From NCBI RefSeq assembly GCF_001642575.1, contig NZ_LXNG01000034.1:1-64000 (forward strand): a stretch of DNA of 64,000 nt, written 5' to 3'. The notes under the pieces were generated by a model that was not told where the DNA came from, searched no databases, and worked only from the letters and a program-made list of their open reading frames with translations. Of the stretch, positions 1 through 64,000 are shown piece after piece. Origin of the DNA: Xanthomonas floridensis. Its GTDB lineage: Bacteria; Pseudomonadota; Gammaproteobacteria; Xanthomonadales; Xanthomonadaceae. Positions within the stretch are counted from its first letter, which is position 1; each line of letters starts with the position of its first letter. A program made the position numbers and the translations under genes.

Positions 1-189
1 GTGCTTGATCAATCCCAGCAGGCGTTGGTCTTCCTTGGCGCGCTCACTGTCAGGCGAGCGTAACCAGGCGTAATAACCCGCCCGGTTGACGCGCAATACC
101 CGACACATCGCGCATACCCTGAATTCCCTGCGATGGTCTTGCATGAACGCGTACTTTGCCTTCACCCCTTGGCAAAGTACGCGGCGGCC
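1..189 (-). CDS. IS3-family transposase OrfB, N-terminal fragment (runs off the window)
   Basis: After the -1 slip the frame reads through AKYAFMQDHRREF and NRAGYYAWLRSPDSERAKED to position 1 with no stop. The YYAWLRSP segment is the typical N-terminal part of IS3 OrfB, upstream of the HTH_21 and rve (DDE) domains, which lie outside the window. Initiation on its own could occur at the ATG at 144, but in this family OrfB is normally made as the OrfAB fusion. The 3' truncation is due to the window and says nothing about the real gene. Confidence 0.8.
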
Positions 190-434
190 TTTTTTAGGAT
201 GTCGCGCTCCTCGGTCACGCGACGCAACTCTGCCTTCAGCCGCCGAACCTCGGCGCTCTGGTCCACCTCGGCGCGATGCACCACGCCAGGCTTGCCGAAC
301 TTGCGCAGCCAGGCGTACAGGCTGTGCGTCGTGACACCCAGTCGCTCGGCGACCTCTGCCACCTTGAACCCACGATCGGTCACTTGCCGGACCGCTTCGA
401 TCTTGAACTCATCCGTATACCGCTTGCTGCTCAT
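162..434 (-). CDS. IS3-family transposase OrfA (helix-turn-helix subunit)
   Basis: This roughly 90-residue protein begins MSSKRYTDEF and has the helix-turn-helix of IS3 OrfA proteins (EVAERLGVTTHSLYAW), followed by a leucine-zipper-like tail (LKAELRRVTEERDILKKAAA). OrfA binds the element ends and is fused to OrfB by programmed -1 frameshifting to give the active transposase. I chose the ATG at 434 because it gives the usual family N-terminus; an in-frame upstream ATG at 455 would add seven residues. The slippery heptamer A AAA AAG lies inside the last codons, at 189-195. Confidence 0.88.
   Translation of the reverse strand: MSSKRYTDEFKIEAVRQVTDRGFKVAEVAERLGVTTHSLYAWLRKFGKPGVVHRAEVDQSAEVRRLKAELRRVTEERDILKKAAAYFAKG
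189..195 (-). promoter_or_regulatory. Programmed -1 frameshift site of the IS3 element
   Basis: On the minus strand the heptamer A AAA AAG sits in the ILKKAA region of orfA. Slipping back one base after it leaves orfA and enters the open orfB frame, which then continues without a stop to the window edge. This position and sequence are classical for IS3-family OrfAB fusion. Confidence 0.8.
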
Positions 435-472
435 GGACACCTCCGAATCTGCCATTTTCCATGGCCTTGAGA

Positions 473-497
473 TGTCTAGGAAAGCCTGGGCGTATCA
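473..497 (-). repeat. Probable terminal inverted repeat of the IS3 element
   Basis: The stretch outside orfA begins TGATACGCCC on the minus strand and has the TGA start and C-rich profile of IS3-family ends. It marks the boundary between the element and flanking DNA. The partner repeat is not in the window, so the assignment is by position and resemblance only. Confidence 0.5.
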
Positions 498-561
498 GGA
501 TCGGACGTGGACTTGGTGAACACTGAGACTTGACTGCGATCGGCAGGAGCGCCAGCGCGCC

Positions 562-930
562 GCGCTATTGCCCGCGCGAAGACCGCAACATCGAGCCGTG
601 CGAGCGCATTCTCGTTCTCACTCACCGCCGTCGCTGCTAGGGCTTGGGGACGATCTATCTCAAGCTGCGACAGAAAGGACGCCTCATGAACCACAGGCGT
701 GTGGAGCGGTGGTACTACAAGCAGCAGCTGCACGCCCGACGCCGCAGCACGAGAAAGTACCGGTGGGCCAGCGTCAGCCGCTGCTGCGGCCAGCGCAGGC
801 CAACCAGGTGTGGTCGATGAACGTCGTGTTCGACCGCACCGCAGATGGTTGGGTGATCAAGTGTCCGGTGATCGTGGACGATGCAACCATGAAGCGCTCG
901 CCATCGACGTGGAGCTCGCACCGGACTCTA
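562..930 (+). pseudogene. Decayed IS3-family orfB relic
   Basis: The plus strand preserves transposase segments in three frames. The first is CPREDRNIEPCERILVLTHRRR, a stop TAG at 638-640, then GTIYLKLRQKGRLMNHRRVE, which is the HTH_21 region. After a frameshift near 770 comes NQVWSMNVVFDRTADGW and the IKCPVIVDDAT block of the rve core, and after a second shift near 885 HEALAIDVELA. The first catalytic aspartate (usually WSMD) has become asparagine. With a stop, two frameshifts and a lost active-site residue the gene is dead. It is on the opposite strand to the neighbouring IS, so it is a separate, older insertion. Confidence 0.75.
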
Positions 931-984
931 AACCCGACTGCTACTCAGAGCGCACGACGTCATCCAAGAATCTGCTGAGCCAGA

Positions 985-1842
985 TCAGCCGATGGCAACA
1001 TCCTTTAACCACTGCTCAACGCTGCGTGGTGTGCTGCCAAGCAATTGCTGGGCGCTGGTGGCGGGGTTGATGGTATTGGCAGGGGTTTGCCACAGGGCCT
1101 GGTAGAACCCGGCGACGGCCATGGCGGCGGGGCCGAGCAAGGGTTGCAGTTGCTCGCCGAAGGCGTTGGGTTGCACGGGCTGGAAATGAACATCGCGCTT
1201 GAAGTGTTTGGTCATTGCTGCGGCGAGGTCTGCGCCCAGCAGGCCCGGTAGCTGGCCGACGCCGACCACGCCGGTGATGGCCGGTCGATCGAACAGCTGC
1301 GCAGCGACGTCGGCGATGTCCAGGTGCGAGCTCCAGGACACCGGGAAATCTTCCCGGACCGGGTAACCGAGGACGCCATCGGCGTGCACGCCGCCGATGA
1401 CCATCGGCAGCAGCAGGTTTTCCAGATACAGACGCGGGGCGATGACGGCGCTGGAGACACCACTGCGCTGCACGCCATCGATCAGCAGGGCGATGGCCGA
1501 GTCGGGGGCGGCCTGCAGCGGGTTGCCCGGGTCGTCGACGATGCTGCCGCTGGTGGAAATCAGCACGCGCGCGGGTTTTGCGGCGGCAATGGCCTGGACG
1601 ATGTTGGTGGCATAGGCCACGCGCACCTCTTCGGGCGCCTGAGGCAGGTGCACGAAGACGCCACGCGCGCCGCGATAGGCGTCGGTCAACGACTGGACCG
1701 AGCCGTTGTCGATCTGCACCGAGGGGCCGGCGGCTGCGTCGGCGTTGCGTACTGCGGCCACGGCATGTTTGCCGGCCTGCAACAGCACGTTGAGCAGCGG
1801 GGCGCCTTGTGCGCCGGTGGCACCATGGATGATGTAGGTCAT
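985..1842 (-). CDS. NmrA-like NAD(P)-binding protein
   Basis: A 285-residue protein opens with a Rossmann nucleotide motif (IIHGATGAQGAPLL) and continues with the short-chain-reductase-like fold of NmrA proteins, including VLISTSGSIVDDPGN and PRLYLENLL. Members are NADP-sensing regulators or quinone/flavonoid-type reductases; the substrate here is unknown. I prefer the ATG at 1842, which has AGGAG seven bases upstream, over the ATG at 1848, which lies directly against that ribosome site. It is divergent from the GlxA-type regulator at 1962, and the pair probably shares control sequences in the 119 bp between them. Confidence 0.82.
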   Translation of the reverse strand: MTYIIHGATGAQGAPLLNVLLQAGKHAVAAVRNADAAAGPSVQIDNGSVQSLTDAYRGARGVFVHLPQAPEEVRVAYATNIVQAIAAAKPARVLISTSGSIVDDPGNPLQAAPDSAIALLIDGVQRSGVSSAVIAPRLYLENLLLPMVIGGVHADGVLGYPVREDFPVSWSSHLDIADVAAQLFDRPAITGVVGVGQLPGLLGADLAAAMTKHFKRDVHFQPVQPNAFGEQLQPLLGPAAMAVAGFYQALWQTPANTINPATSAQQLLGSTPRSVEQWLKDVAIG

Positions 1843-1961
1843 TGGCATACTCCTGTGGAGGTGAGAGGGAAGCTGAGGCGCGGGAGCATGGATGGCGTGC
1901 TTCGGTTACTTCAACTGCACTAATGGCATGTCGCTGAATGCAAACCGGCGTGGAGAACGAG

Positions 1962-2948
1962 ATGACGGCCAGACGGGGGATCGAGGTGGGCGTGGTGCTG
2001 TATGCCGATGCGCAGCAGGCGGCGGTGCTTGGCCTGACCGATCTGTTCGCGGTGGCCAACCGGCTCGCGGACGCTAGCGGTATAGCGGAGGGCACGGTGA
2101 TCCGGGTCACGCATTGGCAGCAGGCAATGCCCACCGCTATGCCGTCGCGTGTGTTCGAGAGCGATACGCACGCCGATGCGCGCCTGTATGCCTTGATCCT
2201 GCCGCCAAGCCTGGGCGATGCGCCGGAGCAGGAGCGCAACGCCAGCCTGATCGACTGGTTGCGCATACGGCATGCACAGGGCGCGATGCTGTGCTCGGTC
2301 TGCGCGGGGGCGTTTCTGCTGGCTGGCACCGGTGTCATGGACGGACGTCGCATGACCACCCACTGGCTGCATGCAGCGGCGCTGCAGCAGCGCTTTCCGG
2401 CGATCCAGGTGGATTCGGACGAGATGCTGATCGACGCCGGCGATGTCATGTCCGCCGGTGGCGTGATGTCGTGGACCGACCTGGGTCTGCGGTTGGTGGA
2501 CCGCCTGCTGGGGCCGGCGGTCATGCTGGAAACCGCTCGGGTGCTGCTGGTCGACCCGCCGGGCCGCCAGCAGCGCTACTACAGCGTGTTTTCGCCGCGT
2601 TTGACGCATGGCGATGCGGCCATCCTGCGGGTACAGCACTGGCTGCAGGAGACCGGTGCGCAGGAGGTGGCGCTGCGCAGTCTGGCGGCACAGGCGGGGT
2701 TGGAAGCACGCACCTTTTTGCGTCGCTTCCAGAAGGCCACCGGCATGACCAGCACCGAGTATGGCCAGCGGCTTCGTGTGGGCCGGGCGCGTACGCTGCT
2801 GGAAGCCACTGCCATGACCATCGACGCGATTGCCTGGGAGGTCGGCTACCAGGATGCGGCGGCATTCCGTAAGGTGTTCAAACGCATTCTTGGGCTGTCG
2901 CCCAGCGACTATCGGCAGCGCTTTGCGGGTGCAAGCGCTACCGGGTGA
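1962..2948 (+). CDS. GlxA-family transcriptional regulator (DJ-1/PfpI plus AraC HTH)
   Basis: The N-terminal two thirds is a DJ-1/PfpI (class I glutamine amidotransferase-like) domain with the nucleophile-elbow region LCSVCAGAFLLAGTG. The C-terminal third is an AraC-type double helix-turn-helix (SLAAQAGLEARTFLRRF and IAWEVGYQDAAAFRKVF). Such proteins sense small molecules and activate adjacent catabolic or detoxification genes. GGAG at 1952-1955 precedes ATG 1962 at good spacing, so I chose this start over the upstream ATG at 1938. Likely targets are the divergent NmrA-like gene and the isochorismatase-like gene downstream. Confidence 0.88.
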   Translation: MTARRGIEVGVVLYADAQQAAVLGLTDLFAVANRLADASGIAEGTVIRVTHWQQAMPTAMPSRVFESDTHADARLYALILPPSLGDAPEQERNASLIDWLRIRHAQGAMLCSVCAGAFLLAGTGVMDGRRMTTHWLHAAALQQRFPAIQVDSDEMLIDAGDVMSAGGVMSWTDLGLRLVDRLLGPAVMLETARVLLVDPPGRQQRYYSVFSPRLTHGDAAILRVQHWLQETGAQEVALRSLAAQAGLEARTFLRRFQKATGMTSTEYGQRLRVGRARTLLEATAMTIDAIAWEVGYQDAAAFRKVFKRILGLSPSDYRQRFAGASATG

Positions 2949-3102
2949 GCTGAACTCACCGGTCACCTGCGTCTACGGAACGCCTCCGACACGCCCAGTG
3001 GCGGTGGAATGTCGCTACAGCACCGGTGATGTCGGCGGCGCCACTCGTCGTGACGACAGCGCCGGCGCATGCTGATGCATGGCATTCAACGCGAGAAGCA
3101 GC

Positions 3103-3648
3103 ATGGCCAAGGCAGTCATCGTCATCGATCTGCAGAACGATTATTTCCCCGGCGGGAAACTGCCGTTGACCGGCATCGAGCCGGCCGTAGCCAATGCGTT
3201 GGCGGTGATCGCCAATGCGCGCGACACCGGCGTTGCGGTAATGCATGTGCGTCATGAGGCGGCTGCGGATGCCCCGTTCTTTGTGGCCGGCTCGCAAGGC
3301 GCGCAGATCCATGCTGCGGTTGCGCCACAGCAGGGCGAAGTGGTCATCGTCAAACAGCACGTCAACGCCTTTCGCGAAACGCCGCTTGCGCAGCAGCTGC
3401 AGCAACACGGTGTCACGGACGTGACGATTGTCGGCGCGATGAGCCACATGTGCGTGGATGCCTGCGTGCGCGCTGCCGCCGACCTGGGCTATACGGTGAC
3501 GGTGCTGCACGACGCCTGCGCCACGATGGACCTGGAGTTCGAAGGCAGCAAGGTGCCGGCGGCCCACGTGCACGCGACGATGATGGCGGCGTTTCAGTTC
3601 GGCTATGCGACGGTGCGATCGACACAGGCGTATCTGCAGGGCCAGTGA
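3103..3648 (+). CDS. Isochorismatase-family cysteine hydrolase
   Basis: This 181-residue protein has the family triad in place: D9 in VIVIDLQNDYF, K84 in VIVKQHVNAF and C117 in MSHMCVDACVRAA, the latter preceded by the usual non-proline cis-peptide region. Family members hydrolyse nicotinamide, isochorismate, ureidoacrylate or similar compounds. Length and motifs resemble the soluble single-domain group, and the true substrate cannot be read from sequence. The ATG at 3103 follows GAGAAG and gives the standard N-terminus; the ATG at 3079 would add eight residues without homology. It follows the GlxA-type regulator in the same direction. Confidence 0.88.
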   Translation: MAKAVIVIDLQNDYFPGGKLPLTGIEPAVANALAVIANARDTGVAVMHVRHEAAADAPFFVAGSQGAQIHAAVAPQQGEVVIVKQHVNAFRETPLAQQLQQHGVTDVTIVGAMSHMCVDACVRAAADLGYTVTVLHDACATMDLEFEGSKVPAAHVHATMMAAFQFGYATVRSTQAYLQGQ

Positions 3649-3824
3649 GACAGCGGCGCGTATGCGGCGCCCAGTGACAATGGCGCGGGCCGATTGCGCG
3701 CAGTAAGCAGTTGGGCCGGATGCGGTGCGCGGTGCATGCAGCGCGCTGCAGCGCACGGCCCCGGGTGTCAGGCTGCGACGAAGGGTCGCAGGTGGCGCCG
3801 CGTTTTTTCATTACACTTTGCCGT

Positions 3825-4283
3825 GTGCGCTTACCTTCCTCGCCCTTGTTCAGCATGATGCAGCGCCTGGCTTGCCTGGCCGTGCTGCTGTTGCTGGCCG
3901 CGCCGCTGGTGAGTCGCACGCTCGGGAACGACGCTGGCGTTCTGGACGGGCCGCTATGTCATAGCCAGCCCTGGCAAGCTGGCCAGGCGCTGAATGCATT
4001 GGTTGGCAAGGCACGCGACGCGCAGCGCTCGGCAGACGCGCTGACCGCTCCAGCCGGGCGATGGTTGGGCGACAGGCAGGATCAGCGGCATGCCGCCGGT
4101 GGTCATGCGTTCGTCTGCGATTACTGCCTGCTCGCCGCACGGCTGCTGCCCTGGCTGCTGATGGCCTGCCTGCTATGGACGCTGAGTCGGGGCCGGCTTG
4201 CGGTCTCGCGTCGTACCGCTGCGTCTCCCCTCGCGGCACGCTGGTGGGCACACGCGCCACGCGGTCCACCGCGATCGGCCTGA
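3825..4283 (+). CDS. DUF2946 family protein, copper-locus type
   Basis: A 152-residue protein has an N-terminal hydrophobic segment, a middle variable region, a CDYCLLAARLLPWLL motif and the C-terminal signature AHAPRGPP. The same layout occurs in the second DUF2946 gene at 8998-9411, which supports the GTG start at 3825 (MRLPSSPLFSMMQRL in the product); the ATG at 3855 is an alternative. DUF2946 proteins are commonly encoded beside copper receptors, SCO proteins and PCu(A)C chaperones, as here. The paired cysteines next to a membrane helix suggest metal handling at the inner membrane, which is an inference. Confidence 0.7.
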   Translation: MRLPSSPLFSMMQRLACLAVLLLLAAPLVSRTLGNDAGVLDGPLCHSQPWQAGQALNALVGKARDAQRSADALTAPAGRWLGDRQDQRHAAGGHAFVCDYCLLAARLLPWLLMACLLWTLSRGRLAVSRRTAASPLAARWWAHAPRGPPRSA

Positions 4284-4346
4284 AACATCGTGTATGGAGC
4301 CGCACCCGTCAGCGGGTGTGACCTTGGATGTTCTGGAGCGTGTTAG

Positions 4347-4562
4347 ATGACGTACTTTGCCTTGCCGCCCCGCGCGGCTGCGACGCCTTGCCTTGCCCTT
4401 TTGACGCTGGTGCCGACACTGGCGCTGATGACCCCCACGCAGATGCGCAGGCTCGCCGCGGGCGAACCGCAACACCGGTATCGAGCCGCTTCGAGCGATG
4501 ACGCATCGCACCTGGACAGCTGCGATCAGGCCGTTGGCGTACAACTGCAGGATCAGCGGTGA
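4347..4562 (+). CDS. Small hypothetical secreted or membrane protein in the copper operon
   Basis: A 71-residue frame begins at an ATG with GGAG about eight bases upstream and lies between the DUF2946 and SCO genes. It has a hydrophobic stretch (CLALLTLVPTLALM) that could be a signal or anchor, and a polar C-terminus with a single cysteine. I recognise no family. Its stop overlaps an alternative GTG start of the SCO gene. The position in the operon is the main support, so it may be spurious. Confidence 0.35.
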   Translation: MTYFALPPRAAATPCLALLTLVPTLALMTPTQMRRLAAGEPQHRYRAASSDDASHLDSCDQAVGVQLQDQR

Positions 4563-4606
4563 ACGGCATACGCAAGGCCGCTTCGCGCGGAAGGGTGGGA
4601 ATCAGC

Positions 4607-5209
4607 ATGCAAACGCTGCGAGCTGTATGGAAGCGACGACTGTTGCAGGCGATGCTGGGGTGCCTGGTCTGCATCCTGGCCGGGTGTGGGCAACGGGGCA
4701 GCGGGTTCGCTCCCGATGGTGCAGACCTCAGCCCGATGGCGCGCGGAATGGATTTTTATCTCTACGACACCGAAGGCGCGCCGCGGCCGTTACGCAGTTT
4801 CCGTGGCAAGGCCCTGGTGCTGTTCTTCGGTTTCACCCATTGTCCGGATGTGTGCCCGACAACGCTGGCGCGTGCGGCGCAGGTCAAGCGCAAGCTGGGT
4901 GCGGATGCAGCCAAGGTGCAGTTCGCGTTCGCGACGCTGGACCCGCAACGCGATACACCCAACGTGCTCCGGACCTACGTAAAGGCATTCGACCCGGACT
5001 TTATCGGCTTGACCGGTAGCGAAGGAGATATCCGGGTGGCAGCGGGAAATTTAAAGGTGAGCTATGCGAAGGTGCCGATGGGGCCGACCTACACCATCGA
5101 TCACTCCACGCGCAGTTTTCTCTTCGATCGCGATGGACAGCTGCGCGTGGGCCTGGCACACGAGCAGACGGTGGACTCGGTTGTGCACGATATCCGGCAA
5201 GTGCTCTAA
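4607..5209 (+). CDS. SCO1/SenC family copper-binding lipoprotein
   Basis: A 200-residue precursor has a lipoprotein signal ending in ILAGC (lipidated C27) and a thioredoxin-like domain. The copper ligands of SCO proteins are present: C79 and C83 in HCPDVCP and H166 in YTIDHST. SCO proteins carry Cu or act as thiol-disulfide reductases during assembly of the CuA centre of cytochrome c oxidase and in copper/redox defence. I chose ATG 4607 because it gives a clean signal peptide; a GTG at 4559 would put 16 charged residues in front of it. It lies in a run with DUF2946 and PCu(A)C, consistent with periplasmic copper delivery. Confidence 0.9.
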   Translation: MQTLRAVWKRRLLQAMLGCLVCILAGCGQRGSGFAPDGADLSPMARGMDFYLYDTEGAPRPLRSFRGKALVLFFGFTHCPDVCPTTLARAAQVKRKLGADAAKVQFAFATLDPQRDTPNVLRTYVKAFDPDFIGLTGSEGDIRVAAGNLKVSYAKVPMGPTYTIDHSTRSFLFDRDGQLRVGLAHEQTVDSVVHDIRQVL

Positions 5210-5308
5210 CTGACGCAAGAGCGCGCTGCCGGCTTCCCGATGATCAACGTCGATGACCGCTATGCACGGCGCCGTGGCGCCCGCACGGCTCGACCCAAGG
5301 AGAACGAA

Positions 5309-5854
5309 ATGAAATTGCATCTGCTGCTGGTGAGTGTGTTGTCTGCCTTGTCGATGGTGGCTTGCGAGCGCGCGCCTGCGCCTGAGGCCAACCCGGCGCC
5401 GGCTGCCCCGGCCTCTGCTGCGACCGCGGCGCCGGCTGCTGCCCCTGTGGTGGTGGCGAGCGGGGCGTGGTCGCGCGCAACCCCGCCGGGCGCACCGGTG
5501 GCGGGCGGCTACCTCACCTTGCGGAATCAGGCGGCAACGCCGGATCGTCTGGTGGCGGTGGAATCGCCGGCCAGTGCACAGGTGGAAATCCATGAGATGA
5601 CGATGGATGCGGGCGTGATGAAGATGCGCCATCTCGAGCAGGGGCTGGTCTTGCCGCCGGGCAAGGACGTGGTGCTGGGTAATGGCGGCACGCATTTGAT
5701 GTTCATCGCGCCGCACGCGCCATTCGAACAAGGCAAGCCGGTGGTGGCCACGCTGGTGTTCGAGCATGCGCCGCGCGTCGAGGTGCATTTCGACGTTCGT
5801 CCGCTGGGCGCATCGGCGCCTGATGCCGAATCGCATGACCAGCATATGCACTAA
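5309..5854 (+). CDS. PCu(A)C-type periplasmic copper chaperone, lipoprotein
   Basis: This 181-residue precursor has a lipoprotein-like signal with C19, an Ala/Pro-rich linker and a PCu(A)C domain. The copper-binding pattern is visible: H and M in IHEMTMDAGVMKM, and the downstream HLMF about 40 residues later. These proteins bind Cu(I) and pass it to cytochrome oxidase, often via SCO. AAGGAG precedes ATG 5309. The C-terminus is rich in His (DQHMH), possibly extra metal ligands. It directly follows the SCO gene, and the two are known to work together. Confidence 0.9.
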   Translation: MKLHLLLVSVLSALSMVACERAPAPEANPAPAAPASAATAAPAAAPVVVASGAWSRATPPGAPVAGGYLTLRNQAATPDRLVAVESPASAQVEIHEMTMDAGVMKMRHLEQGLVLPPGKDVVLGNGGTHLMFIAPHAPFEQGKPVVATLVFEHAPRVEVHFDVRPLGASAPDAESHDQHMH

Positions 5855-6081
5855 GCGTGGCTAACCAAACGTAGCGAGCAGTCGTCGGGTGGGGGTGGGC
5901 GGCGCGGAGGAACCGCAGTGTACGCCTGGGACATGCCGCACCGAGCACCGCCCGCGCCCGCCTGGCGGGGAGCGCAGTGGTTCTTTTGGCGGCTCTGAAC
6001 CGCGTCAGTGGCACACCAATGCGCCAGTACCACCACGTGCGATGCCGCCACCGGCGGCTCACGATCAGGATCAGGTAACCA

Positions 6082-6480
6082 ATGGAAACATCAAAAACTC
6101 CGTGTTGTGGTGTGGCGCGGTTTTTCCAGCTGCTGGAGGGGCCATGGGCGTCGCTGATCGTGCGCGAGCTGCTTGCGGGGCCGCGCCGATTCACTGAACT
6201 CAGGCAGGCCTTGCAGGGCATCAGTGCACATACATTGACCAGCCGCCTGCGACAGTTCGAGGCATCCGGTCTGGTGGTACGCACCGCCTATGCGCAGACG
6301 CCGCCGCGCGTGGTCTACGAACTCACGCCATTGGGCGAAGGGCTACGCAGCGTCTTCGATGCACTGCGCGAATGGGGCGAGTCGGTACCGGTGGAGGCCG
6401 TCGCGGTAACGCAACCCAAGGATGGCGTGGCAATGAGCATGCGGGAGATTGCGGCTGGCTGCCCGCTCGCCAAGCCCTGA
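6082..6480 (+). CDS. HxlR-family winged-helix transcriptional regulator
   Basis: A 132-residue protein with the HxlR signature: a cysteine near the N-terminus (TPCCG), then FFQLLEGPWASLIVRELLAGPRRFTEL, the recognition helix region ISAHTLTSRLRQFEASGLV, and the wing YELTPLGEGL. HxlR proteins often respond to electrophiles or thiol stress. It sits between the copper-chaperone genes and the convergent TonB receptor, so it may regulate either, but no operator was identified. Confidence 0.88.
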   Translation: METSKTPCCGVARFFQLLEGPWASLIVRELLAGPRRFTELRQALQGISAHTLTSRLRQFEASGLVVRTAYAQTPPRVVYELTPLGEGLRSVFDALREWGESVPVEAVAVTQPKDGVAMSMREIAAGCPLAKP

Positions 6481-6658
6481 GTCGGCGTTGGCATCAAACG
6501 CCACGGAGCTGTCTGCGGGTGCGGGCAGTGCCGTGGCGCTATTGCGGCGGTTGATCACTCAAAAGCTGCAACACCTGAAGCAGTGAGCGATGCGCCCCAT
6601 CGATCGCTAGCCGCAGCGTGTTGCTGGAACGCAGCCACACGCTACGGCGACAGGTTGC

Positions 6659-8800
6659 TTAGAAACGATGGTTCACGGTGAGCTCCATGCGTCGATCCGG
6701 GCCGTACAGCCACTGCGTTTCGGTGTAGTACGCGGTGGTGAAGTACGCCTTGTCGAACAGGTTATAGATGCGTGCCGTCAGTGCCGTGTCCTGACCCACC
6801 TGCCAGCGTAGCGATGCATCGATGGTGGTGTAGCCGGGCAGTGCCAGCGCGTTGGCGGTATCGGCGTAGCGCTTGCCCACATAACGCAGGCCCGCGGCGG
6901 CTGTCCAATCGGGCTGAAAGTTCCAGCTGAGCCATGCATTGGCGAGCCTTGCGGCCACATTGGGCGGGACCTTGCCTGCCCGCGAGATGGCAATCGCAGG
7001 AGTACCGGTGGCCTCGGTGAAGTCGTCGTAGCGGGCACGTAACGCGGTTGCGTTGAGATCCAGTTGCCAGCCGTTGTGCGTGGCGAGCGAGAGCGCCGCC
7101 TCGATGCCTCGCGTGCTTTGTGCACCGACCTGCACGCGCAGATCGGGGTCGACGGCGTCGCGGGTGAGCAAGTCGGATTTGCGGATGTGATACGCGGCCA
7201 GCGTCCATTCGCCGCGTCCTTGCGCAAATGCCTGTTTGAGCCCCACCTCGGTTTGTCTGCCTTGCGACATCGCAAAGCGGCTGTTGGCCGGGCTGAGCAT
7301 CAGCAAGCCGCCGACCGGGTCTGCGGCGCGCGCGTATTGCGCGTAGAGCGCCAAGCCGGGCTGAAGGTAGTAGACCGTGCCGATACGCCAGCCAGCGTTG
7401 TAAAACCTGGTGCTGAAGGCCTGCGTGCCGACGACAAGGTTCTGCCGATCGAGCGTGGTGTGGTCATAGCGCATCCCGCCGATCACCGACCAAGCCGTGC
7501 TCAGTGCGAGCCGGTTTTCCAGGAATAACGCGTACTGCCTGGCACTGTTGCGATACCGCGGAATGGTGGGAATGTCGCTGCTGAAACGCCCGGGCACCGG
7601 TGCGTACGGGTCCACCGGGCCGGCGCTGCCGACATAAGTGTTGTTGGTGTGCTGAAAGCGGCTGTCATTGGCATCGACACCGAACGAGAACGTGTTGTCG
7701 AACCCTCCCACGCGTCCTCGCACGACGCCATTGGCGGTAATCCCGGTCTGTTGTTGGTCGTGACCGATGGCCGTGTTGTCGGAGCGGTCGATCAACCGCG
7801 TGGCGGTGTCGTAAAGATAGGCTTCGGCGTTGCGCCAGTCGCGCTGGCTGTCGATGTGGTACAGGCGCATGGTGAGCGTGAGTGCGGAGGTGGGCGTCCA
7901 CACCGTATCCAGCTGGGTCCACTGGTCGCGGAAGCGGATGACACCATCGCCGATGTTGTAATTCTTGTGGCGCAGCGCGGGTAGCTGGCGTCCATCCACC
8001 AGCGGCGTACCGAAGTAGCGCATCGGCGTTTGATAACCATAGGCGTAACGCAAGGTGGTGTGCAAGGTAGGGGCGATCTGCCAGCGTAGTGCGCCGGAAA
8101 AAGTGGCATCTGCGGCGCGGCCTCGGTCGACCCAACCGCCGGTGGCATTGCCGCTGACATCCATGCGGTAGGACAGTGTGTCGGTCAGGCCGCCACCGCT
8201 GCCGAAGGCCAGGCGTGCGGTGTCCTGGGTCCCGAGAGTGGCCTGGATGTCGTTTTGAATGGCACCGGTGCTCGGCGTTTTCGGAATGATGTTGACGACG
8301 CCGCCAATGGCGCCATCGCCATAGATCACCGAGGCCGGGCCACGCAGGACTTCGATGCGTTCGATGGACCAAGTGTCGAATGGAAAGGTGACGCCCACGC
8401 CGCCGTACTGGCGCAGGCCGTCATAGAGACGCATGACCGATGCGCTGTCGGTAAAGCCGCGGGTGGAGAGCGCGCTCAGCCCGTTGCCTGGATGCGCCAT
8501 GGCACTGATGGCGCCGGCACGGGTAATGGCGTCGGTGACGTTGCTGTCGCCGCGTGCCTCAAGTTGATCGCGAGTGATGACATCCAGGCTGGCCGGTGTC
8601 TGGAACGGGCTCAGCCCCAGCGAGGTTCCAGTGGATGCAGGTGTGTCGCGTATGGCTTGGTTCTGGCTGACGAAGATGGTGGACAGCGTGTTGGGCGTGT
8701 CCTGTGCGATTGCAGAGAACGCAGTGCAGAGCAGTGGCGCGGCCAGGGCGCTGCGCAGCGCCATGGAAAGGCGGTGTGGGTGGGGCAGGTCGGTGTGCAT
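6659..8800 (-). CDS. TonB-dependent outer-membrane receptor, probably metal uptake
   Basis: A 713-residue receptor starts with a signal peptide, a TonB-box-like LSTIFVSQ and a plug domain (PASLDVITRDQLEARGDSNV, IERIEVLRGPASVIYGDGAIGG), followed by a 22-strand-type barrel that ends with the aromatic terminus MELTVNHRF. The plug and barrel look like siderophore-type receptors. Its neighbours (DUF2946, SCO, PCu(A)C) instead point to copper or a metal chelate as ligand. I chose the ATG at 8800; an ATG at 8764 would also give a signal peptide. The 197 bp between it and the upstream DUF2946 gene contains no recognisable cobalamin riboswitch box. Confidence 0.85.
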   Translation of the reverse strand: MHTDLPHPHRLSMALRSALAAPLLCTAFSAIAQDTPNTLSTIFVSQNQAIRDTPASTGTSLGLSPFQTPASLDVITRDQLEARGDSNVTDAITRAGAISAMAHPGNGLSALSTRGFTDSASVMRLYDGLRQYGGVGVTFPFDTWSIERIEVLRGPASVIYGDGAIGGVVNIIPKTPSTGAIQNDIQATLGTQDTARLAFGSGGGLTDTLSYRMDVSGNATGGWVDRGRAADATFSGALRWQIAPTLHTTLRYAYGYQTPMRYFGTPLVDGRQLPALRHKNYNIGDGVIRFRDQWTQLDTVWTPTSALTLTMRLYHIDSQRDWRNAEAYLYDTATRLIDRSDNTAIGHDQQQTGITANGVVRGRVGGFDNTFSFGVDANDSRFQHTNNTYVGSAGPVDPYAPVPGRFSSDIPTIPRYRNSARQYALFLENRLALSTAWSVIGGMRYDHTTLDRQNLVVGTQAFSTRFYNAGWRIGTVYYLQPGLALYAQYARAADPVGGLLMLSPANSRFAMSQGRQTEVGLKQAFAQGRGEWTLAAYHIRKSDLLTRDAVDPDLRVQVGAQSTRGIEAALSLATHNGWQLDLNATALRARYDDFTEATGTPAIAISRAGKVPPNVAARLANAWLSWNFQPDWTAAAGLRYVGKRYADTANALALPGYTTIDASLRWQVGQDTALTARIYNLFDKAYFTTAYYTETQWLYGPDRRMELTVNHRF

Positions 8801-8997
8801 GGACAGATCCAGGCAAGCGGCTCCCGTAGCGGGTGCCGGTATCGAATAAGGAACAGGTGCGCGAGTGCTGCCGCATGCACTGGAGCCCGTGTGCAACACA
8901 AGGCAGCCAGGCACCGCGGTGGTGTGGTCGGACGCGCGGGGCAGCGACACGTGGGCGGCGACGAGTGCCGCCGATGCCATCCCTGTCGGTTGGACGT

Positions 8998-9411
8998 TTA
9001 AGCGCTGGCCGGCGGCCCGCGTGGAGCGTGCGCGTAGCGGAATCGCCCGGTATCGATCGGCAGCGTATCGGGCGAGGCGAACACCGGCGGAGCGGGCGCA
9101 GCAAGCGGCAACCATACGGCAAGCAGCACCGGCAGCATGCGCGCCGCCAATGCGCAGTAATCGCATGCATCGTGTTGCCGGGTGTGGTCGCTGCCGATTG
9201 GCGCGTCGCCCCATGCGTGTGCAGTGGGTGTGGCCGCTTCGGCAATCGCCGCAACTGCTGTCTCGCCGTGGTGGCAAAGCTCGCTGACGATGGGAGATGC
9301 GACGGCAGCCGCCTGCGCCAAGCGTGAGACAACCGGTGCCACGGCCATCAGCATCGCAGCCATGATGGCCAACCAGGCAAATGTGCGCAGAGGTGTCCGC
9401 CGCTGTCTCAT
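8998..9411 (-). CDS. DUF2946 family protein upstream of the TonB receptor
   Basis: This 137-residue protein parallels the one at 3825-4283: an N-terminal helix (FAWLAIMAAMLMAVAPVV), a histidine-rich middle (DHTRQHDAC), the CDYCALAARMLPVLLAVW membrane segment with paired cysteines and the C-terminal YAHAPRGPP. It is read in the same direction as the TonB receptor and probably co-transcribed with it. The role is unknown; the family is strongly associated with copper receptors. Confidence 0.75.
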   Translation of the reverse strand: MRQRRTPLRTFAWLAIMAAMLMAVAPVVSRLAQAAAVASPIVSELCHHGETAVAAIAEAATPTAHAWGDAPIGSDHTRQHDACDYCALAARMLPVLLAVWLPLAAPAPPVFASPDTLPIDTGRFRYAHAPRGPPASA

Positions 9412-9804
9412 ACTGCGGATTCTATGTCAGCTGCGCGCGCGCGCGGTGCGGCAAGGCGATGCGTCGGCTGCATTTGGCGTGTTGATGACAATGCTGCTTT
9501 GCGTCGTGGTCGCCCGTGCTCACCGCCCGGAGTGTCTGTTCGGTCTTGTGCTGGGCATGACCTTCGTGCTCGGCGCGGAGCTGCCGTGCATCGTGTTCAT
9601 GGTGATTGCAACACTCTGAGCCGTTGCGCTTTTCATGCTGTGGCCGGCGCTGCAGTGGGGCGTCGGCAACGTGCGCGTGCGCCAGCTGCAGGTCTGATCC
9701 TGCGTCGGCATGCAGGGCTTTACGGATGAGCGCCCTCAGGCCACCGCCGATGCGTACCGAACCCTAATGCACCGGCTGCTCATCCCATCGCGTGGCTTGT
9801 CGTC
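9412..9804. other. Intergenic stretch without recognisable gene
   Basis: The region separates the DUF2946 start from the ParD-like gene. Short open frames occur, including one coding a hydrophobic stretch near 9480-9619, but none has both a ribosome site and family resemblance. It should contain the promoter of the minus-strand copper genes; I could not place it. Confidence 0.5.
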
Positions 9805-9836
9805 GAATATACGGTTCGTATACGATGTGTATATTC
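9805..9836 (+). promoter_or_regulatory. Nested palindromic operator upstream of the ParD-like/MAP pair
   Basis: GAATATAC at 9805-9812 and GTATATTC at 9829-9836 are perfect 8-bp inverted arms. CGTATACG at 9817-9824 is a second perfect palindrome centred on the same axis (between 9820 and 9821). The AT-rich box stands 21 bp before the ATG at 9858 and likely overlaps the promoter. Such a nested dyad is what one expects for autoregulation by a dimeric or tetrameric DNA-binding antitoxin-like protein. Confidence 0.7.
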
Positions 9837-9857
9837 CGCAATCCGCCAGGAGCCATC

Positions 9858-10085
9858 ATGGGCATCGTCAATATCGATGACGACCTGCACGATCAACTGC
9901 GACGCGCCTGTACTGTCACCAGCCGGTCGATCAATGCGCAGGCCAGTTTCTGGATCAAGGTGGGCATGTTGTGCGAGATGCATCCGGACTACTCGTTCCA
10001 GGACATCGTGGCGCAGGAACTGCGCGCGGCGGGGGTGAGGCCGCAAGCCTTGAAGCCGCAGACCGCAACACCAGGGCGCGCATGA
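9858..10085 (+). CDS. ParD-like antitoxin-family protein
   Basis: A 75-residue protein starts MGIVNIDDDLHDQLRRAC and has the ribbon-helix-helix-like pattern of the ParD_like family (SRSINAQASFWIKVGMLCE), then the short motif HPDYSFQDIVAQELRAAG. The ATG at 9858 follows CAGGAG. Its stop overlaps the methionine aminopeptidase start (ATGA at 10082-10085), which implies translational coupling. A palindromic operator lies just upstream. In classical ParDE the partner would be a ParE toxin; here the partner is an aminopeptidase. DNA binding is likely from the fold, and antitoxin activity is unproven. Confidence 0.8.
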   Translation: MGIVNIDDDLHDQLRRACTVTSRSINAQASFWIKVGMLCEMHPDYSFQDIVAQELRAAGVRPQALKPQTATPGRA

Positions 10086-10858
10086 TCAAGCACCCGGATG
10101 AGATCGCATTGATGGCGGTTTCCGGGCAGCTTCTCGCGCAGGTATTCCATGCGCTGGATCGGCTACCGCTGGAAGGGCGCAGCACGCTCGAGCTCAATGC
10201 CTTTGTCGAACGCATGATTGTCGATGAGCTCGCCGCACGGCCCGCGAGCAAGGGGCAATACGGGTTCGAGTTCGTGCTCAACGCCTCGATCGACGACGTG
10301 GTTTGCCACGGTGTGCCCTCGGCCGCCGATGTGTTGCGCAGCGGGCAGATCGTCAATCTGGATATCACCCTGGAAAAGAACGGGTTTATCGCCGATTCCA
10401 GCACGACGTACCTGGTGGGCGAGGTGGCCTACCCGGCGCGCCGGCTGGTGCAGGCCGCGCATCAGGCGATGTGGAAAGGCATTGCCGCGGTACGGCCGGG
10501 CGCGCGCCTGGGCGATATCGGGCATGCGATAGCGCGGCATGCGCGCGATCACGGCTATAGCGTGGTCAAGGAGTACTGCGGGCACGGCATCGGGCGAGAG
10601 ATGCACGAAGAGCCGCAGGTTCTGCATTACGGCCATGCGGGAACCGGCCTGGCGTTGCAGGAAGGCATGGTGTTCACCATCGAGCCGATGATCAACCAGG
10701 GGCGCGCGGCGATCCGCTCGGATCCGGATCAGTGGCCGGTCCGTACCCGCGATGGCAAGTTGTCGGCGCAGTTCGAACACACGGTGGCGGTGACGCGCAG
10801 CGGTGTGCGGGTGCTGACGCTGCGGCCGGGCGAGACGCCGTTGTGCCCGGTGGAGTGA
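10082..10858 (+). CDS. map: Type I methionine aminopeptidase, coupled to a ParD-like gene
   Basis: This 258-residue enzyme removes N-terminal methionine from new proteins. All five metal ligands of type I MAP are present, D94, D105, H168, E201 and E232, together with the substrate histidine H76 in VVCHGVPS. Spacing matches the E. coli enzyme with an offset of three residues, and the length is normal, so it should be active. It has no N-terminal zinc-finger extension. Its start overlaps the stop of the ParD-like gene by four bases (ATGA). It is not next to rpsB, so it is probably an accessory copy; whether the chromosome has another map is outside the window. Confidence 0.92.
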   Translation: MIKHPDEIALMAVSGQLLAQVFHALDRLPLEGRSTLELNAFVERMIVDELAARPASKGQYGFEFVLNASIDDVVCHGVPSAADVLRSGQIVNLDITLEKNGFIADSSTTYLVGEVAYPARRLVQAAHQAMWKGIAAVRPGARLGDIGHAIARHARDHGYSVVKEYCGHGIGREMHEEPQVLHYGHAGTGLALQEGMVFTIEPMINQGRAAIRSDPDQWPVRTRDGKLSAQFEHTVAVTRSGVRVLTLRPGETPLCPVE

Positions 10859-10895
10859 GCCCGGCAACATTGCGCTGTGGGCAGGCGCTGCATCA

Positions 10896-11441
10896 CTACG
10901 GGCGCGCTGGTCCGGCTCCGGCAGGCGGGCGCGGGATCAGCGGGACGGTGTTGGTCTGCAGCAGCCTGCGTACCGTGGCTTCAACGCTGCCGAATCGCCA
11001 GCGCTGTACGGCGTAGGCCAGTCCGATGCCGGCGAGGAACATCGCCACCAGCGCCGGCTTGATGGTGGCCGCCGGTATCAGGATGGCGGCCACCACGTAC
11101 ACCACCGTCCAGTTGCACAGGCCGGTAATCACGATGCTGCGTTGCTTGCGATCGATCTCGATGCGCCCGCGCATGATCATCGGGTAGACGGGGCCGACAA
11201 AGATCAGGAACGTCTCGCGAAATCCGTAGACATGGTCGGACAACCGATGGAAGCGCAGGTCCGGCAAGCGCGATTGATCCAATGCAGGCTCGATCTGTGC
11301 CAGCGAAAAACAGGCCAGCGCATCGCGGCTGACCGGAATGCGCCGCACGAAGAGCGGCAACCCCCAGCCGAAGTACAGGCGGTTCCAGCTGATCAGCAAG
11401 ATGCCTTCGATCACAATTCCTACCAGCAGCAGATAGAACAT
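10896..11441 (-). CDS. Hypothetical membrane protein, about three helices
   Basis: A 181-residue protein has an N-terminal helix (MFYLLLVGIVIEGILLISW) and two central helices (WTVVYVVAAILIPAA and ALVAMFLAGIGLAYAV) with a polar soluble loop between the first and second (RRIPVSRDALACFSLAQIEPAL). I recognise no family. The ATG at 11441 begins directly with the first helix and is preferred over an upstream in-frame start at 11468. It converges on the aminopeptidase gene, with 37 bp between stops. Confidence 0.65.
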   Translation of the reverse strand: MFYLLLVGIVIEGILLISWNRLYFGWGLPLFVRRIPVSRDALACFSLAQIEPALDQSRLPDLRFHRLSDHVYGFRETFLIFVGPVYPMIMRGRIEIDRKQRSIVITGLCNWTVVYVVAAILIPAATIKPALVAMFLAGIGLAYAVQRWRFGSVEATVRRLLQTNTVPLIPRPPAGAGPARP

Positions 11442-11671
11442 CGCGCTTCCCCGGTCGACTGATCGCACTATCGCATGCGCGCTGCCTGCTGGCTGCAGGT
11501 GGTGGAACGGCGCCGCAGCCGATCCTGACGTGCGGGCCCAGGTGAGGCCTGCCGTGCGGCTGCCACGTCATCGCCGCGCCGGACTGGCCCAGGTCAGCAC
11601 CGCTCATGCACACTGGGCGTCACAGCGGATGCCGGCTCTGCCGGCGTGCTGATCCAGCCATCACTGGTGCC

Positions 11672-13468
11672 ATGCAGCCACTTCCCCACACCACGCCGGC
11701 CTTGCACGCCACGGCTGCGCAGCTGCGCCGGCCGCTGGACTGGCTGCGCCGGCAATTGCGCGCCAACGACATGTGGTTCATCGGCCTGGCTGCCATGGTC
11801 GGTTTGATCGCTGCAGCGTCGATGGTGGTGCAGGCCGGGATCGCACACGCGCTGCAGGCCTGGCTGTACGGGCTCGGCCCGGAGGCGCGGCTCAGTACGG
11901 CCAGCAGGATCACGCCCACGCAGCTGCTGGTCCTGCCGCTGGGCGGCTTGCTGGTCGGGCTGGTGGCGTTGATGGCGCGGCGGCGCAAGCGCGCGCTGGT
12001 GGATGCGGTGGAAGCCAACGCGCTGCATGGCGGGCGCATGTCGATGCGCGACAACCTGATCGTTGCGGTGCAGACCGTGTTGTCCAACGGCTTCGGCGCC
12101 TCGGTGGGACTGGAGGCGACGTACACGCAGATGGGGTCCGGTGCAGGCTCGCAGCTTGGCCGGATCTTGCGGGTGCGTCGCGCCGACATGCGCACCCTGG
12201 TGGGAGCCGGTGCGGCGGGCGCGATCGCCGCTGCCTTTGGCGCGCCGCTGGCCGGAGCGTTCTATGCGTTCGAGATCGTGATCGGCGCCTACACGCCGTC
12301 GGCGCTGGCACCGGTGGCGGCGGCGGCATTGGCCGGCGCGTTCATGGCCAATGCGCTGGGCGCGGCGCCGTACTCGTTGCCGGCGGCGGTGGCGTACCAG
12401 TTGCAACCGCGCGACTACGCGATCTACGTCGCGCTGGGGCTGGTGTGTGCGTTGATCGGCATCGCCGTGATGCGCCTGGTGGCCGGCATCGAACGCGGCG
12501 TGGGGCGCATCAATCTGCCGCTATGGGGCCGCCCGGTCATCGGCGGGTTGCTGTTGATTCCGTTGGCGATGTATTCGCCACAGGTGCTGTCGTCCGGCCA
12601 CGGCGCCCTGCACCTGGATATGACCAGCAGCACCACCTTGCAGGTGCTGGCCACCCTGTTGGTGCTCAAGTGCATTGCCTCGGGCATTTCGCTGGGTTTC
12701 GGCTTCCGTGGCGGGCTGTTCTTCGCGTCCCTGTTCATGGGCTCGTTGGTCGGCAGCTTGTTCGCCGTATGCGTGAACCTGTTGGTGGGCGCGGCGGCGG
12801 TGGATGCCACCAGCGCATCGCTGGTGGGGATGGCCGCACTGGCGGCGGCGATCGTGGGCGCACCGATGACCATGGCGATGCTGATCCTGGAGGGCACGCA
12901 CGACTTTGTGCTGGCCAGCGCCGTGATGGCGGCGGTGTTGGTGGCCAACACGGTGGTACGGCAGGTGTTCGGCTATTCGTTCTCCACCTGGCGGCTGCAT
13001 CTGCGGGGCGAAAACATCCGCAGCGCACGCGATGTGGGCTGGGTGCGCACGCTGTCGGCCGGCAAGATGATGCGCAAGGATGCCAACCACACCGCGCAGG
13101 ACATCAGCGTGGGCGAGTTCCGACGCCGTTTCCCGCTGGGGTCGACCCAGCGCGTGGTGCTGGAGGATGCGGCCGGCCACTACGCCGGCGTGGTGCCGCT
13201 GGCAACGCTGTATGCCGACAACGTGCAGCCGGATGCGCCGGTGAGCGACTACGCCAGACATCGCGATGCGGCATTGCTGGCAGACACCGACATCGTGGCC
13301 ATCATGAAGGTCTTCGATGCGACGCAGGCCGACGAACTGGCGGTGATCGACGCTGACCGCCATGTGCTAGGCGTGCTGTCAGAAGGCTTTGTCCGCAAAC
13401 GCTATGCCGAGGAACTGGAACGACGCGAACGCGAGTTGATGGGCGAGCGGACCAGCGGCGACGATTGA
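11672..13468 (+). CDS. CLC-family chloride channel/antiporter with C-terminal CBS-like domain
   Basis: A 598-residue polytopic protein of the voltage-gated chloride channel family. Recognisable CLC segments are GASVGLEATYTQMGSGAGS, where the glutamate occupies the external-gate position, and GFRGGLFFASLFMGSLVGS, corresponding to the GxFxP region. The proline of the canonical GREGP motif is absent. The last 130 residues form a cytosolic tail resembling CBS domains (DAALLADTDIVAIMKVFDAT and AVIDADRHVLGVLSEGFV). It likely exchanges chloride for protons across the inner membrane. The ATG at 11672 gives a sensible N-terminus; an upstream GTG-type extension has no helix. Confidence 0.85.
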   Translation: MQPLPHTTPALHATAAQLRRPLDWLRRQLRANDMWFIGLAAMVGLIAAASMVVQAGIAHALQAWLYGLGPEARLSTASRITPTQLLVLPLGGLLVGLVALMARRRKRALVDAVEANALHGGRMSMRDNLIVAVQTVLSNGFGASVGLEATYTQMGSGAGSQLGRILRVRRADMRTLVGAGAAGAIAAAFGAPLAGAFYAFEIVIGAYTPSALAPVAAAALAGAFMANALGAAPYSLPAAVAYQLQPRDYAIYVALGLVCALIGIAVMRLVAGIERGVGRINLPLWGRPVIGGLLLIPLAMYSPQVLSSGHGALHLDMTSSTTLQVLATLLVLKCIASGISLGFGFRGGLFFASLFMGSLVGSLFAVCVNLLVGAAAVDATSASLVGMAALAAAIVGAPMTMAMLILEGTHDFVLASAVMAAVLVANTVVRQVFGYSFSTWRLHLRGENIRSARDVGWVRTLSAGKMMRKDANHTAQDISVGEFRRRFPLGSTQRVVLEDAAGHYAGVVPLATLYADNVQPDAPVSDYARHRDAALLADTDIVAIMKVFDATQADELAVIDADRHVLGVLSEGFVRKRYAEELERRERELMGERTSGDD

Positions 13469-13589
13469 GGCCGTCTATCCGGAGGCGGTGTGCCGCATGT
13501 TGCCAAGGTGGGATGGACCGGTGGAGCGATACGCCGCAGGCGCCGGCCGGCGACGTCACCGCGAGCCATGTGAGGCGATGCGCGTGCCA

Positions 13590-13805
13590 CTACACGGCAG
13601 CTTCCGAGTCGGCTCTGTCATTGGTGCTCGGGGTGGTGCCGGATGCGTTTGGTACAAGCGCATGCGCGCCCAGCAGGGCGGTGAGCCGTCGGTGGCAATC
13701 GCGCACGGCAAGCGCGGACGCCGGCATGTTGCAGGCGTCGAAGGTGTGCGCTTCCGCCTTCCAGGCGTCGAGCAGGTCTTCCAGATCGCAGAGCAGGCTC
13801 GGCAT
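13590..13805 (-). CDS. Small hypothetical protein
   Basis: A 71-residue frame (MPSLLCDLEDLLDAWKAEAH, later RDCHRRLTALLGAH) has GAGAAA upstream and a helical, gene-like amino-acid composition. No family is recognised. It stands alone between the chloride channel and small plus-strand genes, so the call rests on coding character only. Confidence 0.4.
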   Translation of the reverse strand: MPSLLCDLEDLLDAWKAEAHTFDACNMPASALAVRDCHRRLTALLGAHALVPNASGTTPSTNDRADSEAAV

Positions 13806-14112
13806 GGGCGTTTCTCGATGGGCTTGCCGTACTTACGGCGGCAGGCAGCGCGCGGATGCACGGCCGCTCTGCTGCAGGCTGACTCAGTTACCTAATCACC
13901 CCGCGTGGCAAGTCGCCGCCAAATGCGCGGGTCGCCACCGCCACTCGGCGTGGGTCCCGTTCGCCTTGCCTCCCGCCAAACGTCGCCAACCGACCGCAGC
14001 GTCAGCGTGTCCGTGCGGTGATGACGATGCACGCCGATGACGCAGGCCACACGTGCGCATCACGGTACCGGGAGGAGGGTGGCCAGGCGGCCTTCTGCCG
14101 CAGGAGATGAGC
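13806..14112. other. Intergenic stretch without recognisable gene
   Basis: No open frame here combines a start, ribosome site and family resemblance. The AGGAG at 14102-14106 belongs to the next small gene. Confidence 0.45.
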
Positions 14113-14277
14113 ATGCGCACCCAGGAACACGGCAACGAGCGGATCGACGACCCCAGCCCGCCCGACGGGATCAAGGCACCCGGCAAGAACGAAGACCTGC
14201 TGCAGGATGGCCCGGCGCAGGACAGCGAGATCGACGACGACGACAGTATCGAGGGCGAGATCGACGACGACCACTAG
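14113..14277 (+). CDS. Small acidic hypothetical protein
   Basis: A 54-residue, strongly acidic protein begins MRTQEHGNERIDDPSPPDG and ends with SEIDDDDSIEGEIDDDH. AGGAG at 14102-14106 is well placed for ATG 14113; an ATG at 14107 is too close to it. The low complexity suggests a disordered protein. Similar tiny hydrophilic proteins occur elsewhere in the window (41259, 46434). No function is known to me. Confidence 0.6.
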   Translation: MRTQEHGNERIDDPSPPDGIKAPGKNEDLLQDGPAQDSEIDDDDSIEGEIDDDH

Positions 14278-14538
14278 CCCCGGCAGACACGGCTGCGTGC
14301 GCAGGTGCAGCCAGATGCATAAGGCATCAGCAATGCTGCGCCGAGGCCGAGGCAGGTTGTCGCCACTGGCTAGGCGTCGATCGTCCAGCCGTCGCCATTG
14401 GCCTGCGCCCGTCTGCCGTACGGCGCGGCGCCGTCGTGCAACATGTAGGGACGCAGATGCGGCCGATCCGCACGCGTCCGGCTCGTCACGACACAAGGCC
14501 CGCTCTACACTGCACAGCCGCCGAGACGGTTGAATGCC

Positions 14539-14769
14539 ATGGATACGTTGCCGCCCTTACCGACCATTGCGCTGGGCGAGTATCGCCACTTCAAAGGCGG
14601 CCGCTACGAGGTGCTGGGCGTCGTGCGCAGCAGCGAAACCCTGGAGCCGCTGGTGCTGTATCGGCCGCTGGACAGCGAGATCGGCCTGTGGGTGCGGCCT
14701 TACGGCATGTTCGTGGAGTCGGTGGACGTGGATGGCGTCAGATGGCCGCGCTTTGCGCCTGTGGCGTGA
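14539..14769 (+). CDS. DUF1653 domain protein
   Basis: A 76-residue protein consists almost wholly of a DUF1653 domain: GEYRHFKGGRYEVLGVVRSS, then ETLEPLVLYRPLD and LWVRPYGMFVESVDVDG. The fold is a small beta barrel of unknown role, widespread in bacteria. The ATG at 14539 is chosen over an in-frame TTG nine bases upstream. Confidence 0.82.
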   Translation: MDTLPPLPTIALGEYRHFKGGRYEVLGVVRSSETLEPLVLYRPLDSEIGLWVRPYGMFVESVDVDGVRWPRFAPVA

Positions 14770-14807
14770 CCGGCGCTGGTGGTGATGCCGGTGTTCGGTA
14801 AGCGGCC

Positions 14808-15143
14808 ATGAGCGCCGCCAAGCCGCCGCTCACCACGCCAGATGGGCGCTATCTCGTCGTACGTGGCCGGCTCTGGCGCACGTCCAATCCGCATTTGAAC
14901 GCAGAGGTGCGAGCGGCCCTGGTCGGCGAGCTGATGGATGCACGCCGTGCGGTCAAGGCGGCCAGGCGCCACGACGATGCGCAACAGCTGGCGAGCGCAC
15001 GCGCCAAGGTCGATGCGTCCAAGATCGCGTTGGGAGAACGCGGCCCGGTGTGGTGGAGTGACGGCATGAAGGACTTCAATCGGCATCTGGTCAAGAACAC
15101 GCCCTACGCCGGGTGGTTTGCTGCACGCGACATCGCGACCTAG
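14808..15143 (+). CDS. Conserved hypothetical protein
   Basis: A 111-residue soluble protein begins MSAAKPPLTTPDGRYLVVRG and has the pattern RLWRTSNPHL, LVGELMDARRAVKAARR and GPVWWSDGMKDFNRHLV. It looks like a family often found in proteobacteria and sometimes misnamed a Tol-type transporter, but it has no membrane segment. The preceding DUF1653 gene is read in the same direction 38 bp upstream, so they may be co-transcribed. Confidence 0.7.
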   Translation: MSAAKPPLTTPDGRYLVVRGRLWRTSNPHLNAEVRAALVGELMDARRAVKAARRHDDAQQLASARAKVDASKIALGERGPVWWSDGMKDFNRHLVKNTPYAGWFAARDIAT

Positions 15144-15238
15144 GTCTTGGCCGCAGCGCTGTCGTGCGTCACTCAACCACGCACGACGAGCGTATCGTTG
15201 GCGTTGGCGTTGGCGCCGCGTTACGTGCGCCAGATCTT

Positions 15239-15523
15239 TCAGCCGTTCAAGAACCCTTCGGCACGCACGACGGGGGTGAAGCCCTGCACGCTGACATCCA
15301 CCAGTTGATGCACCACGAACGGATCTGCCGCCACCGCGCGCTCCAGCGCCGTACGGTCGGTGGTGTGCGCCAGCACGATGCCGCCCATGCCATCGTCCGA
15401 CGGACCGGCCGCCAGAAAGAGCCCGGCGTCGAGCTGCGCGCGTAGCCACTGCTGATGGGCTTGCAGGTGCACGCTCAGTGCCTGCGCAGCAACGCGATAG
15501 GTCAGGGTGATGATGTACACCAT
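15239..15523 (-). CDS. YciI-like (YCII domain) protein
   Basis: A 94-residue YCII-fold protein starts MVYIITLTYRV and carries the conserved histidine in LQAHQQWLR, then GLFLAAGPSDDGMGGIVLAH and DPFVVHQLVDVSVQGFTPV. YCII proteins are ferredoxin-like dimers, some with dehalogenase or muconolactone-type activity. Its ATG lies three bases after the azoreductase stop, so the two form an operon, suggesting a shared role in quinone or aromatic detoxification. Confidence 0.85.
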   Translation of the reverse strand: MVYIITLTYRVAAQALSVHLQAHQQWLRAQLDAGLFLAAGPSDDGMGGIVLAHTTDRTALERAVAADPFVVHQLVDVSVQGFTPVVRAEGFLNG

Positions 15524-15526
15524 GGC

Positions 15527-16168
15527 TCAGGCCTCCCCGTGTGTCTGGGCCACGCAGCGGCGCACCACTGCGGCAACGCAGGCCTGTGCGTTGGTCAGCG
15601 ATATCGCTGCGAGCTCGGGACCGCGCGACAGGTTTTCGGCACGCACGAATTGCACATCGTGCACGCCCAGGAAGCCGAAGGCTGCAGTCAGGTACGCTTC
15701 CTGGAAGTCCAGCGCGGCCATCGCGCCTTGCGTGTAGATGCCGCCGCGCGTCGATGCCACGATCAGTCGCTTGCCGACAGCCAGGCCTTGCGGCCCGGTG
15801 GCGGTGTACTGGAAGGTGCGGCCCGGCTGGGCAATGCGGTCGATCCAGGCCTTGAGCTGGGTAGGCACCGAAAAGTTGTACATGGGCGCACCCATCACCA
15901 CGATTTCGCTGGTCAGAAACTCTTCCACCAGCTGCTCAGACAAGGCGTGCTCTGCGACCAAGGCCGTGTCGCTGGCGGGTTGCGGCAGTGGTCGGAAGCC
16001 GGCGGCAATGGCGCCGGTGAGATGGGCAACGGGCGCGGCGGCCAGATCTCGGTAGCTCACGCTGAGTGTGGGCAGCGAGGCGCGCAGCGCCTGCACCAGG
16101 TGTGCGGTGAGCTGACGCGAGACCGAGGCGGTGGACAGGATGCTGGAGTCGAGATGGAGCAGGCGCAT
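15527..16168 (-). CDS. azoR: FMN-dependent NADH-azoreductase
   Basis: A 213-residue flavodoxin-fold enzyme begins MRLLHLDSSILSTASVSRQL. The FMN-binding loop is represented by APMYNFSVPTQLKAWIDRIA and the STRGGIY segment. AzoR enzymes reduce quinones and azo compounds with NADH and protect against thiol-reactive quinones. It is divergent from a LysR regulator, with a symmetrical LysR-type box between them, and is followed three bases later by a YciI gene. Confidence 0.9.
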   Translation of the reverse strand: MRLLHLDSSILSTASVSRQLTAHLVQALRASLPTLSVSYRDLAAAPVAHLTGAIAAGFRPLPQPASDTALVAEHALSEQLVEEFLTSEIVVMGAPMYNFSVPTQLKAWIDRIAQPGRTFQYTATGPQGLAVGKRLIVASTRGGIYTQGAMAALDFQEAYLTAAFGFLGVHDVQFVRAENLSRGPELAAISLTNAQACVAAVVRRCVAQTHGEA

Positions 16169-16230
16169 GGTGGGCTCGTGGGGCTGTGGTCGGTACGGCG
16201 GCACTCTACGCAGCGGCCGTGGTCGCCGGT

Positions 16231-16253
16231 AGCTTGTGGCCGGATGACAAGCT
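16231..16253. promoter_or_regulatory. LysR-type operator between azoR and its divergent regulator
   Basis: AGCTTGT at 16231-16237 and ACAAGCT at 16247-16253 are perfect 7-bp inverted arms separated by nine bases, giving a TTGT-N9-ACAA core and a T-N11-A LysR box. It lies 63 bp from the azoreductase start and 45 bp from the regulator start, the usual position for a shared operator. Confidence 0.7.
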
Positions 16254-16297
16254 GTCATGATGAGCAGGACAATGCGCATCTTCTGGCGCGGGATTTG

Positions 16298-17230
16298 ATG
16301 CAAGTGGAAGACCTCAACGACTTTGCGCTGCTGGTGGCAGTGGTGGACCACGGCGGCTTCTCGGCGGCCGGTCGCGTCCTGGGATTTCCGCGCTCCAAGG
16401 TGAGCCGGCGGGTGGGCGACCTGGAGCAGCGGTTGGGCGTGCGGTTGCTGCAGCGCTCGACCCGCGCGGTCAGCCTCACCGAGATCGGCGCCGAGTTCTA
16501 CACGCACTGCAAGTCGATCACGCGCTCGGCGCAATGGGCGCTGGACGTGGTCGAGCGCGCCACGCTGCAACCGTCCGGTCGCATCCGTGTGAGTTGCCCG
16601 ACCGGTGTCGCGCACCTGTTTCTGGCCGATCTATTGCCGCGCTTCGTGCTGGCATATCCGGACGTGCAGCTGGATCTGGAGTTGACCAGCCGCCGCGTGG
16701 AACCGATCGCCGAAGGCGTCGATGTTGCAATCCGCGTGCGTTCCAGCCTGGACGATTCGGGGCTGATCCTGCGCTCGTTCGGCGCGAGCCGGCAGGTGTT
16801 GGTGGCAAGCCCGGCATTCGTTCAAGCCCATGGGCCGTTCGCCTCTGCCGCGGCATTGCACGAGGTATTGGGAATGGGCCCGCGTGGCGTCAATGGCGAG
16901 CCGCCCCGGTGGCGACTCGCCAGCCCGCAAGGCACGAGCGAATGGGTGGACTACCGCTCGCGCCTGTTCACCGAGGATGTCGAGTTGCTCCACCACGCTG
17001 CGTTGGCCGGCCTGGGGGTGGCGCAGTTGCCGCTGGGGCTTTGCAGGGGCAGCATCGCCCGTGGCGAGCTGGTGGTGCTGTTGGGCGACCACACATTGCC
17101 CGTGCATCAGTTACATGCCGTGTATCCCTCGCGTCGTGGACTGTCGCCGGGCGTACGCGCCTTCATCGAGTTCCTGGTCGACGCAGTGCCCGAGGTGCTG
17201 GAGACCGCCGAACACAGCGTGTCGTGCTGA
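16298..17230 (+). CDS. LysR-family regulator, divergent from azoR
   Basis: A 310-residue LysR protein: the N-terminal winged helix is seen in FALLVAVVDHGGFSAAGRVL and SKVSRRVGDLEQRLGVRLLQ, and the periplasmic-binding-like effector domain starts near PSGRIRVSCPTG. The sequence is like the group that regulates divergent oxidoreductases in response to quinones or electrophiles. ATG 16298 gives the family-standard N-terminus (MQVEDLNDFALL); the frame is open far upstream but that part overlaps azoR. Confidence 0.9.
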   Translation: MQVEDLNDFALLVAVVDHGGFSAAGRVLGFPRSKVSRRVGDLEQRLGVRLLQRSTRAVSLTEIGAEFYTHCKSITRSAQWALDVVERATLQPSGRIRVSCPTGVAHLFLADLLPRFVLAYPDVQLDLELTSRRVEPIAEGVDVAIRVRSSLDDSGLILRSFGASRQVLVASPAFVQAHGPFASAAALHEVLGMGPRGVNGEPPRWRLASPQGTSEWVDYRSRLFTEDVELLHHAALAGLGVAQLPLGLCRGSIARGELVVLLGDHTLPVHQLHAVYPSRRGLSPGVRAFIEFLVDAVPEVLETAEHSVSC

Positions 17231-17272
17231 GTGCATGCAGGTCACACGCAACACGCCGGGTCAGGGTAGCGC

Positions 17273-18058
17273 TCACTGCGATGGAGTACCGATGGAGCGC
17301 GCGGCATGCGCGATGAATTCTGCCACCTTGGTGGGCTGCGCAACCGGCGAGAGATGGCTGGATGCGATGGTGCTGGTGGTGGCGCCGATCTGTTTGGCGA
17401 TGGCACGCTGCACATCCGGACGCAACGCATTGTTGTTGTCGGTGATCAGGTACCAACTCGGCTTGCGATGCCACGCGGCCTGCGTGATCGTGTCGTCGAA
17501 CGCTGCGGCGGTCATCGGCTGCTGGACGGCGGCAAGCTGCCTGACCTTGCCCAACGGCACATCGGCGGCCATCACATGCTGGTAGGTCGGCGCATCGTCG
17601 AGCCAGACTAGTCCTTGCGTATCCGGCTGCAGGCCTTCCATCGGCGCCTTCAGGCGTGCCAGCAGCGTGCCGACCGATTCGCCGGTATCGGGCACCAGGG
17701 CCGACAGATAGACGATGCCTTTGACGTTGTCGGCGTTGCCTGCCTCGGTCACCACCGCGCCGCCCCAGGAGTGCCCGACCAGCAGCACGTCGCCGCGTTG
17801 TCGCTGCAGCACGCGGCGGGTGGCAGCGACGTCGGCCGCCAGCGAGGTGAGCGGATTCTGCACCGCAGTGACGTGATAGCCCTGGCGCTGCAATGCGTCG
17901 ATCACGCCAGACCAACTGGAGCCATCGGCAAACGCGCCATGCACAAGCACGATGGTGGGCCTGCCCTGCTTAGCTGCGGCCGTTGCTGGACTGGCGGCGA
18001 AGATCGACAGGGCGCTCAGCAAGGCAAGGCCGGCGCCGGCAGACAAGGATGGTGGCAC
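17273..18058 (-). CDS. Secreted alpha/beta hydrolase
   Basis: A 261-residue protein has a signal peptide (LALLSALSIFAASPATA), the oxyanion motif LVHGAFADGSSW and the nucleophile elbow GHSWGG. A late histidine in SSHLSPVAQP completes a plausible Ser-Asp-His triad. It resembles the small periplasmic hydrolases annotated as salicylate-esterase-like (MKS/SABP2 type). The substrate is unknown. It converges on the LysR gene, with 42 bp between stops. Confidence 0.85.
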   Translation of the reverse strand: MPPSLSAGAGLALLSALSIFAASPATAAAKQGRPTIVLVHGAFADGSSWSGVIDALQRQGYHVTAVQNPLTSLAADVAATRRVLQRQRGDVLLVGHSWGGAVVTEAGNADNVKGIVYLSALVPDTGESVGTLLARLKAPMEGLQPDTQGLVWLDDAPTYQHVMAADVPLGKVRQLAAVQQPMTAAAFDDTITQAAWHRKPSWYLITDNNNALRPDVQRAIAKQIGATTSTIASSHLSPVAQPTKVAEFIAHAARSIGTPSQ

Positions 18059-18270
18059 GGTGTGATCGCACTGGGAGTGGCGGGAGTGCGATCAAGCATA
18101 CGTCGGCTTCTTACCGTGACGCAGCGCAGACCTCGCCAGCAGATGTTGCAGCGCTGACACATCCGACAAATTGCTGGCCCCGGTCGGACAGTGCGATTCA
18201 TTCCACAAGCACGCCCGCGCTGCGATGGAGCCGTGGAGGCACGCGAAGGCAATCACCTACGCATGGTCCA

Positions 18271-18323
18271 CCACGCCGTGACCCGACCCGACCCGGCACA
18301 GGCCGGGTTGGGTCACAGCGTGG
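18271..18323 (-). terminator. Long GC-rich hairpin downstream of the nuclease gene
   Basis: CCACGC at 18271-18276 pairs with GCGTGG at 18318-18323, GTGACCC with GGGTCAC, and ACCCGG with CCGGGT near the loop. The hairpin lies 12 bp past the stop of the minus-strand nuclease gene. There is no clear uridine run, so it may be a weak terminator or a message-stabilising structure. Confidence 0.45.
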
Positions 18324-18335
18324 ATGCAACGCAAC

Positions 18336-19073
18336 TTAGCCCAGGTCGCAGTTGCTTGGCTGCGGCCAGGTGGTGGCGGGCAGCATCGCCTTGACCGCGG
18401 CCGGTGCGGTGATGCCGATGGTGCTGGCGCCGTACAGGTCTTCGAGTTCGTCGATGCTGACGATGTAGCTGTCGAGCGACCCCAGGTTGGCGCTATTGGG
18501 AATCAGCCAGCTGATGGCACGGGTGCCGCCGCCCGGGTTGGCGGTGATGATGGTCTTCCAGAAGAAGTCCGGGGTGCGGATGCCGTGGCTGGCCAGGAAG
18601 TAATCGTTGCTGGTATCGCTGTAGATCACGCCGCCGTAGACCTGCACGCTGGCGATGTCGCGATAGCACTCGGCCACGTTCTCGGCACGGACCCAGATGC
18701 CCTGATTGAAGCTGGATACCTGCGGCACGATGTTGGACATCAGGTTGGCGCGGCGGATATAGGTTGCGTTGTAGTCCATGTGGTTGGAGGTCACCAGGTG
18801 GCCGCGGTCGTAGCCGCTGCGCACGCTCGCATACGACGCGGTGGACGTCTGTCCGGCGCAGCCGCTGGGCAATTCGGTATCCAGGTTGAAGCTGGACGGA
18901 CGTGCGGCCGAGCCAGTGTCGGCCTGCAGCACGTACTCATAACGCAGCGCGGTGCGGTTGGTGCAGTCATATCGCAGCGTGTAGCCGCCCTTGTTGAGGG
19001 TGACAACCTGGGCATTTGCGGTGGCACTGACAGCGGCAAGCAGCAGAACGACAAACAGGGTCCGTAAGCGCAT
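18336..19073 (-). CDS. Secreted DNA/RNA non-specific endonuclease (NUC1 family)
   Basis: A 245-residue protein has a signal peptide (LFVVLLLAAVSATANA) and the beta-beta-alpha metal nuclease core of the Serratia-nuclease family: the DRGH motif in YDRGHLVTSNHMD, where histidine is the general base, and the downstream asparagine-containing ANLMSNIVPQ for magnesium binding. It should degrade nucleic acid outside the cytoplasm. GGAG about 14 bases upstream and the signal peptide support ATG 19073; the frame extends upstream without homology. No immunity gene is seen beside it, consistent with a secreted scavenging enzyme. Confidence 0.9.
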   Translation of the reverse strand: MRLRTLFVVLLLAAVSATANAQVVTLNKGGYTLRYDCTNRTALRYEYVLQADTGSAARPSSFNLDTELPSGCAGQTSTASYASVRSGYDRGHLVTSNHMDYNATYIRRANLMSNIVPQVSSFNQGIWVRAENVAECYRDIASVQVYGGVIYSDTSNDYFLASHGIRTPDFFWKTIITANPGGGTRAISWLIPNSANLGSLDSYIVSIDELEDLYGASTIGITAPAAVKAMLPATTWPQPSNCDLG

Positions 19074-19575
19074 GGGAGTGAATCTCCTGGGAATCAATCG
19101 GACGCACGACGCCACCGCCGACTGCGGGAGAGCAGGTCGACGCTCAGCGAACGCGCGCTGGAAGGGGACAGTTGGCTCGTTGTCTAGCGAGCACAACAGC
19201 TATCGCATGCGAATGTTGCTTATTGGTGACGTATGCGTGAGGAATGTGCGGTCGCACCATTTTTCGCGGTAAAAACGTGATGGTTGCCGCATATTTTTCG
19301 ATTTCAGCGGAAGGGCAATAAGCGTCTGGTTATGCCTTGCGCGCGGAAGCGGCTGCAGATCACGCGTTTTGCCGCAATGCGCCACTGCGCCGGTGGCAAG
19401 CGCCCTCGCCGCCAGCGGACCCCCACGCCTGTAGTGGGCAGGGCTACGCCGGTATCCGATCGGAGATGGGCCAGGCCAGCAGCTCGGACGGCAGGCGCCA
19501 CCGCGTGGACGATGCCCGGCGCGTCAGGAATCGCTGGCGTATCACCGTGTCATCAATAACTCTGGTCAGCGGATA
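19074..19575. other. Intergenic stretch between nuclease and chemoreceptor genes
   Basis: This 500-bp stretch contains the nuclease promoter region, an AT-rich part around 19200-19320, and no open frame I can support as a gene. Confidence 0.5.
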
Positions 19576-19613
19576 CAAAACGCCCTCCATCCGCAGGTTG
19601 AGCGGATGGAGGG
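19576..19613 (-). terminator. Rho-independent terminator of the chemoreceptor operon
   Basis: CCCTCCATCCGC at 19583-19594 and GCGGATGGAGGG at 19602-19613 form a perfect 12-bp stem with a seven-base loop. On the minus strand it is followed by CGTTTTGTAT, so a uridine run follows. It lies 33 bp beyond the chemoreceptor stop. Confidence 0.88.
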
Positions 19614-19646
19614 CCGTGACGCATCTGAGGTTGATCGGTCGATCGA

Positions 19647-21749
19647 CTATGCAACGTCTTTTTGCAGGTGCTGCGCGCTTGCAGGCTCCAGCTGGAACAG
19701 CGAAACCAGCTGGGTCAGGGTGCTGGACTGCTTTTCCATCGCACGTGCGGCGGCCATGGCTTCTTCCACCAGGGCGGCGTTCTGCTGGGTGGTTTCGTCC
19801 ATCTGGATGACCGTCTGGTTGACCTGCTCGATGCCGGCCGACTGCTCGCTGGACGCTGCGGTGATCTGCCCCATGATGTCGGTGACACTGTTCACGCTGG
19901 CCACGATCTCGGTCATGGTGGCGCCGGCCTTGTGCACCAGCGCCGAGCCTTCGGCCACCTTGCCCACCGAGGCGTCGATCAATTCCTTGATCTCCTTGGC
20001 GGCACCGGACGAGCGCTGGGCCAGGGTACGCACTTCGCTTGCCACCACCGCGAAGCCGCGGCCCTGTTCACCGGCGCGTGCGGCTTCCACCGCGGCATTC
20101 AAGGCCAGGATGTTGGTCTGGAACGCGATGCCGTCGATGACCGAAATGATCTCGGCGATCTTCTTGGACGAGGCCTCGATGCCGGTCATGGTGCCCACCA
20201 CCTGGCTGACCACCTCGCCACCCCTGGACGCCACGCCGGCGGCGTTGCGTGCCAGTTCGTTGGCCTGATGCGCGTGTTCGGCGTTCTGCCTGACGGTGGA
20301 AGTGAGTTCTTCCATCGAGGCAGCGGTTTCTTCCAGGTTGGCAGCCTGCTGCTCGGTACGTCGCGACAGATCCTGATTGCCCGCGGCAATCTCGCCGGCG
20401 GCAGTATCGATCTCTGCCGACGAATGCTGGATGCGCCCGACGATGTCGGTCAGGCGTTCCACCGTGGTGTTGGCGTCGTTGCGCATGCGCGCGAACACGC
20501 CGGCGAAGTTGCCCTGCATGCGCGTGGTCAGGTCGCCGCCGGCAATGGCCTGCAGCACCCGCGACAACTCGCCCAGGCTCTTGTCCGAGGTACTCATCAG
20601 GTGATTGAGGTCGATCACGATCTGGCGGAAATCGTGCTCGAAGGCGGTTTCGTCGCCACGTGCACTGAAGTCGCCGGCAGCCGCGGCGGCGGCCAGGCGC
20701 TTGATCTCGCCGTTGATCGACAGCAGGCTGGCGCGCACATCGTTGATCGACTGGCTGATCACCGCCTTCTCGCCCGGCAATGCCTCCAGCTGCTGCGATA
20801 GATCGCCAGCGGCATAGCGCTCGGTCAGTGCCACGATCTGCATGGTGACCGCGATATGGCTGGACACCAGCAGGTTGCTGGCGCGCACCATGCTGCCGAA
20901 TTCGCCGGGAAATTCCTGCTCGGCGATCCGGTGGCTGACGATGCCGGCCTCGTGCTTGTGGCCCATTTCCGTCTGCGCCTGAATCACCCGGCGCAGCTGG
21001 CGCTGCATGCTGTCCATGGCCTGCAGCAGCTGGCCGACTTCATCGTTGCGGTCGATCGAGATCGTGTTGTCCAACTTGCCCGAGGACACCGCATGCGCGA
21101 TGCCCACCGCACGGTTGAGTGGCTGGGTGATGGCGCGAGCGACGATCCAGCCAAACCCGATACACACCAAGGCGCCGACCAGGCCCAGCACCAGGCCACC
21201 GATACTGGCGGTCACCGAACTGTCCACTGCCTCCTGCACCGTCCCGCGAAAGCGCGCATCGGCACGCTTCTGCATGGCGGTGAGCGTGGTGCGGTAGGTC
21301 TCCAGCGCCGGTGCCATAGCACTCATCTGCTGCGCATCGGGCTCGCGTTGTTCGACGAATGCGGCAGCCACACCGTGGGCCAGGCGGTAGTAGTCGTCGA
21401 ACTGCTTGCCCAGTTGGGCCAGCTCCTTGGCATTGGCCGGATCGGCCTTCTGCAGTTTCAGGTAGGACGCGTGGATGTCGTCGGCCACCGGCTTGGTGGC
21501 CGCCAACATGTCTGCATCGCCCGCGGCAGCCGCGCCATTGAGCCCGTTGATAAGCTTGTCCAGCGCGGCGACATTGCGGGTCATCGCATCGAGCATCGGA
21601 AAATGCACGTCGCGTACCGCTTCCAGGCGGTCGTTGTTGCGGTGGAACACCAGCGTGCTGAAAGCGACATAGCTCGATAGGCAAATGATTGCCACCGCTG
21701 CCGGCATCAGGATTTTCCAGAACAACGGTAACGACAGAATGCGGCGCAT
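19647..21749 (-). CDS. Methyl-accepting chemotaxis protein
   Basis: A 700-residue chemoreceptor: first membrane helix ([21 protein letters not shown]), a periplasmic helical domain of about 150 residues, second helix ([21 protein letters not shown]), a HAMP domain ([16 protein letters not shown]), a further HAMP-like linker and the signalling hairpin with the conserved tip [17 protein letters not shown] and [20 protein letters not shown]. It has no C-terminal CheR-binding pentapeptide. The ATG at 21749 puts the first helix near the N-terminus; a GTG at 21779 overlaps the stop of the preceding gene and is also possible. It is the last gene of a porin/binding-protein/receptor operon. Confidence 0.92.
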
Positions 21750-21775
21750 GATGTGGCTCTCGAGCAGGTGGGCGA

Positions 21776-22204
21776 TCACGGCTTCAGGACGACCTTGACG
21801 CTGGCGTCGACAGCGGCGGCGCTGATGTAACCAATCGCCCCCGGCGTGGCGGCGACCGCCTTCTTGACCGCATCGTCGCCGCTGACGCGCTTGGGACGCT
21901 GCGCCTTGCCGGTGAACATCAACTGGGACCAGTACGATTTCAGCTGCGCCGAATCGCGCGAGGCGACCTTCTTGTAGAACTCATCGCGCGTGGCAGCGCC
22001 TTCTTCCTGGTCGATCGGCACGGCAGCGCCGCCGCCGGGCAGGCTGTTGGACTTGGCCAGAAAGATCTGCGACACCTGCGCCGCGCTCAGGCTGTCCGGG
22101 CCGCCCTTGGCCGACATCACCACCACCACATCGGCACTGGCCGAGAACGCAACCATCGACAACACGGCAAGCACGCAGCCTGCGAAACACTTGGAAAGTT
22201 TCAT
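21776..22204 (-). CDS. Small phosphate-binding-protein-like (PBP_like_2) periplasmic protein
   Basis: A 142-residue precursor has a signal peptide ([15 protein letters not shown]) and a single-lobe PstS-like domain: [21 protein letters not shown], then [19 protein letters not shown] and [12 protein letters not shown]. Full PstS proteins are more than twice as long, so this is a reduced version of the fold and unlikely to serve an ABC transporter by itself; no permease is nearby. It lies between a porin and a chemoreceptor. It may present a ligand to the receptor, which is my inference. Confidence 0.8.
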
Positions 22205-22214
22205 GGGGGCTCTC

Positions 22215-23384
22215 TTAGAACACGAAGTCGACGGATGCCGACAGCAGGTTGTAGCTGCCGCCCGGACGGAAGCCCGGCTGGATGTTGTTCAACGACCCGA
22301 ACGAGCCGGCGTTGTTGTCGATATGGCTGGCCTGCAGCTTGAACGCCATGCTCTCGCGCGCGTCCCAACGCAGCGAGGCGGTGAAGCTGTGGCGGCCGCT
22401 TTCGGCCTGTGCCAGCGCACGCGTCATGATGCCGACCGGGTCCTGGCCGCGCGCGATGGTCGGGCCCTTGCGATCGACGCTGCCGTAGGTGACCGACGGG
22501 GTCAGCGTGCCGAAGCGGCCGCCGACGCTGAGGTAACCGGAGGTGGTCTTGCCGTTGAGCGAGGGCGAGTAATCGGCCTGGATCACTTCGCTGCGCAGGA
22601 ACCACTTACCCGGGTCGTAGGCATAGCCCACGCTGGCGAAGCTGCCGTCCACACCGTAGGTGGTCAGGCGATCGGCCAATGCCGGGTTGATGCGCTGGTA
22701 CGCCGAGAACAAGCGCTCCAGTGACGGACTCGCGAAATCGGTGGTGCCCACGATGTAGGCAGCACGGAAGGTCGACGCACCCGATTCCAGGCCGAGTGCC
22801 AGGCCGCGCATGGCATACACATCGGCCTTCTTGGAATTGATGCGGCCGTAAAAGCCCTGCACGCTGACCACGCTTTCGCCGGCATTGATGGTGTACACGC
22901 CTTCGATGCCGTCCATCGGCAACAGGTAGTTGTAGACCTCATACGGCGGGCGCACCCATGGGGTGGCATAGCCCACGCGCTGGTACTCGGAGAGCATGTA
23001 CAGCGGGGCGGTGATGCGACCCAGGCGGGCAGCGAACTGCGGGCCGAACTGGTACTTGACGTGTGCCAGGGTCACCTTCGGATCGTAATCGCCGCGCTCG
23101 GCGTATTCGCTGGTCACCTGCAGCACGCCGGTGAACTTGTCGGTGAAGTTGGCATTGACCTGCCCGGCGATGCGCGAATCCGGGCGGGCCGAGGTGGAGT
23201 GGCTGGCGCCGGCGCCTTCCACGGTCTGGATGTCGGGCGTGAAATCGGCCTGATCTTCGGTCGAATGCACCACGCCCAGCGTGCCGAAGCCGCTGAAGGT
23301 GAACATGGACTCCTCCTGCGCATAGGCGCAGGTCGACGCGGCCAGGGCGATGGCGCCACTGAGCAGTTTGACGGTCAATTTCAT
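22215..23384 (-). CDS. Outer-membrane porin-like protein
   Basis: A 389-residue protein has a signal peptide cut after CAYA, alternating amphipathic strands (FTFSGFGTLGVVHS, VSVQGFYGRINSKKADVYAM) and an aromatic C-terminus LLSASVDFVF, typical of trimeric porins. A binding-protein-like gene starts ten bases downstream. The segment GRITAPLYMLSEYQRVGYAT resembles the group of porin-like proteins often found with PstS-like proteins. It is the first gene after a FliA-type promoter candidate. Confidence 0.85.
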   Translation of the reverse strand: MKLTVKLLSGAIALAASTCAYAQEESMFTFSGFGTLGVVHSTEDQADFTPDIQTVEGAGASHSTSARPDSRIAGQVNANFTDKFTGVLQVTSEYAERGDYDPKVTLAHVKYQFGPQFAARLGRITAPLYMLSEYQRVGYATPWVRPPYEVYNYLLPMDGIEGVYTINAGESVVSVQGFYGRINSKKADVYAMRGLALGLESGASTFRAAYIVGTTDFASPSLERLFSAYQRINPALADRLTTYGVDGSFASVGYAYDPGKWFLRSEVIQADYSPSLNGKTTSGYLSVGGRFGTLTPSVTYGSVDRKGPTIARGQDPVGIMTRALAQAESGRHSFTASLRWDARESMAFKLQASHIDNNAGSFGSLNNIQPGFRPGGSYNLLSASVDFVF

Positions 23385-23470
23385 TGCGGTCTCGACTAAA
23401 AAGAGGATGGACGCAGCGCCGGGGCGCAGCGGGCAGAACGGTGATGCGCGTCTCGTCGCGCTGATCCCCG

Positions 23471-23497
23471 GTAGCGGCCGCCTGTGTCCTCGCTTTA
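23471..23497 (-). promoter_or_regulatory. Candidate FliA (sigma-28) promoter of the porin/MCP operon
   Basis: On the minus strand TAAA (23497-23494), a 15-base spacer and GCCGCTAC (23478-23471) match the sigma-28 consensus TAAA-N15-GCCGATAA at ten of twelve positions with exact spacing. It lies about 87 bp before the porin ATG. Chemoreceptor genes are usual FliA targets, which fits. Confidence 0.55.
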
Positions 23498-23897
23498 GCG
23501 AGATTTTTACAAACCGATGAAACGGTTAAGTTGCCAGAAAAGTATGCAAATGAACGATAGATGGGCGCTATCGCGCCGATTCATAAAGATGCGCAAACGT
23601 CGCTTCCGGCTTGCGGCTAACAGCAATGTCCGCCGGTGTTGACGGGTCGACGTACGCTGCGAAGGGCATGCAAAACACACAGATCGCGCGTTCGATGCAG
23701 CACGAGCGCGCTGCATCCGCGTCCCGGGGGTGGACGTCGTCAGCAAGATCGCCACGTCCAGGCAAGCCGGACGTGGCGGGTTGGTCCAGCGAAGCGACCC
23801 ACGGTACGCATCCGTTGTCGCTGGCGTTGCCGGGGCCATCGAGCGAGCGCGATGGCTGCCGACCCGGCTGCCGTGCGGGCGGCAGGTGATGCCGCGA
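23498..23897. other. Intergenic stretch without recognisable gene
   Basis: The region upstream of the chemoreceptor operon has an AT-richer part around 23500-23560. It carries short frames in several directions, none with a ribosome site or known family. Confidence 0.45.
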
Positions 23898-24299
23898 TCA
23901 CCGATCGGCGCTGGGCACTTTGACTACCACCTTGATCTCGAAGCGGAAGCCGGCCAGCCAGGTCACGCCGACGGCAGTGACGGTGGGGTAAGGCGCCGGG
24001 CCCCAATAGCTGGCCCACCGCTCCCATGCAGCGTCGAATACGACCTCAGGGTCGACCATGAACAAGGTGACGTCCACGACGTCCTGCGATGTGCAGCCGG
24101 CGGCGCTGAGGATGGCATCGAGGTTGTCGAACGCCCGTGCGATCTCGGCATCCAGGTCCGGCTCGGGTGAACCGTCCTCGCGGCTGCCGACCTGACCGGC
24201 GACAAACATCAGGCCATCGGCACGCACCGCCGGCGAATACCGGTGGCGTTCGTACAGCGCATGGCGGGCCTGCGGGAACACAACGTCACGTGTGGCCAT
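23898..24299 (-). CDS. RidA family protein
   Basis: A 133-residue YjgF/YER057c/UK114 fold protein with the typical FVAGQVGSREDG strand, the NLDAILSAAGCTSQDVVDVTLF region and the conserved PYPTVTAVGVTWL. RidA proteins hydrolyse reactive enamine/imine intermediates, although an arginine at the canonical catalytic position is not obvious, so this may be a non-canonical subgroup. AGGAG precedes ATG 24299. It is divergent from a LysR gene. Confidence 0.85.
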   Translation of the reverse strand: MATRDVVFPQARHALYERHRYSPAVRADGLMFVAGQVGSREDGSPEPDLDAEIARAFDNLDAILSAAGCTSQDVVDVTLFMVDPEVVFDAAWERWASYWGPAPYPTVTAVGVTWLAGFRFEIKVVVKVPSADR

Positions 24300-24422
24300 G
24301 GAACTCTCCTTGAAGTGCGACAGAACGGACGTCCACCCTAAGCGCCCGGGCGTGCGCGATAAATCCGCAGGCGCGACCAACACTATTTGTAGAATCCAAA
24401 CAATCTTGGTGCAGGAGGGGCG

Positions 24423-25349
24423 ATGGACCGGTTCGATGCGATGCAGGCATTTGCGCGTGTGGTTGAGACCGGCAGCTTCACCAGGGCGGCCGACACGCTG
24501 GAGATGAGCCGTGCCAGCGTGACGCAACTTGTGCAGCAACTCGAGGCGCGGCTGCGGGTGAGGCTGCTCAACCGCACCACCCGCCGGGTGCAGGTGACCG
24601 CCGACGGCGCTGCCTATTACGAACGCGTGGTGCGCCTGCTGGCGGACATGGACGATGCCGAAACCAGCCTGTCGGCTGCAGCGTCGTTGCCGCGCGGACG
24701 CTTGCGGGTGGATGTGCCCAGCCCCTTTGCGCGCCTGATCCTGATGCCGGCGGTGCCGGCGTTTCATGCGCGGTATCCGGATATCCAGCTGGATATGGGC
24801 GTCAGCGACCGGCGTGTGGATCTGATCGGCGAGAACGTGGATTGCGTGGTGCGCGGCGGCACCATCGCCGATCAATCGTTGATCGCGCGCCGGGTGGGCG
24901 ACCTGCAGACCGGTGTGTATGCGGCGCCGAGCTACCTGCAACGGCTCGGCACGCCTTCGCATCCGTCGGAGCTGGAAAATACCCGGCACCGCTGCGTCGG
25001 TTTCATGCGTTGGGGCACCACCACCACGGTGCCCTACGCGATGCGGCATGGCGCCGAAGCGGTCACCGTGCACGGCCGACATGTCGTCGCCGCCGACGAC
25101 GGCAATGCCTATCTTGCGGCGGGGCTGGCCGGCATGGGCGTGTTGTGGCTGCCGGTGTACATGGCTGCCGCGCACGTGGCCAGCGGCGAGCTGGTACCGG
25201 TGTTCGAGGACTGGAAGCTGGAGCCGATGCCCTTGTCGATCGCGTTTGCGCCCAATCGGCATGTCAGCGCCAAACTGCGCGTCTTCATCGATTGGGTGAT
25301 CGAGCTGATGGCCGCACATGTGCATGTGGTGCGCCCGACGCTGCGTTGA
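24423..25349 (+). CDS. LysR-family regulator, divergent from ridA-like gene
   Basis: A 308-residue LysR regulator with the helix-turn-helix in FARVVETGSFTRAADTLEMS and ASVTQLVQQLEARLRVRLLN, followed by the effector domain (RGRLRVDVPSPFARLIL onward). GGAGG is well placed before ATG 24423. The intergenic region has a TTTG-N7-CAAA dyad at 24386-24400 that may be its binding site. The likely target is the divergent RidA gene. Confidence 0.9.
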   Translation: MDRFDAMQAFARVVETGSFTRAADTLEMSRASVTQLVQQLEARLRVRLLNRTTRRVQVTADGAAYYERVVRLLADMDDAETSLSAAASLPRGRLRVDVPSPFARLILMPAVPAFHARYPDIQLDMGVSDRRVDLIGENVDCVVRGGTIADQSLIARRVGDLQTGVYAAPSYLQRLGTPSHPSELENTRHRCVGFMRWGTTTTVPYAMRHGAEAVTVHGRHVVAADDGNAYLAAGLAGMGVLWLPVYMAAAHVASGELVPVFEDWKLEPMPLSIAFAPNRHVSAKLRVFIDWVIELMAAHVHVVRPTLR

Positions 25350-25413
25350 CCGGCGCGCGCTGGGTTTGGCGCGCACGCCGCGACGCGTTGAGTGCACGAC
25401 CGATCCCATCGCC

Positions 25414-27270
25414 TCACTCTGCCAGTTCGCGCCGGACCGGATAGCGCCAGCCGCTGATCGCCGCGAACGGCGAGCGGGCGTAGATCCATTGCAGACGGGC
25501 ATCGCCGTCGGCGCGGAAGGCGTCATCGCTGGCGAGCTTGCGTTCGAATTCGGCACGCAGCGCGGCATCGTGTTGCAGCAGGCCTTCGGTGAAGGTCACC
25601 AGCTCGGTGCCGGATAACCCGCTGTCGGGACTGCCGGCATTGCGGAAGCGTCCGCTGGCGAGCAGCGAGTCGCTGCTGCGCGGTTCGAGCAATGCGGCGG
25701 CCAGCATGCGCATGGGTTGATCTGCCGGCACGCGGATGCTCCCGGCCGGGAAGGTTTCTTCCACGCGGTAGGCATGCGGCTGTTGCGTGCCGGCGTCGGC
25801 GACGATGCGGATCTGCTGCACCAGGCGGGTGCGCGACTGCGACAGACGCTCGTAAGCGATGCCGTGCGCCTTGAGCAGGTCCACCACGTCGTCGTTGCCC
25901 GGTGGAATCCACCATGCCAGCGGATACTGCACCGCCTGCGTTTGCCGGTATCCGATCACCGGCATCGTCCAGGTTTCGTCGCGGCCTTCCCAGCGCAGCT
26001 CCTGGCGACCGGACACCGGCGACAGCGCACGGGTATAGGTCACGCCCTTGAACGGCACCTGCGCAATCGGCTGCGGCAGGCGTTCCCACGCCACCATCAG
26101 CGCCTGCGGCCGTGCCGCGCGATCTGCCCGTTTGGCTGCGTCGATGGTTTGCGCATCGCGGCCGACCAACTGCAGCGCTGCTTCCAGTAGCACGTAATCG
26201 CCGAGCACGCGTTGCCGGTAGGACTTCAGATGGTGATTTTCCACCAGTACGGTGGGGATGCCGGCAAAGTCGCCGTAGCCGGTGGAGTAGCGCGGGCCCT
26301 CCGGCGCGTAGCGTAGCCCGGCACGCGGGTCGTCCTTGTCGATCAGGCTGGGATAGATCGCCGGGGAGTGGCCCTGCTTGCGCAGTGCGTCGCTGACGAC
26401 CGGGGTAAAACGCTGCTGCAACCAGTCGGCGGTGGCGCGCGAGCGCGCATAGGTGCCCCAACCTGCGTAGGTAAAGGTGATGTCGTATTGATGATCCAGC
26501 CCGTCGCTGACATGCAGATCCACATACAGCGCCGGATCGAGTGCGTGCAGCAGCGCCACCATCGCGCGGGTTTCCGGCGCTTCCAGAGCAAGGTAATCGC
26601 GATTGAGGTTGATGCCGCGCGTGGTGCTGTTCCAGCCCATCTGCTGCGGGCCGCGCAGTGCCGCGCCGATCAGTGGGCCGCGTTGTTCGTGCCCGTCGAT
26701 ATTGAGGATCGGCACGAAGACAAAATCCACCTCGTCGAGCAGATGGTCCTTGCCACGCTGTGCGATATCCCGCAACAGCATCAGCCCCGCATCCTTGCCG
26801 TCGATCTCGCCACCATGGATGCCTGCCTGCGCCAGCACCACCGGCTTGCCGGGCCTGCCCTTGTGCGCACGGACCAGCAGCAACTCGCGTCCTTCGCCGG
26901 TCGTGCCGAACACTTCCAGCGATAACACCGGCGAGGCGGCGACCAGGCGCTCCAGCCATGCGCGTGTCTGCGCGTAGCTGGGCGTGCTCGCAAAATCGCT
27001 GCGTTCCACTGGCGTGCGCCAGGGGTCGCCCGGCGCGGCGATCATTGCCTCGCTCGCGCCGTGCCATGCGCGTACCGGCGGAAGTAGCGCTGCGGTGTCG
27101 ATCGGCTGCGCGCCGAGCGGTGTGGCGCTCAACAGCGTTGCGGCCAACAAGGTGGCGGCGGCGCGTCGGGCGCTGCGCGATGTGCGGTGCGCAGTGGCGT
27201 TGTCGGGAGCGTGTCGGTGCAACGCAGGAAGCGCGTCGTGCGGGAGAACGTGGCGCGTAGCAGAAGTCAT
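25414..27270 (-). CDS. Secreted M14-family zinc carboxypeptidase
   Basis: A 618-residue precursor has a long basic N-terminus and a signal-like helix (AAATLLAATLLSATPLGAQ). The M14 zinc site is clear: H152 and E155 in IHGGEIDG and H253 in VDLHVSDG, with NLNRDY for substrate carboxylate binding. A glutamate near the end of the domain (VLVENHHLKSY) is in place for catalysis. It should trim C-terminal residues from peptides in the periplasm or outside. The extra 250 C-terminal residues after the peptidase domain have no family I recognise. The start is uncertain; a later start would shorten the N-terminus. Confidence 0.88.
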   Translation of the reverse strand: MTSATRHVLPHDALPALHRHAPDNATAHRTSRSARRAAATLLAATLLSATPLGAQPIDTAALLPPVRAWHGASEAMIAAPGDPWRTPVERSDFASTPSYAQTRAWLERLVAASPVLSLEVFGTTGEGRELLLVRAHKGRPGKPVVLAQAGIHGGEIDGKDAGLMLLRDIAQRGKDHLLDEVDFVFVPILNIDGHEQRGPLIGAALRGPQQMGWNSTTRGINLNRDYLALEAPETRAMVALLHALDPALYVDLHVSDGLDHQYDITFTYAGWGTYARSRATADWLQQRFTPVVSDALRKQGHSPAIYPSLIDKDDPRAGLRYAPEGPRYSTGYGDFAGIPTVLVENHHLKSYRQRVLGDYVLLEAALQLVGRDAQTIDAAKRADRAARPQALMVAWERLPQPIAQVPFKGVTYTRALSPVSGRQELRWEGRDETWTMPVIGYRQTQAVQYPLAWWIPPGNDDVVDLLKAHGIAYERLSQSRTRLVQQIRIVADAGTQQPHAYRVEETFPAGSIRVPADQPMRMLAAALLEPRSSDSLLASGRFRNAGSPDSGLSGTELVTFTEGLLQHDAALRAEFERKLASDDAFRADGDARLQWIYARSPFAAISGWRYPVRRELAE

Positions 27271-27573
27271 GTAGGGCGTAAGGATATCGAGGGGGAGGGC
27301 GGTGGTCTGTGTCGATACCCAAATGCAGCACCGGCGCACTGGGTTCCGGATAGGGCACGGATGTTACGGAGGTGCTGAGCACCTGTGCACAGGACGGCGT
27401 GAGCGGAACGTCGGTCCGCAGGGCCGCCACAGATGCAAGCGGGAATGCGTAATAGAATAACATTTGCTCGAGGGTGCTTCGGTCGGCACGACGTAGCATC
27501 TTCGAGTACACGCATCGCCGCTTTACCTGGACGCCGCCGCTTGGCTCACCAGCTTCGGGCTATGCAAGCAATG

Positions 27574-27586
27574 TGATAACGTATCA
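27574..27586. promoter_or_regulatory. Small palindrome upstream of the ABC transporter operon
   Basis: TGATA at 27574-27578 and TATCA at 27582-27586 are inverted arms around ACG in the only AT-rich stretch before the ATPase ATG at 27609. It could be an operator overlapping the promoter. No regulator gene is adjacent, so this is a weak call. Confidence 0.3.
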
Positions 27587-27608
27587 ATTTGTTACCATCG
27601 TTGCCGTC

Positions 27609-28349
27609 ATGTCCCTCAGCGTTCCCACGCCTTGCGCGATTGCCATTTCCGACCTGCATGTGGCCTACCACGGCCGCGCCGTGTTGAAGGGGTTGAGCCT
27701 GCACATCGCGCCCGGCAGCGTGTACGCGCTGCTCGGTGGCAACGGCGCGGGCAAATCCTCCACGCTGTCGACGCTGCTGGGCTTCGTCAAACCCACGTCC
27801 GGCAGCGTGCGGGTCGACGGCATCGACCCGGTCGCCGCCCCCGGCAGGGCACGCGCACGATTGGCATATTTGCCGGAAAACGTTGCGCTCTACGAGCATC
27901 TGAGCGCGCTGGAAAATGCCGACTACCTGCTTGCGCTCGCCGGGCAGCGCTGCAGCCAGGCCGACATCGGCCAGGCCTTCGCAGCCGCAGGGTTGCAGCG
28001 CGAGGCATGGAGCCAGCGCCTTGCCGGCTTTTCCAAGGGGATGCGCCAGAAGGTGGCCATTGCCGTGGCCACGCTGCGCCAGGTGCCGGTGCTGCTGCTG
28101 GATGAACCCACCTCCGGGCTCGACCCGCGCGCCATTGCCGACTTCAACCAGTTGGTCAACGGCGTGCGCGCGCGCGGCGGCGCGGTGCTGATGGTCACCC
28201 ACGATCTGCTGGGAGCCGTGGACGTGGCCGACCGGATCGGATTTCTCGAAGACGGGCGCATCGTCGAAGACATCGGCGCCGGCGACGGCGGCTTCGATGT
28301 GCGCAGCCTGCACGCGCGCTTTGCACAACCGCCCGGGCGCGCTGCATGA
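27609..28349 (+). CDS. ABC transporter ATP-binding protein
   Basis: A 246-residue ATPase with Walker A GGNGAGKSS, signature FSKGMRQK and Walker B VLLLDEPTSGLDPR, followed by the switch histidine in LMVTHDLLGAVD. It resembles the ATPases of ABC-2-type exporters (NosF/CcmA-like group). The two permease genes follow at once and in the same direction, so the three make one transporter. The ATG at 27609 gives the standard N-terminus. Confidence 0.92.
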   Translation: MSLSVPTPCAIAISDLHVAYHGRAVLKGLSLHIAPGSVYALLGGNGAGKSSTLSTLLGFVKPTSGSVRVDGIDPVAAPGRARARLAYLPENVALYEHLSALENADYLLALAGQRCSQADIGQAFAAAGLQREAWSQRLAGFSKGMRQKVAIAVATLRQVPVLLLDEPTSGLDPRAIADFNQLVNGVRARGGAVLMVTHDLLGAVDVADRIGFLEDGRIVEDIGAGDGGFDVRSLHARFAQPPGRAA

Positions 28350-28359
28350 GCGTGCATGC

Positions 28360-29796
28360 ATGAGTGCTGTGTGGCTGGTCGCGCGCGAAGAACTGCGCTT
28401 CATGGCACGCAATCGCTCCGCTGCCATCGGCGTGGTGTTGCTGATGCTGTTGACCCTGGTGGCGGCGTTGACTGCCGCGCATCACCAGCGCGAGGTCACC
28501 GAGTTCCGTGCGCGCCAGCAACAGGCTGCGCAGCAGGCTTTCGATGCGCAGCCGGACCGTCATCCGCATCGGGTGGTGCATTACGGGCATTTCATCTATC
28601 GCCCGTTGCCGGCCCTGGCTGCGTTCGACTCCGGCGTGGATGCCTTCACCGGCAACAGCATGTTTCTGGAAGGCCATCGTCAGAACACCGCCAATTTTGG
28701 CGATGTCCGTCAGAGTTCGCTGCTGGTGCGTTTCGGTCAACTGACGCCGGCCTTCGTGCTGCAGGTGCTGGCACCGCTGATGCTGGTGTTTCTGGGCTAT
28801 GGCGCCGTGGCCCGCGAACAGGAGACCGGCACGCTGCGCGTGTTGCTGCTGCAGGGCGCCACGCGTCGGCAACTGCTCGGCGGCAAATATCTCGCGTTGG
28901 CCGCCGTGGCCGCTGCCTGCCTGTTGCCGGCCCTGGTCGGCCTGATCCCGATCGCGTTGTTGCCGGGCCAGGCAGTGCTGGTGGCGTTGCTGGTGCTGGC
29001 CTATGGCGTGTATCTGCTGGTGTGGTGCGGGCTGGTGCTGGCGGTGTCGATGCTGTGCCGGCGCGGCCGCGATGCGCTGCTGGTGTCGCTGGCGCTGTGG
29101 GTGTGGCTGGCCCTGCTGGTGCCGCGCGTGGCGCCGGATGTGGCCAGTGCCGCGTACCGGCTGCCCACGCGGCTGGAGACCGACGTGGCCATCCAGCGCG
29201 ATCTGCGCACGCTAGGCGACAGCCACAATCCGGACGACCCGCACTTTGCGCAGTTCAAGCAACAGGTGCTGGCGCGTTACCGCGTGCAACGCGTGGAAGA
29301 CCTGCCGGTCAATTACAAGGGCCTGCTGGCGCTGGAAGGCGAGCGGCTCACCGCCAGCCTGTTCGAGCGCTATGCGGCGCGCGATGCACGCATCCAGCAA
29401 CAGCAGAATCTGCTGGTCCGCACGTTTGCGGCGTTGAGCCCGACAGTGGCATTGCGCGAGGTCTCGATGGCCCTGGCCGAAACCGACCTGCGTGCGCACG
29501 AGCGCTTTCTCGCGCAGGCCGAGCACTACCGTTACACGCTGGTGCAACGGCTCAATCAATTGCAGGCCGATGCGGTGAGCATGGCCGACGACACCGCGCA
29601 GGATGCCGGTGCCGACCAGCGCAAGCGCATCTCTGCGGCGCATTGGCAGCGCATCCCGGTGTTTCGCTTTACTCCGGCGTCCAACGCCGAGGTCGTGCGC
29701 GCGGCGGCTGTGCCGCTGGGTCTGATCGCGGCCTGGATGCTGGCCGCCTGGTGCATGTTGCTGGCCGCCGGGCGGCGCGTGGGAGTGGCACGCTGA
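28360..29796 (+). CDS. ABC-2-type permease, first subunit (DUF3526-like)
   Basis: A 478-residue membrane protein has an N-terminal helix (AIGVVLLMLLTLVAALTA), a long periplasmic region, a cluster of helices (FVLQVLAPLMLVFLGYGAVA, LAAVAAACLLPALVGLIPIA, LVALLVLAYGVYLLVWCGLV) and a final C-terminal helix. This layout with a large extracytoplasmic domain between the last two helices resembles DUF3526-type permeases. Its stop overlaps the next permease start (TGATG at 29794-29798). The substrate is unknown. Confidence 0.8.
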   Translation: MSAVWLVAREELRFMARNRSAAIGVVLLMLLTLVAALTAAHHQREVTEFRARQQQAAQQAFDAQPDRHPHRVVHYGHFIYRPLPALAAFDSGVDAFTGNSMFLEGHRQNTANFGDVRQSSLLVRFGQLTPAFVLQVLAPLMLVFLGYGAVAREQETGTLRVLLLQGATRRQLLGGKYLALAAVAAACLLPALVGLIPIALLPGQAVLVALLVLAYGVYLLVWCGLVLAVSMLCRRGRDALLVSLALWVWLALLVPRVAPDVASAAYRLPTRLETDVAIQRDLRTLGDSHNPDDPHFAQFKQQVLARYRVQRVEDLPVNYKGLLALEGERLTASLFERYAARDARIQQQQNLLVRTFAALSPTVALREVSMALAETDLRAHERFLAQAEHYRYTLVQRLNQLQADAVSMADDTAQDAGADQRKRISAAHWQRIPVFRFTPASNAEVVRAAAVPLGLIAAWMLAAWCMLLAAGRRVGVAR

Positions 29797-31073
29797 TGGT
29801 GCTGTGGAAATACGAACTGCTGTTGTTGCTACGCGCACGCGCGGCCGTGGCGGGGTTGCTGCTGCTCACGCTGTTGACGGTGTGCAGCCTGCTTTCAGGG
29901 CAACACGTCATCGATGCGCAACGCGCCAACATCGCGCGCATCGCGCCGCTGCAGCAGGAAGACAGCGCGGCAGTGCAAGCCTATGTCGCGCGCTCCAACG
30001 ATGCCGGCAGCGCGGCGTACTACAGTTTCCACCCGACCTGGGACACGCCATCGCCATTGGCCTTCGCCGCAGTGGGCATGCGCGATGTGGCGCCCTACAT
30101 CTTGCGCATACGCGCGCTGGGCCTGGAGGCGCAAATCTACGATGGCGACAGCTATAACCCCGAGCTGGCGTTGGCCGGACGCTTCGACTACGCCTTTGTG
30201 CTGGTGTTCCTGCTGCCGCTGTTCGTGATCGCGCTGCTGTTCGATCTGCGCTTCGGCGAGCGCGAGGCCGGGCGTGCGCGCATGCTGGCCGCGTTACCGG
30301 GCGCCGGCACCGCATTGCTGGTGCGCCGCGTCGTGGTGCGTGCGGTTGCAGTGCTGGCGTGTCTGGGCGTGCCGTTTGCGCTGGCCGCGACGTTCAATGC
30401 GGTGCCGTTGCTGCAGCAACTGGCGGTGCTGGCGCTGACGTGCCTGTATCTGCTGTTCTGGGTACTGCTGGCAGTGGCGGTGGGCCGTCTCCATTGGCGA
30501 CCTGCCGCGCATGCCACCGCGTTGGCCACCTGTTGGGTGGTGCTGGCGCTAGTGGCGCCGGCCCTGGCACATGTGGCGATCAATCAGGCCGTGCCGGTCA
30601 ATCAGGGTACCGAGATCGCCCGGCTGCAACGCGAGGCGGTGAACCACGCCTGGGATATTCCGCGCCAGGCCACCATGCAGCGGTTCTACGCAAGCAATCC
30701 GCAGTGGGCAGATTCGCCGCCGCTGACCGATGCGTTTCACTACAAATGGTATTTCGCCTTCCATGAAAACGGCGATCAGCAGGTCGCCCTGCAGGTGGCT
30801 GCCTATCGCCAGGGGTTGCTGCGCCGGGAAAGGCTTGCCCGGCGCGTGGCCAGTGTGTTGCCGCCGGTGGCAGTGCAGGCCGCACTCACGCACCTGGCAC
30901 GCACCGACCTGCAGGCGCAGCTGGCCTATCAGGATCGCATTCGCGCCTATCACCGGGCATTGCGTGCGTTCTACTACGAATACCTGTTCCGCGACCGGCC
31001 GTTTACAGGCGACGACTTCCAGCGTGCGCCGCGTTTCGATGCTGCCGCAACGCCGGCGCTGCAGGGCAGCTGA
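29796..31073 (+). CDS. ABC-2-type permease, second subunit (DUF3526-like)
   Basis: A 425-residue membrane protein, homologous in layout to the preceding permease: helix near the N-terminus (AVAGLLLLTLLTVCSLLS), FDYAFVLVFLLPLFVIALLF, and a helix cluster around LAVLALTCLYLLFWVLLAVA, with extracytoplasmic regions rich in charged residues (TLARTD-like ALTHLARTDLQAQ). The pair probably forms a heterodimeric channel with the ATPase at 27609. Start ATG 29796 overlaps the stop of the first permease, implying coupled translation. Confidence 0.8.
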   Translation: MVLWKYELLLLLRARAAVAGLLLLTLLTVCSLLSGQHVIDAQRANIARIAPLQQEDSAAVQAYVARSNDAGSAAYYSFHPTWDTPSPLAFAAVGMRDVAPYILRIRALGLEAQIYDGDSYNPELALAGRFDYAFVLVFLLPLFVIALLFDLRFGEREAGRARMLAALPGAGTALLVRRVVVRAVAVLACLGVPFALAATFNAVPLLQQLAVLALTCLYLLFWVLLAVAVGRLHWRPAAHATALATCWVVLALVAPALAHVAINQAVPVNQGTEIARLQREAVNHAWDIPRQATMQRFYASNPQWADSPPLTDAFHYKWYFAFHENGDQQVALQVAAYRQGLLRRERLARRVASVLPPVAVQAALTHLARTDLQAQLAYQDRIRAYHRALRAFYYEYLFRDRPFTGDDFQRAPRFDAAATPALQGS

Positions 31074-31452
31074 GCGCGGCTGACGAAACGGCTGCACTCA
31101 CCATCAAGCGGGCGCGGTCGCTGCTGCGCGCGGCAGGCATCACGCATCACTCGTACGTACTGATGCTGGGTGCGCCATCCACACTGAGTCGAGGACGGCG
31201 CGCTGCGTTCAGCCGCGCTGTGTGTTCGGCTGCGCTGTGTGCATGCCTTGCGTGTTGCGCAACTTATGCGCGGACCTCACGCTGCAGTTCGTTCCGATCT
31301 GTCGATCTTTCGATCGGTCGGCGTCTCTATCAGCTGTGGACGTCGCAAGCGTCAGCGCATCGATCAACAGGTGCTGGCGCTGCGTCCTATGCATCGCATG
31401 ACGCGCCGTGGTCGCAAGTGTCGCCTGCACCGGCTGATACGCGCACCCGCAA
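31074..31452. other. Intergenic stretch between convergent operons
   Basis: This 379-bp stretch separates the end of the ABC operon from the end of the DUF2894 operon. It contains short imperfect repeats of CGATC around 31298-31320 but no hairpin with a uridine run and no supportable gene. Confidence 0.45.
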
Positions 31453-32109
31453 TCACCCCGTGCCACGCCGCTTCGATATGCCGCTACGGCTGCGCTTCTT
31501 GCCGGCTGCCGGCGGTGCGGCGGTTTCGTCGGCCAGTACGCCGCCGTGCTGCATCTGCTCCAGCCACGACAACGCATCGACATAGCCGAGGAAGTGCTGC
31601 AGATAGCCGGGCGAGCGCTCGCGCATCAGGGTGATGCAGCGATGCACCAGCACGCTGGAATTGAGTGGCCCGGCATTCTTGGGCGCGTCCTGCAGCGACT
31701 GACGCACCTGGCTGGCGGTGCGCACGGTGGTCCAGGTACGACGAAAATCGTCCAGCGCCGGCAGCTCCGGGAACAGCTGCGTATCGGCGGCCGCGGTCTT
31801 TCTGCTGTCCACCTCCATCAGCGCGGCGTGGCCTGCCAGCTGATCGGTCAGGGCGCCGAGCGGGCTGCGCTGCACTGCGGGCGATGCGATGCCGGCACGC
31901 GTACCGCGCGCAGTTTTCTTGATGGTGGCCGCATACGCATCGACCAGGCCGGCAAGCTTTTCTTCCAGCACCGCACGTACCGGGTCGGCCTGCGTTTCGG
32001 CACGCGTGGCCAGCGTCTGCATCAGATGGAAGCGCACCGGGTCCAGCCGGTCGGCGCCCTGGCTGCGCCAACGCTCCAGGCGCGCGCGTGCGGACGCTGG
32101 CGTGCTCAT
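31453..32109 (-). CDS. DUF2894 family protein, last gene of the motor-like operon
   Basis: A 218-residue soluble protein has an N-terminal helical part (ARARLERWRSQGADRLDPVR and FHLMQTLATRAETQADPVRA) and a conserved C-terminal region (LNSSVLVHRCITLMRERSPG, YLQHFLGYVDALSWLEQM), ending in a basic tail (KKRSRSGISKRRG). It matches the DUF2894 family, whose function is unknown. Its start overlaps the stop of the OmpA-like gene by four bases (ATGA), so it is translated as part of the same unit. A cytosolic partner of the motor is my inference from context. Confidence 0.8.
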   Translation of the reverse strand: MSTPASARARLERWRSQGADRLDPVRFHLMQTLATRAETQADPVRAVLEEKLAGLVDAYAATIKKTARGTRAGIASPAVQRSPLGALTDQLAGHAALMEVDSRKTAAADTQLFPELPALDDFRRTWTTVRTASQVRQSLQDAPKNAGPLNSSVLVHRCITLMRERSPGYLQHFLGYVDALSWLEQMQHGGVLADETAAPPAAGKKRSRSGISKRRGTG

Positions 32110-32771
32110 CGCGTGGCCGCGGCCTGCGCGGGGGCTGTGCGCTGCGCGCCGGACGGGCGTGCGATCGGTGCAATCTCCACCCGGCGGTTCTTGGCCCGGC
32201 GTGCTTCGTCGGCGTTGGAATCCACCGGTTGCTGCGAGCCGAACGCCGCAGCGAACACCGATGCGGCCGGCACGCCTTCAGCGATCAACGCGCGGGTCAC
32301 GGTCAGCGCGCGCTGCGCGGACAGCTCCCAGTTGTCGGCGTAGCGGCGATTGCCGCCCAGCACCGGGCGGTCGTCGGTGAATCCGCTCACCATCAGGATC
32401 TCCTCGCGCGCGGCCAGGTAGTGCGCCAGCGGCGCAGCCAACGACTTCAACACCTCGCGGCCTTCCGGCTGCAGTTCATCGGAGTTGAAGGCGAACAGCA
32501 CATTGCCGCGGATGCCGATGCGGCCATCGACCAGGGTCACGCGGCCGGCCGCCAGCGGCGCGGCCAGCGCCTGCTCCAGCGTCTTGCGGCGCTGCGCCTC
32601 GGCCTGCTGCTGCTTGACCGCCTCGTCCAGGCGGCTGGACAGCTGCAGCTGCACGCCGATCACCCCGACCAGGATGAAGACGAACGCGCCCAGCAGCACC
32701 GACATCAGGTCGCCGAACGCGGCCCAGATCGGGGTGCCCGATTCGCCGTCGATGTCGATCTCGTCGCTCAT
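32106..32771 (-). CDS. MotB/OmpA-like stator subunit of an uncharacterised motor
   Basis: A 221-residue protein with one N-terminal membrane helix (MSVLLGAFVFILVGVIGVQL), a coiled-coil linker (LDEAVKQQQAEAQRRKTLEQ) and a C-terminal OmpA/MotB peptidoglycan-binding domain (ILMVSGFTDDRPV, NWELSAQRALTVTRALIAEG, RRAKNRRVEI). Aspartate D21 stands at the mouth of the helix (PIWAAFGDLMS), matching the ion-carrying Asp of MotB and ZorB. It should anchor to the cell wall and pair with the MotA-like product upstream. Overlaps of four bases with both neighbours show tight coupling. Confidence 0.88.
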   Translation of the reverse strand: MSDEIDIDGESGTPIWAAFGDLMSVLLGAFVFILVGVIGVQLQLSSRLDEAVKQQQAEAQRRKTLEQALAAPLAAGRVTLVDGRIGIRGNVLFAFNSDELQPEGREVLKSLAAPLAHYLAAREEILMVSGFTDDRPVLGGNRRYADNWELSAQRALTVTRALIAEGVPAASVFAAAFGSQQPVDSNADEARRAKNRRVEIAPIARPSGAQRTAPAQAAATR

Positions 32772-35425
32772 GCCGGCTCCGCTGCGCCGGCATCGCTGCG
32801 GCCACGGTCGAGCTGGCGCAGTTCTTCGATGATCTGCTTCTGCGACAGCATGCTGAGGTCGACCACCTCGCGCGCCTGCGCCACGTAATAGGCCAGCTGG
32901 TCATCGCTGCGTGACAGCGACGCATCCAGTGCGGCGGCCACATGTTGCAGGCGTTCGTTGAGCTCGCCGGTGGAGGTGCTGAACAACTGCACCGCCATGC
33001 CGAAGGCTTCGCCCAGGCTGGCCACTTCCACGGCGCTACCGCTGACGTGCGCGGCCACTGCGCCGAGCTTGCCGGTTTCGCTGCCGATCTGTTCGGTGAG
33101 CTGGCTGCCCACCCGCTGCAGCAGGTCCGCCGAGGTGGTGACCAGTGCGTCGACGGCTTGGCGTTGTTCGGTGGAGGCGTGATTGACCGCGTTGAGCAAG
33201 GTGTCCAGCGTGGCCAACAGGCGGCTGCGTTCTTCCAGCATGGCGGTGTCGCGCACCATGCTTTCCGACAGGTTCTGGCGCAGCTCGGCCACTATATCTG
33301 CCGCGGCTTTGGGCGCTTCGGAAGCAATCTGCATCAGCCGCGAGATCTCGGCAATGGTGGCGCTGGTCTGCGCCTGCGCTTGGGTGGACAGTTCGCTGGC
33401 GGTGCTGGCCAGGGTGTCGCAGATGGCTTGCTGTTGTTGAGTGACGCGCTCGCCGGTCTGTTCCCATTGCGTGGCCAGGGTGGCGCTCATCGCGGCAAAG
33501 CGCTCGCTCCACAAGGCAAGACGCTGCGCATCGCGCGCTTCCAGTGCGGCCTGCAGCTCGGTATGCGATTGCTGCAAGGTGCCGACCAGGCCCGCGGCAT
33601 GCGTGTCGAAGCTGGCGGTGGCCGCGGCCAGCGCATCCTGGTGCTGGGTGGCCAATGCGGCACTGGCGTGTTGCTGCTGTGCCAGCGCATCGCTCCAGGC
33701 AGTGGCGGTCTGCCTGCTGGATTGCTCCATGCGCTTGGACACCGCATCCACCAGCGCGTTGGAGCGCGCATCGAAGGTGCTGGCGAACTGCGTCAGTGCG
33801 TTCTGTAAGTCGTGGGTGAGGGTGTGGTTGGCGCGCTGCTGTTCGGCCACCGCGGCGGTCCAGCTGGCGGCCGTGGTGGCGGTGCTGGCCTCAAAGCCGC
33901 TGGTCAACCCGTCCAGCTGCTGTTGCACGGCCTGCTGCACGCTTTGCTGCAAGGTGGAGGTCTGCGCGGCCAGCTGTTCCAGCGTGGCCTGCAGCTGCGT
34001 GCCGAGCGCTTGGGTGGCGCGTTGTTGTTCGGCAAGCACCGCTGCCCAGGTCTCGGCATTGGCGGCGGTGCTGCGCGCAAAGCCGTCATCGAGTGCGCGC
34101 AATTGGTGCTGCACGGCGGCGCCGACGCTGTCCTGCAGGGCGCTGCTGCGTTGCTCGACCTGCGCCAGCGTGGCGTGCATCTGCTCGCTGAGCGCCTGCT
34201 GCGCGCGCTCCTGCGCGGCCAGCGCTGCCTGCCAGTGCTCGGCCGCAGTGCGTGCGCTGTTCTTGAAGCCGGCATCGAGCCCATGCAGTTGCTGCTGCAC
34301 GGCGGTGCTTACGCCGTCCTGCAATGCAGCGGTGTGCCGGGCGATCTGTTCCAGCGTGGTCTGCAGCTGCGTGCTGAGCGCCTGCTGCGCGTGTTCCTGC
34401 GCGGCAAGCGCGGTGGTCCACTGTTGCGCGGCGCTGCCGGCACTGCGATCGAACCCGCTGCTGATGCCGTCCAGTTGCTGCTGCACGGCGTGGGTGAGTT
34501 GTGCGTGCAGCGTGGCGGTGTCGCGTGCGATGCTGGCCATGGTGGCCTCCATCGCCGGCTGCAACGCCGCGCCAACCGCGCGCGCACTGTCTGCAACGCC
34601 GGCCTGCAGCGATTGCTCCATCGAGGCGGCCAGCCGCGCATACGCCGCTTCGGTTCTTGCGTGGAACTCGGCCTGCTGCGTGGCCAGACGTTCGTCGGCG
34701 GCGATGCTCTGCTGCTCGATGCTGCCCATCAAGGCCTGCAGGCGATCGATCAGCGCCGGCATCAATGCGCTTTGCTGCTGTTGCAGCTTGAACACTTCGC
34801 CACGCTGATGCGCTTCCGAATGCGGATGCAATTCGGCGGCGATCTTCATGTCCAGCTGCTGTACCGCCTGCAGGCGCTCGCGCCGGCACAGCGCCGACAA
34901 CAGGCCCAGCATGGCCGAGGTGGCGACGCCGGCGATGGAGGTGCCGAAGGCGAAGGCCAGGCCTTCCACCGGTGCGGCCAGCGAACCGCGAATGGCCTGC
35001 AGGTCGGTGGCGCTCTGCAGCGCAAACCCGGTGCCCTTGAGCGTGGCCATCATGCCGAGCAGGGTGCCGAGCATGCCCAGCAACACCAGCAGGCCGACCA
35101 GATACGGCGTCAGCACCGGGGCCGGTAACGCCACGCGCGCACCCTGGATGCGCAGACGCACCGCATTGCGCAGGCTCGGGTGCAGCTGCTCCAGCCATGC
35201 GTCCAGCGCCGACGGTGCAGTAGTGAGCCCGGTCACTGCGGTGTCCAGCGTGGCGCTGGCCTGGCGGTAGCGATACAGCTCCAGCGCACCGGCGAGATAA
35301 CACGCGCCGATCACCGCGGCGACGCAGGCGCCCAGCGGATTGTTGCCCAGATAGCCGAACCCGACCCAGCAAACCGCCAACAGGCCGACGAGAAACACAC
35401 ACACGTGTACAAGAGTTTTGAACAT
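32768..35425 (-). CDS. MotA/ExbB-like membrane protein with very long DUF802 tail
   Basis: An 885-residue protein. Residues 1-200 carry four membrane helices (LVGLLAVCWVGFGYLG, ACVAAVIGACYLAGALELY, VGLLVLLGMLGTLLGMMATL, FAFGTSIAGVATSAMLGLL), the last two matching the MotA/ExbB proton-channel core. Residues from about 220 onward are an almost continuous Ala/Gln-rich coiled coil of the DUF802 family, including four tandem 62-residue repeats (residues 315-562). Usual MotA and ExbB proteins are 230-300 residues, so the cytosolic tail is exceptional and recalls ZorA. ATG 35425 begins just before the first helix; ten bases separate it from the DUF3348 stop. Confidence 0.88.
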   Translation of the reverse strand: MFKTLVHVCVFLVGLLAVCWVGFGYLGNNPLGACVAAVIGACYLAGALELYRYRQASATLDTAVTGLTTAPSALDAWLEQLHPSLRNAVRLRIQGARVALPAPVLTPYLVGLLVLLGMLGTLLGMMATLKGTGFALQSATDLQAIRGSLAAPVEGLAFAFGTSIAGVATSAMLGLLSALCRRERLQAVQQLDMKIAAELHPHSEAHQRGEVFKLQQQQSALMPALIDRLQALMGSIEQQSIAADERLATQQAEFHARTEAAYARLAASMEQSLQAGVADSARAVGAALQPAMEATMASIARDTATLHAQLTHAVQQQLDGISSGFDRSAGSAAQQWTTALAAQEHAQQALSTQLQTTLEQIARHTAALQDGVSTAVQQQLHGLDAGFKNSARTAAEHWQAALAAQERAQQALSEQMHATLAQVEQRSSALQDSVGAAVQHQLRALDDGFARSTAANAETWAAVLAEQQRATQALGTQLQATLEQLAAQTSTLQQSVQQAVQQQLDGLTSGFEASTATTAASWTAAVAEQQRANHTLTHDLQNALTQFASTFDARSNALVDAVSKRMEQSSRQTATAWSDALAQQQHASAALATQHQDALAAATASFDTHAAGLVGTLQQSHTELQAALEARDAQRLALWSERFAAMSATLATQWEQTGERVTQQQQAICDTLASTASELSTQAQAQTSATIAEISRLMQIASEAPKAAADIVAELRQNLSESMVRDTAMLEERSRLLATLDTLLNAVNHASTEQRQAVDALVTTSADLLQRVGSQLTEQIGSETGKLGAVAAHVSGSAVEVASLGEAFGMAVQLFSTSTGELNERLQHVAAALDASLSRSDDQLAYYVAQAREVVDLSMLSQKQIIEELRQLDRGRSDAGAAEPA
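33740..34483 (-). repeat. Four tandem 186-bp repeats inside the DUF802 gene
   Basis: Each unit codes 62 residues starting QQQLDG, QQQLHG, QHQLRA and QQQLDG, with a central GF, a tryptophan at unit position 22 and a heptad-like Ala/Gln series (QQALSTQLQTTLEQ). Units run 34483-34298, 34297-34112, 34111-33926 and 33925-33740. The tandem organisation suggests that tail length can vary by unequal recombination. Confidence 0.85.
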
Positions 35426-35435
35426 GACGTCCCAG

Positions 35436-36173
35436 TTAGCGGGTACGAAGCGCTGCAAGCAGGCCTTCGATCGGGTGAAAACGAACATCCAGTTCGGCGA
35501 GCAACACGCTCTGCATGTCTTTGCGAAATACATCCAGCCAACCATCGGACACCGCGCGCGGCGCGATCTCCTGATCGGTTGGCGCGCCGTGCGCGTATGC
35601 GGCCTCGCGCAGGCGGTCGAAATGTGTCCCCAGCAGGCCGGGCACGGTGTTCAACAGGCTTTGCTCGCGTGGGCTCAGGGTCAGCTCCATCACCGCATCC
35701 ACTTCGGCCAGCCGTGCCATGTCGCTGGATACCAGCGCCAGCAGGTCGCGCAGCCGCCCGCGCAGATCACCGGTGGCAGTGCGCATGGCACGCTGCATCG
35801 CCAGGTAATGCTGCCGGAACGGCGCGTAGTCGGGCACCGGCAGCGCTGCACCCGTGTCGGTGACGTCACCTGCCTGGCTGCGCAGCCGCGCAACCAGCGC
35901 ATCCAGATCGGCCACGCTGCTGGTCGCCAGACCCGCGCGCACGCGCGCGCAGGCGTCGGCATCGAGCGGACGCGGTTCGGGCAGGTCGTCGATGTCGGGC
36001 AACTTGCCATCCAGCGCCTTGGACACCGCCACCGCGTGGGTCCAGTCGATCCACTGGCTCAGCCGGTCGGCCAGCGCATGGTTGGACTGGGCGACGCGGA
36101 CATCGCTGAGGCGTGCGAGCAGGCGAATGAACGCCGGGCCCGAGAGGGGCGCCCGTGGAGCAGACTTCGCCAT
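35436..36173 (-). CDS. DUF3348 family protein, first gene of the motor-like operon
   Basis: A 245-residue soluble, largely helical protein: FIRLLARLSDVRVAQSNHAL, DRLSQWIDWTHAVAVSKALD, then FRQHYLAMQRAMRTATGDLR and RLAEVDAVMELTLSPREQSLL, ending WLDVFRKDMQSVLLAELDVRF. It matches DUF3348, found in beta- and gammaproteobacteria beside DUF802 genes. No enzyme motif is visible. ATG 36173 gives the family-like start; an upstream TTG would add four residues. It is the first gene of the four-gene unit and may be the cytosolic part that touches the long coiled-coil tail. Confidence 0.8.
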   Translation of the reverse strand: MAKSAPRAPLSGPAFIRLLARLSDVRVAQSNHALADRLSQWIDWTHAVAVSKALDGKLPDIDDLPEPRPLDADACARVRAGLATSSVADLDALVARLRSQAGDVTDTGAALPVPDYAPFRQHYLAMQRAMRTATGDLRGRLRDLLALVSSDMARLAEVDAVMELTLSPREQSLLNTVPGLLGTHFDRLREAAYAHGAPTDQEIAPRAVSDGWLDVFRKDMQSVLLAELDVRFHPIEGLLAALRTR

Positions 36174-36606
36174 TGTTCCGGTCAAAGACCGCCCATTTTA
36201 CACGGGAATGACAGCGGGTCTGCCGGTGCGGCCGGGTAGGCGCTACGGTGGCTGGTGACGTTCACGGTGGGGCGGGACTTGCGCGGCCTGGGGGCATCCG
36301 GGAGCCGGCGCGGAGGGCGCGCCGGAACATCGGCAGCGAGGTGGCCGCTGCGCGGTCGCGCAGGCGCGGCAAGCCGAAGCGCCCACGGCGTCTGCGCTTG
36401 CGCCGATTCGTGAGCAGGGTTCATGACCCCATGCCGCCCGCGTGGCATCGCGCGGCGCCGGGGTTTGCTACAAACAGGAGAGCAGCCGGCACAGGTCATG
36501 CCAGGGCGCCGGTGCGTACCGGGCGATTGCCGGGGCCGGGTCGGGCGTCATGGCCGGTATGCCGCGACACGCGCCCGTCCGCCCGCACTCTTCGAGGAGC
36601 ATCCGC
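36174..36606. other. Intergenic stretch between divergent genes
   Basis: This 433-bp stretch separates the divergent DUF3348 and molybdoenzyme genes and must hold both promoters. It holds no 2Fe-2S or FAD subunit gene, nor a remnant of one that I can see, although such genes usually precede PaoC-type subunits. Confidence 0.55.
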
Positions 36607-38820
36607 ATGAAGTTCGACACCCCCGCAGGCGCCAACCCCAGCGACCGACTCACGGTGCTTGGCCAGCCGGTCGACCGCGTGGACGGGCCGCTCAAGGTGA
36701 CCGGGCAAGCCCGCTACGCCTACGAATGGCACGACCAGCCCGGGCAGATGGCGTATGGCTATATCGTCGGCGCGGCGATCGGCAAGGGCCGCATCACCGA
36801 GCTGGACACCGCCGCTGCACGGGCGGCGGCCGGGGTGATCGCCGTGCTCACCTATCAAAACGTGCCTACGTTGGGCACCGGCGAATTTTACGTGCAGCGG
36901 TTTCTGGCCGCGCCGCAGGTGGACCACTACCACCAGGCGGTGGCCGTGGTGGTGGCGGAGACCTTCGAGCAGGCCCGTGCCGGTGCGGCGCTGGTGCGGG
37001 TGCGTTACGCGCGCGAGCGCGGGCAATACGACCTGGCCGCCCAGCAGGCCAGCGCCCCGGTGGCGCCGCAGGCGCCGTTCGGCGGGCCGCCCCAGACCGC
37101 GCAGGGCGATTTCGCTGCGGCCTATGCCGCCGCGCCGTTCACCGTGGATGCCACCTACCGCACCCCCGACCAGGCGCACGCGATGCTGGAGCCGCACGCC
37201 ACCATTGCGCGCTGGGAGGGCGAGCAACTGATCTGCCACACCGCCATCCAGCAGATGAACTGGGGCACGCGCGATCTGGGCAAGGCGCTCGGCGTGCCGA
37301 AGGAGCGCATCCGGTTGCTGTCGCCGTTCATTGGCGGCGGCTTCGGCGGCAAGGGCACCGCGCAGGCGGACCTGGTGCTGGCCGCGCTGGCCGCCCGCAT
37401 CACCGCGCGGCCGGTCAAGCTGGCCCTGCAGCGCCCGTTGATGTTCAACAGCACCATCCACCGGCCCGCCACCATCCAGCGCCTGCGCCTGGGCGCCACG
37501 GCCGACGGGCGGCTGACCGCGATCGGCCATGAGAGCTGGTCGGGCAATCTGCGCGGCGGTCGCAGCGAGCCGACCACCTTGTCCACCCGGGCGCTGTATG
37601 CCGGTGCCAACCGCATGACGGCGGTACGGCTGGCAGTGCTGGATCTGGCCGAAGGCAACGCCATGCGCGCGCCCGGCGAGGCGCCGGGAATGATGGCGCT
37701 GGAAGTGGCGATGGACGAACTGGCCGAGCGCGTCGGCATGGACCCGGTGCAGCTGCGCATCGTCAACGACACCCAGGTGGACCCGGAGCAGCCGCAGCGG
37801 CCGTTCTCCACGCGCCCATTCGTGGCCTGCCTGCGCAGCGGCGCGCAACGCTTCGGCTGGTCGCAACGCCATCCCACCCCTGCCAGCGTGCGCGATGGCC
37901 GCTGGCTGATCGGCATGGGCATGGCCAGCGCCATTCGCGGTGCGCCGATCTCCAAGGCCGGCGCGCGTGTGCGGCTGGATCGCAGCGGCACGCTGACGAT
38001 CGAAACCGACATGACCGATATCGGCACCGGCAGTTACACCATCGTGGCGCAGACCGCGGCCGAACTGCTCGGTGTGCCGCTGCAGCAGGTGGTAGTGCGG
38101 CTGGGCGACTCCAGCTTTCCGGAAACGCCCGGCTCGGGCGGGCAGCAGGGCGCTGCGTCGGTCACCGCCGGCGTCTATGCCGCCTGCATGCAGCTGCGCG
38201 AGACGGTGGCGCAGCGCCTGGGCATCGCCGCCGGCCAGGCCCGCTTTGCCGATGGCATGGTGCATGTGGGCAGCCGCGCCATCCCACTGGCGCAGGCGGC
38301 CGAGCACGGCGAGCTGGTGGCCGAGGACGCCATGGAGTACGGCACGCTCAAGCAGCGCTACGCACAGCAGACCTTCGGCGCGCACTTTGCGCAGGTGGCG
38401 GTGGATGCCGACACCGGCGAAATCCGCGTGCGCCGGTTGCTGGCGGTTTGCGCGGCCGGACGCATCCTCAACCCCAAGACCGCGCGCAGCCAGGTGATCG
38501 GCGGCATGGTGATGGGCGTGGGTGCGGCGTTGATGGAAGAGATGGTGGTGGATACGCGGCTGGGTCTGTTCGTCAATCACGATCTGGCCGGGTACGAAGT
38601 GCCGGTGCATGCGGATATCCCGCATCTGGAAGCGCATTTCATCGACGAGGTGGACCCCACCATGTCGCCGCTGAAGGCCAAGGGTGTGGGTGAGTTGGGA
38701 TTGACCGGCGTGGCGCCGGCGCTGGCCAATGCGGTCTACAACGCCACCGGCATCCGCGTGCGCGACTATCCGATCACCCTGGACAAGCTGTTGGCGCAAC
38801 TACCGCGCAGGGCGGGATAG
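36607..38820 (+). CDS. Xanthine dehydrogenase-family molybdopterin-binding subunit (PaoC/YagR-like), orphan
   Basis: A 737-residue large subunit of the aldehyde oxidase type. The cofactor loop GGGFGGK is present, as is the C-terminal motif GVGELGLTGVAPA, whose glutamate is the catalytic base, and GSGGQQGAASVTAGVY for pterin binding. Length equals that of E. coli PaoC (about 730), so the subunit is complete. PaoC works with a 2Fe-2S subunit (PaoA) and an FAD subunit (PaoB) in an operon, but neither lies upstream or downstream here. They may be encoded elsewhere or be lost. ATG 36607 follows GAGGAGCATCCGC. Confidence 0.88.
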   Translation: MKFDTPAGANPSDRLTVLGQPVDRVDGPLKVTGQARYAYEWHDQPGQMAYGYIVGAAIGKGRITELDTAAARAAAGVIAVLTYQNVPTLGTGEFYVQRFLAAPQVDHYHQAVAVVVAETFEQARAGAALVRVRYARERGQYDLAAQQASAPVAPQAPFGGPPQTAQGDFAAAYAAAPFTVDATYRTPDQAHAMLEPHATIARWEGEQLICHTAIQQMNWGTRDLGKALGVPKERIRLLSPFIGGGFGGKGTAQADLVLAALAARITARPVKLALQRPLMFNSTIHRPATIQRLRLGATADGRLTAIGHESWSGNLRGGRSEPTTLSTRALYAGANRMTAVRLAVLDLAEGNAMRAPGEAPGMMALEVAMDELAERVGMDPVQLRIVNDTQVDPEQPQRPFSTRPFVACLRSGAQRFGWSQRHPTPASVRDGRWLIGMGMASAIRGAPISKAGARVRLDRSGTLTIETDMTDIGTGSYTIVAQTAAELLGVPLQQVVVRLGDSSFPETPGSGGQQGAASVTAGVYAACMQLRETVAQRLGIAAGQARFADGMVHVGSRAIPLAQAAEHGELVAEDAMEYGTLKQRYAQQTFGAHFAQVAVDADTGEIRVRRLLAVCAAGRILNPKTARSQVIGGMVMGVGAALMEEMVVDTRLGLFVNHDLAGYEVPVHADIPHLEAHFIDEVDPTMSPLKAKGVGELGLTGVAPALANAVYNATGIRVRDYPITLDKLLAQLPRRAG

Positions 38821-39268
38821 GGCAGGAGAAACAGTGGCGGTGTGATGAGCTGGGGCAGTGCCGTCAGCGAGCCCTTGCATGATGCGGCAATGGATCAGGC
38901 CATGGCCGGTGCGTCCTGCGATAGCGGGTGCGTGTGCGCTGCAGGCGCACCCGACACGGAGCGGCAGCCTCAGCCGTGATGCCGATGTACACCTTGCAAC
39001 ACCGGAGCACATGGCACGCGTTTTGACGACGCCAGGCTGGCGATCGCACGCTGCCGAACGCGACCATGCAGTGCACGATCAGTGACAATCGCAGCATGAA
39101 AACGGCCGTCTCGGGGCGAATTGAGCCCGCTGGACACACCGTTCCAGCTGCTCTGCCGCGCTGTTCTCTAACCGATTCAGGTTGATGGCCGCTGTCGCCG
39201 CAGCGCCGCTGTTTTGTAAGGTGAACGGGTATAAGCTGCGGGCCGGGTAAATCCCAGCGAGGAACAAG
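38821..39268. other. Intergenic stretch without recognisable gene
   Basis: A 448-bp stretch follows the molybdoenzyme gene. Its frames lack ribosome sites or families. The final part (39200-39268) should carry the promoter of the small gene at 39269. Confidence 0.5.
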
Positions 39269-39481
39269 ATGGACCACTCCGACATACAAGTGTCCGATCT
39301 GCTGGTCTTGGAGCTGCAAGGGTTCCACGATGTCTATGGCAGTGGACCGGACTTCTGGGACGCCTACCAACGCATCATGAGCGTGGCAGCCCAGGCCGGC
39401 GGCAACATGATCAATCTGGCCAACGAAATGGCCTCACTGGCACAAAGGCTTGGCGCGATCGATCGCGCGCAGCTGCTGTAA
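39269..39481 (+). CDS. Small hypothetical protein
   Basis: A 70-residue protein (MDHSDIQVSDLLVLELQGFH, then FWDAYQRIMSVAAQAGGNM) with GAGGAAC at good spacing upstream of the ATG. It is helical and soluble with no cysteine. I recognise no family. It stands alone between the molybdoenzyme gene and another small gene. Confidence 0.6.
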   Translation: MDHSDIQVSDLLVLELQGFHDVYGSGPDFWDAYQRIMSVAAQAGGNMINLANEMASLAQRLGAIDRAQLL

Positions 39482-39778
39482 CTGTCTCTCACGGGGCGTG
39501 CGGCTGCCGCCCCACGGTGCGCGATGCGCCACCGCCGCATGCGTGATGGCCCATGCGCTCACCCGGTCGTTCTGTCGTTTTTACGCTCACCTGTGCGCAT
39601 TTTTACGGTTGGCGCGTCGATGGCGCGCGTGTCCTTGTCGGTCACGCAGTGTCGGTCGGGGCGCGCTCGCAATGCGCTGGGCGGTGGAGAGCAATGCGCC
39701 TGCGTTGCCTGCCATTGCAGCGGCGCCCCCAACTCCGTGCTGGATGCGATGGTCCGGCACCTCGTTGAGGAGCCCGAT

Positions 39779-40096
39779 GTGAGCGAAACAGGTGGAGGCG
39801 TGCGGATGCATCTGGTCGGTGGCCCGCACGATGGGCAGATGGTGTGTGGTGCGTCGTTGCAGGATGTGATGCCCCCGCAGGGATATCGCATGACGCCGTG
39901 GCCTGGCGGCCCTTCCGGCATTCATTGGCATCAGGAGCTCAACCTGGCCTGCGTACATGGGGCGCTGGCCGCCGATGAGCTGTATGCAGCCCTGGGAGCG
40001 CAATGGCGCACTTATCTGACGACACGGCGGCAGCAAGTGGCCGCAGGCAAGGGCGGCGATGCGCGCAGTGGATGCGTGGAAACAGTGCTCGCGTAA
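39779..40096 (+). CDS. Hypothetical protein with GGPHDGQ motif
   Basis: A 105-residue soluble protein has HLVGGPHDGQMVCGASLQDV, then GGPSGIHWHQELNLACVHGA. AGGAG at 39768-39772 is well placed before the GTG at 39779, so I chose it over an ATG at 39749. The GGPHDGQ motif occurs in short phage-like and hypothetical proteins, without a known function. Confidence 0.5.
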   Translation: MSETGGGVRMHLVGGPHDGQMVCGASLQDVMPPQGYRMTPWPGGPSGIHWHQELNLACVHGALAADELYAALGAQWRTYLTTRRQQVAAGKGGDARSGCVETVLA

Positions 40097-40347
40097 TGCG
40101 GCAGATTCACCGGGATGCAGTGATGTCTTGCATCACTGGCGCGACGCGGTGAACGGCAGGCGCTAGAACGGCACATCGCGTCAGCGCTAGATCCATCACG
40201 CATGCGGGCAAACGAAGTGTGCAAGAGGCAGGTGCTCGGCGACCTGCGGCCGCGCTATTGCGACGCCTGAAGATCTTCGTGGCGCAGCTGCGCGTCCAAA
40301 ACGAACGCAAGCGCAAGCTGGAGTGCACTGCACTTGGCGGTCAAGGC

Positions 40348-40563
40348 TTACTCTGCGTCGTCGGGCGCCTTGACCGGCGTCACCGCGGCAGTCTCGGGTG
40401 CACCGCGCTTCTTGTCGCGACGCAGCGGCGTGTCTCCCAGGCGTTCGATCGCACCGCCGGATTGCTGAAACGCTTCCAGGTCGGCGGCCAGGCGCTGTTC
40501 GGACAGGCGCGGCTTGCCCGGCTGGTTGCTCACGGTCATCGACTGGCGGCGGGAATTATTCAT
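40348..40563 (-). CDS. Small conserved protein coupled to YkgJ-like gene
   Basis: A 71-residue hydrophilic protein (MNNSRRQSMTVSNQPGKPRL, LEAFQQSGGAIERLGDTPLR, KKRGAPETAA). A good AGGA lies before ATG 40563, and the gene starts nine bases after the stop of the upstream YkgJ-like gene, so they are one operon. No function is known to me. Confidence 0.65.
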   Translation of the reverse strand: MNNSRRQSMTVSNQPGKPRLSEQRLAADLEAFQQSGGAIERLGDTPLRRDKKRGAPETAAVTPVKAPDDAE

Positions 40564-40572
40564 CGCGAATCC

Positions 40573-41420
<848 letters not shown>

Positions 41421-41575
41421 TAATGGGGATGCATCCAGCAACGTCGTGAGCGCCGCGATGGTCGTTGTAGGCAGCGGCCGGCGGCAGTTGCCGACTCCAT
41501 CTTGCCTTCGCAGCGGGAGTCCCGCCTACGGTCGTCACTACGTGGGACTGGATGACACCAGGATGGGACGCATCA

Positions 41576-41696
41576 CAGCAGCTACTGCACCGACACAGCA
41601 GCTACTGCACCGACACAGCAGCTACTGCACCGACACCGCCTTCGGTGCGGTGCAGTAGCGACCAGCGTTGCGGCCTTCGGCGCGCGGTGCAGTAGC
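41576..41696. repeat. Three 20-bp direct repeats plus two inverted copies of their core
   Basis: CAGCAGCTACTGCACCGACA is repeated without change at 41576-41595, 41596-41615 and 41616-41635. The 12-base core GCTACTGCACCG then recurs inverted as CGGTGCAGTAGC at 41648-41659 and 41685-41696. The transcript could fold into alternative hairpins. It lies directly past the stop of the minus-strand dehydrogenase (41705), so it may act as its 3' structure. Confidence 0.85.
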
Positions 41697-41704
41697 GGTA
41701 AGCA

Positions 41705-42868
41705 TTACGGCGTCAGCACGACCTTGCGGCAGTCGTCCTGTTTCTTGTCGAAAAGTTCGTAACCGCGCGCAGCATCGGCCAGCGACATGCGGTGCGAAAT
41801 GATGGCACTGGGCTTGAGCTCCCCGTTGCCGATCCGCTCCAGCAGATACGGCATATGTTTTTGCACATGGGTCTGACCCATCTTGAAGCTCAATCCCTTG
41901 TCGAATGCGTCACCGAACATGAAGGCGTGGATGAAGCCTGCATAGACCCCAGGCACGCTGACCACGCCACAGCGCCGGGTTGCTGCAATGCACTGGCGGA
42001 TGGCGACGCCGCTACTGCCTTCCAGTTTCAGGTTGGTCAGCGCAGTTTCGAGCGTGCTGCCTTCGGCTTCGAACCCGACCGCCTCGATGCTGACATCCAC
42101 GCCGCGGCCATCGGTCTGCGAGACGATTACATCGGCTGGGTCGTCGATCTCGTCGAAGTTGATGGGGATCACGCCGTATGCCTTGGACGCGAAATCCAGC
42201 CGATACGCGTGGCGGTCGACCATGAAGATGCGCTCTGCGCCCAGCATCCTGCAGCATGCCGCGGCCATCAGGCCAACCGGGCCTGCGCCGAAGATGGCCA
42301 CCGTGGACCCCTGCTTGACGCCGCCATCGATCACCGCCTGGTATCCCGTTGGCAGGATGTCGGACAGGAATAGCACCTGCTCGTCATGCAGTGCGTCGGG
42401 CACCACCAGGGGCCCGACATTGGCCTTGGGAACGCGCACGTACTCGGCCTGGCCGCCAGAGAGGCCGCCGTACAAGTGGCTAAAACCGAACAGGGCAGCC
42501 GGCGGGCGAATATCCTTGTGATTCAACGCGGCGCCCTTGCCGGTATTGGTGGTTTCGCAGGCAGAGAACTCCTGCAGCATGCAATGAAAGCACTGCCCGC
42601 AGGCCACAACGAATGGAATCACCACGCGGTCGCCCCGCTTCACCGCGGTCACATCCGGGCCAACGTCTTCGACGATGCCCATGAATTCATGGCCGAGAAT
42701 GTCGCCTTGCCGTAGGTCCGGAATCTTGCCGCGATACAGATGCAGGTCCGAGCCGCAGATAGCCGTGGCGGTTACGCGCAGGATGAGGTCGTCGCGTTCG
42801 ACCAGCACCGGATCGGGAACGGTTTCGACCCGCACGTCGCGGGAGCCGTGATAGTTGAGGGCACGCAT
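41705..42868 (-). CDS. Zinc-dependent MDR alcohol/formaldehyde dehydrogenase-like enzyme
   Basis: A 387-residue medium-chain dehydrogenase: catalytic zinc site with C38 ([12 protein letters not shown]) and [10 protein letters not shown], four-cysteine structural zinc loop ([15 protein letters not shown]), and the Rossmann motif [20 protein letters not shown]. Size and pattern resemble the glutathione-independent formaldehyde dehydrogenase group. ATG 42868 is used; an upstream start would add four residues. The neighbours are stress-type genes, so detoxification of aldehydes is likely. Confidence 0.88.
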
Positions 42869-43114
42869 GGCGAACTCCAAAAAGCCGTTGCAGTCACGGC
42901 GACGGCGGTCAGTGTTGGCATCAGAGTGTTAAGCCGATCAATGCGCAGCGTGCGTGCGATGTGCATGTGGCACTACGCCGACGCCGCGTTGATGCCCAGG
43001 TCACGCCTGGATAACTCGTGCGCTCTCACCCTGGCCTGGCGCGCTGTTGTTATCGGCAGCGCATCCACATCCACTTCATCTCAACGCTTCAGGGCGACTA
43101 ATCAGGAGGCAACG

Positions 43115-43744
43115 ATGGGACTTTTCAGAATGGTGACTGCAGGCGCAGTGGGCTACGTCGCTTACAAGGCGTGGCAGCGGCGCCAGGAGCAGGCCGCCCA
43201 GGCGCCACGCACCCAGGCCGTGTTGCAGGATCGCCAGGACGTCGCTGCCCGCGGCACGACCCCACCGCATGGTGATCCATTGCGCAATGCAGATGGTGCA
43301 CCTGCCGGACGCAAGCAGGCGCTCGGTGCCCTGGCAATCTTCAACGAGCAGGAGCGCACCCTGGCTCAGTTGGCAGTGGTCAAGGGCGTGGACGGTCCCC
43401 TGCTGGAATTCGCCCGCAAGATGGACGAGGTGCATAGCGCCGCGTTGACCGACCTCAGCCGCTTTGCGCCTGATCGTACCGGTGCACAGGCCCAGGCTGC
43501 GGCGGCCCGCTCGGAAGGCACGCGCAAACAGCTTGAGCAGTTGCACGGCCAGGCGTTCCAGACCCAGTATCTGCAGGCCAGCATCGCCAGCCACGAGCGT
43601 GCGCTCTCCCAGCTCGATACGCAGCTCAGTAGCGAGCCGGGCTCCAGCGATCTTGGCAAGGAGCTACAGCGTATGCGCGCGACGATTGCCGAGCATCTGG
43701 AACATGCGAAGACCCTGCGCGCGAAGCAGAGCCAGCCGCACTAA
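43115..43744 (+). CDS. DUF4142 domain protein
   Basis: A 209-residue protein with an N-terminal helix (MVTAGAVGYVAYKAW), a linker and a DUF4142 ferritin-like helical domain (ALAIFNEQERTLAQLAVVKG, LLEFARKMDEVHSAALTDLS, YLQASIASHERALSQLDTQL). The family is common among envelope stress genes in soil and plant bacteria. A perfect AGGAGG lies six bases before the ATG, so expression is likely to be strong. It is divergent from the dehydrogenase and followed by a long hairpin. Confidence 0.85.
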   Translation: MGLFRMVTAGAVGYVAYKAWQRRQEQAAQAPRTQAVLQDRQDVAARGTTPPHGDPLRNADGAPAGRKQALGALAIFNEQERTLAQLAVVKGVDGPLLEFARKMDEVHSAALTDLSRFAPDRTGAQAQAAAARSEGTRKQLEQLHGQAFQTQYLQASIASHERALSQLDTQLSSEPGSSDLGKELQRMRATIAEHLEHAKTLRAKQSQPH

Positions 43745-43753
43745 GTTGTTCCA

Positions 43754-43786
43754 GCACGGCGTGTCACTTGCGATGACACGCCGTGC
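43754..43786 (+). terminator. Perfect 13-bp hairpin after the DUF4142 gene
   Basis: GCACGGCGTGTCA at 43754-43766 pairs with TGACACGCCGTGC at 43774-43786 around a seven-base loop, nine bases beyond the stop. There is no uridine run after it, so it may need help to terminate or act as a stabiliser. Confidence 0.6.
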
Positions 43787-44540
43787 AGTGCCCGGGTATC
43801 AGGTCGATGATCGGATGGTGTGAACGGCATGACGCCTACGCCTCCAGCTGGGGTGCGCGGATACGCTCTCATCCGTTCCATTAGGTTTGCCAGGTGTGCG
43901 ACACCAGAGGTCGAGACGGATGGAAATGCAGGCGGCGAATGACGCCCGCGCGCCATGACTCAGCTCGTGGACCGCCTGCCGAAAAGGCAGTTGATCGTTG
44001 TGCCAGGCGACTGGGAGCATTCGAACTCGGTAGGTGGATGGTCGTATGAAGCACACAGCACCGGCTCCCTGCCTTTCCATTGCCAATGTGATCCTGAGAG
44101 TGCGATTTAAATTTTAGAAGTACGGTGTTGGTCGATTTTTTGGGGGGGGGCATCCCTCCCTACAGATGTCTTGCGTATCGCATGGCTCGCACTTGGACAT
44201 GTGCAATGCACGGTGGTCACATTGAAGGCGCGGTGCTTTAAGTGACCAGTGATGTCATCAACACCGGCGCGACGCAATGGAGTGCTTGAGCGGATCTTGA
44301 TCAGCAATCAGGTCAATCGATTAGCAAAGTGAGTCGCCCGTTGTCTCCAGGAGAGCGTTCGGCTACGTCAAGCTTTTTTGTGAGCACGTTAGGCGCCTCT
44401 ACTCCCAACGTCGCTTGCGGCTCATTCCCGGAAGCAAACCCGCGGGGCACCACCTAAAATCTCCGACGGCCGCCTGCTGGTACCCGTGCCGACGGGCTTC
44501 GCGTTTCCTTTCCTGTCGTGTTGGCTGACCCTCGCTAGAA
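43787..44540. other. Long noncoding stretch with a T6-G9 tract
   Basis: About 750 bp lack any supportable gene. The middle (44100-44150) is AT-richer than its surroundings and contains T6 followed by G9 at 44136-44150, then CATCCCTCCC, which is unusual. The right part (44340-44540) has several short hairpins. It may be a mobile-element scar, a degraded gene or an RNA locus; I cannot decide. Confidence 0.4.
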
Positions 44541-44577
44541 ACGCAAAAGCCCACTCCGCTTGCACGGCGAAGAGGGC
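44541..44577 (-). terminator. Rho-independent terminator of the SDR gene
   Basis: On the minus strand GCCCTCTTCGC and GCGGAGTGGGC form an 11-position stem with one mismatch and one G-U pair around CGTGCAA, followed by TTTTGCGTTT. On the plus strand this is 44549-44559 and 44567-44577. It lies 30 bp past the stop of the SDR gene. Confidence 0.8.
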
Positions 44578-44607
44578 CGCGGTAACGCGTTCTACGCCTG
44601 ACGCCGG

Positions 44608-45474
44608 CTACAAGGTCACTGCACCCCCGGAAATCGTCAGCAAGGTCCCGGAGGTGTAGCTTGCTGTATCGGCTGCCAGCATGACATACGCCGACGCCAG
44701 TTCTACAGGTTGTCCCGGTCGGCCCATGGGCGTCTGCTCACCAAAACTCTGTACCGACTCCTCGTCCATGCCGGCCGGGATGAAGGGTGTCCAGATCGGC
44801 CCCGGGAGTACTGCGTTGACACGAATCTGCTTCTCGGCGAGTACGCCCGCCAGGCCAATGGTGAGATTGGCCAGCGCTCCCTTGCTGGCGGCATAAGGCA
44901 GGATATTGGGCGTAGGTTTCTTGGACTGCACCGAGGCGGTATTGATGATGGAGCCACCAACGGGCATCAGCGGGACGGACAAGCGCACCAGGTTGAAGGC
45001 GGCATGGATATTGGTCTCGAATGTCTTGCGCCATTCGTCCATGGTGATGTCTTCGAAGCGTTGGTAATACGCTTGGTAAGCCGCGTTGTTGACCAGAATA
45101 TCGAGGCCGCCAAAGGCATCCCGCACCTGTTCGACCAGCGCCTGGGCCTGGCGCTCGTCGCTGATGTCGCACGCTACTAGTAACGCTTTCACACCGGCCT
45201 TTTCGATGAGTGAGCCGATCTTTGCGGCGTCTTCTTGCTCGTCCGGCAGGAAGGCGATCGCCACGTCTGCACCTTCGCGCGCGTAGGCAATTGCCACCGC
45301 GGCACCAATGCCGCTATCGCCACCGGTAATCAGCGCACGCTTGCCCTGTAGCTGACCATGGCCGACATAACTGTCTTCGCCATGGTCCGGGCGTGGGTCC
45401 ATGCGGTCGGTGCGGCCAGGGAAGGCTTGCTGCTGCGGCTTGAAGGGCGGCTGCGGATAGGTGGGTACGGACAT
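44608..45474 (-). CDS. YghA-like short-chain dehydrogenase/reductase
   Basis: A 288-residue classical SDR with an N-terminal 45-residue proline-rich extension (PQPPFKPQQQAFPG) typical of the YghA group. Motifs present are ITGGDSGIGAAVA (NADP site), NNAAY, a serine in the INTASVQSKK strand, and YAASKGALANL with catalytic Tyr and Lys. Such enzymes are induced in stationary phase or oxidative stress. It is followed by a terminator. Confidence 0.9.
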   Translation of the reverse strand: MSVPTYPQPPFKPQQQAFPGRTDRMDPRPDHGEDSYVGHGQLQGKRALITGGDSGIGAAVAIAYAREGADVAIAFLPDEQEDAAKIGSLIEKAGVKALLVACDISDERQAQALVEQVRDAFGGLDILVNNAAYQAYYQRFEDITMDEWRKTFETNIHAAFNLVRLSVPLMPVGGSIINTASVQSKKPTPNILPYAASKGALANLTIGLAGVLAEKQIRVNAVLPGPIWTPFIPAGMDEESVQSFGEQTPMGRPGQPVELASAYVMLAADTASYTSGTLLTISGGAVTL

Positions 45475-45690
45475 GGTCGTCTCCTGATGTCGAGGCACGT
45501 GGATGACGCCGAGTGTGGTTGGGCAAACGTAAACGCGCGGGATAGGCAATGTCGTCGCCATGTGTGCTTGCACGTGGCTCCAGGGCGTACGTTCTCAGCG
45601 GATTTCCGCATAGCGTGCAGGGGTTGTCCGCATTTCATGCACCACGTGCGCCAACGCTCGATACTGCCCCCCTTGTCCGGAGGGATTGCC

Positions 45691-46332
45691 ATGTTCTTAC
45701 GTCGCAATGGGCTGTCGCTGTGCCTGCTCGCGCTGACCCTGGTGTTCGTCGGGGCGCAGATCTACGCGGGGGTGCATGCCTACAACCAGGAGCTTGCAGA
45801 GCAGGGTTTGCCGGCGTTGCAGTTGGCCGCCTACCTGCAGAGCCCGCATTTCATGTCGGCGTTGTTCGAAAACTGGGAAAGCGAATTCCTGCAAATGGGC
45901 ATGTACGTGCTGCTGACCGTCAAACTGCGGCAGGTGGGCTCGGCGGAGTCGGGTCCGCTGGATCCCGCGCAGGAGCGCGAGCGGATCGACCCGGGCAAGG
46001 CGCCCTGGCCAGTACGTGCCGGCGGCTGGTGGTTGCGACTCTACGAACACTCGCTGGCGATCGCCTTCGGGGTGTTGTTCCTGATGAGCTTTTTGCTGCA
46101 CCTGATCGGAAGTTGGCGCCTGGAGCTGTTGGAGCGCGCGCAAAAGGGCTTGCCTCCGATCAGCGTGCTCGACCACCTCGCCAACGCCAGTTTCTGGTTC
46201 GAGTCGATGCAGAACTGGCAGAGCGAGTTCCTGGCTGTGTTCGCGCTGGTTGTGCTGACCATCTGGCTGCGTCAGAAGGGCTCACCGCAGTCCAAGCCGG
46301 TGCAGGCGCCGCATTCGCAGACTGGCGGCTGA
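45691..46332 (+). CDS. DUF6766-like membrane protein
   Basis: A 213-residue protein with four helices: LSLCLLALTLVFVGAQIYAG, the hydrophobic LQMGMYVLLTVKL region, LAIAFGVLFLMSFLLHLIG and EFLAVFALVVLTIWL. Two similar halves each carry a motif ending in ENWESEFLQ or QNWQSEFLA, showing internal duplication. It matches the DUF6766-type proteins often found with stress genes. GGAGGG precedes ATG 45691. Confidence 0.75.
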   Translation: MFLRRNGLSLCLLALTLVFVGAQIYAGVHAYNQELAEQGLPALQLAAYLQSPHFMSALFENWESEFLQMGMYVLLTVKLRQVGSAESGPLDPAQERERIDPGKAPWPVRAGGWWLRLYEHSLAIAFGVLFLMSFLLHLIGSWRLELLERAQKGLPPISVLDHLANASFWFESMQNWQSEFLAVFALVVLTIWLRQKGSPQSKPVQAPHSQTGG

Positions 46333-46433
46333 GCGATCTCCAGGTGCGGCGTTCACGCCATCGCGCGGCATCGTTCACTGCCGTGCAATACGCGCCGGCC
46401 TAGGGTGGGACACCAACAACGCAGGAGAGCGAG

Positions 46434-46619
46434 ATGGGACGCGAACCGAAGAAGCCGTGGGGTCCCGAATCGGACCAGCAAAAGCCGTTTACGCCCCAGG
46501 AACAGCGCAACGAGCGCGCGGACTGGAAGGTGCACGACATGCCCGATGAAGACCGCGACATCAATCAGGCCGATCCCGAAAATGACTACGAACGGCCAGA
46601 TGGCTCCGAAAAGCGCTGA
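46434..46619 (+). CDS. Small hydrophilic stress-type protein
   Basis: A 61-residue, highly charged protein (MGREPKKPWGPESDQQKPF, QRNERADWKVHDMPDEDRDI, NDYERPDG). GGAGAGCGAG lies before the ATG. Its composition predicts a disordered protein, similar in kind to the short proteins at 14113 and 41259. No function is known to me. Confidence 0.65.
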   Translation: MGREPKKPWGPESDQQKPFTPQEQRNERADWKVHDMPDEDRDINQADPENDYERPDGSEKR

Positions 46620-47004
46620 GTGGGGCCAGATGGGCTTGGAAGTAGTCAACAGGGCAGGTGCGCGGCACGCGCGTGCCTGAGAGCAGGAATGCTCCATCAG
46701 CAGTTCGTAGAGCAGTTGCACTCACCCGATGAGTGCGAGGTGGTGTTGTCAGCCGCCTTATCACAGACGGCTGGCCGAATTTGGCCTGCCTGCATACACG
46801 AGCTTCCTGATAATCGCGGCTCCTGGCTCCTGGCTCCTGGCTCCTGGCATATGGCCAAGCCAAGATCTACGTGTGCGAACGAAACCAAGCGACCAGCCGC
46901 AACTCAGCCGGCGATAGGCCTTTCCCGCGCGGACAAGCCGGTTGAGCGGTCAAGCCGTATCGCGCACCTAAGCGCCCGGCCACCACCCCGGTGACGAGTT
47001 CTAC
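46620..47004. other. Intergenic stretch, holds a heptanucleotide repeat
   Basis: Apart from the GGCTCCT tandem repeat at 46818-46848 I see no gene or terminator. The stretch separates the small stress gene from the end of the cytochrome bd operon. Confidence 0.45.
46818..46848. repeat. GGCTCCT heptanucleotide repeat, four copies
   Basis: Four unbroken GGCTCCT units occupy 46818-46845 and are followed by GGC, the start of a fifth. It lies in noncoding DNA, and the copy number may vary among strains by slippage. Confidence 0.85.
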
Positions 47005-48027
47005 TCAGTGATGATGGTGATACCCAACATCGGCGGCAATCTTGCCGCGGAACACGCGATACGACCAGACCGTGTAGCCAAGCACCAGCGGCAACAACAC
47101 GATCAGCCCCACCATTGGGAAGATCTGCGATGAAGGCGGTGAGGCGGCCTGCCAGATCGTGAAGCTCGGTGGCACCAGATACGGCCACATGCCCAGCACC
47201 AGCCCGATAAAGCCCAGGACGAAGATCGCCAACGTCAACAGGAAGGGTGAGGCATCGCTGCGCGAGCTGTCGCTGCTGCGCCACAGCGCCAACGCCACCG
47301 CGGAAGTGACCAGCGGTATCGGCGACAGCCACCAGAAGTTGCCGTGTTCGAACCAGCGCGCCATCACATGCGAGCTCAGGAACGGCAGCCAGGCGCTGAC
47401 CAGGACAACAAAGGTGATCACCACGCCGACCAGCGGCTTGGTCAGCTGCCGCGCAAGCGCATGGGTCCGGCCCTCGGTCTTGAGAATCAGCCAGGTGCTG
47501 CCGAGCAACGCATAGCCGAACACCAGCGCCGCACCGGTGAGGATGGTGAACGGGCTGAACCAGCCGAACACGCCGCCGGTGTAGCGACCATGTTCCAGCG
47601 GCATCCCTTCCACCAGCGCGCCCAGGATGATGCCTTGCGCGAATGCGGTCAGGATCGATCCGCCAATGAACGAAAGCGTCCACAGCCGCCGCGATCGATG
47701 CGCCTTGAAGCGGAATTCGAACGCCACGCCGCGAAACACCAGCGCCATCACCATGAGTAGCACCGGCAGATACAGCCCCGACAGGATCACCGCATACGCC
47801 GTCGGGAAGGCGGCGAACAGGCCGGCGCCGCCGAGCACCAGCCAGGTCTCGTTGCCGTCCCAGATCGGCGCGGCCGTGTTCATCATCAGGTCCACTTCCT
47901 GCTCGTCGCGGGCGAACGGCGCCAGCATGCCCAGCCCGAGCACAAAGCCATCCAGGACCACGTACATCAGCACGCCGAAGCCGATCACCCCGAACCACAC
48001 CACCGGCAACCAGTAGCTCAGGTCCAT
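47005..48027 (-). CDS. cydB: Cytochrome bd ubiquinol oxidase subunit II
   Basis: A 340-residue polytopic protein beginning MDLSYWLPVVWFGVIGFGVL and carrying the family segment MYVVLDGFVLGLGMLAPF and PIWDGNETWLVLGGAGLFAAFP. With subunit I it forms the quinol oxidase that reduces oxygen at high affinity. Its start overlaps the cydA stop by about ten bases. The C-terminus ends with a run of histidines (GYHHHH), an unusual natural tail. Confidence 0.93.
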   Translation of the reverse strand: MDLSYWLPVVWFGVIGFGVLMYVVLDGFVLGLGMLAPFARDEQEVDLMMNTAAPIWDGNETWLVLGGAGLFAAFPTAYAVILSGLYLPVLLMVMALVFRGVAFEFRFKAHRSRRLWTLSFIGGSILTAFAQGIILGALVEGMPLEHGRYTGGVFGWFSPFTILTGAALVFGYALLGSTWLILKTEGRTHALARQLTKPLVGVVITFVVLVSAWLPFLSSHVMARWFEHGNFWWLSPIPLVTSAVALALWRSSDSSRSDASPFLLTLAIFVLGFIGLVLGMWPYLVPPSFTIWQAASPPSSQIFPMVGLIVLLPLVLGYTVWSYRVFRGKIAADVGYHHHH

Positions 48028-49427
48028 GGTGTGTTCTCCTGTTCCAGGGATGCATCTGCGGCCGACAACGGGCGTGCCGGCGTATGTTCGCCACCGGCCA
48101 CGTCCGGGCCATCGCGGCTGGCTTGCGGTCCGCTGCGCACCAGCTTGGTCAGATACCAGATGCCGAAACCGAACACGAAGGCGTAGCCCAGCAGATACAC
48201 CAGCAGGGACACCGCAACGGTCACCGTCGATTGCGGGCCCACCGCATCGGCGGTGCGCAGCAATCCGTAGATCACCCACGGCTGGCGGCCGATCTCGGTG
48301 ACGAACCAGCCGGCGACCAGGGCAATGAAACCGGCCGGCAGCATGGCATTCCAGGCCAGTATCAGGGCCGGCGCATGCAGTCGTCCACGCCACCACGCCA
48401 GGGCAGACAGCCAGGCCAGCAGCAACATCGCCATGCCCAGGCCGACCATGATGCGGAATGCGAAGAAGACCGGTGCCACTGGCGGCCGCCGATCGCGCGG
48501 CACCGAGGTCAACGGCGTGATGTCGCCGTCGGTGCTGTGGGTCAGGATCAGGCTGCCCAGACGCGGGATCGCCACTTCGTAGTCGTTGCGCTCGGCCTCG
48601 GCATTGGGCAGTGCAAAGACCACCAGCGGCACGCCGGCATCGGCAGTGGCGCGATGCCAGTGCGCTTCCATCGCTGCCACCTTGAGCGGTTGATGTTCGA
48701 GCGTGTTCAAGCCGTGCTGGTCACCCGCCAGGATCTGGATCGGCAACACGATGGCTGCAAAGGCCACCGCCAGCCGCAACATGCGTGCAGCCGCATCCAC
48801 ATGCACGCCCTTGCGCAGGTAATAGGCGCCCACACCGCCGATCACGAAGCAGGTGGTGATGAACGAACCCAGCGCCATATGGACCAGGCGATACGGAAAC
48901 GAGGGGTTGAAGATGATCTGTGCCCAGCTCACCGGCTGCACGATCCCGTTGACCATGGCGTAGCCCTGCGGCGTATGCAGCCAGCTATTGGACGACAGGA
49001 TCCAGAACGTGGAGACCAGCGTACCGATCGCCACCATGCAGGTGGCAAAGAAATGCAGCCGTTCCGAGACGCGGCCCCAACCGAACAACATCACCCCCAG
49101 GAAGCTGGCCTCCAGAAAGAACGCAGTGAGCACCTCATAGCTCAGCAGCGGCCCGATCACGCTGCCGGCGATGCGGCTGAGCTCCGGCCAGTTCGCGCCG
49201 AACTGGAAGGCCATCACGATGCCGCTGACCACCCCCATGCCAAAGGAGGCGGCAAAGATCCGCAGCCAGAAAAAATACAGCCGCTTCCAGGCCTCATCAT
49301 GCGTGCGCAGCCACCGCCATTCCAGAAAGCCCAGGAAGTTCGCCAGCCCGATGGTAAAGGCGGGGAACAGCACGTGAAACGAAATGACAAAGGCGAACTG
49401 GATACGGGACAGCAGCAGCGCTTCCAC
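48018..49427 (-). CDS. cydA: Cytochrome bd ubiquinol oxidase subunit I, short Q-loop type
   Basis: A 469-residue membrane protein beginning MEALLLSRIQFAFVISFHVL (with the heme b ligand histidine) and containing LAGDQHGLNTLEHQPLKVAAMEAHW and the terminal motif GWFVTEIGRQPW. The quinol-binding loop is short, as in the cyanide-insensitive (CioA) group. It precedes cydB; no CydX or CydCD gene lies in the window. Confidence 0.93.
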   Translation of the reverse strand: MEALLLSRIQFAFVISFHVLFPAFTIGLANFLGFLEWRWLRTHDEAWKRLYFFWLRIFAASFGMGVVSGIVMAFQFGANWPELSRIAGSVIGPLLSYEVLTAFFLEASFLGVMLFGWGRVSERLHFFATCMVAIGTLVSTFWILSSNSWLHTPQGYAMVNGIVQPVSWAQIIFNPSFPYRLVHMALGSFITTCFVIGGVGAYYLRKGVHVDAAARMLRLAVAFAAIVLPIQILAGDQHGLNTLEHQPLKVAAMEAHWHRATADAGVPLVVFALPNAEAERNDYEVAIPRLGSLILTHSTDGDITPLTSVPRDRRPPVAPVFFAFRIMVGLGMAMLLLAWLSALAWWRGRLHAPALILAWNAMLPAGFIALVAGWFVTEIGRQPWVIYGLLRTADAVGPQSTVTVAVSLLVYLLGYAFVFGFGIWYLTKLVRSGPQASRDGPDVAGGEHTPARPLSAADASLEQENTPWT

Positions 49428-49716
49428 GTGGATCTCCCAGGACTGAATGCGCGTGAGCGCAGTGACGGTGGCGGCGGCGGGCTACATCGGTGCCGCTACA
49501 GCAGGGCGGTGCTGGCAGTACCAAACATTGACTCGCGTGCGTTTGATCGTGAGCGGTGCCGAACGCTGACCCAGGTTGGCAGCTTCAAGCGTGCGCGCAT
49601 GCAGCGCAGAAAGGCGTGACCCAATGCACCGGCCGACACTGCGGAGCGCTTACGGCTGGAACGGGCGCACGCCAGTTTCAGACGTGCGCTGCATCAGCAT
49701 TTCGCCGCACGCCGGA

Positions 49717-49998
49717 CTATGGGGTGCGCAGATGCTGCAGGCACCGGGGAGCCAGCCAGTCGGCAAGCTGTGCATGCATCGACCCGGGAGTCAGGCACAG
49801 CGACTGACGCACGGCCCTGATGGCGTCATGCTCACTCAGCTGCGGGTGCGCGTTATAGGCCTCGCAGACGGCGCGTACCGTTCCTTCCGGAATACCGTCG
49901 AACGGGTGATAGCCAAGCTGTCCACGTCGGTGCTGCTGGCGCCAGTAGTCCAGCTCATCCTGGATATCGGCCTGGCGAGGGATGGTCACTGCTTGCAT
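49717..49998 (-). CDS. Small hypothetical protein
   Basis: A 93-residue protein (MQAVTIPRQADIQDELDYWR, QLGYHPFDGIPEGTVRAVCE, PQLSEHDAIRAVRQSLCLTP). The composition and codon use are gene-like. No family is recognised. It lies upstream of cydA in the same direction with a 289-bp gap, so it is probably independent. Confidence 0.55.
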   Translation of the reverse strand: MQAVTIPRQADIQDELDYWRQQHRRGQLGYHPFDGIPEGTVRAVCEAYNAHPQLSEHDAIRAVRQSLCLTPGSMHAQLADWLAPRCLQHLRTP

Positions 49999-50518
49999 AA
50001 GGCACCGAACGGTCGCTTTTTTGAGGAGTGTTGACCCAGCGAAAGAACGATGCCGTGAGTGCGATGTGCACGCGCTCTACACATCTGGTGCGTAGGGTAG
50101 TGACGGAGCGCCTGCATCGCGTTGCCCAACCGCAGCGCGCGCCTGGCTCGATCCTCCGGGCCACGTGCAGCCTGGCTGCGATGCAGCAGCAAAGCGACCT
50201 GATCCGTTGATCGGGTCGCGACCGGAGTTAACGGAAACGACCAGGCGAGTCACGCAAAACCTTGCACTGCGTGGCGTTTCGACAGTCCCGATGCGGCTGC
50301 CGACCCCGACCATGACGCTTGGCACTGGCAAATTACCGGCCGGCCGTGCGTACTGCGAGCACACCTCACACGGCGAGCTCGACTAGGGGGAAGAGCGCCG
50401 TCCAATCATCGCCACGATGGTTGCGCATCCATTCTCGTGGTGACAGGCAGGCGCGCCTTCGCGCGGCCGTCACAATTCTCAACTGAACATGTACTAGTCA
50501 TTGCGGACAGAAGCGCTC
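49999..50518. other. Intergenic stretch upstream of the sigma-54 response regulator
   Basis: A 520-bp stretch with only short frames. A TGGCAC at 50321-50326 recalls the -24 half of a sigma-54 promoter, but no matching -12 half follows, so I do not call a promoter. Confidence 0.4.
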
Positions 50519-51799
50519 ATGGACCGTCTTTCCTGCGCCATCATCGACGACGACGTGGAGTTTTGCGATCAGGTGGTGGAGCTCGCCACCGATAGCGGAT
50601 TCCGCGCCAAGGGGATCCACACCCTGGGCGAGGCCAGCCGTTGGCTGGACAGCAATTTCCCGGACCTGCTGGTGGTGGACGTCGGCCTGCCCGACGGCAG
50701 CGGCTTCGACCTGATCGAACGGCTGGACCCGGACCACACCCCGCAGATCGTGGTGGTCTCGGGCGACTACGCCTATGAGACCCAGGGGCGCGCGCAACAG
50801 TTTGGCGTCAGCGAGTTCCTGACCAAGCCTTTTGCGCCGGAAAGACTGGAGCGCGTGCTCGGCGGCCTGCGCGAGGCGCAGCAGGGCAACCTGGGCATCA
50901 TCGGCAATAGCGACAGCATCGCGATCCTGCGCAAGGACATCGTGCGCGTGGCGCCGACCGATCTGAATGTCCTGGTGACCGGTGAGACCGGTACCGGCAA
51001 GGACCTGGTGGCGCGTGCCATCCACCGGGTGTCCGGCCGTCGCGGTCGCTTCGTGCCGGTCAACTGCGGTGCAATTCCGGAAGAGTTGCTGGCCAGCCAG
51101 CTGTTCGGCCATGAGCGTGGCAGCTTCACCGGCGCCGATCGTCGGCATGCCGGATTTCTGGAGCAGGCAGCCGGTGGCACCTTGTTCCTGGACGAAATCG
51201 GTGAGATGCCCAAGCGCCTGCAGGTCTACCTGCTGCGTGCGATCGAATCGCGCAGCTTCATGCGGGTGGGTGGCAACGAAGAGATTCCACTGGACGCGCG
51301 CGTCGTTGCGGCTACCCATCAGCATGTGCAGCGCGAGCAGGCGGTGCTGCGCGAGGACCTGTTCTACCGACTCAACGAGTATCCGATCCAGGTGCCACCG
51401 CTGCGCGAGCGCCGCGGCGACGCGCGCGTGCTGGGTCTGCGCGCCATCGACGAACTCAACGTCAAGTACGGCAAGCGCAAGCTGCCGACCAAATCGCTGC
51501 TGCGCTACCTGGCCTATCACGCCTGGCCGGGCAACGTGCGCGAGCTACGCTCGTTCATCCATTATCTGTATCTGCGATCGGATGGCGATCTGCTGAGCGC
51601 GCCGGACGTGGAGCAGACCGTGCCGCAGGCCGCCGAAGACGGGTTGCTGATTCCGGCTGGCTGGACCATGCGCCAGGCCGAGGACGCCATGATCGAATCG
51701 GCACTGGCACGCACGCGCTTCAACAAGAAGGCGGCTGCCCGCGAGTTGGGCATCAGCGTGCGTACGCTGCATAACCGGCTCAGCGACAAGGACGCATAG
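50519..51799 (+). CDS. Sigma-54-dependent NtrC-family response regulator
   Basis: A 426-residue protein: receiver domain with the acidic pair DDD near the N-terminus, phosphorylation site D54 (LVVDVGLPDG) and the conserved lysine in LTKPF; AAA+ domain with Walker A GETGTGKD, the loop GSFTGAD and Walker B LFLDEIGEM; Fis-type helix-turn-helix (FNKKAAARELGISVRTLHNR). The GAFTGA loop that touches sigma-54 reads GSFTGA here, a tolerated variant. ATG 50519 is preferred over an upstream start. The next gene overlaps its stop, and no histidine kinase with an ATPase domain lies beside it. Confidence 0.92.
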   Translation: MDRLSCAIIDDDVEFCDQVVELATDSGFRAKGIHTLGEASRWLDSNFPDLLVVDVGLPDGSGFDLIERLDPDHTPQIVVVSGDYAYETQGRAQQFGVSEFLTKPFAPERLERVLGGLREAQQGNLGIIGNSDSIAILRKDIVRVAPTDLNVLVTGETGTGKDLVARAIHRVSGRRGRFVPVNCGAIPEELLASQLFGHERGSFTGADRRHAGFLEQAAGGTLFLDEIGEMPKRLQVYLLRAIESRSFMRVGGNEEIPLDARVVAATHQHVQREQAVLREDLFYRLNEYPIQVPPLRERRGDARVLGLRAIDELNVKYGKRKLPTKSLLRYLAYHAWPGNVRELRSFIHYLYLRSDGDLLSAPDVEQTVPQAAEDGLLIPAGWTMRQAEDAMIESALARTRFNKKAAARELGISVRTLHNRLSDKDA

Positions 51800-52038
51800 T
51801 GTCCGACGCACCGCTTGAACGACGCGAACTGCTGCATCAGCTGCGCAACCGGCTCAACGTGATGGGCTTTGCGCTGTATGCATTGCGCAGCGACAGCTCC
51901 AAGCCGATGGAGACGCTGCGCAGTGCGCATCAATCGGCCACCGCTCTGCTCAACCAGTTGGGTGAGCAAGAGCGTGCCGCAGAGCGAGGCCAGGACGCGC
52001 CGACAGATGCCGCATCCAGGGACACTGTCGGCAACTGA
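51799..52038 (+). CDS. Tiny H-box-like protein, coupled to the response regulator
   Basis: A 79-residue protein begins MSDAPLERRELLHQLRNRLN and continues VMGFALYALRSDSS, a helical segment that looks like the dimerisation/phosphoacceptor (HisKA) helix of a sensor kinase, with H13 in the H-box position. No ATPase domain follows. The GTG start overlaps the regulator stop by one base (TAGTG), so translation is coupled. It might be a phosphotransfer or inhibitory partner of the regulator, or a remnant of a kinase; this is inference. Confidence 0.6.
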   Translation: MSDAPLERRELLHQLRNRLNVMGFALYALRSDSSKPMETLRSAHQSATALLNQLGEQERAAERGQDAPTDAASRDTVGN

Positions 52039-52113
52039 CCGCGCTGCCGGCTACGGTGTAGGTCGACTGGGTCCATGCAAGCCAGATGTGTGCTGGCACC
52101 CACACCTGTGGAA

Positions 52114-52135
52114 AGTGGACGCGAGGGCGTCCACT
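52114..52135 (-). terminator. Hairpin after the manganese catalase gene
   Basis: AGTGGACGC at 52114-52122 pairs with GCGTCCACT at 52127-52135 around a four-base loop, four bases past the catalase stop on the minus strand. A short TTTCC follows, so termination is plausible. Confidence 0.55.
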
Positions 52136-52139
52136 CATG

Positions 52140-53039
52140 TCAGCGTTGGATATCGCCGGTGGTGGACCCGGCGCCCGGGCCTGCGCCCAGATCCGCGCCA
52201 GTAACACGGTCCAGCTCCGGATTGGACATCAGCCGCTGCGACATAGCCGCGACGGCCTTGGCCTGCGATGCATCGAGGTTGACCGATGCTGTCCCGTCTC
52301 CCCCATCCACGGCGGCCTGCTCATCGCGATCGGCCACCATCTCCCATTGTTCGCCGGTATTCCAGGGACCAGTCGCATCACCTTCGCCCTGCGACATGTT
52401 GTAGTACGTGTCGGTGAAGCGCGGGTCGCCCGGCAACTTGCCCGGTGGGAAGTTCGGCTCGATCGCGTACAACGCTTTTTCGAAGGATTTTTGATGCGCT
52501 ACTTCGCGTGTCATCAAGAAGCGCAGCGCATCGACGATGCCAGGGTCGCTGGTCACCGTAATCAGGCGCTCGTACACGAGCTTGGCGCGCGCCTCAGCCG
52601 CGATGTTGGAGCGCATGTCGGCCGTGGGGCAGCCGATCGAATCCACGTACGCGGCCGTCCACGGCGCACCGGAGGAATTCACCAGAGCCGGTCCACCGCC
52701 ATAGAGGATCTGCTGGGTATGGCTGGTGCTGTTCTGGGTCATGCGACGCATGTCCATTGCTTCTTCCATGCCCTCGGACAGCACCGCCTTCGGGCCCTGA
52801 TTGAGCATGGCGATGATGGAGCCGATGATCTCCAGGTGGCTGAGTTCTTCGGTGGCGATATCGAACAACAGGTCCTTGCGGCCCGGGTCGCTTTCGCCCA
52901 GCGCCTGGGTGAAATAGCGCATGGCGGCGGCGAGCTCGCCCTGCGGCCCGCCGAACTGCTCGAGCATCAGCGTGGCCAGCTCCGGGTTGGGCTCGGCGAC
53001 GCGTACGGTGTACATCAAACGCTTGTTATGCATGAACAT
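52140..53039 (-). CDS. Manganese (non-heme) catalase
   Basis: A 299-residue ferritin-fold catalase: the dimanganese ligands lie in EELSHLEIIGSII, ARAKLVYERL and REVAHQKSFEKAL, and the N-terminal PNPELATLMLEQFGGPQGEL helix gives another glutamate. It decomposes hydrogen peroxide in the cytoplasm. It is preceded 130 bp upstream by the YciE-like gene in the same direction, as in many stress operons with katN and yci genes. Confidence 0.92.
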   Translation of the reverse strand: MFMHNKRLMYTVRVAEPNPELATLMLEQFGGPQGELAAAMRYFTQALGESDPGRKDLLFDIATEELSHLEIIGSIIAMLNQGPKAVLSEGMEEAMDMRRMTQNSTSHTQQILYGGGPALVNSSGAPWTAAYVDSIGCPTADMRSNIAAEARAKLVYERLITVTSDPGIVDALRFLMTREVAHQKSFEKALYAIEPNFPPGKLPGDPRFTDTYYNMSQGEGDATGPWNTGEQWEMVADRDEQAAVDGGDGTASVNLDASQAKAVAAMSQRLMSNPELDRVTGADLGAGPGAGSTTGDIQR

Positions 53040-53116
53040 GAAGGTGTTCCTTGGCTGGCGCCCGCCAATGACGACGCCTCAGTGAGCGTGCAGACACGTG
53101 GGGGCATTGGCTGAGA

Positions 53117-53162
53117 GGCCCGCACGGAGAGTGCGGGCCAGTGCAGGGCGTCGCGCCCTGCA
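53117..53162. other. Two adjacent perfect hairpins between yciE-like and catalase genes
   Basis: GGCCCGCAC/GTGCGGGCC (53117-53125 and 53131-53139) and TGCAGGGCG/CGCCCTGCA (53142-53150 and 53154-53162) are both 9-bp stems. They stand between the two minus-strand stress genes and may reduce read-through from the first to the second. Confidence 0.6.
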
Positions 53163-53169
53163 GGGTGGA

Positions 53170-53676
53170 TCAGGCCGCCTCGCGGGCCTTGGCGGCTTTC
53201 TGGTTGCCGCCCTGTTCGGCGAGCAGGGTCAGCTTTTCATCGGTGGATTTTTCTTCTTCCAGCGTGGCCAGCAGCAGCGGCAGAGCATCGGCATAGCCCA
53301 GCTGCTTGGCCATGGCGGCGATGGTGCCGTACGAGGCAATCTCGTAATGCTCCACTTTCTGTGCCCCGCCGATCAGTGCCGCATCGCGTACCGGGCCAGC
53401 CTCGATCTCGTCGATGACCTCGCGGCTTTCTTCCACCAGGCCTTCCATCGCCGCGCACTTGATGCGCTTGAGCTTGATGCCGAGCAGCTCGACGACCTGG
53501 TCGATGCGTTCGATCTGGCCCTGGGTTTCTTCCAGATGGGTTTCGAATGCGTCCTTCAACGCCGGCTCGGTTGCAGCGCGGGCCAGACGCGGCAGCGATT
53601 TGGTGAGCTGCTTTTCTGCGCTGTAGATGTCCGACAACTCGTGAATGAATAATTCTTCGATAGTCTTGATCGCCAT
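53170..53676 (-). CDS. YciE/YciF-like ferritin-fold protein (DUF892)
   Basis: A 168-residue protein with the DUF892 pattern: LFIHELSDIYSAEKQLTKSL, the conserved HLEETQGQIERIDQVVELLG and EHYEIASYGTIAAMAKQLGY, ending in an Ala/Lys-rich tail. Carboxylates and histidines in the helices suggest a di-metal site. The homologues YciE/YciF are RpoS-dependent stress proteins in enteric bacteria. It precedes the manganese catalase gene. Confidence 0.9.
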   Translation of the reverse strand: MAIKTIEELFIHELSDIYSAEKQLTKSLPRLARAATEPALKDAFETHLEETQGQIERIDQVVELLGIKLKRIKCAAMEGLVEESREVIDEIEAGPVRDAALIGGAQKVEHYEIASYGTIAAMAKQLGYADALPLLLATLEEEKSTDEKLTLLAEQGGNQKAAKAREAA

Positions 53677-54101
53677 GGGTGGCTCCTGGAATGGTCAGAG
53701 GGTGGGTTGTAGGGCGTCCCGTGGAGGCAGGAGCGCCGTCTTGCGGATCGCGTCGAGACCAACGCGAGCGTGATTGCTGGCAGTACTGCGATGTCAGGCC
53801 CAGCCGATGCGATCTGCTGCAGCAGGCAGTGCGTGTCCAAGGCGGTGCGGCGTGATCGCTACGCTAGCGGCGCGCGTGTTAGCGGGATCGGTGCATACGG
53901 TGATCCCGATGCGACAACGGCCTGTGCCGTAGCGTGGCCGTACCTGCTTGCTGTCCAACGAACGCAAGCGCGGTGGTGTTGCATGCGGGCAACCAAGCTG
54001 TCACGCGAGGCGGCGCCCGCGCAGCTGCAGTGCACTATGCGGCCGCACGCCAATGCGCGAATGCGCTACAACACCGCATCACCGTCAGAACGAGGCGCTG
54101 C
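53677..54101. other. Intergenic stretch between divergent stress and small genes
   Basis: A 425-bp stretch with no supportable gene. It should carry the promoter of the YciE-like/catalase genes and of the small plus-strand gene. Confidence 0.45.
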
Positions 54102-54296
54102 ATGACACCGTTGGATAAACCGTTACGCCGCGAGCTTCACATCGGCGACCAGGCCTACACCCTGGTTATCGATCCGGAGGGCATGACGCTGATGGAGAAG
54201 GGCAGGCGCAAGGGCGTGCGCCTGCGCTGGGACGAATTGGTCAGTGGCGATGCTGCAGTGGCCCGCGCGCTGCAGGCCTCGCTGGAAGATCGCTAG
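54102..54296 (+). CDS. Small hypothetical protein
   Basis: A 64-residue protein (MTPLDKPLRRELHIGDQAYT, LVIDPEGMTLMEKGRRKGVR, LRWDELVSGDAA). It looks like a compact beta-rich fold. No family is recognised. It converges on the FAD oxidase gene, 12 bp before its stop. Confidence 0.65.
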   Translation: MTPLDKPLRRELHIGDQAYTLVIDPEGMTLMEKGRRKGVRLRWDELVSGDAAVARALQASLEDR

Positions 54297-54308
54297 GCGC
54301 GCGCTGAC

Positions 54309-55526
54309 TCAGGCAGTGGGAAACAAACGCGACAGCTCGCGCACAGCCGCCTCGCTGGCGGCGCGGTCGGGTGTGGCATCGGCATTGTTGAAGTCGTTGG
54401 CACCTTGCGATTGCACCAGCAATCCATCGCGGCGCGGCACTACATTGAGGTTATGTCCGCGCCAGACCAGCCCGTAGGTGACCTCCGGTTGCGGGATCAG
54501 GCGTGCGGTCTGCCCGCGCACCGGGATCACGCTCGGATCGCCCAGCAGGGCGCGTGCGCCGTAGCCGGTGGCATTGACCAGGATCTTTTCGTGCAACTGG
54601 CCGAACTGGCGCGGGTCTTCGAAACTACGCGTGTACAGCTCGCCGCCGGCCTGCAGAAAGTCTTCCATCAGCAGGCGCGCGTAGGCGCTGATGTTGAAGG
54701 TCAGCTGGCCATAGCGGCGCACGAACGGCACCGGGAACGGATGGCTGCCGGCCGCCAGTGGCTGCGAACGGGGGCCAAGGTCGCGCAGTAGCGTGCGTTC
54801 CAGCGGGGGATAGTCCGGTTCGTGCGCTTCGGCCGATGCGATCGGTTGGTCGAACGGCAGGTCCGACAACACGTAGCCGTCGCGCCATTCGATCGGCTCG
54901 CCGGGCAGGCCGAGCAGGGTCTGGTACCGGCGAAAGGAGATCCGCGCCATTTCTTCCCAGCGGGTCTTGAAAGCGGCGTCGGCGTACGCGCTGGTGCAGA
55001 CGCGCGAATCGGGCGACCACACCCCGGTGGCATAGAACGAGCGCACGTCCGGCAAGCGCTCGCGCGCGTAGATGCGCACGCGTAGGCCGGCGCGCTGGGC
55101 GACCACCGCCGTGGTCAGGCCGATCGCACCGCAGCCGATCACCGCCAGTTCGCGTGCGTCGGCATCGGCGACGCGCACCAGCCGCAGGGCATGCTCTGCA
55201 GCGCCCCAGGACAGCGACCAGCCGCTGCCGCCATGCCCGTAGTTGTGCACCACCGTCTTGCGGCCGATACGTTCGGCCTCGATGCGCGGGCCTTGCGCGC
55301 GGAACGGCCGGGTGCAGCCATCGATGGCGATGATGCGATCGACCGACGCACGCATCGGCACCAGCGGCGGTGCGGCGGCAAACGGTAAAGGCACCGCTGT
55401 CGGCGCCTGGGGTGCGGGCACGGACGCAGACGGCGCGATGCCCGTCTTGCCGGTGGCCGCCCGGCTGCCGGTCGAAGCAGCCGCGAGCGCAAGCCCGGCG
55501 CTGTGCAGGAAATGACGTCGGTGCAT
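54309..55526 (-). CDS. Tat-type secreted FAD oxidase, D-amino-acid-oxidase-like with permuted motif order
   Basis: A 405-residue precursor begins with a twin-arginine-type signal (RRHFLHSAGLALAAAS). The order of D-amino-acid oxidase motifs is unusual. The normally C-terminal elements, an arginine in CTRPFRAQGPRIE (R76) and HNYGHGGSG (residues 94-102), come first. The normally N-terminal FAD-binding Rossmann motif VIGCGAIGL comes at 129-137, and the protein ends with RGQTARLIPQ and a helix like the one that precedes the arginine strand in standard enzymes. It should oxidise an amino-acid-like substrate outside the cytoplasm; the exact substrate is unknown. It is read alone. Confidence 0.82.
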   Translation of the reverse strand: MHRRHFLHSAGLALAAASTGSRAATGKTGIAPSASVPAPQAPTAVPLPFAAAPPLVPMRASVDRIIAIDGCTRPFRAQGPRIEAERIGRKTVVHNYGHGGSGWSLSWGAAEHALRLVRVADADARELAVIGCGAIGLTTAVVAQRAGLRVRIYARERLPDVRSFYATGVWSPDSRVCTSAYADAAFKTRWEEMARISFRRYQTLLGLPGEPIEWRDGYVLSDLPFDQPIASAEAHEPDYPPLERTLLRDLGPRSQPLAAGSHPFPVPFVRRYGQLTFNISAYARLLMEDFLQAGGELYTRSFEDPRQFGQLHEKILVNATGYGARALLGDPSVIPVRGQTARLIPQPEVTYGLVWRGHNLNVVPRRDGLLVQSQGANDFNNADATPDRAASEAAVRELSRLFPTA

Positions 55527-55771
55527 GCGACTCCAGGGAGTGAGGATGGAGGTGGCCAGGGCAGCTGGTGCGCAGCAGCGCTCCCACGCCAGGACCCGAT
55601 GGTAACGCCTGGATTGCGGCACGGTTGCGCCGGGCAGGCACGCCGGCAACCGCGACGCGGCCACGCCCGCAGGTTGCCGGGGTTACCCGATTTCGTCCGC
55701 CGAATCCGGCATTTGAGGTCACGTCGGCGGCCATTCGTCGCCTGGGGCTTTCGTCGCCACGCGCGGCGGCT

Positions 55772-57106
55772 ATGCTCGCTCCCGTCCACTCAACGAGCGC
55801 CTTGTCCGTGTCCGCCAGCGTTTTTCTGATCGTGCGTATCGTGTTCGCCTGGGCTGCCGCATTGGTGGTGGCGGCGATCATGTGGTCGCAGCTGTTCGGC
55901 TCGACCGGCGCGTTCTTCGGGCTGGCATGCATCGTGCTGCTGACACTGGCCTTGATGAGTGCGATCACCCATGTACGGCGCGTGCGCCTGATCGCCGGGC
56001 GGCTGGACCACGACACCTTGTCCACGCGCCAGCGGCGTCAGATCGAAGTGCCGCTGGAAGTGCGGGCCAGTTTTGCGCTGGTGGAAGAGGCGGTGCGTGC
56101 GCTGCCACGCGTGCAGGACATCGAGTGCGCACCGGGCAGCCTGCTGATCCGCGCCCGGGTGCGCCGCATCGACCCGTACGAAGGCCGCAAGCCCTCACGC
56201 TGGAATCTGTTCGCGCGCTTTGCCATCACCCACAACCAGGTGCTGGTGACGATCACGCCAGGGCAGGGCACCAGTAGCGTCACGGTGTTGTGCGAACCCG
56301 ATGCCGGTGCCTGGGTGGATCTGTTTGCGGTGGACGAAGGCAGCAATTACGAGAACGCCGAGGCGATCAACCGCGCGGTGGTGCGCAGGGTTGGCGAACA
56401 ACGCCGCGACGAGCAGGCGGCAGTCGAGCAGTCGGTGATGGAAAAGGAGCTGGCGGTGGCGCGGCTGAACCTGCTGCATGCGCAGGTGGAGCCGCACTTC
56501 CTCTACAACACGCTGGCCAGCGCGCAGGTGCTGGCGCGGACCGATCCACCGCGCGCCGACATCATGATCGGGCACCTGATCCAGTACCTGCGCCGCTCGC
56601 TGCCCAGCGCCGACGATGCCACCTCCACCCTGGGCGAAGAACTCGAACGCACCCAGGCCTACCTGGAGATCCTGCGCATCCGCATGGGCGCGCGGCTGGC
56701 GCTGCAGGTGGAAGTGCCTTACGAGCTGCGCAGCCTGGCGCTGCCGTCGATGATGCTGCAGACCCTGGTGGAAAACGCCATCAAGCACGGGCTGGAACCC
56801 AAGCCCGGCGGCGGCACCGTGTGGATCCTGGCACGCCGTCTCGACAACCAGGCCACGCTGACGGTGGCCGATGACGGCCAGGGCTTCAACACGCACAGCC
56901 ATGGCACCGGCATCGGCCTGAAGAATCTGCGCGAGCGCCTGCAGCTGATCTACGCCGACCAGGCGAGCTTTGCCATCGTCTCCAATTTCCCCAGCGGCGT
57001 GGCGGCCACCATCACCCTGCCGCTGCCGGCCTCGCTTGTGGGTGGCGTGCGGCAACCGCCGCCGTTGCCCGAGACTGCGGTTTCCAGCGCAAAGGTGCAG
57101 GCATGA
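55772..57106 (+). CDS. LytS-type sensor histidine kinase
   Basis: A 444-residue kinase has two N-terminal helices (VFLIVRIVFAWAAALVVAAIM, AFFGLACIVLLTLALMSAIT), a cytosolic linker with coiled coil (MEKELAVARLNLLHAQVEP), the His_kinase motif EPHFLYNTLASAQVL with the phosphoacceptor histidine, and an HATPase domain (TLVENAIKHGLEPK, DDGQGFNTHSHGTGIGLKNL). It has no extracytoplasmic sensor domain, so it probably senses through its membrane part or the linker. Its stop overlaps the response-regulator start (ATGA at 57103). Confidence 0.9.
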   Translation: MLAPVHSTSALSVSASVFLIVRIVFAWAAALVVAAIMWSQLFGSTGAFFGLACIVLLTLALMSAITHVRRVRLIAGRLDHDTLSTRQRRQIEVPLEVRASFALVEEAVRALPRVQDIECAPGSLLIRARVRRIDPYEGRKPSRWNLFARFAITHNQVLVTITPGQGTSSVTVLCEPDAGAWVDLFAVDEGSNYENAEAINRAVVRRVGEQRRDEQAAVEQSVMEKELAVARLNLLHAQVEPHFLYNTLASAQVLARTDPPRADIMIGHLIQYLRRSLPSADDATSTLGEELERTQAYLEILRIRMGARLALQVEVPYELRSLALPSMMLQTLVENAIKHGLEPKPGGGTVWILARRLDNQATLTVADDGQGFNTHSHGTGIGLKNLRERLQLIYADQASFAIVSNFPSGVAATITLPLPASLVGGVRQPPPLPETAVSSAKVQA

Positions 57107-57879
57107 GCGCGCTGCGTGCGGTGATTGCCGAAGACGAGGCGCTGCTGCGTCAGTCGCTGCTGGCGCTGCTGGCCGAGGTCTGCCCGCAGCTGCAGGTGGT
57201 GGGCGAGTGCGAAGATGGCGCCGGCGCGCTGGAGGCCATCGCCACCCAGCAACCGGATGTGGTGTTCCTGGACATCCGCATGCCCGGGCTGACCGGCATC
57301 GAGGTGGCGCGTGCGATGCGCGAGGTCAGTCCGCGCACCCAGGTGGTGTTCGTCACCGCCTACGACCAGTACGCCATCGATGCCTTCGAACACGGCGCGG
57401 TGGACTACCTGCTCAAACCGATCAACCGGCAGCGCCTGCAGGCCACCTGGCAGCGCGTGCAGCAACGCGCCGCCGCCGGCCAGCCCGATGGCGGCCTGCT
57501 GGATGCCTTGCTGCAGCGCCTGTCCGCACGCCCGGCCGCCGCCAATGCGCCGGCGCCGCTGGCCTGGCTGACTGCCAGCAGCGGCCGCGAGACGCGCCTG
57601 ATCGCACTGGACGAAGTGGCGTATTTCCAGGCCGACCAGAAATACACCACGGTGATGACCGCCGCCGGCGAAGCGGTGCTGCGCACCCCGCTGCGCGAGT
57701 TGCTCGACGCACTCGACCCGCAGGTGTTCAAGCAGATCCACCGCTCGACCATCGTCAACATGAAGGCAGTGGCCTCGGTCATCCGCGACGACACCGGCAA
57801 GGGCCGACTGCATCTGCGCGGCCGCAGCGAGACGCTCACCGTCAGCCAGCCCTTCATGAGCCTGTTCCGCGGCATGTAA
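57103..57879 (+). CDS. LytTR-type response regulator
   Basis: A 258-residue response regulator with receiver domain (AVIAEDEALLRQSLLAL, phosphorylation site in VVFLDIRMPG, VFVTAYDQYAID, LKPINRQRL) and a C-terminal LytTR DNA-binding domain (VAYFQADQKYTTVMT, QIHRSTIVNMKAVASV). It pairs with the LytS-type kinase whose stop it overlaps by four bases. The lipoprotein gene that follows is a possible target or partner. Confidence 0.92.
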   Translation: MSALRAVIAEDEALLRQSLLALLAEVCPQLQVVGECEDGAGALEAIATQQPDVVFLDIRMPGLTGIEVARAMREVSPRTQVVFVTAYDQYAIDAFEHGAVDYLLKPINRQRLQATWQRVQQRAAAGQPDGGLLDALLQRLSARPAAANAPAPLAWLTASSGRETRLIALDEVAYFQADQKYTTVMTAAGEAVLRTPLRELLDALDPQVFKQIHRSTIVNMKAVASVIRDDTGKGRLHLRGRSETLTVSQPFMSLFRGM

Positions 57880-57914
57880 TTCCCCCGTTCGCATCGACTG
57901 AAAGGACTGCCTCC

Positions 57915-58286
57915 ATGCGCCTGCTCGCCTCCCTGGTCTATTGCCTGCTTGCCCTGGCCGGCTGCCACGAACGCACCGGCACGACCTCGATCACCCGCGC
58001 CATCAGCGATGGCCGCGATGTGATCTTCAGCAAGACCCTGGTCACCGACACCGAGACCAACGTGCATTGCCTGGCCAGCAGCAGCGGCCAATGCCATTAC
58101 CTGGTGTACGAAGAACAATGCCCGGTTGCCGCCTCGGGTGGCAGGACGCCGGCACCGGGCTGCGCACGCCGGACCCTGGACCAGTTCGCGCTGTTGCCGG
58201 GCCAGATGCGCGCCCTGCGCGGGATTACGAAGGCCGCGCATACCTGCGTGGATGCCACGGCACCCGGCGCCGACTGTCACGGCTAG
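57915..58286 (+). CDS. Hypothetical lipoprotein
   Basis: A 123-residue precursor with a lipoprotein signal (LLASLVYCLLALAGC) and six further cysteines in the mature part, several arranged in pairs (NVHCLASSSGQCHYLVYEEQC, APGCARR, AHTCVD, ADCHG), suggesting disulfides. No family is recognised. It starts 35 bp after the LytTR regulator in the same direction, so it may belong to the same operon. Confidence 0.75.
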   Translation: MRLLASLVYCLLALAGCHERTGTTSITRAISDGRDVIFSKTLVTDTETNVHCLASSSGQCHYLVYEEQCPVAASGGRTPAPGCARRTLDQFALLPGQMRALRGITKAAHTCVDATAPGADCHG

Positions 58287-58544
58287 GAGGCGTCCATGGT
58301 GTGGAGACGGCCGGTGCCCGCACGAGCATGCACCGCGAGCGCGGGCGGCAGCGGTGTCTTGCGTGTGCTTCCCGCCCGTGTAGGCGAGCGCCGTAGCGCC
58401 GCAACCGTGACACCCAGGTCTGCCAGGGCTGTCGATGGCGGCCAGTCTGGTAGGCGCCTGAATACGCACTGACGGCAAGCGGTCGCTTCTGCGATCATTG
58501 CCGGCTTGTGCCGATGCACGGCGCCATCACTGTCAGGCTTCTTC

Positions 58545-60140
58545 ATGTCCGAACATTCGTTGCGCCGCGACGTCGGCCCCTTTGCGCTCATGCTCACCGG
58601 CCTGGGCTCGATCATTGGTTCTGGCTGGCTGTTTGGCGCCTGGCGCGCAGCCGGGCTGGCCGGTCCGGGTGCGATCTGGGCCTGGATCCTGGGCGCGGCG
58701 ATCATCACCACCATTGCGCTGTCCTATGCCGAGCTGGGCGCCATGTTCCCCGAATCCGGCGGCATGGTGCGCTACAGCCACTACTCGCACGGTTCGCTGG
58801 TGGGCTTCATTGCCGGCTGGGCGAACTGGATCGCCATCGTCTCGGTCATCCCGGTCGAAGCCGAGGCCTCGGTGCAGTACATGGCCTCCTGGCCCTGGGC
58901 CTGGGCACAAGGGCTCTACGTGCAGGCGCCTGGCGGAGCGGGCGAACTGTCGGTGCCCGGGCTGCTGATTTCCGCGGTGCTGGTGCTGGTGTACTTCTTC
59001 CTCAATTTCTGGAGCGTCAAGCTATTCGCGCGCTCCAACACCCTGATCACCGTGTTCAAGCTGGTGGTGCCGGCGGCGACCGGCGTGGCCCTGATCGCCA
59101 GCGGTTTCCATAGCGAAAACTTCAGCGTCGGCATCCACGGCGATGCGCACGTGATCGACCTGGCCGCGGTACTCACCGCGGTGGCCACCGCCGGCATCGT
59201 CTTCAGCTTCAACGGGTTCCAGAGCCCGGTGAACCTGGCCGGCGAAGCGCGTAATCCCGGTCGCAGCATTCCGTTCGCGGTGCTCGGTTCGATCGCGCTG
59301 GCCACGGTGGTCTACGTGATCCTGCAGGTGGCCTACATCGGCGCGGTACCGCCGGAGTTGCTGGCCAAGGCCGGCTGGCACGGCATCGATTTCCGCTCGC
59401 CGTTTGCCGAGCTGGCCATCATCGTCAACCTGCACTGGCTGGCGATGCTGCTGTACATCGATGCCTTCGTCAGCCCCAGCGGCACCGGCATCACCTACAC
59501 CGCCACCACCGCGCGCATGGTCTACGGCATGGAAAAGAACGGCACCATGCCGGCTGCGCTGGGCAAGCTGCACCCGGTGTGGGGCGTACCGCGCATGGCG
59601 ATGTTCTTCAACCTGGCGGTGTCGTTCGTGTTCCTGTTCTTCTTCCGCGGCTGGGGCACGCTGGCAGCGGTGATCTCGGTGGCCACCATCATTTCCTACC
59701 TCACCGGCCCGATCAGCGCGATGGCGCTGCGTCGCCACGCACCGGAACTGCATCGCCCGCTGCGCATCGCCGCATTGCCGGTGCTGGCTGGCGTGGCGTT
59801 CGTGATGGCCACCGAGCTGCTGTACTGGGCGCGCTGGCCGCTGACCGGCGAGATCATCCTGCTGATGGTCGTGGCGCTGCCGGTGTACTGCTACTACCAG
59901 GCCAAGCAGGGCTGGCCGGACCTGCGCCGCAACCTCAAGGGGGCGGCCTGGATGATCTGCTATCTGCCGGTGATCGCGCTGCTGTCCTGGGCTGGCAGCA
60001 CCGATTTCGGCGGGCATGGCTATCTCGGCTACGGCACCGATCTTGCGGTAGTCGCTGCAGTCGGCGCGGTGTTCTACATCTGGGGTGTGCGCAGCGGCTG
60101 GCGTACCCCGTCGGTGGAACAGGCGGTTGCGCGGGCGTAA
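58545..60140 (+). CDS. APC-family amino-acid permease
   Basis: A 531-residue, 14-helix-range transporter beginning with the APC motif FALMLTGLGSIIGSGWLFGA and including PESGGMVRYSHYS and FSFNGFQSPVNLAGEARNPG. It resembles the aspartate/glutamate:proton symporter group. Substrate assignment is by resemblance only. ATG 58545 starts just before the first helix. It stands alone between the lipoprotein gene and a small gene. Confidence 0.88.
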   Translation: MSEHSLRRDVGPFALMLTGLGSIIGSGWLFGAWRAAGLAGPGAIWAWILGAAIITTIALSYAELGAMFPESGGMVRYSHYSHGSLVGFIAGWANWIAIVSVIPVEAEASVQYMASWPWAWAQGLYVQAPGGAGELSVPGLLISAVLVLVYFFLNFWSVKLFARSNTLITVFKLVVPAATGVALIASGFHSENFSVGIHGDAHVIDLAAVLTAVATAGIVFSFNGFQSPVNLAGEARNPGRSIPFAVLGSIALATVVYVILQVAYIGAVPPELLAKAGWHGIDFRSPFAELAIIVNLHWLAMLLYIDAFVSPSGTGITYTATTARMVYGMEKNGTMPAALGKLHPVWGVPRMAMFFNLAVSFVFLFFFRGWGTLAAVISVATIISYLTGPISAMALRRHAPELHRPLRIAALPVLAGVAFVMATELLYWARWPLTGEIILLMVVALPVYCYYQAKQGWPDLRRNLKGAAWMICYLPVIALLSWAGSTDFGGHGYLGYGTDLAVVAAVGAVFYIWGVRSGWRTPSVEQAVARA

Positions 60141-60169
60141 GTTGGGCTGTGCATCTGGACTGAAACGCA

Positions 60170-60457
60170 ATGCAGAATCCGCGCAAGATCGTCCTGCATT
60201 CCCTGCACGGCGAACGCCCAGGGCTAGCAGCTCTGGTCGCCGACTGGATCGCTGAAGGTGTCAACTACGTCGGTGTGGTCGGCGTCGATGCCGAGCGCAT
60301 AGAGGACCTGATCGATGACGTGTGCGTGGGAGATGGTTCGGCACCATCTCATGCTACAGCGGCGCGTGGTCCTGACGAGTCTCTGGAGGATGCGGTGTTC
60401 TTGGCGGAGCACCTGTCCGATGAATGTGCCGGCCCTGTCCGTGTGATTGCGTTCTAG
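60170..60457 (+). CDS. Small conserved hypothetical protein
   Basis: A 95-residue soluble protein (MQNPRKIVLHSLHGERPGLA, ALVADWIAEGVNYVGVVGVD, LAEHLSDECAGPVRVIAF). It looks like a compact alpha/beta fold. No motif of known function is visible. It starts 29 bp past the permease stop and may be co-transcribed with it. Confidence 0.65.
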   Translation: MQNPRKIVLHSLHGERPGLAALVADWIAEGVNYVGVVGVDAERIEDLIDDVCVGDGSAPSHATAARGPDESLEDAVFLAEHLSDECAGPVRVIAF

Positions 60458-60599
60458 TCGTTCGAACACGCTGGCGCCACCGCGTCATTCGACTCCTGCT
60501 TCAAGTGACTCCTGCTTCAAAGGCTCATCAAAGCGGCGAACCAGTGGCTCGGCACACCTGGCGTGCGTTCGGATCAGGGTGAATGGCCGGTGTTGAAAT

Positions 60600-60635
60600 G
60601 CAAAACGGCCGATGGAGTTCCTTCGGCCGTTTTGC
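60600..60635. terminator. Bidirectional rho-independent terminator
   Basis: GCAAAACGGCCGA at 60600-60612 and TCGGCCGTTTTGC at 60623-60635 form a perfect 13-bp stem with a ten-base loop. The stem ends in A4/T4 tracts, so it can work in both directions. It serves the minus-strand membrane gene (stop at 60678) and possibly the plus-strand small gene. Confidence 0.85.
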
Positions 60636-60677
60636 AGTTCAATCGCGCGTTCTGGTCTGCGATCTGTGCGCAATGCT

Positions 60678-61277
60678 TCAGGCGTTGGCCACCAGCCGTG
60701 GCGCGCCATCGAAACGGTCCAGATCGCGCAGCAATTCGGTGTAGCGGCGCAGCCGGCCCATCTCGCGCATGTTGACGATGTCCTCGTGGCGCAGCTCGCG
60801 CCGGGAGGTCACCTCCTGCTTGTAGCGCAGCACCTCCGGGTAGCGCCGCGTCATGTCCAATGCGTCGGCAACGCACTCGACCGAGTCGGCATCCGGCGCG
60901 ACGCGTGCCCGGCTGTTGAAGGCGCGTAGCCAGCGCTCGAAACCGGCGCTGTGATCGAACAGGTCGGCGATGTACCACATGATGAACAGGATCGAGACCC
61001 AGGACGTGAAAATGATCACCACGCGACTGAAGGTCAGGTGGTAATCGTCCTGCCACAGCTGATGGGTGATGACACCGAGCAGGACCAGCGAGATCGCCTG
61101 CCAGCCAATGATCGAGGCGATCACCCACTGCTTCTTGGCCACCTTGAGCAGATTGAGCTCTTCGTCGAGCTGCTCATCGGTCTTGTCACGCCAGAAGGCG
61201 ACCTGCTCGTCGAAGGAGCGCCGATGGAGTGCGTTGTCCTGCAATAGCAGGCCTAAACCCTGGAACAAAGCGATCAT
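60678..61277 (-). CDS. Hypothetical membrane protein with two helices
   Basis: A 199-residue protein with a soluble N-terminal part (RRSFDEQVAFWRDKTDEQLD), two helices (WVIASIIGWQAISLVLLGVI and VVIIFTSWVSILFIMWYIAD) and a charged cytosolic C-terminus (EMGRLRRYTELLRDLDRFDG). No family is recognised. It is followed by the bidirectional terminator. Confidence 0.75.
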   Translation of the reverse strand: MIALFQGLGLLLQDNALHRRSFDEQVAFWRDKTDEQLDEELNLLKVAKKQWVIASIIGWQAISLVLLGVITHQLWQDDYHLTFSRVVIIFTSWVSILFIMWYIADLFDHSAGFERWLRAFNSRARVAPDADSVECVADALDMTRRYPEVLRYKQEVTSRRELRHEDIVNMREMGRLRRYTELLRDLDRFDGAPRLVANA

Positions 61278-61657
61278 GACAAGCTCCTGACGGATGGCTG
61301 GTACGAGCGGCTTGCTGCACCGGTGGTGGCCGGTGCCCTGGAGCGACCGACGCGCCGTACAACGATCCGGCGCGGATATCGGACGCCTCTAGTTCTAGCA
61401 CTTTCGCTGTGCATGGCAATGCCTGGAGCGAACCGATCGCCGCGCAATCCTGCGCACTCGCGCACAAAACGCTGAATTCAGGCGGTTTGGCCGCCGCAGC
61501 GCAATCCCGGGCGTCGCCTGGGCGGTCGATCTTGTTGCACTGCACACCGCGCGGCGCGGCGGGTGCGCCATTTCGACCGCTTCCGCCAGGCGCGGTACGC
61601 CTGGTCGGCGAGCACCTGCACGCCACATGACGACAGGCAAGCCGGTACTATCGCGGC
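61278..61657. other. Intergenic stretch between divergent genes
   Basis: A 380-bp stretch without a supportable gene; it should contain promoters of the minus-strand membrane gene and of the plus-strand DUF2236 gene. Confidence 0.45.
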
Positions 61658-62584
61658 ATGTCTTCGGTTCTACGCACGTTGTCCTCCCCCGCCGCCGAAC
61701 AGATCCGCCGCTGGGTGCTGGGCGCATTTCCGCGCGGCCAGAGCACCATCGAGTACGACCAGCCGCTGGGCGACCCCGGCCTCTTCGGGCCCGATAGCGT
61801 CACCTGGCGCGTGCATTCGGAATTTCCGGGCATGCTGTCCGGCGGGTTGTGCGCATTGATGCTGCAGCTGCTGCACCCGCGCGCGCTGGCCGGTGTCTAC
61901 GACCATTCCAACTTCCGCGCCGACCTGATCGGTCGGCTGCGGCGCACCACCAATTTCGTCGCCGGCACGACCTACGCGCCGCAGGCCGAGGCCGAACAGC
62001 TCATCGCGCGCGTGCGGCGTATCCACGCGCACATCCGCGGCCATACCGCCGACGGCGTGCCTTACGATGCCAACGACCCTGCGCTGCTGACCTGGGTGCA
62101 TGTCACCGAGGCCTATGGCTTCCTGCAGGGCTGCCGTCGCTACTGTCGCGACGTGCCGGCGGCCATTGCCGACCGCTACTACGACGAAGCACGGCGCGTG
62201 GCCGAAGCGCTGGGCGCTAGCGAGGTGCCTGCCAGCGAGGCCCAGGTGGAGGCCTACTTCGCCTCGGTGCGCGGCGAACTCCGCATGGACGCCCGTTCCC
62301 GCGAGGTACTCGACATCCTGACCGGCATCCAGTTGCCGGTGCCGGCGGCCGGCCTGTCACGCGGCGTGTTTCTCGGCGCCGGCGCGGCGCTGCTGCCCGA
62401 CTGGGCCGGCGACATGCTCGGCCGCACCACCATCCAGCGCGCACAGGCGCGTGCATCCGCCCGGCTGCTGCGCGGCCTGTCGCCGTTGTTCCGCACCGCG
62501 CTGCGCGATGGCCTGTCCGCGCGCGCATGCCGTCGCATGCAACTGCCGCCGGCCATGTTGCTGGAGTGGCCTGAGCGGTCGTGA
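61658..62584 (+). CDS. Oxygenase MpaB-family (DUF2236) protein
   Basis: A 308-residue helical protein with the DUF2236 signature: GPDSVTWRVHSEFPGMLSGG, QLLHPRALAGVYDHSNFRAD, then RRIHAHIRGHTADG and LTWVHVTEAYGFLQG. Histidines and an aspartate in these motifs probably bind heme or another metal, as in rubber oxygenase (Lcp)-like relatives. The substrate is unknown. The ATG at 61658 is well placed to the family N-terminus. Confidence 0.85.
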   Translation: MSSVLRTLSSPAAEQIRRWVLGAFPRGQSTIEYDQPLGDPGLFGPDSVTWRVHSEFPGMLSGGLCALMLQLLHPRALAGVYDHSNFRADLIGRLRRTTNFVAGTTYAPQAEAEQLIARVRRIHAHIRGHTADGVPYDANDPALLTWVHVTEAYGFLQGCRRYCRDVPAAIADRYYDEARRVAEALGASEVPASEAQVEAYFASVRGELRMDARSREVLDILTGIQLPVPAAGLSRGVFLGAGAALLPDWAGDMLGRTTIQRAQARASARLLRGLSPLFRTALRDGLSARACRRMQLPPAMLLEWPERS

Positions 62585-62616
62585 CGGTGGTGGATGGCGC
62601 CTGCGGCAACCGTCCA

Positions 62617-64000
62617 CTACCAGATCTTGACCCGCTGCTCCGGTGCCAGATACAGCTGTTGATCTTGCTTCACATCGAAGGCCGGGTACCAGGCGTCCAG
62701 GTTGCGCACCGTCTGTGCCCGGAAGCGTCCGGGTGCATGTACATCGGTGAGCACCGCATTACGCAACGCGGCGTCGCGGTATTTGCCGCGCCAGGCCTGC
62801 GCGAAGCCGAGGAAAAAGCGCTGATCCGGGCTGAAGCCGTCGATGGTCTGTGGCTGCTTGCCCTGCAAGGACAACTGATAGGCGTCGTAAGCCGTGGCCA
62901 GGCCGGCGACATCGGCGATGTTCTCGCCCAGGGTCAGCTTGCCATTGACCGATAGATCGTCGAACGGCTTGTAGGTGCCAAACTGCGCGGCAAGCGCATT
63001 GCCGGCGGCTTCGAACTTCTTCAGATCCTGTGGCGTCCACCAGTTATGGAGTTCGCCGTGCTCGTCGAACAGGGCGCCCATGTTGTCGAAGCTGTGGCTG
63101 ATCTCGTGGCCGATCACCGCACCGATGGCGCCGTAGTTCACGGCATCGTCGGCGGCCGGGTCGAAGAACGGCGGTTGCAGGATCGCGGCGGGGAAGATCA
63201 GCCGATTTTCCAGCGGTACGTTCAGCGCGTTGACTTCCTGCGGCAGCATGTACCACTCACGGTGATCGACGGCCTTGCCGAGCTTGGCAAGATTGCGGCG
63301 GTACTCGAACAGGCCGGCGCGTTCCACGTTGCCCAGCGCATCGTCGCGCCGCACATCCAGCGCACTGTAGTCGCGCCAGCTGTCAGGGTAGCCCACCGCC
63401 ACCGTCAATCCGGCGATCTTGGCCTTGGCGTGCTGCTTGGTTTGCGGTGTCATCCACTCCAGCGCATCGATGCGCTTGCCGAATGCGGCGATCAGGTTCT
63501 TGACCATCTCTTCGGCGCGCGCCTTGGTCTGCGCGCTGACGTATTTCTGCACGTAGCGCTTGCCTACCGCTTCGCCCAGTGCGGCGTTGGTGGCGTCGAT
63601 GCCGCGCTTCCAGCGCTGGCGCTGCTGCGGCGTGCCCTCCAGGGTGCTGCCGTAGAACGCGAAGCGCTCATCGGCAAACGCCTTTGACAGATACGGCGAG
63701 GCGCGATCGAGCGCGCGAAAACGCAGATAGTCCTTCCAGGTCTGCAGCGGTTCGGAGTGCACCAGCGCCGACAGCCCGCTGATCGCCTGTGGCTGCCATA
63801 CGATGAAATCCTGCTGTGCCTTGAGACCTGCGGCATCGAAGAACACGCCCCAGTCCAGGCCCGGTGCCTGTCGGGCAAAATCGGCCTGCTTCCAGGCGTT
63901 TGCACCGGCCTGGACGTTGTTGGTCTGCTCGGGGCTGGCATGCACGCGCGCCATCGCCGTTTCGAGCGCCAGGATGCGCTCGGCCCTGGCCTGTGCGTCG
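62617..64000 (-). CDS. M13-family zinc metallopeptidase (neprilysin/PepO-like), C-terminal part, runs off the window
   Basis: The frame is open from the stop at 62617 to the right edge. It carries the zinc motif in VIGHEISHSFDNMG (two histidines and the catalytic glutamate) and the third ligand region ENIADVAGLA, followed by the C-terminal domain ending in LAPEQRVKIW. It covers about 460 residues; M13 enzymes are near 700, so the N-terminal signal and first domain are outside the window. It probably degrades peptides in the periplasm. Confidence 0.9.
   Translation of the reverse strand, partial: DAQARAERILALETAMARVHASPEQTNNVQAGANAWKQADFARQAPGLDWGVFFDAAGLKAQQDFIVWQPQAISGLSALVHSEPLQTWKDYLRFRALDRASPYLSKAFADERFAFYGSTLEGTPQQRQRWKRGIDATNAALGEAVGKRYVQKYVSAQTKARAEEMVKNLIAAFGKRIDALEWMTPQTKQHAKAKIAGLTVAVGYPDSWRDYSALDVRRDDALGNVERAGLFEYRRNLAKLGKAVDHREWYMLPQEVNALNVPLENRLIFPAAILQPPFFDPAADDAVNYGAIGAVIGHEISHSFDNMGALFDEHGELHNWWTPQDLKKFEAAGNALAAQFGTYKPFDDLSVNGKLTLGENIADVAGLATAYDAYQLSLQGKQPQTIDGFSPDQRFFLGFAQAWRGKYRDAALRNAVLTDVHAPGRFRAQTVRNLDAWYPAFDVKQDQQLYLAPEQRVKIW

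Follow-up and report, generated by a model that had tools for sequence, protein, structure and literature searches.

The window, which is the whole 64,000-nucleotide stretch analysed here, comes from a Xanthomonas floridensis genome of 5.25 Mb and carries a minus-strand operon of four genes in the order DUF3348-zorA-zorB-DUF2894, separated by intergenic gaps of +10, -4, and -4; the placement and gaps given in a preliminary description of this DNA were confirmed. The first gene (35436..36173) encodes a DUF3348 protein of 245 aa (Pfam PF11828, 1.2e-83; PADLOC PDLC00658, 3e-87), and the second (32768..35425) encodes ZorA type III, a protein of 885 aa with a four-helix MotA/ExbB-like motor domain followed by a long coiled tail. 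The third (32106..32771) encodes ZorB type III, which has 221 aa, one transmembrane helix, and a predicted OmpA/MotB peptidoglycan-binding domain (Pfam OmpA, 2.1e-20), and the fourth (31453..32109) encodes a basic DUF2894 protein of 218 aa with a pI of 10.3 (Pfam PF11445, 5.9e-61; PADLOC PDLC00652, 9.4e-77). An alternative upstream ATG for ZorA is located at 35545, within the preceding DUF3348 gene. The start at 35425 is supported because the PADLOC ZorA3 profiles align with the 885-aa form from residue 1 (three of four models) or residue 3 (the fourth). On the plus strand, opposite the ZorA tail, lies a 455-residue open frame (33441-34808) that is probably no gene but a side effect of the GC-rich repeats.

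Pfam assigned DUF3348, DUF802 (five stretches), OmpA, and DUF2894 to the four products, and all four were matched by the type III models of PADLOC. For ZorA, the E-value was 0 in three of the four ZorA3 models and 1.4e-290 in the fourth, versus 9.5e-13 for ZorA1 and 1.1e-6 for ZorA2; for ZorB, it was 2.9e-113 with ZorB3, versus 2.6e-20 with the best ZorB1 model and 9.6e-8 with ZorB2. The type I and type II models matched ZorA and ZorB only, far more weakly than those of type III, and zorAB is flanked by the DUF3348 and DUF2894 genes, as type III requires (Pfam and PADLOC). The closest named ZorA matches were those of Xanthomonas sp. Leaf148 (97%) and X. pisi (95%). None of the four operon products matched the PADLOC models for ZorC, ZorD, or ZorE, and no ZorE match was found in this genome; ten flanking ORFs, scanned with Pfam, were transporters, oxidoreductases, or gave no match. 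By these profile assignments the locus is a complete Zorya type III anti-phage operon, an already-known system. The names of the two partners are swapped between sources: in the papers the DUF3348 protein is ZorF and the DUF2894 protein is ZorG, and in PADLOC-DB 2.0.0 they are ZorG3 and ZorF3, respectively.

According to the available text of Payne et al. 2021 (PMC8565338), type III was defined from 6,401 gene pairs with DUF3348 and DUF2894 genes on their flanks; at one point that text prints 'zorBC' where the zorAB pair seems to be meant. The same source reports that the type III system of Stenotrophomonas nitritireducens, plasmid-borne and inducible in E. coli BL21-AI, reduced plaque numbers for at least one phage and guarded liquid cultures of this strain against PVP-SE1 at an MOI below 0.1. 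T1, lambda-vir, T4, T7, and PVP-SE1 were the phages used with that operon. The preliminary description had regarded the operon as uncharacterised, as a motor family distinct from Zorya, and as having an unknown output. None of these views held, since type III was named and its protection against phage demonstrated in E. coli in 2021, and since type III models match all four proteins; phage defence, which had been listed among the possible outputs, is supported. All four proteins, encoded in one operon and recognised by dedicated profiles, are common to the window and to Zorya type III as defined by Payne et al., and no difference in gene content was found; the phage-tested member is that of S. 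nitritireducens, and the one described here belongs to Xanthomonas, with a genus-wide operon.

Hydrophobic segments of ZorA were located near residues 5-23, 30-48, 109-127, and 158-180, followed by a tail of about 670 residues; an exceptional coiled tail of 650 residues behind a MotA/ExbB core had been described earlier. The tail is probably cytoplasmic, a topology that follows from its position after the last membrane helix. A profile of the ZorA motor domain, built from 22 sequences, was searched against the PDB, and 8vvn_C (1.9e-7) was the only match at E<=0.01. Judging from its chain length and a legend in the available text of PMC11890865, 8vvn appears to be the Shewanella Zorya type I complex. 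Residues T121, T162, and S163 of ZorA aligned with T, T, and S of 8vvn_C and were invariant in all 169 ZorA sequences compared. ZorB has a single hydrophobic segment (22-40) with D21 (codon 32709..32711, minus strand) immediately N-terminal of it, and in a search with the first 70 residues D21 fell opposite the ion-site D24 of 8vvn_B (0.00069). Together with D133, R154, N195, R196, and R197, it was invariant in 165/165 ZorB sequences, and D21 is likely the ion site, as its alignment suggests. By analogy with OmpA and MotB, D133, R154, and N195-R197 would bind peptidoglycan, with which the predicted OmpA domain is compatible. The earlier assignments of an ion-driven MotAB/Zor-like motor, and of a MotB-like helix carrying D21 joined to an OmpA domain, agree with the 8vvn chain matches, the ZorA3 and ZorB3 profiles, and the Pfam result.

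The MotA- and MotB-like cores could also be taken for an accessory flagellar stator or motility motor, and when whole ZorB was compared with the PDB, MotB, PomB, and OmpA domains ranked higher (3khn, 2.8e-15), with 8vvn_B last of 45. This ranking favours MotB structures because the OmpA domain dominates whole ZorB. A stator is nevertheless highly improbable: the sole PDB match of the A subunit at E<=0.01 is a Zorya ZorA and not MotA, NCBIfam gave no model over its cut-off and a ZorA model alone below it, and the long tail and two extra partners are found in every complete locus. An energiser of an outer-membrane process, resembling ExbBD or TolQR, would share the MotA/ExbB/TolQ superfamily core to which the PADLOC model names refer, but the B subunit bears an OmpA domain, the operon encodes no TonB- or TolA-like protein, and the ZorA tail probably lies in the cytoplasm by the topology given above, so that such a function is very hard to credit.

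Among Zorya systems, type I (ZorABCD; Shewanella ZorAB, 8vvn) has homologous ZorA and ZorB proteins, with the aligned aspartate and the long tail, but the window operon is without ZorC and ZorD and has instead two small proteins with no enzyme signature. Type II (ZorABE) has the ZorAB core in common, at the weaker profile matches given above, but the ZorE nickase is missing from the window operon. Flagellar MotAB shares the superfamily, the OmpA-type wall anchor, and the aspartate ion site, and the window ZorA differs from it by a long repeat-built tail, two dedicated partners, and its ZorA profile ranking.

The tail of ZorA contains 4 prolines in 670 residues and is predicted to be a long amphipathic helix, with a hydrophobic period of 3.66 residues and a power of 43.5 versus a maximum of 11.6 in 500 shuffles, a periodicity compatible with a pentameric cytoplasmic rod. 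Its sequence repeats each 62 residues, and five DUF802 repeats were placed at 33584..34465 (minus strand), with a spacing of about 62 and one of 55 residues. The profile used to count repeats across ZorA proteins was built on those of the window and so is biased to close kin; on this scale 165 ZorA proteins, whose total length ranged from 625 to 1,229 residues, had between 0 and 5 repeats. Among 34 ZorA proteins of the genus, 32 had 883-893 residues and five repeats, and two had 823 residues and four repeats. The latter two (Xanthomonas loci L086 and L087) are 62 residues shorter than the 885-residue form, exactly one tail repeat. At a period of 3.66, a 62-residue unit would correspond to 17 turns, and its gain or loss would keep the helix in register.

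Of 89 loci, comprising the window and 88 that were fetched, 86 had the four genes in identical order and the remaining three were cut by contig ends, and 78 of 80 named loci anchored on ZorA had all four in order, the other two again being cut by contig ends; with the order so kept, the arrangement is non-random. The DUF802 gene was not often found without its OmpA partner, since ZorB was present in 79 of the 80 ZorA-anchored loci, with one contig-cut exception. Among 398 genomes of the phylum, 19 were over the DUF3348 cut-off, and in the same 19 a DUF2894 gene lay on that contig and strand; further matches were marginal (one DUF3348 below the cut-off; three DUF2894 with internal stops, of which one was just over the cut-off). 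Among 159 genomes of the family, DUF3348 was detected in 49 and DUF2894 in 48 of those, the exception being a genome (G048) whose 3,070-base contig ends within ZorA; in genome G109, only a 42-residue end of DUF3348 was on its contig. The proposal of two dedicated soluble partners, DUF3348 first and DUF2894 last, was therefore upheld by tight co-occurrence and by the order kept in complete loci. The control genome of Corynebacterium glutamicum, a species not among the Zorya III hosts observed, also had a PF11445 (DUF2894) match over the cut-off of that model, with no DUF3348 match.

The DUF3348 protein was predicted to be all-helical and soluble (AlphaFold2 pLDDT 82, pTM 0.79); it had no sequence match in the PDB, and a second look at PDB matches gave no convincing structural relative. 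The DUF2894 protein has a basic C-terminus (the median pI was 9.9 over 86 proteins), was poorly predicted in structure, and had 13 weak PDB matches, all with E-values of 0.11 or more. No enzyme signature was detected in either protein with Pfam, which returned only the DUF families, or with NCBIfam, which returned nothing. If these partners end the pathway, they would act by binding and not as an obvious nuclease.

Xanthomonas is named among the genera with frequent type III in a 2025 paper (PMC11890865), whose available text calls the distribution of the three Zorya types typical of anti-phage systems. DUF3348 was single-copy in 35 of 35 Xanthomonas genomes (one genome per species), so the patchiness expected of an accessory defence system was absent from the genus and present in the family, where the operon was found in 49/159 genomes and 18/54 genera; in the order, ZorB3 was found in 21/121. 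Cupriavidus metallidurans CH34 and Paraburkholderia xenovorans LB400 are among the other carriers of the operon. Two families served as defence controls in the same 35 genomes and are not a survey of defence systems: BREX PglZ was over its cut-off in one genome (two at E<=0.001), and Zorya II ZorE gave two weak partial matches.

Location was compared in 34 fetched loci of the genus, with the window's own omitted, by counting from the flank table. Of the two flanking genes counted, the alcohol dehydrogenase gene upstream (41705-42880) was within reach in 28/34 loci and the permease gene downstream (28297-29796) likewise in 28/34; at least one of the two was present in 33 and both in 23, and the remaining locus (L083) had only a partial match, to another flank ORF. 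The Xanthomonas location was seen in none of 54 fetched loci from outside the genus, in which there were eight single flank matches of 27-43% identity. In genus g7, X. albilineans, and X. bonasiae, the operon location differs from the main Xanthomonas locus and adjoins what we take to be a transketolase-like gene. An accessory immune system would not usually be present in all 35 genomes and mostly at one locus, and no report of genus-wide fixation in Xanthomonas was found in the open-licence literature searched. The system itself being already known, this fixation is a modest surprise.

Median pairwise dN/dS within the genus was 0.099 for ZorB, 0.112 for the ZorA motor, 0.186 for the ZorA tail, 0.231 for DUF3348, and 0.245 for DUF2894, compared with 0.114 and 0.099 for the neighbouring permeases, 0.038 for the dehydrogenase, and 0.021 for rpoB. 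Within Xanthomonas, distances of the Zor genes were correlated with those of rpoB (Spearman 0.45 to 0.65), and for each gene 0/500 permutations were as high. These data bear on the idea that the Xanthomonas motor has been domesticated, its main job being constitutive (envelope sensing or maintenance) and phage protection a side effect or one output among others. Single-copy presence in every genome, against the near-absence of PglZ and ZorE, at least one of two flank genes kept in 33/34 loci, and purifying selection on the motor like that on the permeases are in its favour. The dN/dS of the partners is, however, about twice that of the motor, the operon is patchy outside Xanthomonas, a relative protects E. 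coli, and a defence system may reach fixation without a new job; domestication is accordingly judged unlikely.

Type III ZorA was absent from the phage records and viral contigs searched, and DUF3348 was absent from the phage records. This is of no help in weighing domestication and cannot separate the Zorya types, because the Zorya II ZorE control also had no match in phage records. On plasmids, type III ZorA occurred in 27 of 72,556 records, all of 366 kb to 3.5 Mb, of which 20 were non-mobilizable, seven mobilizable, and none conjugative; one Zorya II ZorE protein, used as a control, was found on 13 plasmids (eight mobilizable, three conjugative, two non-mobilizable). In the Zor tree, Xanthomonas (34 genomes) and genus g7 (six genomes) were kept whole. 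Genera g11 and g17 were scattered there but whole in the rpoB tree, as happens with defence genes and against expectation under domestication; g16 and g29 were whole in neither. The two trees had 26 splits in common (random labels gave at most 2), and 22 of 42 strong rpoB splits conflicted with strong Zor splits. Xylella is described in the available text of PMC9148166 as having ZorA and ZorD homologues and no complete Zorya. The most economical explanation is that the operon moved between genera and then became fixed in Xanthomonas.

Taken as a whole, the locus very probably encodes a Zorya type III anti-phage motor with two partners, carried as a fixed chromosomal operon in Xanthomonas. Membership, gene order, conserved ion-site residues, tail periodicity, and co-occurrence were computed here; the evidence that a relative protects E. 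coli from phage, the ZorA5B2 structures of types I and II, and the finding that both of these types need their tail, their binding to the wall, and the ion-site aspartate are the work of others (PMC8565338 and PMC11890865, as far as their available text extends). By analogy with the solved complexes, the type III motor would be a 5:2 assembly of ZorA and ZorB in the inner membrane. On disturbance of the wall by infection, ZorB would take hold of peptidoglycan through its OmpA domain, ions would pass D21 of ZorB and the polar ring of ZorA (T121, T162, S163), and ZorA would rotate together with a five-stranded cytoplasmic rod about 100 nm long if it is one unbroken helix. The rod may then recruit or activate the helical-bundle DUF3348 protein and the basic DUF2894 protein, which would replace ZorC/ZorD or ZorE and block the phage. 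The lack of an enzyme signature in the partners, the whole-ZorB ranking in the PDB, and the presence in all 35 genomes of the genus were counted against this interpretation, as was the design of the published phage test, in which the genes were induced from a plasmid in a host not their own (PMC8565338, available text).

With its identity settled, the locus does not extend the range of known systems. Zorya III is the type without an obvious effector enzyme, carried by every Xanthomonas species genome examined, and the locus is thus a natural test of whether a defence motor can join the core cell; it also bears on what two small helical proteins do instead of a nuclease. As a doubtful extension, the Xanthomonas system might serve a housekeeping role as a fixed motor that keeps watch on the cell wall. 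It would then be either immune machinery that has joined the core envelope apparatus or an old envelope motor that gave rise to an immune system by recruitment, its rod tuned by gain and loss of the register-keeping units.

Downstream of the operon, an ABC ATPase and two DUF3526 ABC-2 permeases (27474-31073) are common neighbours in the genus. The permease gene at 28297-29796 is overlapped, in a different frame, by an ORF at 28356-31073 whose initial portion resembles a spurious, GC-rich reading frame. On the other side, the operon adjoins a molybdopterin-binding xanthine/aldehyde dehydrogenase gene (36442-38820), which was present in 5 of the 34 fetched genus loci, some of which end too early, and which is so either a local insertion or a gene lost elsewhere.
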